From Deltaproteobacteria bacterium (GTDB lineage Bacteria > Myxococcota_A > UBA9042), in NCBI GenBank assembly GCA_016218865.1, contig JACRCU010000423.1, forward strand, positions 1-32,095: a stretch of DNA of 32,095 nucleotides. The letters run 5' to 3'. The notes beneath the pieces were generated by a model. That model ran no database searches, was not told the DNA's origin, and worked only from the letters and a program-made list of their open reading frames with translations. The position numbers and the translations under genes were made by a program. Each line of letters begins with the position of its first letter. Within the stretch, counting starts at the first letter, position 1. Shown in pieces: positions 1-32,095 of the stretch.

Positions 1-2
1 AG

Positions 3-1424
3 AAGGTCTACTTCGACTTCATCAAGGACTACACGGTCATCACCGTGATGGACAAGGACCGCTACGGCAAGGTCAAGGGCTTCGCCGAGAACCTGGCCAA
101 GGTCGAGGTTCCTGCGGTCGCCTACATGGGCATCGCCATCGACGAGCTGGTCAAGTCGCGCAAGGCCGAGGTCGACCAGTTCATGGCGATGATCGAAGCC
201 AAGTCGCAAGAGGGTGCGGGCGCGGGTGCCAATCCGCAGCTGAACTCGAAGGCGATGGGCATGTACATGAAGATGATCCGCACCTGGCTGACGGACGCCA
301 CCCGCTTCGAGCTGCTGGTCGGCGCCGATCCGGCCAACATGCGCGTGGAATTCCGCATGCAGGCGCGCGACGGCAGCAAGTTTGCCAAGCAGCTGACCGC
401 CGGCAAGGGCCGCACCACCGCGGCGATCGCCAACCTGTTGCCCGCCAACAGCTACTTCTCCGTGGCCGCCTCGGCGGACCCGGCCGCGAGCATGGAGCAG
501 ATGGACGAGTCGCTGCTGCTCCTCAAGGAAGCCTTCAAGATGGACCAGGCCGCCTACGACGCCATGGCCGCGGACATGAAGGAACTGGCCAAGCTGCAGG
601 ACGGCAACAGCGCCATGGGCGTGTACCCCGACGGCCCGGCCGCCCTGGGCATGCTCGCCGCCGTGGGCGCTACCGACGGCGCCGCCGCCATGAAGGTCGG
701 CAAGCGCGTCATCTTCGGCATTCTGGGTCAGGTCATCAAGCTGGCCAAGGAAGAGCAGGCCGCCAAGGGTGCCAAGGACGAGCAGGGCGAGAAGGTCATG
801 GCCGCGTTCGAGCAGTCCCTCAAAGAGGGCAAGCTGGAGCCGACCATCACCCTCATCAACGGCATCGCCGCCGACAAGGGCATCAAGCTGACCACCAACA
901 GCACCACCGAGGGCGATGTGGCCTGCGACGTGCTCGACGCGACCCTGGACTACACCAAGATGCCGCCGGACTCGGCCCAGGCCAAGGCGCTGATGGGCGA
1001 CAAGCTGGCCCTGGCGATCTGCGCAGGCAAGGCCAAGCTCAGCTTCGCCTTTGGTCCCAGCGCGCTCGAGAAGGCCAAGGCGGCGGCGATGGCCAAGGCC
1101 GGCGGTCTGAGCGACGCCCCCGCGTACAAGGCGGCGGTCGGCACCAAGGATGGCGCCACGGTGGTCTACGTCAATCCGGGCGCGGCCCTGGCGGCGTTCA
1201 AGGCGATCGTTCCCCCCACGATCAACATCCCCGGCGACAAGGCCGTGCTGTTCTCGTGCGCCAACCGCGTCAAGTCGTTCGCGTGCGGCTTTGACGTGCC
1301 GGTGGACTTGATCAAGTCGGGCATCGAGGCCTCGCGCGGCGGCATGGCGCCGATGCCGGCCCCGGGCGGCGCAGAGCCCCCGGCCGCGGTTGCCCCGGCT
1401 CCGGCCCCGGCCCCGACCAAGTAA
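3..1424 (+). CDS. Unrecognised protein, 5'-truncated by window edge
   Basis: The reading frame is open from the first complete codon at position 3 to a TAA at 1422-1424, so about 473 residues of the C-terminal part are visible. The residues before the GTG/ATG pair at 45-50 read naturally (KVYFDFIKDYTVITVMDKD), so those codons are probably internal and the true start lies upstream of the window. The protein is rich in Ala, Lys and Met, with long amphipathic helix-like stretches, a Gly/Ala-rich insert (EGAGAGANPQ) and only a few Cys. It ends in a Pro/Ala-rich tail (PAPGGAEPPAAVAPAPAP), of a kind often found at the end of exported proteins in this type of genome. I do not recognise the family. 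The missing N-terminus would decide whether it is a lipoprotein or periplasmic. The next gene on the same strand starts 123 bases downstream. Confidence 0.75.
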   Translation, partial: KVYFDFIKDYTVITVMDKDRYGKVKGFAENLAKVEVPAVAYMGIAIDELVKSRKAEVDQFMAMIEAKSQEGAGAGANPQLNSKAMGMYMKMIRTWLTDATRFELLVGADPANMRVEFRMQARDGSKFAKQLTAGKGRTTAAIANLLPANSYFSVAASADPAASMEQMDESLLLLKEAFKMDQAAYDAMAADMKELAKLQDGNSAMGVYPDGPAALGMLAAVGATDGAAAMKVGKRVIFGILGQVIKLAKEEQAAKGAKDEQGEKVMAAFEQSLKEGKLEPTITLINGIAADKGIKLTTNSTTEGDVACDVLDATLDYTKMPPDSAQAKALMGDKLALAICAGKAKLSFAFGPSALEKAKAAAMAKAGGLSDAPAYKAAVGTKDGATVVYVNPGAALAAFKAIVPPTINIPGDKAVLFSCANRVKSFACGFDVPVDLIKSGIEASRGGMAPMPAPGGAEPPAAVAPAPAPAPTK

Positions 1425-1547
1425 GTCGCGCCTTCGCGCTTTGCTGGCGGCGCAGTGCGGTGGGGAGAATTCCCTGCTGCGCTGCGCCGCTGGCGTTTTT
1501 CTGCTAGTCTGGCCGAGCGAGTGTGGTCTCGCGCAAGCGGTCTCGCC

Positions 1548-3242
1548 ATGCAAGTACGGATCCCGCAATCGGTTCTCGCTGCCGTCTGCGCGGTGGGCCT
1601 GGCGAGTTGCGGCGCCCCGGCCAGCGCTCCCACCACTGCCGTCGCCCCGGACGCCGCGGACAGCCAAGCCAGCACCGATGCGGCCACCGACAGTGCCGCC
1701 GAAGTCTCGGCCAGTGGCGTTGATGCCGGTGCCGACAGTGCCCCCGATGCCGTAGGGCTGGATGCCGCGCCCCTGGCGGACGGCGCCGCGCAAGACACGG
1801 GAGACCCGGCGGACGCTGTGGCCGGCGTAGACGCGGCTGCGGATGTCAGCGCGGTGTCGTGCGTGCCCGGCGCCAAGAGCTGCGAGGGGCCCAAGCTCAA
1901 GACCTGCCTGAGCAAGGGCAACGGCTATTCCATCAGCAACTGCGTCCCGGGCACCACCTGCATGGGCGGGCAGTGCAAGCCGGTGGCCGCCAACCTGATC
2001 ATCGCGTTCGACACGTCGGGTTCGATGTCGGACGACGTCAAGATCGGCGGTGTCAACAAGTGCTCGGGCAACTACGAGCAGTGGCCGGACTGCGAGTACG
2101 TCGATCCAAAATTCGCCGGCGGCTGCACGCGGATGGGCGTGTCCAAGTACGTGTTCAAGCAGGCCTTGGCGAAGATCGACGAAACCACGATGCGGATGGC
2201 GCTGTTTCGCTTCCCGCAGACCAGCACCACCTCGGGCAGCTACCTGACCTGCAGCTCGGGGCACTACAGTGGCAACGAGCAGATCAGCGGCGACAAGGGC
2301 GACCAGTCGGTCAGCGACAACGCGCCGCTGTGGTACTGGTCGGGGTTGTCGCAGATCCAGTGTGTGCCGTTCCCCACCGCCAACGTGACCAGCGTCAAGG
2401 ACGCGATGCTGCTGTGGATGGACGGCAAAGAGAGCATGACCACCCCGGTCAACCCCGAGCTGCGGCCCGACGGCTCGACACCGCTCGGCAAGACCTTGTT
2501 CTACTTGGGCGAGTACATCCGCAACCGCGTCATCATCGACGGCAAGCCCTGCACCGACACCGACAGCTGCCAGAACATCAACTACGTGTGCCAAGACGGC
2601 GCGTGTGTCGACCCGAACCGCTCGTGCCGCGAGACGGTGGTGGTGATGTTCACCGACGGCGGCCAAGACAACACCAATACCTACTTCGCGCCGTGGGTGC
2701 AGGCCAAGCGCCTGTCGAGCGGGCTGTTTTGCCAAAGCGATGCCGACTGCGTGGGCGGCACCACCTGCCAGAACGTCAAGAACTGCAAGAGCGACAAGGG
2801 CTCGTACATCAACTGCTTGCAGGACTCGGACTGCGCCAAGGGCGGCAAGTGCACCGCCAACACCCTGTGCTTGCCACCCGAGACCATCACCGGCTACTTC
2901 TGCAGCAAGGGCCTGACGCCGTGCCTGCCCGACGCGACCGCTGGCCAGGCCGCCTTCTGCGACGGTCTGTGCGTGCCGGATCCGCGACCGGGCATCAACG
3001 TCAAGGCCACCACCATGGCCAACAACGTGCTGCGCTCGCCCGATGGCAAGCCGTTCTCGGTCAAGGTCATCGTGGTCGACATCTCGGGCTCCACCTCCGC
3101 CGCCGACATCAGCGGCTCGGCCAGCCTGGCCATCTCGGGCGGCGGCAAGCTGCTGGGTGCCGACGCCAGCGACCCGTCGGCGCTGCTGCAGAGCCTGGAC
3201 GCGGCGTTCGACATCAAGACCAAGAAGATCTGCGGCCAGTAG
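1548..3242 (+). CDS. vWA-domain lipoprotein with complete MIDAS and Cys-rich inserts
   Basis: Predicted 564-residue outer-surface or periplasmic lipoprotein. I chose the ATG at 1548 because it places a lipoprotein signal (LAAVCAVGLASC, lipid-modified Cys21) at the N-terminus; the frame is open upstream to 1455, but that extension has no signal. A low-complexity Ala/Asp linker (about residues 25-100) leads to a small Cys module (CVPGAKSC...CMGGQCKP) and then a von Willebrand factor A domain. All metal-ion-dependent adhesion site elements are visible: DTSGS (Asp155, Ser157, Ser159), Thr311 in STPLGKT and Asp370 in MFTDGG. Cys-rich inserts interrupt the vWA fold before and after the TDGG strand (for example CTDTDSCQNINYVC and a longer segment at about residues 395-470). 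vWA lipoproteins generally bind protein ligands through a divalent metal; the partner here is unknown. The stop codon abuts a dispersed repeat copy. Confidence 0.88.
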   Translation: MQVRIPQSVLAAVCAVGLASCGAPASAPTTAVAPDAADSQASTDAATDSAAEVSASGVDAGADSAPDAVGLDAAPLADGAAQDTGDPADAVAGVDAAADVSAVSCVPGAKSCEGPKLKTCLSKGNGYSISNCVPGTTCMGGQCKPVAANLIIAFDTSGSMSDDVKIGGVNKCSGNYEQWPDCEYVDPKFAGGCTRMGVSKYVFKQALAKIDETTMRMALFRFPQTSTTSGSYLTCSSGHYSGNEQISGDKGDQSVSDNAPLWYWSGLSQIQCVPFPTANVTSVKDAMLLWMDGKESMTTPVNPELRPDGSTPLGKTLFYLGEYIRNRVIIDGKPCTDTDSCQNINYVCQDGACVDPNRSCRETVVVMFTDGGQDNTNTYFAPWVQAKRLSSGLFCQSDADCVGGTTCQNVKNCKSDKGSYINCLQDSDCAKGGKCTANTLCLPPETITGYFCSKGLTPCLPDATAGQAAFCDGLCVPDPRPGINVKATTMANNVLRSPDGKPFSVKVIVVDISGSTSAADISGSASLAISGGGKLLGADASDPSALLQSLDAAFDIKTKKICGQ

Positions 3243-3294
3243 AATGCAGCCCGGCTGACTTGCCGGCCATTTTCTACCCATTGAAAGTACAGGG
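3243..3294 (+). repeat. Dispersed repeat copy 1, split by a 14-bp insert
   Basis: This starts directly after the preceding stop codon. It reads AATGCAGCC, then about 14 unrelated bases, then GCCATTTTCTACCCATTG and AAAGTACAGGG. It is the most diverged of three same-orientation copies (see 4433-4468 and 4565-4599), and it is clearly AT-richer than its surroundings. Confidence 0.6.
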
Positions 3295-3442
3295 TTCCTG
3301 ACTTGGTCCCGCCCTCGGGTGCGCGGCCCTGCGCCGGCGAAGTGGCCGTGCCCGCGCGCGAAAGCCGTGCCGGAACCGGCGGCTTGCCGGTCCGCGCTGG
3401 CAGGCCCGCGGCAATTGCTCAAGACTGCGCAGTGGAGGTTCC

Positions 3443-4429
3443 ATGCATCCCATGCTGCGTCTGCTGGCCATCGGCGCCGGCGTCGGTCTGGCCTACACCC
3501 TGCCGATGCGCCTGCTCTTCGCTTGGGCGGGCGAGGCCCACAACGGTGCAACGGTGGGCGTGGCCGGTGTCATGACCACGGCCTTTCTGTTCGGCGTGCC
3601 GGCCGCCACTGGGGCCCTGAGCGTGGGGTGGGACGGGCAGGCCGGTCCCGTGCCGCTGCGGCGGGCCCTGCTGCTGCCCTGGGTGGCGTGCGCGACCGCG
3701 GTCCTGGTGGCGATGCTGACCCTGATCGAGGGCTCGATCTGCCTGGCGATGGCGGCGCCGGTGTTCCTGCTTATGGGCTCGCTGGGCGGCTGGGCGATGT
3801 GGTGGACGCAGCGCCGACGGGCCAACCGGGGCGGCGCGGGGGTGGCCTCGTTGTCGATCGCGGCACTGTTGCCGCTGGTCTGGGGCGGCGCCGAGGCCCA
3901 GCTGACTGCGCCGGCGGACACATGGCAAGTCACCAATGTGCAAGTGATTGCCGCGCCGGTCGCGGTGGTGTGGGAGCAAGTGGCTTCGGTCCGCAAAATC
4001 GAGCCGAGCGAGCTGCCGCCGTCGTTTGCCCACTGGATCGGGCTGCCGCGGCCGATCGAGGCCACACTCAGCGCGCCGGCCAAGGGCGGGGTGCGGATGG
4101 CCAGCTTCGAGCGCGGCCTGGTGTTCCGCGAAGAGGTGACCGACTGGCAGCCCGGCAAAACCATTGCCTTTGGCATTCGCGCCGAGCAGGCCCCTGCCGA
4201 GGCCCTGGACGAGCACGTGGTGGTGGGCGGCCGCTACTTCGACGTCTTGGACGGGCGCTACACCCTGCGCGCCATCGACCCGCAGCACACCGAGGTGACC
4301 CTGTCGAGCACCCACCGGCTGTCGACCACGCTCAACGGCTACGCCGGCCTGTGGACGCGCGCCATCATGTGGGACCTGCAGCGGGTGATCCTGCACGTCG
4401 TCGCCAAGCGCTCCGAAAGCCGTTCGTAG
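3443..4429 (+). CDS. Membrane protein with C-terminal SRPBCC-like domain
   Basis: 328-residue protein. The ATG at 3443 is preceded by a GTGGAGG ribosome binding site. The N-terminal half holds about five hydrophobic segments (starting near residues 5, 37, 70, 95 and 135), separated by short charged loops. From about residue 155 the protein is soluble. The stretch VTNVQVIAAPVAVVWEQVAS, the following strands, and the final amphipathic helix (LWTRAIMWDLQRVILHVVAKR) match the layout of the SRPBCC/polyketide-cyclase helix-grip fold, which binds hydrophobic ligands. The fold call rests on pattern and not on a conserved catalytic motif, so the ligand is unknown. The gene stands alone and is bracketed by repeat copies 1 and 2, which raises the possibility that it is cargo of, or was bordered by, a decayed mobile element. 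Confidence 0.8.
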   Translation: MHPMLRLLAIGAGVGLAYTLPMRLLFAWAGEAHNGATVGVAGVMTTAFLFGVPAATGALSVGWDGQAGPVPLRRALLLPWVACATAVLVAMLTLIEGSICLAMAAPVFLLMGSLGGWAMWWTQRRRANRGGAGVASLSIAALLPLVWGGAEAQLTAPADTWQVTNVQVIAAPVAVVWEQVASVRKIEPSELPPSFAHWIGLPRPIEATLSAPAKGGVRMASFERGLVFREEVTDWQPGKTIAFGIRAEQAPAEALDEHVVVGGRYFDVLDGRYTLRAIDPQHTEVTLSSTHRLSTTLNGYAGLWTRAIMWDLQRVILHVVAKRSESRS

Positions 4430-4432
4430 AAC

Positions 4433-4468
4433 AATGCAGCCATTTTCTACTACTTGAAATTACACGGG
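4433..4468 (+). repeat. Dispersed repeat copy 2
   Basis: It begins three bases after the stop of the SRPBCC-like gene and reads AATGCAGCCATTTTCTACTA followed by CTTGAAATTACACGGG. It is nearly identical to copy 3 over about 35 bases. Confidence 0.7.
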
Positions 4469-4564
4469 ATGGTCGGCCGTGGCCCCGCGTCCACCGCGGA
4501 CCGAGCTCGGCCTGGGACTTGACCGCGTGGCACAGCGCACACGGGTGCCTGCGCCGCTCAGAGG

Positions 4565-4599
4565 AATGCAGCCATTTTCTACTGCCTGAATTTACAGGG
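4565..4599 (+). repeat. Dispersed repeat copy 3
   Basis: It reads AATGCAGCCATTTTCTACTG followed by CCTGAATTTACAGGG, 96 bases after the end of copy 2 and in the same orientation. On the other strand the unit begins TGTAAATTCAGG and ends GGCTGCATT. The TG...CA limits and repeated terminal units are typical of IS21-family ends, but no transposase gene is present here. It lies 25 bases beyond the mpl stop codon. Confidence 0.7.
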
Positions 4600-4623
4600 A
4601 ACAGGCTTGGCGCTGCCCCACAG

Positions 4624-6171
4624 CTACCGCTGCTCCAGCTTGGCCAACAACTGGCCGTGCAGACCCTGGAAGTCGCGGCCACTCATGCCCAGCACCACGT
4701 CGCCCTGGCGCAGCTCGCGGGACAGGACATTTACGATATCGGGCACTTGCGGAATGAACCGCGCCGGCACGCCCTTGGCGGTGATGCGGCGGCAGACCAG
4801 GTCGGCGTCCATGACCTCGTCGGCGCGCAGCTTGTCGCTCTCTTTGTGGAGCGGCGAGCACAGCACCACCTGGTCGGCGCCGGTGAAGGCATCGGGGTAG
4901 ACGTCCTCGAAGACCTTGCGCCGCGACGTGTTGGACTCCGCCTCGAAGACGGCCCACAGCCGCCGGCCAGGGTACATGGCGTGGATGGCGGCGACCGTCT
5001 CCTTGACGGCGGTGGGGTGGTGGGCGTAGTCGTCGATGACGGTAACGCCGGCCACAACCCCGCGCACTTCCTGGCGCTTTTTGACGCCCAGGAACGCCGC
5101 GATCGCCGTCTGCAGCTGCGCCACGCTGGCGCCCAGGTCCAGGGCCAGGCACAGCGCCGCGCAGGCGTTCAGCACGTTGTGCTTGCCGGCCATCGGCGAC
5201 TCGAAGCGCCCAATGAGCTGGCCCGGACCGCATTGCGGAAGCGGATCGCGGCCGTGCAAGGGCACCGCCAGGCCGCGGTACAGCTCGAACTGCGCGCCGC
5301 GGTGGTCGACGCCCAGCAGCTTGATCTCCACGTCGAGCGGCAGGCCCTCGTCGGCGCAGGGCACGGCAACATGCTGGAATCCATAGCGAATAACCCGACC
5401 CGGGCAGCGGTCGAGTACCGCGGTCACGTTCTCGTCCTCGCCCCACGCGACCAGCAGGCCGTCCGCCGGAAACAGCGATGCGTACAGGGCAAAAGCGCGC
5501 TGGACCGCGGCAAAGTCCGGGTAGATGTCGGCGTGGTCGAACTCGACCGAGGTCAGCACGCCGTGGTGTGGGCGATAGTGCACGAACTTTGGGCGCTTGT
5601 CGTAGTAGGCGGTGTCGTACTCGTCGCCCTCGATGACAAAGGGCTTGCCGTCGCCTAGGCGGAACGAGGTCCCCAGATTCTTGGGCACGCCGCCCACCAG
5701 CAGGCCGGGCGCCAGACCCGCCGACTCCAGCAGCCACGCCGTCAGACTGGTGGTGGTGGTCTTGCCGTGGGTGCCGGCGATCACGGTGGGAATGCGGCCG
5801 GGCAGGATCCACTCGCCCAGCGCCTCGGGGAACGAGCAGTAGGGCAGGCCGCGTTCGCGCAGCGCCACCGCCTCGGGATTGTCCCGGCGGGTGACGTTGC
5901 CGACCACCACCAAGTCTGGATTCCAGCTCAGGTTCTCGGCCGCATAGCCCTCGACGAACGGAATGTTCCAGCGCAGCAAGTTGGCGCGCATCGGGTCGAA
6001 CACGCCGGCGTCCGAACCGCGCACCTCCAGACCCTTGGCCTGCAGCATGCCGGCGAAATTGCCCATCGCCGAGCCGCCGATCCCGATGAGGTGCACCTTC
6101 TTGACGCGGCTGTAGTCGACGGCGGGGCGCGGTTCGGGCACGCGCTCGGCTGGTCCGGGAACGAATGGCAT
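4624..6171 (-). CDS. mpl: UDP-N-acetylmuramate:L-Ala-gamma-D-Glu-meso-DAP ligase Mpl
   Basis: Cytoplasmic Mur-ligase-family enzyme of peptidoglycan recycling. It joins the recovered tripeptide L-Ala-gamma-D-Glu-meso-DAP to UDP-MurNAc, using ATP. Visible features, in order, are an N-terminal nucleotide-sugar binding Rossmann motif (HLIGIGGSAMGNFAG), the ATP-binding P-loop GTHGKTTTT (about residues 133-141), the Mpl-characteristic EGDEYDTAYYDKRPKF segment, and the C-terminal domain with DDYAHHPT. That combination separates Mpl from MurC and MurE. From ATG 6171 the product is 515 residues, longer than the roughly 460 of enterobacterial Mpl; the extra length includes an insert near the LPLDVEIKLLGVDHRGAQ region. 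I prefer ATG 6171 (AGGGTG upstream) over an in-frame GTG at 6195, though neither has a strong ribosome binding site. It is the last gene of a minus-strand run and follows the MopE-type lipoprotein gene. Confidence 0.93.
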   Translation of the reverse strand: MPFVPGPAERVPEPRPAVDYSRVKKVHLIGIGGSAMGNFAGMLQAKGLEVRGSDAGVFDPMRANLLRWNIPFVEGYAAENLSWNPDLVVVGNVTRRDNPEAVALRERGLPYCSFPEALGEWILPGRIPTVIAGTHGKTTTTSLTAWLLESAGLAPGLLVGGVPKNLGTSFRLGDGKPFVIEGDEYDTAYYDKRPKFVHYRPHHGVLTSVEFDHADIYPDFAAVQRAFALYASLFPADGLLVAWGEDENVTAVLDRCPGRVIRYGFQHVAVPCADEGLPLDVEIKLLGVDHRGAQFELYRGLAVPLHGRDPLPQCGPGQLIGRFESPMAGKHNVLNACAALCLALDLGASVAQLQTAIAAFLGVKKRQEVRGVVAGVTVIDDYAHHPTAVKETVAAIHAMYPGRRLWAVFEAESNTSRRKVFEDVYPDAFTGADQVVLCSPLHKESDKLRADEVMDADLVCRRITAKGVPARFIPQVPDIVNVLSRELRQGDVVLGMSGRDFQGLHGQLLAKLEQR

Positions 6172-6256
6172 CGGGGCACCCTGCGCGCTGAACACGGGTC
6201 AGCAGCGGCAGCGTAGCCCGATCGCGCCGATCGGCAAGAAATTAACCTGTTCTGAA

Positions 6257-9631
<3,375 letters not shown>

Positions 9632-9671
9632 GGGCGAGCCTCACGCAGGCAAAACGAGTACGAATTCCAAA

Positions 9672-11084
9672 TCATAGCGGCCACTGTAGCGTCACCCCAA
9701 GTGGGGAGGGGCCAAGTGGGGACAGTCCGCCCGGCGACAGACCGATCCGCGGCAGGCTGAGGGCTGGCCAGCTGGACTCGGCCGCAGTGGGCTGCCCGTC
9801 CGCCGCCGGAGCCGCCGTCGCCTGGCTGGCCTTGGCCGAGGGCGCCAGCAGCCACCACAGCGAACCCAGCGCCACCAGTGCGCCGCCGCCGATGAAGGCG
9901 TAGTTGGCCAGGTTGGCGTTGTCGAGCACTGCTTGATGGTAGGTGTCGAACTGGCTTTGGTAGGTCGCCGAGCCCTTGGACAACTCGTTGGCCAGCGCCG
10001 CGTTTTGACTGGCCTGCCAGCCGAAGTAGCCGCCCGCGCCCACCGCCAGCACGCCCAGCGCGCTCAGCACCACCGGGCCCAGGGTGTGCAGCGGGCTGCG
10101 GCGGACCTTGGGCCGGTCCTCGAATTCCACCACGGGCCCCTGGTCGGGCCGCTTGACCTCGGGCTCGACCTGGTCCCGCGTCTTGGGCTTGGGCCGCGCG
10201 GTGTCGACCAGCTGCGGCGCCGCGTCTTCAGCCGCCAGGGCGATCGCCATCAAATCGGCAGTCTCGGCTGTCACTTGCAGGGTGCGCAGATCGCTCTGGT
10301 AGCCCTTGGACGAGCTGTACACCGCATACGAGCCGGGCGTCAGGTACAGCCAGCCGGTGCCCAGGGCGATGCGGTCGGCGGCGCGCTTGCCGTTCTTGCG
10401 CGGATCGCCAGCCGCTTCACCGGGTTGCTGACGGGTCAGCTCGACGCGGGCGCCCTCGGGTGCCACCTGCAGGGCCACCCGCACCAGGCCGGGCGGCACC
10501 AGCGGCGTCAAGCGCGCGACTTCGCCCTCGATCTGGCTGCGTTCCTCGGCGGTCAGGGCGTGGCTCAGGGCCCGGCGCAGGGCGTCGTGGGCTTCGGCGT
10601 ACAGGCGAGCGCGCTCGGCGCTGCGGGCGTAGCCGATGAGGAAGCTGACATCGGGGTACTTGCGGTAGGCGGCGCGGAAGTGCTCGGCCGCCACCTCGTC
10701 GGCGCCGCCGCGGGCCTCGACCCGGGCCAGGGCCGCCAGCCGCAAGGCCGCGGGATAGCGCGCGGGGGTAGCGATCTCGGGCGCCGGCTTGCCCAGCGTC
10801 ACGTCCGACAGGCCGCCGCCACCGCCGGCCAGCGCGGTTGCCAGGGCGAAAGCCAGCGCGGTGACCGGGGCCATCTGCCGCGCACAGCCCCGCCGCAGGC
10901 GCTGGAAGGTGGTCGCGTCCAGGCCGTGGGCGCTGAAGGCGCGCTCTTGGATGGCCATCGGCAGCGCCATCATCGCCGGCACGTCGCCGCTGGCCTTGGC
11001 TTTGGCAAAGTCGGCCTTGAAATTCGGATCTTCGAAGCCCTCGACGATGATCGCCAAGATGGCCATGAACGTAGCTTTTTCCAT
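9672..11084 (-). CDS. PEGA-like membrane protein with unusual soluble N-terminal extension
   Basis: 470 residues. The ATG at 11084 is preceded by AGAGGA at good spacing and lies 21 bases after the AAA+ gene stop, so the two are probably one operon. Residues 1-70 form a small charged helical segment (MEKATFMAILAIIVEGFEDP...). Met71 then opens what looks like a signal sequence (MAPVTALAFALATALAGGGG). After it come a helical TPR-like region (about 105-195; AEHFRAAYRKYPD), a PEGA-like beta domain (about 200-290; LYLTPGSYAVYSSSKGYQS), a Pro/Lys/Glu-rich linker, and two hydrophobic segments (about 335-360 and 395-420) that anchor it in the membrane. TPR-PEGA membrane proteins are common in Myxococcota, but their signal normally starts the protein. 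The N-terminal 70 residues may therefore be a separate small protein fused in, or joined by a sequence error. Domain calls are from pattern only. Confidence 0.8.
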   Translation of the reverse strand: MEKATFMAILAIIVEGFEDPNFKADFAKAKASGDVPAMMALPMAIQERAFSAHGLDATTFQRLRRGCARQMAPVTALAFALATALAGGGGGLSDVTLGKPAPEIATPARYPAALRLAALARVEARGGADEVAAEHFRAAYRKYPDVSFLIGYARSAERARLYAEAHDALRRALSHALTAEERSQIEGEVARLTPLVPPGLVRVALQVAPEGARVELTRQQPGEAAGDPRKNGKRAADRIALGTGWLYLTPGSYAVYSSSKGYQSDLRTLQVTAETADLMAIALAAEDAAPQLVDTARPKPKTRDQVEPEVKRPDQGPVVEFEDRPKVRRSPLHTLGPVVLSALGVLAVGAGGYFGWQASQNAALANELSKGSATYQSQFDTYHQAVLDNANLANYAFIGGGALVALGSLWWLLAPSAKASQATAAPAADGQPTAAESSWPALSLPRIGLSPGGLSPLGPSPLGVTLQWPL

Positions 11085-11105
11085 GGGGTCCTCTGTAGTC
11101 GTGAG

Positions 11106-13493
11106 CTAGCTGGCCGGATCGTCGGCGTACTGCCGCACCACCCGGCCGGCGTCTTTGTACTCGCGCTCGGCGGCCCGCGCCAAGTGGACGTAGCTGATGG
11201 GCTTGGTCTCTTCGGCCGCCCACACCGCCGCGCGAATCACGGCGTTCTGGATCTGACCGCCGGTCAGCTCGTAATCGGCGGCCAGGTCTTTGAATTTCAG
11301 GTCCAGCTCGCGCGGCGCATCGGCCGGGATCATCACCGACCACAGGCGCTCGCGCTCGGGCAGCTCGGGCGCCGGGAAGCTGGGCTTGAAGCGGATGCGG
11401 CGCAAAAAGGCGTTGTCGATGCTCTCGGGGTTGTTGGTGGTCAGGATCACCACACCGTCGAAGTCCTCGAGCCGCTGCAGCAAGTAGTTGACTTCCAAGT
11501 TGGCGTAGCGGTCCACCGAGCTCTGCACGTCGGTGCGCTTGGCGAACAGCGAGTCCGCTTCGTCGAAAAGCAGCGCAATACCCGCGTCTTGGCTGGCATC
11601 GAACAGCTTGGAGAGGCGCTCCTCGGTCTCGCCGATGTACTTGCTCACCACGCTCGCCAGGTCCACGCGGAACAGCTCCAGGCCCAGGTCGCGCGCCACC
11701 AGGCCGGCACACAGCGTCTTGCCGGTACCGGAAGGTCCCGAAAACATGGCGGTCAGCGCCCGGCCGTAGCCCATGGTGCGGCCGTAGCCCTGCTCGTCCA
11801 GCACGAAGCCGGCGTGCTTGCCGAAGCGCACCATCTCGCGCAGCGTCTCGCGGGTATCGTCGGGCAAGATGGTGTTTTCCCAGCGGCCGCGCACGTTGAT
11901 GCGGGTGGCCAGGCCCGACAGGCGCGAGCTGGCCACGTCGCGCACCGCCCGCTCCACGTCGCTCAGGTGCACCACCGCCGACATGCCGCGCTGGCGCGAC
12001 ACCGCCTGGGCCAGGTTGATGGTCAGGTCGATCTCGTCGACGCCGAACTTGAAAACGCTGACGGTCTGCACGGTATCGTCGACGTCGCGGTCGGCCATCT
12101 TGCCGGTCAGGCGCTGGCGCCACAGGTCGCGGCGCTCGTCGATGCTGGGCGGCGCGGTGGGCAGCTCCAGGCAGCCGAGCTCGCGGAGCAGGGCCAAGTG
12201 CGCGCGCGGCGACAGCTTTTGCTCTTCGGTCCGCCGCGAGGCCCGCGCATGGAAGAACATCGTCGTCGTCTCGGGCTGCAGCAGCTGCACCAGCGCGGCC
12301 AGCCGCTCGGTGCCGTGGTCGCCGGCATCCATCGCCTGGACTTCGCTGAAGAACACCCCGGCGCGCACCAGCCGGGCCCGGCCCAAGACCTGCCCCACCT
12401 GCTCCAGATTGCCGTTCGCCAGCAGCACGTCCAGCCGCACTTCGAGCAGACCTTCGCCAAAGGTATCCAGAGCTTCGCGGGCGATACCCAGGGCGCCGGC
12501 GCGCTCGGGACCCAGCACCAGGAAGCGGCGGCCGCTGCGGAAGCCGCGCGTAAGGGCCTCGCGCAGACTGGGCGCCATCGGGGTGGCCGAGCGCTCGCTC
12601 TGGTCGTCTTCGCCGTGCGGGTGGTAGAGCAGGCCGCGCACGTCGTCCAAGCGGATCGGCAGGCCCAGCAAGTGCCCGGGCACAAAGGCGCCGGCCCGGT
12701 AGCGCAGGCCCGTGGCCAGCTCGCCCGACGCGGTCACGAGGCCATAGCGCACCAGCGTGGCCGTCGCCGCCAGCGCCGCGAGCACCGCCTTGCCGCGCAC
12801 CGCAAAGGGGTCGGCAGCGTGCTGCAAGAAGTCCTCGGGCCAGGCCACCCGTGCAGTGTCGCGCCACAACGCCCGGTAGAGCCAAAGGAATTCGGGAGCG
12901 ATCTCGGGCGCCAGCAGCAGCCACAGCAGGTCGCACTCCAGATCGTTCAGGCCGAACACCACCCGCAGCTCGTCGAAGCGCTGGGCGGCCTCGCTGGCCG
13001 GGGTCAGGTCGTCGTAGCGCACCGCCAGACGCGCCTCCATGCGATCGACGAAGGCCACCTTCTCGGGGTCCAGGGCCTCGCCGCGCAGGCAGCGCATGCA
13101 CGTGGTATCCAGCGTTTGCGCCGCGCCGGCCGGCAGCGGATTGCGCGCGGCGTCGTCGGTCGAGCGGTCCCAGGGCCGCAGCACCACCAGGTAGCGCTGC
13201 AGCATGGCGCGCACCCGGTCCAGGTAGGGCTGCAGATCGGCGCCCGCGCCCGCCAACCATGGCCGATCGGGCACCGGTGCGCTGGTTTCGGCGGGGCCGC
13301 CCAGCTCGGCGCGGATCAGGTTGCGCAGCAGATCGACCTGCAGCTCGCTCAGCTCGTCGGTCGACAGATCGGGGTCGATGCGCGCGTCGGCCAAGAGCGA
13401 CTTGGCGCGCGAACGCGAGATGCCCGGCAGGTAGGTAAGGGCCGTTTCGACCGGGCGATTGGGCGGAAGTCCTGAAATACCGGTGCGTGCCAT
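11106..13493 (-). CDS. AAA+ ATPase, CDC48-like single-module type
   Basis: 795 residues, cytoplasmic. The C-terminal third is a complete AAA+ module: Walker A GPSGTGKT (586-593), Walker B LLFDEAD (Asp644, Glu645), sensor-1 TTNN (about 685-688), arginine-finger candidates in FLRRIRF, and a helical lid. The N-terminal 550 residues are helical, with a helix-hairpin-helix-like start (LPGISRSRAKSLL) and no second intact P-loop; a Rossmann-like stretch (GRRFLVLGPERAGALG) at about residue 320 may be a degenerate AAA domain. The sequence resembles the ATPases attached to extracellular contractile injection systems (Afp15-type) and other large bacterial CDC48-like ATPases. No sheath, tube or baseplate genes are present here. 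The ATG at 13493 has only a weak ribosome binding site. The gene is divergent from the SpoIID-like gene and leads the operon with the PEGA protein. Confidence 0.88.
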   Translation of the reverse strand: MARTGISGLPPNRPVETALTYLPGISRSRAKSLLADARIDPDLSTDELSELQVDLLRNLIRAELGGPAETSAPVPDRPWLAGAGADLQPYLDRVRAMLQRYLVVLRPWDRSTDDAARNPLPAGAAQTLDTTCMRCLRGEALDPEKVAFVDRMEARLAVRYDDLTPASEAAQRFDELRVVFGLNDLECDLLWLLLAPEIAPEFLWLYRALWRDTARVAWPEDFLQHAADPFAVRGKAVLAALAATATLVRYGLVTASGELATGLRYRAGAFVPGHLLGLPIRLDDVRGLLYHPHGEDDQSERSATPMAPSLREALTRGFRSGRRFLVLGPERAGALGIAREALDTFGEGLLEVRLDVLLANGNLEQVGQVLGRARLVRAGVFFSEVQAMDAGDHGTERLAALVQLLQPETTTMFFHARASRRTEEQKLSPRAHLALLRELGCLELPTAPPSIDERRDLWRQRLTGKMADRDVDDTVQTVSVFKFGVDEIDLTINLAQAVSRQRGMSAVVHLSDVERAVRDVASSRLSGLATRINVRGRWENTILPDDTRETLREMVRFGKHAGFVLDEQGYGRTMGYGRALTAMFSGPSGTGKTLCAGLVARDLGLELFRVDLASVVSKYIGETEERLSKLFDASQDAGIALLFDEADSLFAKRTDVQSSVDRYANLEVNYLLQRLEDFDGVVILTTNNPESIDNAFLRRIRFKPSFPAPELPERERLWSVMIPADAPRELDLKFKDLAADYELTGGQIQNAVIRAAVWAAEETKPISYVHLARAAEREYKDAGRVVRQYADDPAS

Positions 13494-13562
13494 GGCGGCA
13501 GGCTACGCGGGGCGCTGGGAGCCGTCAATCGCCGCGGGCGGCAGTGGCCCGGCAACTGGACA

Positions 13563-13574
13563 AACCTGCAGGTT
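13563..13574. promoter_or_regulatory. 12-bp perfect palindrome in divergent promoter region
   Basis: AACCTGCAGGTT is a perfect 12-base palindrome in the 132-base gap between the divergent AAA+ and SpoIID-like genes. It is a candidate regulator binding site. I could not define convincing -35/-10 pairs on either strand. Confidence 0.3.
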
Positions 13575-13625
13575 ATGCGTTAACTCCCGCGCGATCGCCC
13601 GCCGCGTCGGGCGCGCCGGAACGCC

Positions 13626-15302
13626 GTGTCTTCGCGCCACTTCGTCTTGCCGATTCTGGGTTTGTTGCTGGTGGCCGCACCGCTGCGGGCCGACCCGCTG
13701 GGCCACGACGACCGCGCCGCCAGCCTGTACCGCGACGTGTTGCGCGTCGGCGACGGCGGCAAGCCCCTGCTGCCCCTCTCGGTGCTCACCGCGCAAGATC
13801 ACATCGAAATCAGCGCAGGTACCGGGCTGCGGGTGCTGGGCACCGGCGATGGCCAGGTCGACATCCGCCTGCCGCCCGGCCGGGCGATCGAGCTGAGCGC
13901 GGTGGCCGGCAAGCCCGGCGAGGTCAAGCACTACGTGGTGCTGGCGCAGGCGCCGGCGTGGGACTTCGAGACGCTGCGGGCGCAAAAACTGGCTTGGAAA
14001 GAGCGGGGTTTCGCCGTGGTCGCCCAGGGCACCGGCACCACCTACAGCCTGGCCGGGCGCATGTTCGACACCCGGCAGACGCTGCTGTGCCTGGAGCAGG
14101 AGTTCGCCGACTCGAATTCGGCCGCGGCCAAGGCCCAGGAAATCGGGCGCAATTTTAATGTTGACCTTGGCGTGCACCACGTAGTCGCCGTGCCGCCCAG
14201 TGCCGAGCTGGTGCTGCGCGAGCGCGGCGGTTCCAGCGTAGAGGTGCACGCCCGCGACGTGCTCTGGTTCGAGGCGCAGCGCCCGTCGGGCAAGGCGGCG
14301 GCGCTGACGGTGGTGGGGGTGCGCAAGGGCGCCCGCAGCGAGCTGGATCTGCCGGGCCGCGTCTACGTGGTCGCCGGCCGCCAGGGGCTGGAAGTGGTGA
14401 ACGAGGCCGACCTGGAGAACGTGCTGGAAGGCGTGGTGGCGTCCGAGATCTTCCACTCGGCGCCCGACGCGGCCCTGCGCGCCCAGGCGGTGGCGGCCCG
14501 CACCGACATGCTGGCCAAGGTGGGCACCCGCCACGCCACCGACCCCTTGGCCATCTGCTCGGAAGTGCACTGCCAGGCCTACCGTGGCTTGGAGCGGGTC
14601 AGCCCGCGCATCGCCCAGGCGGTGCAGGACACCCGCGGTCAGGTGCTGGTCGACGCCGAAGGCCGCTTGGTCGACGCCTACTACCACGCCGTGTCGGGCG
14701 GCCACACCGAGAACAACGAGCTGGTCTGGCCCGGGCGCCCACAGCCGGCCCTGCGCGGGCGCACCGATCTGGTGGCCGGCGCCCAGGACCTGCTGGCCGG
14801 CGGCGCTACCGACGACTCGGTTCGACAACTGCTTGAGAGTAAAGATCAAAGCTGGGCAGCCGCCTCGGGCATGAACGCCGAAGCCTGCCGTTGGCGGACC
14901 GAGCGCAGCGCCGACGAATTGGCCGGCCAGCTCAAGCGCTTTGGGGTGCACAAGCCGGTCAAGGCCCTGACGGTGGTGCGGCGCGGCGTGTCCGGGCGCG
15001 CCATTGCCCTGGACGTGGTGCAAAGCGACGGCAGCGTGGTCAAGATCGAGGGCGAACTGCGCATCCGCGACGCCCTGGGCGGCTCGCACGGCCCCAAGGG
15101 GCTGCGGTCGTCGCTGGTGATCGTCAAGGCGGGACCGGCCAAGGACGGCGTGCCGCAGAGCTGGACGTTCGTCGGCGCCGGCTTTGGCCACGGCGTGGGC
15201 ATGGACCAGACCGGCGCGGTGGCGCGCGCCAAGGCTGGGCAGAAATTCGACGAGATCCTGCTGCACTACTACGCCGGCGCGACCCTGGCCAAGCTGTACT
15301 GA
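13626..15302 (+). CDS. SpoIID/LytB-domain exported protein
   Basis: 558 residues. The first start giving a signal peptide is GTG 13626 (FVLPILGLLLVAAPLRA, cleavage before DPLG), with a weak GGAAC upstream. The SpoIID/LytB domain covers about residues 230-555. It shows VLEGVVASEIFHSAPDAALRAQAVAARTD (from residue 266), the paired-Cys segment ICSEVHCQAYRG, SGGHTENNELVW, and the C-terminal GAGFGHGVGMDQTGA (from residue 517). SpoIID is a lytic transglycosylase acting on denuded glycan in Bacillus, and LytB-type relatives enhance amidases; in non-spore-forming Gram-negatives the role is unproven but is likely peptidoglycan processing in the periplasm. The N-terminal 200 residues are beta-rich and specific to this protein. 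It converges with the EGF/SMB lipoprotein gene 27 bases downstream. Confidence 0.92.
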   Translation: MSSRHFVLPILGLLLVAAPLRADPLGHDDRAASLYRDVLRVGDGGKPLLPLSVLTAQDHIEISAGTGLRVLGTGDGQVDIRLPPGRAIELSAVAGKPGEVKHYVVLAQAPAWDFETLRAQKLAWKERGFAVVAQGTGTTYSLAGRMFDTRQTLLCLEQEFADSNSAAAKAQEIGRNFNVDLGVHHVVAVPPSAELVLRERGGSSVEVHARDVLWFEAQRPSGKAAALTVVGVRKGARSELDLPGRVYVVAGRQGLEVVNEADLENVLEGVVASEIFHSAPDAALRAQAVAARTDMLAKVGTRHATDPLAICSEVHCQAYRGLERVSPRIAQAVQDTRGQVLVDAEGRLVDAYYHAVSGGHTENNELVWPGRPQPALRGRTDLVAGAQDLLAGGATDDSVRQLLESKDQSWAAASGMNAEACRWRTERSADELAGQLKRFGVHKPVKALTVVRRGVSGRAIALDVVQSDGSVVKIEGELRIRDALGGSHGPKGLRSSLVIVKAGPAKDGVPQSWTFVGAGFGHGVGMDQTGAVARAKAGQKFDEILLHYYAGATLAKLY

Positions 15303-15322
15303 CGGCGCTCGCGTGCGGTCAG
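15299..15322. terminator. Candidate bidirectional terminator hairpin
   Basis: Between two convergent stop codons, CTGACGGCGC and GTGCGGTCAG form a 10-base stem with one G-G mismatch and one G-T wobble around a TCGC loop. There is no clear T-tract, so intrinsic termination is uncertain. Confidence 0.35.
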
Positions 15323-15329
15323 CCGGCCG

Positions 15330-18300
15330 CTATTTGCAGTCGGCGCAGGTCGAACCCATGCACGCGGAGCCGGCGACGCCCGTGCCCGCCGCGTTGCAGC
15401 AGTCGCCGTAGGACTTGCAGTAGGTGTCGCAGTAGCAGCCGGTGCCGCTGCCCCCGCAGTGGGTGTCGCAGTAGTGGCTCGACGCGCAGTCGGCCGAGCA
15501 ATTGCTTGGGGTCTCGCCAGACTCGCACTTGCCGTTGCCGCACACCGGCGAATTCCAGCAGTCGGCCCAGCAGTTGCTCGGGGTCTCGCCGGACTCGCAC
15601 TTGCCGTTGCCGCACTGTTGGCTCGGGCAGTACAAGGAGTAGTCGGGGCAGCAATCCCCCGCCGCGACGCACCCAGTGTCGCACAAGCAGGTGCCGGTGC
15701 TGCCGGCGCCGCCGCACTTGCCGGCGCACGACCCGGCTTGGGCTTTGCAGGTTACGCCGTCGCCGGTGTAGCCGGTGAGGCACTTGCAGGTAAAGGACCC
15801 GGCGGTATTGGTGCAGGTCGCGTAGGCCGAGCAGTTGTCGCTGCCCAGGCTGCATTCGTCGACGTCGCTGCAGGTCTTGCCGTTGCCCGTCCAGCCGGGC
15901 TGACAGGTGCAGGCGTAGCTGCCGGCGGTGTTGCCGCACGAGGCGTGGCTGTCGCACTGGGCGGTGCCGGCTTTGCACTCGTCGATGTCGGTGCAGCTGC
16001 TGCCGGTGCCCGTCCAGCCCGGCTTGCAGGTGCAGGTGTAGGCGCCGGCCGTGTTGCTGCAGTCGGCGTGGGTATCGCAAGTGGCTGTGCCGGCTGTACA
16101 TTCGTCGATATCGCTGCAGGTCTGGCCGTTGCCGGTCCAGCCCGGCTTGCACGCGCAAACGCGGCTGCCCACCGTGTTGGTGCACTTGGCCTGCGGCGAG
16201 CAGTCGCCGTTGTTGCTGGCGCACTCGTCGATGTCGCTGCAGCTGGCGCCGTCGCCGGCAAAGCCCTTGGCGCACTGGCAGGCGGGAGCGAGCGTGTCGT
16301 TGTTCAGGCAGAGCGCGTTCTTGTCGCAGGGGTTGAAGACCGCGCACACATCGATGCCCGGCGACTGCAGCGCCACCGGGCCGCCCACGGCGGTCACCGG
16401 CGCAAGACCGTCGCTGCAGGTGACTTGGACGATCAGCTGATCGCCCACCTGCAAGGGCTTGCCGTCGGCGCGCTTGGTCTTGAGCAGGTCCAGCGACGTG
16501 GCCGTTGCCCCGCCAACCAGCGCAATTCCGCCAACTTGCCAAGTGCTCTGGCACACTACGGCCTCGCCGTCGGCGTCGAGCGTAGCCGCCCCCGGGAGCT
16601 GTGCTGCGATCGAGCCGACGAGGTCGGCCTTGGTCGGCACCACCACCGCAAAGGCCGGCGGCGGCGCGTTGGCGACGACCAGTTGCGCCTGGACGGGCGG
16701 CCCGCTGGCATAGCCATCGCTCGCGACCACACTGACCTGCACGACTTGACCCTTTTTTGCCGTCAGAGCCGGCAGTTGCGGGCCGGTGCCGGCGGGCTGA
16801 CCCCCGACACTCCATTGGTACTTGTAGGTGATCTGCTGGCCGGCGCCGACATCGGCGTCCGTGGCCGGGGCGGCCAGTTCGACTGCAATCACCTGGGTGG
16901 TGTCCGGCGCGGCCGGCTTGAGCGCGATCTGCGGCGCCCCTGGCGGCAGGTTGCCGTAGACCGGCACCGGCCACTGGCCCAGACTCGCCCCTTTGCCGCT
17001 GCGCAGGGTCAGGTTCCACAGGTGCCAACCCGGCGTCGTCTCTACGAAACTGACCGACTGGGCGCCGGCCTGCAAGCTGGCGTGGCGGGTGTCGTCGGGA
17101 TCCGCCAGCACCCACAGTTGCGGCGGGCTGTCGCTGTAGCCCTTGCCCACCGACAGCGTCGCCACCAGGGGCAGCGCCTGGCCCACGCTGACCACGTGAG
17201 TGGCCGTCTGGCTCAGGTCCACGCTGGCGCACACCAGGCCGTCGCCAAAGCTGCCCGGGGCGCACGCGCAGGCGGGCTGCAGCGACAGGTTCTCGGTGCA
17301 CAGGGCCGTGGCCGCACAGGGGCGCAGGGGGCTGGCGCACACCGCGTCGCCGCCGACCACTGCAATGGTCACCGCGCCGCTGGCACTGGTCAGCGCGCCG
17401 TCGCTCGCGGTAGCGGTAGCGGTGAGCACGTCGCCCTGCTTGGCCCACGGTGCCAGGTTGGCCACGACGGCGCTGGTGCCGCTGGCACCGGGTACGGGAC
17501 TGCCGTTGACTTGCCACTGCACCGTCACCTCCACGGGGTCGCCGTCGGCGTCGACCGCGGGTTGCGGCGCCAGCGCCACTTCGGCCGTGCCCAACAGCGA
17601 AACCTGTGGATTCTTGGCGGCGAGCACGGGCTTGGCCGGCGCGGCGTTGACGAAGGTCACCGATGCCACCGCCGCCACGCCGATGTCCAGACCGTCGCTG
17701 GGGGTCGCATGGACCTGCCACATCTCGCCTTTCTTGGCGACCTTCGCCGGCAGCGTCGCGCCGGAGAGTAGGGGGACTCCGGTGGCCTTCTGCCACACGA
17801 ACGTCCAGGTCAGCGCCGCGCCGTCCGCCGCATCCGGGTCGGTCACGCCGCCCACCACGCTGGCGGTCACGCTGTCCAAGGTCGTCGGCGCGGGGTTCGA
17901 CAGGGCCAGTTCGGCCAGGCCCTTGGGCGGCTGGTTGACCGTCGCGGGGTAGTCCTGCTGCCAGATCGGCTTGCCGCCGGCCGCCACCGCCACCCGCAGC
18001 GTGTGCGATCCCGCCGGCTGCACAGTGGCCACAAGGCTGGCCAGGCCGGTCGGCGGGGTGGTCTGGGCGGTCGCCAGGGTGCTGCCGCTGGCCAGGTCGA
18101 CCACGCTGAGCAGGATCTCTTTGCCCTGCACGACGTTGGAGTCACCCACGCTGACCGGCAGTTCGCCGGCCGCGGGCAAGTGCAAGGTGGCGCCCGCCGC
18201 CAGATCGGCCAGCGGTCCGCCCAGCTTCAGGCACGTGTGCCCGTCGCCCACATAGCCCTTCTGGCAGAAGCACTTGGGCTCGGTGCTGTCGCTCTCGACG

Positions 18301-19505
18301 CAGTCGGCGTGGTCGCCACACGGCTGCAGCAGCGGGCACAGCTTGGCGGGCCCGACCTGCCACGACACCGGCAGCGACGTGGCCGTGCCGAGGCCGTCGC
18401 TGCTCGTCGCGCGAACCTGAATCAAACTGCCCACCACAATCGGCTTTTTCAGGAGCAGGGCCAGCTCGATCAGGCTGTGCTTGCTGGCCACCGCGCCAGA
18501 GACCGTTTCGCCGTCGACCTGCCACTGCAAGGTGGTGGTGAGCGGGTCGCCGTCGGGGTCGCTGGCCGGCTGGTCGACCGCCACCGCGGCTACGCTGCTC
18601 AGGTCCAGCGGTGCGCTGCCGGTCGCTGCCAGCACCGCGGGCTGCGGCGGGGCATTGCCGATCTGCACCTGGGCGGTGGCCGGCAAGCTGGACGAGTGGC
18701 CGTCGCTCACCAGCAGCGTTACCGCCACCGTCTGGCCCTTCTTGGCCTGACCGGCGGGCAGCACCGGCCCAGTGGCGGCCGCGGCCACACCGTTGATGTG
18801 CCATTGCTGGGCCTGCTGAAGGGCCTGGTTCTCGGGATCGCTCGCCGGCTTGAGGATTTTGACAGCGATGGCATCCAGAACGGTGGGCGCCAGCGGCTCC
18901 AGGCCAATCTCGGGCTGGCTGGGGCGCCCGTCCACCTGCAGCTCCAGCGTCAGCGTGGGGCTGTCCGCCGCCGCGGCCGTCGAGTGTGCGGCCAGCTGCA
19001 CCTGCCACGGCCCCGGCGCTTCGGGCACGGTGACGGCAAAATGGAGGCTGCTACTGCCGGGTTGCAGGACCTGGTTCTGCGACCACGTGCCGCTGCCGTC
19101 CCACAGCCGCAGGGACCACGCCGCCGCGGCGCTCACCTGCTGTACCTGCACCGTCAGGTCCAGGGTCGTGGCCGGATACACGGTGGTGCCCGCCGCCGGA
19201 CTGGTTACGGCGATTTGCGGCCACAGCGGGCCTTGCCCGTCTGCCGCACCGTCGCCGACCGGGGTATCCAGCGCGCCGCCATTGTCGTTTGGGTCGCCGC
19301 CGTCGGCCGCCGAACCGCAGGCCGCCAGCGCCACCAGCCCCGCGCCCAGGACCAGCCGCAGCCAAGGGCGTACACTGCGGTTCGCCGGCGAACCACAATC
19401 AGGATGATCGCAAGATAGGATGCGGTAAAGGATATTTGCGAATTCGGTTCCACGAAAAACGCAGCGTTGCCGGGAATGGGCGGGGCTGGTGGTAGGTGTA
19501 GCCAT
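15330..19505 (-). CDS. Giant lipoprotein with Ig/cadherin-like, EGF-like and somatomedin-B-like modules
   Basis: About 1391 residues from ATG 19505, which has GAGGA upstream; an in-frame ATG at 19550 overlaps the preceding stop as TGATG and is an alternative. The lipoprotein signal LVLGAGLVALAAC puts the lipid Cys at residue 63, an unusually long n-region encoded by AT-rich DNA. Residues of about 90-1080 are repeated beta-sandwich modules with the recurring text ASDPDGDPL...WQVDG (Ig/cadherin-like), interrupted by EGF-like units (CGDHADCVESDST..., CAATALCTEN...). About residues 1085-1255 carry five tandem EGF-like units, four of calcium-binding DIDEC/DVDEC type. Two somatomedin-B-like modules follow (first at about 1257-1291: CLCDTGCVAAGDCC; second: CYCDTYCKSYGDCC), separated by two CGNGKCESGETPSNC motifs. 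It is probably a surface adhesion protein. It is the third gene of the operon that starts at 24477. Confidence 0.87.
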   Translation of the reverse strand: MATPTTSPAHSRQRCVFRGTEFANILYRILSCDHPDCGSPANRSVRPWLRLVLGAGLVALAACGSAADGGDPNDNGGALDTPVGDGAADGQGPLWPQIAVTSPAAGTTVYPATTLDLTVQVQQVSAAAAWSLRLWDGSGTWSQNQVLQPGSSSLHFAVTVPEAPGPWQVQLAAHSTAAAADSPTLTLELQVDGRPSQPEIGLEPLAPTVLDAIAVKILKPASDPENQALQQAQQWHINGVAAAATGPVLPAGQAKKGQTVAVTLLVSDGHSSSLPATAQVQIGNAPPQPAVLAATGSAPLDLSSVAAVAVDQPASDPDGDPLTTTLQWQVDGETVSGAVASKHSLIELALLLKKPIVVGSLIQVRATSSDGLGTATSLPVSWQVGPAKLCPLLQPCGDHADCVESDSTEPKCFCQKGYVGDGHTCLKLGGPLADLAAGATLHLPAAGELPVSVGDSNVVQGKEILLSVVDLASGSTLATAQTTPPTGLASLVATVQPAGSHTLRVAVAAGGKPIWQQDYPATVNQPPKGLAELALSNPAPTTLDSVTASVVGGVTDPDAADGAALTWTFVWQKATGVPLLSGATLPAKVAKKGEMWQVHATPSDGLDIGVAAVASVTFVNAAPAKPVLAAKNPQVSLLGTAEVALAPQPAVDADGDPVEVTVQWQVNGSPVPGASGTSAVVANLAPWAKQGDVLTATATASDGALTSASGAVTIAVVGGDAVCASPLRPCAATALCTENLSLQPACACAPGSFGDGLVCASVDLSQTATHVVSVGQALPLVATLSVGKGYSDSPPQLWVLADPDDTRHASLQAGAQSVSFVETTPGWHLWNLTLRSGKGASLGQWPVPVYGNLPPGAPQIALKPAAPDTTQVIAVELAAPATDADVGAGQQITYKYQWSVGGQPAGTGPQLPALTAKKGQVVQVSVVASDGYASGPPVQAQLVVANAPPPAFAVVVPTKADLVGSIAAQLPGAATLDADGEAVVCQSTWQVGGIALVGGATATSLDLLKTKRADGKPLQVGDQLIVQVTCSDGLAPVTAVGGPVALQSPGIDVCAVFNPCDKNALCLNNDTLAPACQCAKGFAGDGASCSDIDECASNNGDCSPQAKCTNTVGSRVCACKPGWTGNGQTCSDIDECTAGTATCDTHADCSNTAGAYTCTCKPGWTGTGSSCTDIDECKAGTAQCDSHASCGNTAGSYACTCQPGWTGNGKTCSDVDECSLGSDNCSAYATCTNTAGSFTCKCLTGYTGDGVTCKAQAGSCAGKCGGAGSTGTCLCDTGCVAAGDCCPDYSLYCPSQQCGNGKCESGETPSNCWADCWNSPVCGNGKCESGETPSNCSADCASSHYCDTHCGGSGTGCYCDTYCKSYGDCCNAAGTGVAGSACMGSTCADCK
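15486..15543 (-). repeat. 58-bp direct repeat, copy A
   Basis: It encodes CGNGKCESGETPSNCSADC. It matches 15558-15615 with about four mismatches over 58 bases, and the copies start 72 bases (24 codons) apart, so the frame is kept. This points to a fairly recent in-frame tandem duplication within the lipoprotein gene. Confidence 0.85.
15558..15615 (-). repeat. 58-bp direct repeat, copy B
   Basis: It encodes CGNGKCESGETPSNCWADC and is the partner of the copy at 15486-15543. The two lie between the two somatomedin-B-like modules. Confidence 0.85.
15742..16350 (-). repeat. Coding array of five EGF-like units
   Basis: Tandem Cys-rich units within the lipoprotein gene. Four begin D(I/V)DEC, then C-x5-C, NTxGSxxCxC and GWTGNGxTC, the classic calcium-binding EGF layout. 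A first, shorter unit without DIDEC (CDKNALCLNNDTLAPACQC) precedes them. Confidence 0.85.
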
Positions 19506-19549
19506 GGTGGTCCTCGTCGGCGCGGGCGGCGGCCCGTTCGGGGTGCGCA

Positions 19550-20140
19550 TCAGTGGCGCCCAGGCGCGGGCGGCGTCGCCAGCGGGATGGCCCGGTGCAC
19601 GGGCAGGCCGGTCGGCAGGCGCGGGCTCGCCTGGCGCGGCGGATCGTCGACCCTGGGCGCGGCCCGGCCAAAGCGCTGCACACTGCGGGCGTGCACACCG
19701 CCGTCTGCCGCCTGCCAATCCAACGCTACCGTCAAATCACCAGGTTGTGTGCGGTCGGCGCGCACCACGAACTGCAGCACGGCTTCGCCGGAGCGCGGCC
19801 GCTGGATTGGCAAGTTGCGCGGCTGCTGCAGCACTACCAGCCCCGGCGGCGCCTGCAGCGTCATGCGCAGGGCGCCCACGCCGGGCGACTGCCACACCAC
19901 CCGCAGGCGCAAGGTGGTCGCGCGGCCGACGGGCAGCGGCCGATCGGTCAACCACCGGGCCAGCAGCGGCGCGGTCACGGGCGTGGCGTGAGCGGGCAAG
20001 GCCGCCAACCATGCCAGCGCGATGGTCAGCCAAGCTCCCAGCACCCACCAAGGGCGCGCCGGACCCGGCCCGCATGGCCGCCCACGGCCCGACGAATGCA
20101 GCGAGCCGGCTCCGCCCGGTTCCAGAGAGGTTGGTGTCAT
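19550..20140 (-). CDS. Small exported beta-rich protein, coupled to metalloprotease gene
   Basis: 196 residues. The ATG at 20140 overlaps the stop of the upstream gene as ATGA, and GGGAG sits six bases upstream, so translation is probably coupled. A Gly/Pro-rich 30-residue lead is followed by a signal sequence (WWVLGAWLTIALAWLAALPAHA, cleavage before TPV). The remainder reads as alternating strands: ATTLRLRVVWQSPG, ALRMTLQAPPGLVVLQQP, VLQFVVRADRTQPGDLTVALDW. This resembles a single Ig-like or BatD-like beta sandwich. It ends in a Pro/Arg-rich tail. There are no Cys in the mature part, in contrast with its two neighbours. I do not recognise a family. Placement between two giant surface lipoprotein genes suggests a periplasmic accessory or assembly role, which is inference. 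Confidence 0.78.
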   Translation of the reverse strand: MTPTSLEPGGAGSLHSSGRGRPCGPGPARPWWVLGAWLTIALAWLAALPAHATPVTAPLLARWLTDRPLPVGRATTLRLRVVWQSPGVGALRMTLQAPPGLVVLQQPRNLPIQRPRSGEAVLQFVVRADRTQPGDLTVALDWQAADGGVHARSVQRFGRAAPRVDDPPRQASPRLPTGLPVHRAIPLATPPAPGRH

Positions 20141-23100
20141 GGGCCGCTCCCAACTTTGCAGAGTGGTTGCCCGGTGTCGTAAGGCCACAGGCCTACCGTC
20201 GCCTGCACCAGGTTCGCCGCAAAACCCTTGCACAGCAGCGCATCCAGGAAGTCGGCGACCATCGGCACGGGCTCCTTGGTGTCGACCACATTGACGAAGC
20301 TGCCCGGGTACCACGTCGTCCAGGTGTGCCGCGTATAGCCGCGCGCGTAGGGCGCCTTGGTCATTCGCGGCGAGCTCAGGGCGCTCCACAGCGGCGCCAG
20401 CTCGGGCGTGCTCAGGCCGCCGCTGCCGACCTTGACCAGCTCCCACAGCCAGGCGGCGACCAAGTTCTCGTCCATCTTTTGCAGGATGCCGCCGCTGGCG
20501 GTCGCCGGCACGAACAGATCGCCAAAGCTGGTGGCGTGGCTGGCCAGGTTCATCCAGAAGGACGAGCCTTCCTGGACGTCGAAGTACAGTGGATCGTTGC
20601 GCATGGCCGAGGAGTGCCAGGTGGCGAATCCCTCGGACCAGGCCTGGCCCGGGAAGGTGGGCACGCCGATGAAGTGGGTGCCGCCCTCGCCCGGCGACGC
20701 GCCCCAGCTCTGCATGACCCAGTGCCCCAGCTCGTGATCGGTGACGGCGATCGCCCACTGCTCCTCGCCCGTGCTTTCCCACGGCAGCCAGATGCTGCTG
20801 GCGATCGGCGTGCCGCCGATGTGGGCGGTGAGCCCATCCCAGAAGCAGGCGCCGCAGGTCCAGGTGACGTTGGGCCGCATCCAAATCGCCAGCGGCATGC
20901 CGGGCTTGCCGAAGGTCTTGGCGTGCGCCGCCGCCGCCTTCTGCACCGCGTCGAAGGCGTAGGCCGCGGCGCTGGCTTGCGCGACCGTCAGCAGCCAGTC
21001 GCCGCCGTCCTTCCACTGGGAGGCGGGCAAAGTCCAGGCAAACACACTGGGATCGCCCCAGGCGACCGACTCGGGATCCCTCATCCCCGGCGACAGATCC
21101 GGCTCGGCCACGGTGAAGTCGACGGTGGCGCCGTGGTTCGAGAGGCGCACCAAGAGCACCGCAATCTCGTCGCCCAGCTGCGGCTGGGCCGGCACGGGCA
21201 GGGCCACATGGCCGCTCGCATCGGTGATGGCGCTGCCAAGGGTCAGCGAGCCGCCGTTGCCGTCGGGACGCCGGCTGACGACCAGCGCACCCGCCAGCGG
21301 CGCGGCGGATGGCGTGGAACTCCAGCCCGTCTTGCTCGCGTTGACCACTGTGTACTGGAACCGCCAGGTCATGTTCAGGGTAGCGGTGGCCAGCCCGCTG
21401 CACACGGCGCCGCTGTCGTGATCCACGCAGCCCGGGCACGCAGACTTCACCGGCACGCCGTCGCTGCTGCAGTCGATGCGGGTGTCGGCGGTCTTTGGGT
21501 CGCAGGTGCTGGATCCGGGCGCGCAGGTGCCGCTGGCGACGCACTGGGCCTTGCCAGCCACGACCTTGCAGACGGCGCCGTTGTCGCACGGTGTGAACAC
21601 CAGCTCGGGCGTGCCGCCGCTGGGCTTGAAGCACGCGGCCACCGTCTTGCCGTCGCCCAGGCAGATGCCGGCCTCGGGGATGCCCTGGCAGGCGTCGGCG
21701 ATGCACGCATCCTGGTTGGCGTCGCAGCCCAGGGCACAGGTCTGGGCCACCGCACCCAGATTGCCACAACTGTCGAACCAGCAGAGGTTTTGCCCGCAAC
21801 AGCCCTTGCTGGCCTGGGGCGTGCATTGGCTCTGGCAGGCCAGCGGATACTGGCCGCTGGGGTCGGCGCCGCCGTCGGTGCACGCGTAGTACTTGTTGAT
21901 GGGGTCCCAGCCACAGGCCTTGTTGGTGCACTGGAACGTGTAGATTGTATTATTTTCGCAGTATTTCAGCGTGTTGTTGTCGCAGCAGCCTTGGTAGCTG
22001 ACACCGGGGCACTGGCTCGGCACGCAGGTCCCGCCGGCCGTGCAGGTCGAGCCGGCCGCGCAGCCGCCGCAGCTGCCGCCGCAGCCGTCGGAGCCGCACG
22101 CTTTGCCGGTGCAGTCCGGGGTACAGCAGTTGCCGCTGGCCAGGCACACGCCGGAAGTGCCGCACTTGCCGCCCGCCAGGGGCACGTTCTGGCAGCCGCC
22201 GCCGCTGGAGCAAACGTCGGTGGTGCAGGCATTGCTGTCGTCGCAGTTGACCGCCTTGCCGCCCTTGCAGCTGCCGTCCAGGCAGGCGTCGCTCTGGGTG
22301 CAGGGGTTGCCGTCGCTGCACGAGCCCGCCGCCGGCGTGAACACGCAGCCCTTGGCTGGGTCGCAGCTGTCGCTGGTGCAGGGGTTGCCGTCGCCGCAGA
22401 GCAGGCCCGTGGCGCTGACGCAGGCGCCCGCGGCGCAGGACTCGCCGGTGGTGCAGGCGTCGCCGTCGTCGCAAGGTCCGGGCTGTGGGGCATGGTTGCA
22501 GCCGCCGCCGATGCTGCAGTTGTCCGCGGTGCACACGTTCTGGTCGTCGCACACGCTGGGGTCGACTTGCGAGGTGCAGCCGGTCGAGGGCTTGCAAGTG
22601 TCGATGGTGCAAGGATTGCCGTCGTTGCAGGTCACCGCTGGGCCGCTCTGGCACTGGTTGGCGGCGCAGACGTCGCTGCCGGTGCAGGCGTTGCCGTCGT
22701 CGCACGGGCCCGCGGCGGCGCTGTGCTGGCAACCCAGGCTTGCGCTGCAACTGTCGGCGGTGCAAGGGTTGCCGTCGCCGCAGTCCAGCTTGCCGGTGCC
22801 TGCGCAGGTGCCGGCCTGGCAGGTGTCGCCGGTGGTGCACGGATTGCTGTCGCTGCAGGCGGCGCCGCTGGCCGGCGTGTGGATGCAGCCGTCGGTCAGC
22901 GAACATGCGTCGGTGCTGCACGGATCGCCGTCGCTGCACAGGTTGGCCGCGTCCGGCAGGGCTGCGTGGCTGCAGCCGCTGGCTGGGTCGCAGCTGTCGG
23001 CGGTGCAGGCCAGCCCGTCGCTGCAGTCGGTGGCGGCGCCGCTCCCGCACGCGCCGAGCTTGCACACCTCGCCGGTGGTGCACGGGTTGCCGTCGCTGCA

Positions 23101-24477
23101 CGGGCCGCTGAGCCACGCGTGTTGGCAGCCGACCGCCGCGTTGCAGGTGTCGGCTGTGCAGGTGGCGCCGTCGCTGCAGTCCACCGCCGGACCGGCCGCG
23201 CAGGCGCCGCTGGCGCAGGCGTCGCCCTGGGTGCACGCGTCGCCGTCGCTGCACGGGCCGGCAAAGGGGCTGTTCATGCACCCGACGATGGCGTCGCAGC
23301 TATCGGCCGTGCACGGATTCTCGTCGCCGCACACGGTGGCCGCGCCGGGCAGGCACAGGCCCGCGCTGCAGAGGTCGCCCAGCGTGCAGGCGTTGCCGTC
23401 GCTGCAGGGGCCGCCGGTCGGTGCATGCGCGCAACCCAGGTCGGTGTCGCAGCTATCTTGTGTGCATGGGTTGCCGTCCTGGCAGTCGACCGCCACGCCG
23501 CCGCCGCATTGGCCGCCCGCGCAGGCCGTGCCGGCGGTGCACGCGTCCCCGTCGTCGCAGGGGCCCTGAACGGCGGCGTGGTGGCAGCCGCTGGCCGCAT
23601 CGCAGCTGTCGGCCGTGCACGGGTTGCTGTCGCCGCAGGGCAATGTGGCACCGCCGACGCAGGCGCCCGCGCTGCAGGTGTCGGCCATGGTGCACACGTC
23701 GTCGTCGCTGCACGGACCGGTCGATGGCGCGTGCTCGCAGCCCGTGGGGCCGCAAGCATCGGTGGTGCAGGCCTGGCCGTCGTCGCAGTCGACCTTCTGG
23801 CCCGCGCACTGCCCCGCGGTGCAGGTGTCGCCGTTGGTGCACGGGTCGCCGTCGCTGCACGTGCCGCTGCCGGCCGTGTGGCTGCAGCCGTTCTTGCTGT
23901 CGCAGCTGTCCGCGGTGCAGGTCAGGCCGTCGTCGCAGCTGACGAGCAGGCCGCCGCTGCAGGCGCCGCCAGCACAGGCCTCGCCCAGAGTGCACGCGTC
24001 GCCGTCGCTGCAGGGGCCGCCGGTGGCGCTGTGGCCGCAAGTGCCGGCCTGGCAGGTGTCGCTGGTGCAGGGGTTCTGGTCGTCGCATGTCCGCGGGGGG
24101 CCGCTGGTGCAGTGGCCACCTTGGCAGAGGTCGGGATCGCTGCAGCCGTCGCCGTCGCTGCAGGTCGCAGCGTTGGCCAAGTGCGTGCAGCCGCTGGCCT
24201 TGTCGCAATCGTCGCTGGTGCAGGGGTTGCCGTCGTCGCAGCTGGTCGCGGCCACCGCTTGGCACACGTGGTCCACGCAGCTGCGGGTGCAGGGGTTGCC
24301 GCAGTCGGCGGGTACCTGGCAGCGCTTGCTGGCCTGTGCCGAACTGCCGTCGCCGCACCCGCCGAGCAGGGCTGTGACCAGGGCCGCGAGCAGCCAGCCG
24401 ACCAGCGTCGCCCCTGGGAGCCGAGCGACCACCCAATGCGTGGGTGGCTCGCCAGCGTGCCGAGCTACAAGGGCCAT
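20137..24477 (-). CDS. Giant lipoprotein: CTDC-repeat stalk fused to HExxH metalloprotease
   Basis: 1446 residues. I chose ATG 24477 for its strong GAGGGAGG ribosome binding site and because it opens a lipoprotein signal (WLLAALVTALLGGC, Cys41); the frame is open upstream to 24798 without further sense. About residues 79-760 contain roughly 27 half-units of the form CxDGNPCTxDSCDxxxGCxH alternating with CSDGDxCTxGDxCxxGxC, matching the Dictyostelium CTDC repeat. A CTPDCTGKACGSDGCGGSCGGC module and more Cys-rich segments follow to about residue 1020. The C-terminal region holds a zinc-protease signature HELGH (His1248, Glu1249, His1252) and a third-ligand candidate Glu1282 in SEGFATWHS, an arrangement typical of gluzincins. 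This suggests an active surface-anchored peptidase held away from the membrane by a long disulfide-rich stalk; the substrate is unknown. It leads a three-gene operon. Confidence 0.9.
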   Translation of the reverse strand: MALVARHAGEPPTHWVVARLPGATLVGWLLAALVTALLGGCGDGSSAQASKRCQVPADCGNPCTRSCVDHVCQAVAATSCDDGNPCTSDDCDKASGCTHLANAATCSDGDGCSDPDLCQGGHCTSGPPRTCDDQNPCTSDTCQAGTCGHSATGGPCSDGDACTLGEACAGGACSGGLLVSCDDGLTCTADSCDSKNGCSHTAGSGTCSDGDPCTNGDTCTAGQCAGQKVDCDDGQACTTDACGPTGCEHAPSTGPCSDDDVCTMADTCSAGACVGGATLPCGDSNPCTADSCDAASGCHHAAVQGPCDDGDACTAGTACAGGQCGGGVAVDCQDGNPCTQDSCDTDLGCAHAPTGGPCSDGNACTLGDLCSAGLCLPGAATVCGDENPCTADSCDAIVGCMNSPFAGPCSDGDACTQGDACASGACAAGPAVDCSDGATCTADTCNAAVGCQHAWLSGPCSDGNPCTTGEVCKLGACGSGAATDCSDGLACTADSCDPASGCSHAALPDAANLCSDGDPCSTDACSLTDGCIHTPASGAACSDSNPCTTGDTCQAGTCAGTGKLDCGDGNPCTADSCSASLGCQHSAAAGPCDDGNACTGSDVCAANQCQSGPAVTCNDGNPCTIDTCKPSTGCTSQVDPSVCDDQNVCTADNCSIGGGCNHAPQPGPCDDGDACTTGESCAAGACVSATGLLCGDGNPCTSDSCDPAKGCVFTPAAGSCSDGNPCTQSDACLDGSCKGGKAVNCDDSNACTTDVCSSGGGCQNVPLAGGKCGTSGVCLASGNCCTPDCTGKACGSDGCGGSCGGCAAGSTCTAGGTCVPSQCPGVSYQGCCDNNTLKYCENNTIYTFQCTNKACGWDPINKYYACTDGGADPSGQYPLACQSQCTPQASKGCCGQNLCWFDSCGNLGAVAQTCALGCDANQDACIADACQGIPEAGICLGDGKTVAACFKPSGGTPELVFTPCDNGAVCKVVAGKAQCVASGTCAPGSSTCDPKTADTRIDCSSDGVPVKSACPGCVDHDSGAVCSGLATATLNMTWRFQYTVVNASKTGWSSTPSAAPLAGALVVSRRPDGNGGSLTLGSAITDASGHVALPVPAQPQLGDEIAVLLVRLSNHGATVDFTVAEPDLSPGMRDPESVAWGDPSVFAWTLPASQWKDGGDWLLTVAQASAAAYAFDAVQKAAAAHAKTFGKPGMPLAIWMRPNVTWTCGACFWDGLTAHIGGTPIASSIWLPWESTGEEQWAIAVTDHELGHWVMQSWGASPGEGGTHFIGVPTFPGQAWSEGFATWHSSAMRNDPLYFDVQEGSSFWMNLASHATSFGDLFVPATASGGILQKMDENLVAAWLWELVKVGSGGLSTPELAPLWSALSSPRMTKAPYARGYTRHTWTTWYPGSFVNVVDTKEPVPMVADFLDALLCKGFAANLVQATVGLWPYDTGQPLCKVGSGP
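22190..24242 (-). repeat. Coding array of about 27 CTDC-type half-repeats
   Basis: Each half-unit is about 20-25 residues with four Cys. Odd and even units alternate between a CTADSCDxxxGCxH form and a CTxGDxCxxGxC form, so the real period is a pair of about 45 residues. Units are similar but not identical at DNA level, with gtcgccgtcgctgca-type blocks recurring on the plus strand. Confidence 0.87.
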
Positions 24478-25026
24478 CGAAGCCTCCCTCTCCGGGTGCC
24501 CGGTACCGACATGGCAGCCAAAACCCTCGGCCCGGCCTGCGGCAATCCTGCATCTGTCACTGTGCGCCTGCATGGGCATGCGGTCAAGCCCAACCGGCAC
24601 GCTCGGCCTGGATGTAGGTTCGGGGTGGGACAAAGGAATCCGCCAGAGCGATGGCGACTTTGTCCACACGGTGCGGCCGGCCGCGCTGCCGGCCTCCAGG
24701 AGCCTGTCGGGACAATACGATCTACCTTGTGCCCTTGAGCCAGTACCGCATGATCTTACTGCAATCCGCCCGGCTCCCAGCCGGTTTCGTTTGTCCAACT
24801 GGCCGAAAATCGCCCGAGATAAATATGTGTGAGTTCATCTAGTTGTCGCCGCGCACGCCGCGGTGCCAGAATTGTGCCGGGATTATCCCGACGCGCTCCC
24901 AGCTTCCGCCGTTGCCACCCACCCTAGCAAGTCTGCCCCAGCCAAACGCAGTGCGTCGCGTTGCGGGACCGCCGGCCTCGTGGTACGCCACACCGGGTGC
25001 CTGCTTTTTGGGCCAAGGGGGACGGG
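24478..25026. other. 549-bp divergent intergenic region
   Basis: This lies between the metalloprotease gene (-) and an exported-protein gene (+), and should hold promoters for both. It is AT-richer at 24715-24845 (for example GAGATAAATATGTGTGAG) than the surrounding DNA. A 13-base palindrome CGGGATTATCCCG lies at 24878-24890. The minus-strand frame stays open across 24478-24798, but the encoded text has no recognisable protein character. No RNA gene is evident. Confidence 0.5.
24878..24890. promoter_or_regulatory. 13-bp palindrome, candidate operator
   Basis: CGGGATTATCCCG is symmetric around a central T and sits about 137 bases before the start at 25027, in the divergent intergenic region. 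It is a possible regulator site; no regulator gene is nearby. Confidence 0.25.
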
Positions 25027-26307
25027 ATGCGCTTTTCTCATGCCATAGCCACGCTTTGCTGCTCGGCCGCACTCTGCTCTGCAGTGCCGGGCCACGCCGC
25101 CGACCGCGGCCACCTCAACCGCTGTGCCGACGCCACCAGGGAACTGCGCGGTGCGACGTCGCAGGTCTACAAGGACCGCGACGTGGAACCGGGCGAGGCC
25201 CAGGGCGCGATCGCCCACATCAACCAACACACCGAGCGCTACAACCGCGCGCAGAAGATGCTCGACTCGGCCGGGCCCTGGGACCCCAAGGACCCCGACC
25301 TGGCCGAGTGCGTGGGCCTGCTGCAGCGCGCCCGCGAGTACATCGAAGCCACCCAGAAGAAGATCAAGGCGGCGCAAGAGGCCGCCACCCAGCAGGCGCC
25401 GGTGATGGCGGCGGCCAAGGGCGAGCCCAAGCGCCGCGCCTTTTTCTTGCTGGCCGCGGTGCACGCGGAGCCCTCGGCGCGCGCCTTCGACAACCTGAAA
25501 CCTGCCGAGGCCAAAGCCCTTGTCGAGAGTCTGGCCCCCGTCGATGCGGCTTGCCAGCAGGCCATGCCGCAGGCCACCCAGACCGCGCCGACCTTGCCCG
25601 CGCGCAGCCCTGGCGGCAGCGAGTGGAGAGTGGGTCAGGTGGTGCTGCCGGCGAGTCTGGCGGACCGCGCCGCCTGGTGGTGCTGGATCAGCAGCCACCG
25701 CACCCAGTTGGCCACGCGCGCGCTGGGCAACGTGCACGTGGTTGCCGAGGGCTACGGCAATCACCACATCGCCTTTGCCGAGATCTTCAAGGCCGGCGAG
25801 GGCTGGAGCGGCTCAGCCGACCCGTGGGTGTTCGAGGTGGCGCGCGACAGCAAGCCGTTCTTCGCCGGCCTGAACAAGGCCGTCGGCGGCTGGTACACGG
25901 CCTTTGGCATTCCGCTGCCGTCCGAGCCCTTCCCGGGCCTGGCGGAGCAGGTGGGCAAGGTGCGCGAGGCCATCGTCGCCGCCGCGGCCCGCAACACCAT
26001 CGAACCGGGGAAGAACCGCGACAAAGCGCTGGAAGGTGCGGCCAAGAGCGCGCTGGCCAAGATCTATCCCAAGGTGAGCGTGCCCGCCGCGTGGATGGAC
26101 GAGGCCGGCTGGACGGTGGAACAGAATTCCCTGGGCGTGCCGCTGCGCCGCTTCCGCAGTGGCCAGTTGGTCTACCGGGTGGCCGGCGACCCCTGGTGCC
26201 TGCAGCGCACGTTCAACTGGGTCGAGACCCACATGGGCGGCGGCAAGTACCAGCCGCCCGGCAGCGCTGGCATCCTGGGTGGCGCTCGCGCGGTCAAGTG
26301 CCCGTAG
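25027..26307 (+). CDS. Unrecognised exported protein
   Basis: 426 residues from ATG 25027, preceded by an AGGGGGA-like ribosome binding site. The first 22 residues are a signal peptide (MRFSHAIATLCCSAALCSAVPGHA, cleavage before ADRG). About residues 25-125 are highly charged and helical with Gln/Glu/Lys heptad-like patterns (AREYIEATQKKIKAAQEAATQQ), probably a coiled coil. The rest is mixed, with Trp-rich patches (DRAAWWCWISSHRTQL, GSEWRVGQVVLP) and two late segments, DEAGWTVEQNSLGVPLRRF and GDPWCLQRTFNWVETH. The C-terminal Cys residues (WCL, VKCP) could form a disulfide. I do not recognise a family. It probably acts in the periplasm. It converges with the YbjN-like gene, leaving only three bases between the stop codons. 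Confidence 0.8.
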   Translation: MRFSHAIATLCCSAALCSAVPGHAADRGHLNRCADATRELRGATSQVYKDRDVEPGEAQGAIAHINQHTERYNRAQKMLDSAGPWDPKDPDLAECVGLLQRAREYIEATQKKIKAAQEAATQQAPVMAAAKGEPKRRAFFLLAAVHAEPSARAFDNLKPAEAKALVESLAPVDAACQQAMPQATQTAPTLPARSPGGSEWRVGQVVLPASLADRAAWWCWISSHRTQLATRALGNVHVVAEGYGNHHIAFAEIFKAGEGWSGSADPWVFEVARDSKPFFAGLNKAVGGWYTAFGIPLPSEPFPGLAEQVGKVREAIVAAAARNTIEPGKNRDKALEGAAKSALAKIYPKVSVPAAWMDEAGWTVEQNSLGVPLRRFRSGQLVYRVAGDPWCLQRTFNWVETHMGGGKYQPPGSAGILGGARAVKCP

Positions 26308-26310
26308 AGG

Positions 26311-26736
26311 CTACACTTCCTCGTCCGGACCCTCGTAGTCGATGAAGTCGTCGACCGAAGTGGCCCACTGCTCCGTGCACAGCCGCAGGTAGTCGTGGGT
26401 GACGCCGATGGCCACCACGTCGTGCTGGAGTTCGTAGCAGTCGTCCTGGGCCACCACGCTGGCAAAACGGAACTTGGCGTTGAAGGCGTTGGCGAATTCC
26501 ACGTCGCTCTGGTCCGCGGTGAACCACGCCACGAAGCGGAGCGCGCCGAACCTATTGCTGGCATGCCCCTCGTTGGGGTAGAACTGGACCGCGTACTTGG
26601 CATTCTCGGTCGCGCACGCCAGCGTGCGGCGGCCGCTGTCGTGCTCGGCAATCTCGGCTTGATGCCCGGCCGCTCGCACCGCGTCCTGGACGTCCTCGAT
26701 GGCTACGGTTTCAAAGATTCGTCTGGATGTCAGCAT
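26311..26736 (-). CDS. YbjN-like protein
   Basis: 141 residues from ATG 26736; the minus frame continues open far upstream, but only this segment has protein-like composition and no other start gives a better product. The layout, an N-terminal helix (SRRIFETVAIEDVQDAVRAAGHQAEI), strands TLACATENAKYAVQFYP and ALRFVAWFTAD, a helix FANAFNAKFRFASVVAQDD and a C-terminal helix, fits the YbjN / bacterial sensory-transduction-regulator fold (similar to type III secretion chaperones). The AFNAKFRFASVV segment is the most family-like. No signal peptide is seen, so it should be cytoplasmic. Function in this family is poorly defined; proposed roles include protein-protein interaction and stress response. 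It ends in an acidic tail (DYEGPDEEV). Confidence 0.75.
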   Translation of the reverse strand: MLTSRRIFETVAIEDVQDAVRAAGHQAEIAEHDSGRRTLACATENAKYAVQFYPNEGHASNRFGALRFVAWFTADQSDVEFANAFNAKFRFASVVAQDDCYELQHDVVAIGVTHDYLRLCTEQWATSVDDFIDYEGPDEEV

Positions 26737-26827
26737 GTTCCATGCACCCCACTGGATTTGCGCGACAACGGCTCCCCGGACCCGATTGGCAAGTGGCGAG
26801 AATCCGGCGGGGACCACGGTACGGGCC

Positions 26828-26872
26828 GGTAGAATTACCAAGCTCTCCGATCCGAATTGGGCGGATTTGGTA
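26828..26872. promoter_or_regulatory. Nested inverted repeats in divergent intergenic region
   Basis: GGTA-GAAT-TACC (26828-26839) overlaps TACCAA (26836-26841), which pairs with TTGGTA (26867-26872). ATCCG (26850-26854) also pairs with CGGAT (26862-26866). These alternatives lie between the YbjN-like and second vWA genes, about 145 bases before the latter's start. They could be an operator or an RNA hairpin. Confidence 0.25.
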
Positions 26873-27015
26873 TTACCTCGGCTTGCGCCGTCAACGCAGG
26901 ACGCAGAGAGCAAGCCTACCTTGCCTGCGCCCATCGCGGCGGTCAAGGCCGGGACCCGGTGCCGCGAAAAACCAAGCCAGGCTCGCTGGCAACCAACCTG
27001 CAGCGGGAGGTCGAA

Positions 27016-28071
27016 ATGACGAAACACGGGACCGGGGCACTCCGGCGCGGTCTGTTCGCCTTGGGATTGTGCGCGGCCGCGGCCCTGTTCGGGACCTCGG
27101 GCTGCGCCGATGGCACGCCCGGCGACAACGAGCAAAAGGCCACAACCACCGCCAAATCGACGCTGCAGCTGCGCGATGGGCGCACGCAAGACACGTTCGT
27201 GTTCGACGAATTCGAGACGCGGGCGCGGGTGGACGTGCTGTTCATCGACGACAACTCGGACTCGATGCGCAACGCCCAAGAGAAGCTGGGCGAGCGCCTG
27301 CAGACCTTCTTGGGCAGCCTGGCCAAGATCGACTGGCAGATCGGCGTCACCACTACCGACGTGTCTGACGGCCCCTACGGCCTCAAGGGCCGCTTGCTGG
27401 ATTTCGATGCCAGCCACCGGCGCATCCTGACGCCGACCACGGCCAATGCCACCAAGCTGTTCGCCGAGACCATCGTTCGCGAGGAGACGTGGTCCTGCGG
27501 GCAGGTTTGCCCGTCGACCGACGAGCGGCCGCTGCGGGCGACCATCGAGGCCATCGGTCGGCGCGCCAGCGACAACGCCGGTTTCTTCCGGCCCGACGCT
27601 GACCTGGTCGTGATCATCCTGAGCAACGAGGACGAGGCGAGCGACGGTGGCGCCACGGCCGACACCTATGCCAGCGTGCGGGCGGCGGTCGATCAGGCGT
27701 TCGGCGCGCAAAAGGCCATGACCGGCTTTGGTTTGTTGGTGGTGCCCGGCGACAAGGCCTGCCTCGCCACCGCCGCCACCATCGGCGCGCACTACGGCAC
27801 GATACTGAACGACTTTGCTGTGCAGTCCGGCGGTTCCGTAGGCAGCATCTGCGCGCCGGACTACGGTGCCACCCTGGCCAGCATCGGGCAGCGGGTGCGC
27901 GAGGGCATCAAGGTGGCGGTACTGAGCGCGGTGCCGCAGCCGGACACGCTGCAAGTCAAGGTCACGCCAGCAGATCCGACGCTGACCTGGACGCTCAAGG
28001 GCCAGACCTTGACCTTTGTCCACGCCCCCAAGCCTGGGTCGCAGGTGGTGGTGCAGTACAAGGCCAAGTAG
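27016..28071 (+). CDS. Second vWA-domain lipoprotein
   Basis: 351 residues. The ATG at 27016 has a GGGAGG ribosome binding site, and the open upstream frame to 26857 is rejected because it would bury the signal. The lipoprotein signal (GLCAAAALFGTSGC) gives a lipid Cys30; Thr at the -3 position is less usual than Leu. The vWA domain starts with VDVLFIDDNSDSM, where Asp79, Ser81 and Ser83 keep the DxSxS MIDAS pattern although the usual Gly is Asp. A later strand LVVIILSNEDEASDG replaces the usual TDG and carries a short acidic loop. Paired Cys occur in CGQVC and later as single residues. The C-terminal 60 residues are beta-rich (DTLQVKVTPADPTLTWTLKGQ), perhaps an Ig-like unit. Compared with the vWA protein at 1548 it is shorter and lacks the long Ala/Asp linker. 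It converges with the methyltransferase gene, 15 bases apart. Confidence 0.87.
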   Translation: MTKHGTGALRRGLFALGLCAAAALFGTSGCADGTPGDNEQKATTTAKSTLQLRDGRTQDTFVFDEFETRARVDVLFIDDNSDSMRNAQEKLGERLQTFLGSLAKIDWQIGVTTTDVSDGPYGLKGRLLDFDASHRRILTPTTANATKLFAETIVREETWSCGQVCPSTDERPLRATIEAIGRRASDNAGFFRPDADLVVIILSNEDEASDGGATADTYASVRAAVDQAFGAQKAMTGFGLLVVPGDKACLATAATIGAHYGTILNDFAVQSGGSVGSICAPDYGATLASIGQRVREGIKVAVLSAVPQPDTLQVKVTPADPTLTWTLKGQTLTFVHAPKPGSQVVVQYKAK

Positions 28072-28086
28072 CCGCGGGTCGGGGCG

Positions 28087-28995
28087 TCAACCCGGCTTGG
28101 TCGCCGCGAACAGGTAGTGGAGCCCGCCCCAGGCAGCCGAAAACTGCCCGGCGCGCATGGCGGCGGCATCCTGGGCGACAGCGGCGCGGGCGGTGCGCCA
28201 CAGGTGCTCGAAGTCGCCGGCCGGCTGCCCGGAGGCCACGTAGTAGCGCTCGACGTCGGCGCGGCTCCAGCCCCACCAGCCACGCTCGTCCATGTCGAGA
28301 AAGTCTTGGATCATCAGCTGTTGATCGATGCTCGCGTAGGGCGGCACCACCATCGGCGCGCGGTCGTCGAGCCAGCAGCGGATCGCGTCCAGGCCCGCGG
28401 CCCGGAGCAGGCCAGGCAGCAGGTCGGCGATGCTGTTGTCGCCCTCGCCCAAGGCGCGCTTGCCGCGCTCGACCGCCATATGTAGCCGCACCAGGTCCAG
28501 GCGCCGTTCGATGGGCTCGCCGTGCCGCGGTGCGCCCACGCTCATGGTTCCGGACAGGTTGTTCGGCTCGGCCAGCAAGAGCGTGCCGCCCGGCCGCAGC
28601 ACCCGCAGCCACTCGGCGAGAACTGCCGCCGGGTCGGCCACGTGGATGAGGACGGTCTGAGCGGTAACCAGGTCGAAGCTCGCGTCGGCAAAGGGCAATA
28701 CCGCCACGTCGGCCACCTGATAGGCGCAGCGCGGCGCAAAGTCGCCAGCACGATCAGTGGCTTCTTGGACCCAGCGCGGCTCGCGGTCCACGCCGGTCAG
28801 GTGGGCGGCCGGCAAGTGGGGCAGCAGCACCCGGCCCCAGTGGCCCACGCCGCAGCCGGCGTCCAGCACGCGCTCGACCTGGCCGATGCCCAGCCGGGCC
28901 ACGCAGAGGGCCACGAAGTCGGCGTGCCACCAGTAGTCGCGCTGGTCGCCAAAATAGGCTGCCGAGTGAAGGTGTTGTGGTAGGTCTGTGCTCAT
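28087..28995 (-). CDS. Class I SAM-dependent methyltransferase
   Basis: 302 residues from ATG 28995, with GGAAG upstream; the open frame above it is GC-driven. Class I methyltransferase motifs are clear: motif I VLDAGCGVGHWG (from residue 43), the acidic end of strand 2 in LTGVDREPRW, the motif DVAVLPFADASFDLVTAQTVLIHV (post-I region), and the LRVLRPGGTLLLAEPN strand. This is the UbiE/COQ5-like Methyltransf_11 pattern, which methylates small molecules. The C-terminal third (ERGKRALGEGDNSIADLLPGLLRAAGL...) is a specific helical cap with several aromatic residues that may shape the substrate pocket. The substrate cannot be read from sequence. It is cytoplasmic and a single gene, divergent from the 77-residue gene. 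Confidence 0.9.
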   Translation of the reverse strand: MSTDLPQHLHSAAYFGDQRDYWWHADFVALCVARLGIGQVERVLDAGCGVGHWGRVLLPHLPAAHLTGVDREPRWVQEATDRAGDFAPRCAYQVADVAVLPFADASFDLVTAQTVLIHVADPAAVLAEWLRVLRPGGTLLLAEPNNLSGTMSVGAPRHGEPIERRLDLVRLHMAVERGKRALGEGDNSIADLLPGLLRAAGLDAIRCWLDDRAPMVVPPYASIDQQLMIQDFLDMDERGWWGWSRADVERYYVASGQPAGDFEHLWRTARAAVAQDAAAMRAGQFSAAWGGLHYLFAATKPG

Positions 28996-29121
28996 CGTCG
29001 CTTCCGATCGCGGGGACCGCGCTGCCGGCCAGTCTGCTATTGACGGCCCCTGGGTCACCGGTGCAAGGTAGCGGGCGGGCACGGCGGAATGATCCTGCGC
29101 AAGTCGCAGTAGGAATGCAAA

Positions 29122-29355
29122 ATGAAGGCCTTCATCCAGTCCGAAATGGCGCGCGCCATCAGCGCAATTCCCAGTGCCCGCTGGGAAGTCGATGGCTCGA
29201 TCTATCGCCTGTACAACGGCCACCGCGCCCATTCGGTGCGGCTGGACCCCGATGGCGAGCCGCCGTCCAAGCAGGACATGCGCGAGCTGCTGAGCGCCAC
29301 CATCGCCGACGCGATTGCTTCGGACGCCGTGCACCGCAAGCCGGTGCCCAAGTAG
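29122..29355 (+). CDS. Small unrecognised protein (77 aa)
   Basis: ATG 29122 has TAGGA at seven bases' spacing, which supports translation. The product is soluble, with no signal peptide or Cys. A short beta-like centre (RWEVDGSIYRLYNGHRAHSVRLDPDGEP) is flanked by helices, and the C-terminal helix is DMRELLSATIADAIASDAV. The family is unknown. It lies 82 bases upstream of the EEP-fold lipoprotein gene on the same strand, so co-transcription is possible. Composition matches the host. Confidence 0.6.
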   Translation: MKAFIQSEMARAISAIPSARWEVDGSIYRLYNGHRAHSVRLDPDGEPPSKQDMRELLSATIADAIASDAVHRKPVPK

Positions 29356-29437
29356 CGGCGTCGCGGCGGTCAGTGGTCACCTTGGTCGGGGCTTTGGCCA
29401 TCGCCGCTGCGCCCACCACGATCCGTGCGGAGGAATC

Positions 29438-30643
29438 ATGGGGTCCGACTTGTTGAAACTGGCCGTAACTGCTGTTATTTGCCTGTTGGTGCTCCCTTCG
29501 GTCGGTTGCAGCAGCGACTGCTCGTCTGGCGGCAAGGCGGCGCCACCGATTCGGTTTGCCACGTACAACACCGGCCTGGCCTACAACTTTGTCGGCTATG
29601 CGAAGGAACGCCGGCAGTTGCTGGCCAACGCCATCGCCGACGCCGACGCCGATGTGCTGTGCCTGCAAGAAGTCTGGCTGGACGACGACGTGACGCTGAT
29701 CACCCAGACGGCCAAGACCGCGTTTCCCCACAGCTACTCGGTGAAGACCAGCGACCAGGGCGTGGGCGGTCCCGCCGCGTGCACCGAGACGGACGCCACG
29801 GCGCTCAAAGGCTGCGTCGAGGCCAACTGCAGCACCGTCACCGACTCGCTCGCCGACTGCGCGCTGTCGAATTGTTCCAAGGAATATGAAGCCGCATCGC
29901 CTACTTGCAAGACCTGCCTGGCGTCGAACATCGGGCTGAACAGCATCGGCGACATCTTCCAGGCCTGCGCGCTGGGCTCGGCCTCGTACGCGTTCGGGGG
30001 CCGCAACGGCGTGGTCCTGCTGAGCAAGACCCCGCTGGAAGGCACCGAGATGCTGGAATTCGAGTCGTTCTTGAACAAGCGCGTCGTGCTGCACGCCACT
30101 ACCCACGCGCCCTCGTCGCTGGGCAGCGGCGCGCCGCGGACCCACGTGTTCTGCACCCACTTGACGGCCGGCCTGGGAAGTGTGGCCTACAGCGGCAAGT
30201 TCGGCGGCTGGGAGCAGGAGCAAGCCAAGCAGATCGACCAGTTGATTGCCTGGGCCAAGCAGAAGGCGGGCGGCGAGCGCGCGGTGATCCTGGGCGACAT
30301 GAACTGCGGCCCCGACGTGGCTGGCACGGACATCAAGGCCGAGTTCGGCAACAACTTCAAAAAGTATCTGGATGCCGGCCTGCAGGCGCCTTACCTTGCC
30401 GCCGCCAAGCCCCTGTGCACGTGGTGCGCCGAGAACCCGCTGGTGACCGACGGCAACAACCACGTCATCGATCACATCTTGCTGCTGGCGCCCTGGCCCG
30501 GTGCGACCGTGCAGACGAGGCGCTTGTTCGATGCGGCGGCCTCGGTCGACGTCAAGGGCAAGCCGCTGAGCGTGCGCTTGTCGGACCACTACGGCGCGCA
30601 GGTTGTGGTGACGCCTGCAGTACCGCCGGCGACGTGCGAATGA
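29438..30643 (+). CDS. Endonuclease/exonuclease/phosphatase-fold lipoprotein with Cys-rich insert
   Basis: 401 residues. The ATG at 29438 follows an excellent GGAGGAATC ribosome binding site. The signal VTAVICLLVLPSVGC gives a lipid Cys24. The EEP superfamily motifs are all present: Asn44 in FATYNTGL, metal-binding Glu78 in LCLQEVW, a His in FCTHLTAG, Asp287/Asn289 in ILGDMNCGP, and the terminal SDHYG (Asp383, His384). This fold hydrolyses phosphodiesters; members include neutral sphingomyelinases, exonuclease III and inositol phosphatases. An extracytoplasmic lipoprotein most likely acts on lipid head groups or nucleic acid outside the cell, but the substrate is not decided by sequence. Between Glu78 and the His motif is an eight-Cys insert (Cys115, 126, 131, 141, 146, 157, 160, 177) absent from typical members, probably a disulfide-rich cap over the active site. 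Confidence 0.9.
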   Translation: MGSDLLKLAVTAVICLLVLPSVGCSSDCSSGGKAAPPIRFATYNTGLAYNFVGYAKERRQLLANAIADADADVLCLQEVWLDDDVTLITQTAKTAFPHSYSVKTSDQGVGGPAACTETDATALKGCVEANCSTVTDSLADCALSNCSKEYEAASPTCKTCLASNIGLNSIGDIFQACALGSASYAFGGRNGVVLLSKTPLEGTEMLEFESFLNKRVVLHATTHAPSSLGSGAPRTHVFCTHLTAGLGSVAYSGKFGGWEQEQAKQIDQLIAWAKQKAGGERAVILGDMNCGPDVAGTDIKAEFGNNFKKYLDAGLQAPYLAAAKPLCTWCAENPLVTDGNNHVIDHILLLAPWPGATVQTRRLFDAAASVDVKGKPLSVRLSDHYGAQVVVTPAVPPATCE

Positions 30644-30677
30644 CGGCGCCCTCGGAACTGCAATCCGGTGCCCGCAC

Positions 30678-31097
30678 TTACTTGCGGACCAGCGCGACCG
30701 TCATCTTGGGGTTGCTCTGGTTCAGCACGAGCGTCTCGCCTTGGAAGGTCAGCGTGCCGTGCTCGACCTTGCCGTCCACCTTGCTCTCGCACACCACCTG
30801 GTAGCCGGTCTCTCCGGTGATGGTGAACGCGCGCTCGGTCTTCTGTCCGGCGGTGTCGGTGGTCAGCTTGCCCGGTGCGATCTCGAAGGTGGTGGTGGTG
30901 GCCAGCTTTTGCACAAGCGCCAGCGCGGCCCCGCGCTTGTCTTCGGACAGCGACTTGATGTCTTCCAGGGCCTCGGTCTTGGCGGTGTCGATGGACCACT
31001 TGCCCACGATGCGTTCCGAGGCTTTTTGGGCGCAGCCCGCCGTGACCGCCAGGGCCAGGGTAAGGATGCTGAGGACGATACTTGTCTTGAGCTTCAT
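30678..31097 (-). CDS. Small lipoprotein of unknown function
   Basis: 139 residues from ATG 31097, chosen because it begins a clear lipoprotein signal (SIVLSILTLALAVTAGC, lipid Cys23); an in-frame start at 31166 would add a spurious lead. After a short helix (TEALEDIKSLSEDKRGAALALVQK) the rest is beta strands: TTTTFEIAPGKLTTDT, KTERAFTITGETGYQVVCES, VEHGTLTFQGETLVL. The pattern KWSIDTAKTEA...FEIAPGKL...LTFQGETLVL suggests a small lipocalin-like or DUF-type beta barrel, seen here from pattern only. A hairpin in the 5' leader (31111-31131) may affect expression. It converges with the EEP gene. Confidence 0.8.
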   Translation of the reverse strand: MKLKTSIVLSILTLALAVTAGCAQKASERIVGKWSIDTAKTEALEDIKSLSEDKRGAALALVQKLATTTTFEIAPGKLTTDTAGQKTERAFTITGETGYQVVCESKVDGKVEHGTLTFQGETLVLNQSNPKMTVALVRK

Positions 31098-31498
31098 GGA
31101 GCTACTGCCTATGGCCCGAAAAATGGGCCATGGGCCGGCAGGCAGTGCGCCCGACAGCCGCGACATCGCACAGTGCGCGCCATGGAGCGGGCCTGTCCAA
31201 ATCTGTAGTCAGCATACCACATTTCGCAGCAGGCCAGGGCGTATCCAGAGCGCGCCGACCAAGCTGTGCCTGCAGGGCCGAGCCACAGGGCCTGGGCAGC
31301 CGCCTACAGCACCGATCAGAAACCCGAATCCAACGGTCGACGTCGCGGCGGGTCGCGTCCCCTCCGCCTAGTTCTTGCCCTTGCGACCCACCCGGCATCC
31401 TTGCGTTTTGGTCAGACCGAGTTTGCGTTGCGCGGGGCCTAGGAGTTTTCTGATTGACGTTCAGGTGTTCGCCTAGAGCGCTGGGGCCGGCGGTGCTT
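31098..31498. other. 401-bp intergenic region
   Basis: This lies between the small lipoprotein gene and the topA stop, both on the minus strand, so it should carry the lipoprotein gene's promoter and the topA terminator. The only structure I see is the hairpin at 31111-31131. Open frames on the plus strand here lack ribosome binding sites and protein-like composition. No RNA gene is evident. Confidence 0.5.
31111..31131 (-). promoter_or_regulatory. Perfect 7-bp hairpin in lipoprotein 5' leader
   Basis: ATGGCCC, a seven-base loop gaaaaat, then GGGCCAT. On the minus strand it ends 14 bases before the ATG at 31097, close to where the ribosome would bind. Confidence 0.35.
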
Positions 31499-32095
31499 CT
31501 AGGTCGCGGACTTGCGGCGGATGATGCCGGTCTTGCTCTTGGGCAGCGGCGCGGGCGGAGCCTCCGTTTCGACCTTGGCGGCGGGCGCCTTGCTGGCGGC
31601 GGCCTTCTTGATCGCGGGCTTCTTGGCCGGGGCTTTCTTGGCTGCTGCGGTCTTGGCAGCGGTCGCAGGCTTCTTGGCGGTCGCGGCTGTTTCGGCCTTG
31701 GCCTTGGCCGGGGCCTTCTTGGCCGGGCCCTTGCCCTTCTTGGCCTTGACCGGCTTGCCGAAGTGGCGCAGGCGGTCCAGCGCGCCTTCCAGGGTCAGCT
31801 CGGTGGCAAGGGTGCCGCGCGCCAGGCTGGCGTTGAGCGCGCCGTTGGTGACGTAGGGGCCAAAGCGCCCGTCGAGTACCCGCACCGGCTGGCCCGCCTC
31901 GGGGTCGATGCCGAGCTCGCGCCCGGCCTTGGCCGCCGCGGCCGCGTCCAGCAGGGCGATCGCCGCCTCCACGCTCATTTCCTCGGGCTTGGCGCCGCCG
32001 GGCAGCGGCACCTTGACGGTGGCATTGCGGGCGCCGTCGGTGACGTACAGCCCGTAGCGGCCGCTCCACAGGCCCACCACCGTGCCGTCGGGCAG
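31499..32095 (-). CDS. topA: DNA topoisomerase I, C-terminal part (truncated by window edge)
   Basis: The last 198 residues are visible; the frame continues off the end (LPDGTVVGLWSGRYGLYVTDG). Two TopA C-terminal repeats are readable: LWSGRYGLYVTDGARNATVKVP...MSVEAAIALLDA, and GQPVRVLDGRFGPYVTNGALNASLARG...LTLEGALDRL. This layout (G-x-P-V-x-V-x-x-GR-FGPYV) is diagnostic of the topoisomerase I C-terminal repeat family, which binds DNA behind the catalytic core in relaxing negative supercoils. The final 80 residues are a Lys/Ala/Pro-rich, histone-like basic tail (KKAPAKAKAETAATAKKPA). Such tails occur in high-GC bacteria and probably aid DNA binding. The catalytic Tyr and Toprim domain are outside the window. 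Confidence 0.93.
   Translation of the reverse strand: MPDGTVVGLWSGRYGLYVTDGARNATVKVPLPGGAKPEEMSVEAAIALLDAAAAAKAGRELGIDPEAGQPVRVLDGRFGPYVTNGALNASLARGTLATELTLEGALDRLRHFGKPVKAKKGKGPAKKAPAKAKAETAATAKKPATAAKTAAAKKAPAKKPAIKKAAASKAPAAKVETEAPPAPLPKSKTGIIRRKSAT

Follow-up and report, generated by a model that had tools for sequence, protein, structure and literature searches.

The CTDC repeat (PF00526) is shared by the dictyostelid matrix and signal proteins EcmA, EcmB, PdiA, PsiA, PsiF and PsiN. These proteins are secreted, some dictyostelid CTDC proteins combine the repeat with PA14, and to our knowledge none carries a lipid anchor or a peptidase. CTDC proteins of slime moulds are matrix proteins, and Dictyostelium discoideum has 11 CTDC-only and three CTDC/PA14 proteins (PMC4931340). 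The nearest described analogue of the protein reported here is a myxobacterial envelope protein, TraA of Myxococcus xanthus, composed of PA14, TIGR04201 Cys repeats and MYXO-CTERM. The Cys-rich repeats of TraA were proposed to form a rigid surface stalk for the PA14 domain, and their resemblance to PF00526 was already noted (PMC3325183).

We analysed a window of 32,095 nucleotides (contig JACRCU010000423.1 of an uncultured Deltaproteobacteria bacterium belonging to the Myxococcota), in which a CTDC array is predicted to stand between a lipid anchor and a zinc protease of an unnamed family. This protein shows no TIGR04201 match, and its architecture is the reverse of that of TraA, which has an N-terminal payload and a C-terminal anchor. 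The protease part resembles the M4 (thermolysin, aureolysin) and M36 (fungalysin) families in having an HExxH motif and a downstream Glu on a second helix. A conserved catalytic-His motif is a further feature of M4 and M36.

Results

The gene and its predicted anchor

The CTDC-peptidase ORF (20137-24477, minus strand) encodes 1446 amino acids from an ATG at 24477, with a ribosome-binding-like AGGGAGG a few bases 5' of it. Its GC content by codon position is 0.60/0.64/0.91, compared with 0.88/0.66/0.60 for an overlapping plus-strand ORF (19489-24738), which is therefore considered an antisense artefact. All features described below are on the minus strand. Residues 1–41 (24355..24477) form a signal peptide ending in a lipobox, LLGGC (37–41), called by reading the sequence; a bacterial lipoprotein modified at Cys41 is thus predicted, in line with the lipid anchor proposed in the initial annotation. 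The whole protein contains 157 Cys, an even 156 once the predicted lipidated Cys41 is subtracted. PF00526 is its sole Pfam match, and the full-length protein matched no NCBIfam family at E<=1.

The CTDC array

The PF00526 match reaches 167.4 bits (E 4.8e-50, 15 scoring stretches), where the curated cut-off is 27 bits. A scan for the Cys pattern delineates 27 half-repeats, the first starting at residue 80 and the last at residue 745, within residues 80–769 (22171..24240). Each unit has four Cys, which makes 108 in 690 residues, so that the initial estimate of about 27 units with over 100 Cys was accurate. Its suggestion of an odd/even alternation with a two-unit period also holds: the distances between cysteines define two classes, 6-5-6-9 (O) and 6-6-5-8 (E), with minor deviations, which follow each other in the order OEOEOEOEOEOEOEOEOOEOEOOEOEO. 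Classes alternate in 24 of the 26 steps, a value reached by none of 20,000 shuffles, and in 820 of the 883 neighbouring steps (~93%) of 79 other CTDC ORFs of the same genome. Given the alternation, here and genome-wide, an eight-Cys double repeat of ~51 residues is probably the natural structural unit, and the 24-residue Pfam model would cut it in half; paired in this way, the array amounts to 13.5 double repeats.

Units of the same type share on average 63% DNA identity (maximum 76%), and the best DNA matches of most units lie in other proteins. These observations rule out a recent tandem duplication and indicate that the array is old. Searching the PDB with the stalk sequence matched no solved structure. 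Eight half-repeats were modelled with self-shifted repeat rows as input, and the model (pLDDT 44, pTM 0.17) was discarded as a guide to shape because of its low confidence. We infer that the cysteines are paired in disulfides and that the array is rod-shaped.

As a lipobox does not give the orientation of the protein, the array might be a periplasmic spacer from which the peptidase acts on envelope proteins. This arrangement is quite improbable, as 690 residues make a long array for the periplasm, and display of a domain at the surface by a Cys-rich stalk has a myxobacterial precedent (PMC3325183). We favour an outward-facing protein.

The predicted catalytic domain

Between the array and the catalytic domain lie a CTPDCTGKxCGxDGCGGSCGGC module (residues 784–818, 22024..22128; identified by sequence), also present in the relatives L002, L010, L025 and L027, and further Cys-rich modules (residues 819–1019, 21421..22023). 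The portion of these modules from residue ~929 is common to relatives that lack CTDC arrays. Next comes a predicted transthyretin/CarboxypepD_reg-like beta sandwich (residues ~1030–1125, 21103..21390), delimited by the strands of the model and suggested by transthyretin-like Foldseek matches and by weak Pfam matches in relatives.

The gluzincin-like catalytic domain occupies residues ~1140–1446 (20140..21060). The HELGH motif (residues 1248–1252, 20722..20736) and Glu1282 (20632..20634, in AWSEG) are located where the initial annotation had placed them. In an alignment of 47 sequences H1248, E1249, G1251, H1252, H1268 (20674..20676), S1281, E1282 and E1337 (20467..20469) are invariant. The model of residues 925–1446 is confident (mean pLDDT 92.2, pTM 0.90); HELGH lies on a helix (1243–1258) and Glu1282 on a second one (1276–1293), while Glu1337 is the first residue of a third (1337–1352). 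Aureolysin (E 8.8e-5) and thermolysin (4e-4) are the best fold matches in the PDB by Foldseek, with loose superpositions (rmsd 8–9 Å). They are followed by transthyretin-like folds, which presumably reflect the sandwich preceding the catalytic domain. The structural comparison called for in the initial annotation supports its gluzincin-like site, and the refuting outcome that it named, a fold with the HELGH residues away from Glu1282, was not encountered. A conserved HExxH and a C-terminal Glu on two helices are the signature of clan MA(E) gluzincins, and the model is consistent with a putative zinc site formed by His1248, His1252 and Glu1282, with Glu1249 as the predicted general base.

The assignment to a known family is less straightforward. 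Profile comparison by hhalign gives 88.6% with M36, over 49 columns only, in which HExxH and Glu line up with their M36 counterparts. The values for an M36-like group of the same lineage and for a local M4 set are 80.3% and 5%. The HExxH and Glu region is aligned in all three comparisons, though weakly with M4. No Pfam or NCBIfam family matches the catalytic domain at cut-off, and the M4/M36 catalytic-His motif is missing from the profile alignments. We therefore treat the domain as a separate, unnamed family that is clan-MA-like (gluzincin-like). Assignment to M36 was rejected, as the 88.6% spans so few columns and PF02128 (M36) has no match in the window, in the 47 relatives or in the genome of the window (0 matches). 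Assignment to M4 was also rejected: in addition to the low profile score and the missing Pfam match and catalytic-His motif, AWSEGFAT stands in place of NExxSD, SEG replacing the M4/M36 motif, with the Glu 30 residues past the second His. H1268 and E1337 are extra invariants compared with M4 and M36.

The missing catalytic-His motif and the two invariant residues to which no role is assigned, E1337 and H1268, would also fit a domain that binds metal for recognition without catalysis. We hold this to be very unlikely, since the predicted general base, Glu1249, is invariant in 47/47 relatives, which would be surprising in an inactive enzyme. The domain probably binds zinc and is catalytically active.

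Two other groups of sequences were noted. A different, weakly M36-like group (L186, L187, L189, L190 and L192–L194), with HEYTHAMVGTTRL...MNEGFADYF, comes mostly from genomes of the same family as that of the window. Remote relatives of the peptidase that keep HExGH...GGxH...WSEG (L097–L110) have records named Nitrospirae, Nitrospinota, Elusimicrobia and Methanoperedens.

The partner gene

The gene directly downstream (19550..20140) encodes a predicted secreted protein of 196 amino acids, including an N-terminal signal-like stretch, and its start overlaps the peptidase stop as ATGA. The partner protein has no Pfam match and its sequence reads as beta-rich. In most relatives for which the flank is available, this family is found directly 3' of the peptidase or fused to it; the fusion is to the peptidase C-terminus in L012, L053, L056, L073, L079, L082 and L084. 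After the active site, this linkage gives the best hint of function, and the partner may bind the peptidase.

The wider neighbours of the window show essentially no synteny with those of the peptidase relatives. Just 3' of the partner gene, 15330-19718 encodes a large protein of secreted type that matches EGF_3 (seven times), cEGF, EGF_CA and Somatomedin_B (once). Further away are a 795-amino-acid AAA ATPase with a winged-helix variant domain (11106-13493) and a 1124-amino-acid protein with eight Cu-binding_MopE motifs (6257-9631).

Distribution of the peptidase and of the array

Relatives of the peptidase were found in 69 of the 379 genomes sampled from the phylum, and also in named Corallococcus, Myxococcus and Pyxidicoccus. 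The closest ones, from the same genus included, lack long arrays, one (G045) having five units. The distance from lipobox to HExxH is 1207 residues here, compared with a median of 338 in the 26 relatives with a recognised lipobox. As same-genus relatives do without it, the array looks like an optional spacer for the peptidase.

The array could instead be the working part, its acidic Asp loops mediating Ca2+-dependent adhesion or matrix building, while the role of the peptidase would be to trim or shed the array or to process matrix proteins nearby. The stalk is indeed strongly acidic (92 D/E for 10 K/R in 690 residues), its units start with C-x-D-G-[ND], the slime-mould proteins with this repeat belong to the matrix (PMC4931340), and the window also encodes a large EGF-repeat protein close by. 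Nevertheless, the peptidase and its partner are conserved across many genomes with no array on the peptidase, which makes this explanation unlikely. The Ca2+ or redox control suggested in the initial annotation is speculative, the acidic composition being what speaks for it.

CTDC matches are present in 220 of the 379 sampled genomes (58%) and in none of 14 control genomes, which contradicts the view, taken in the initial annotation, that the repeat is known mainly from slime moulds. At first look, each genome of the same family has about 560–2,970 candidate units. The genome of the window has at least 80 CTDC ORFs, compared with the 11 + 3 proteins of D. discoideum (PMC4931340); some of the 79 besides the CTDC-peptidase ORF may be fragments at contig ends. 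A lipobox (strict pattern) is found in 47 of the 60 CTDC ORFs of this genome with a complete 5' end. MYXO-CTERM was rejected as the main anchoring route genome-wide, with only six genomic matches. The C-terminal payloads of CTDC ORFs include RCC1, LamG, FGE-sulfatase, CotH, lamin-tail (LTD), Lcl_C, fibrinogen-C-like/COLFI and discoidin-like domains. Two CTDC proteins (L122 and L163) have short, possibly cytochrome-like C-terminal domains with CxxCH motifs (CAGCH, CGGCH); this part of L122 has no Pfam match. No description of a bacterial CTDC expansion was found in the collection of papers searched.

Discussion

The explanation that we favour, with a probability of roughly 60%, is that of an anchored zinc endopeptidase on a CTDC spacer with a coupled secreted partner. 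The protein would be an envelope lipoprotein, probably anchored in the outer membrane and facing outwards, whose C-terminal domain, of an unnamed gluzincin-like family, would coordinate zinc and cleave proteins. The disulfide-rich array of 27 half-repeats would keep this domain off the membrane, and the translationally coupled partner would bind or complete the peptidase. In the same lineage, the array would be an interchangeable module placed under many payloads.

A broader proposal, which we make only tentatively, is that of a surface-display platform: dozens of lipid-anchored CTDC disulfide rods of varied length, with a two-phase, 51-residue period, might present different enzyme or binding domains. 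The present protein would then carry a two-component gluzincin, with a reach set by the number of repeats.

The unnamed protease family and its conserved partner are present in cultivable Corallococcus, Myxococcus and Pyxidicoccus, which makes them directly testable. As for CTDC repeats, their abundance in genomes of this family turns them from a slime-mould curiosity into a major bacterial building block.
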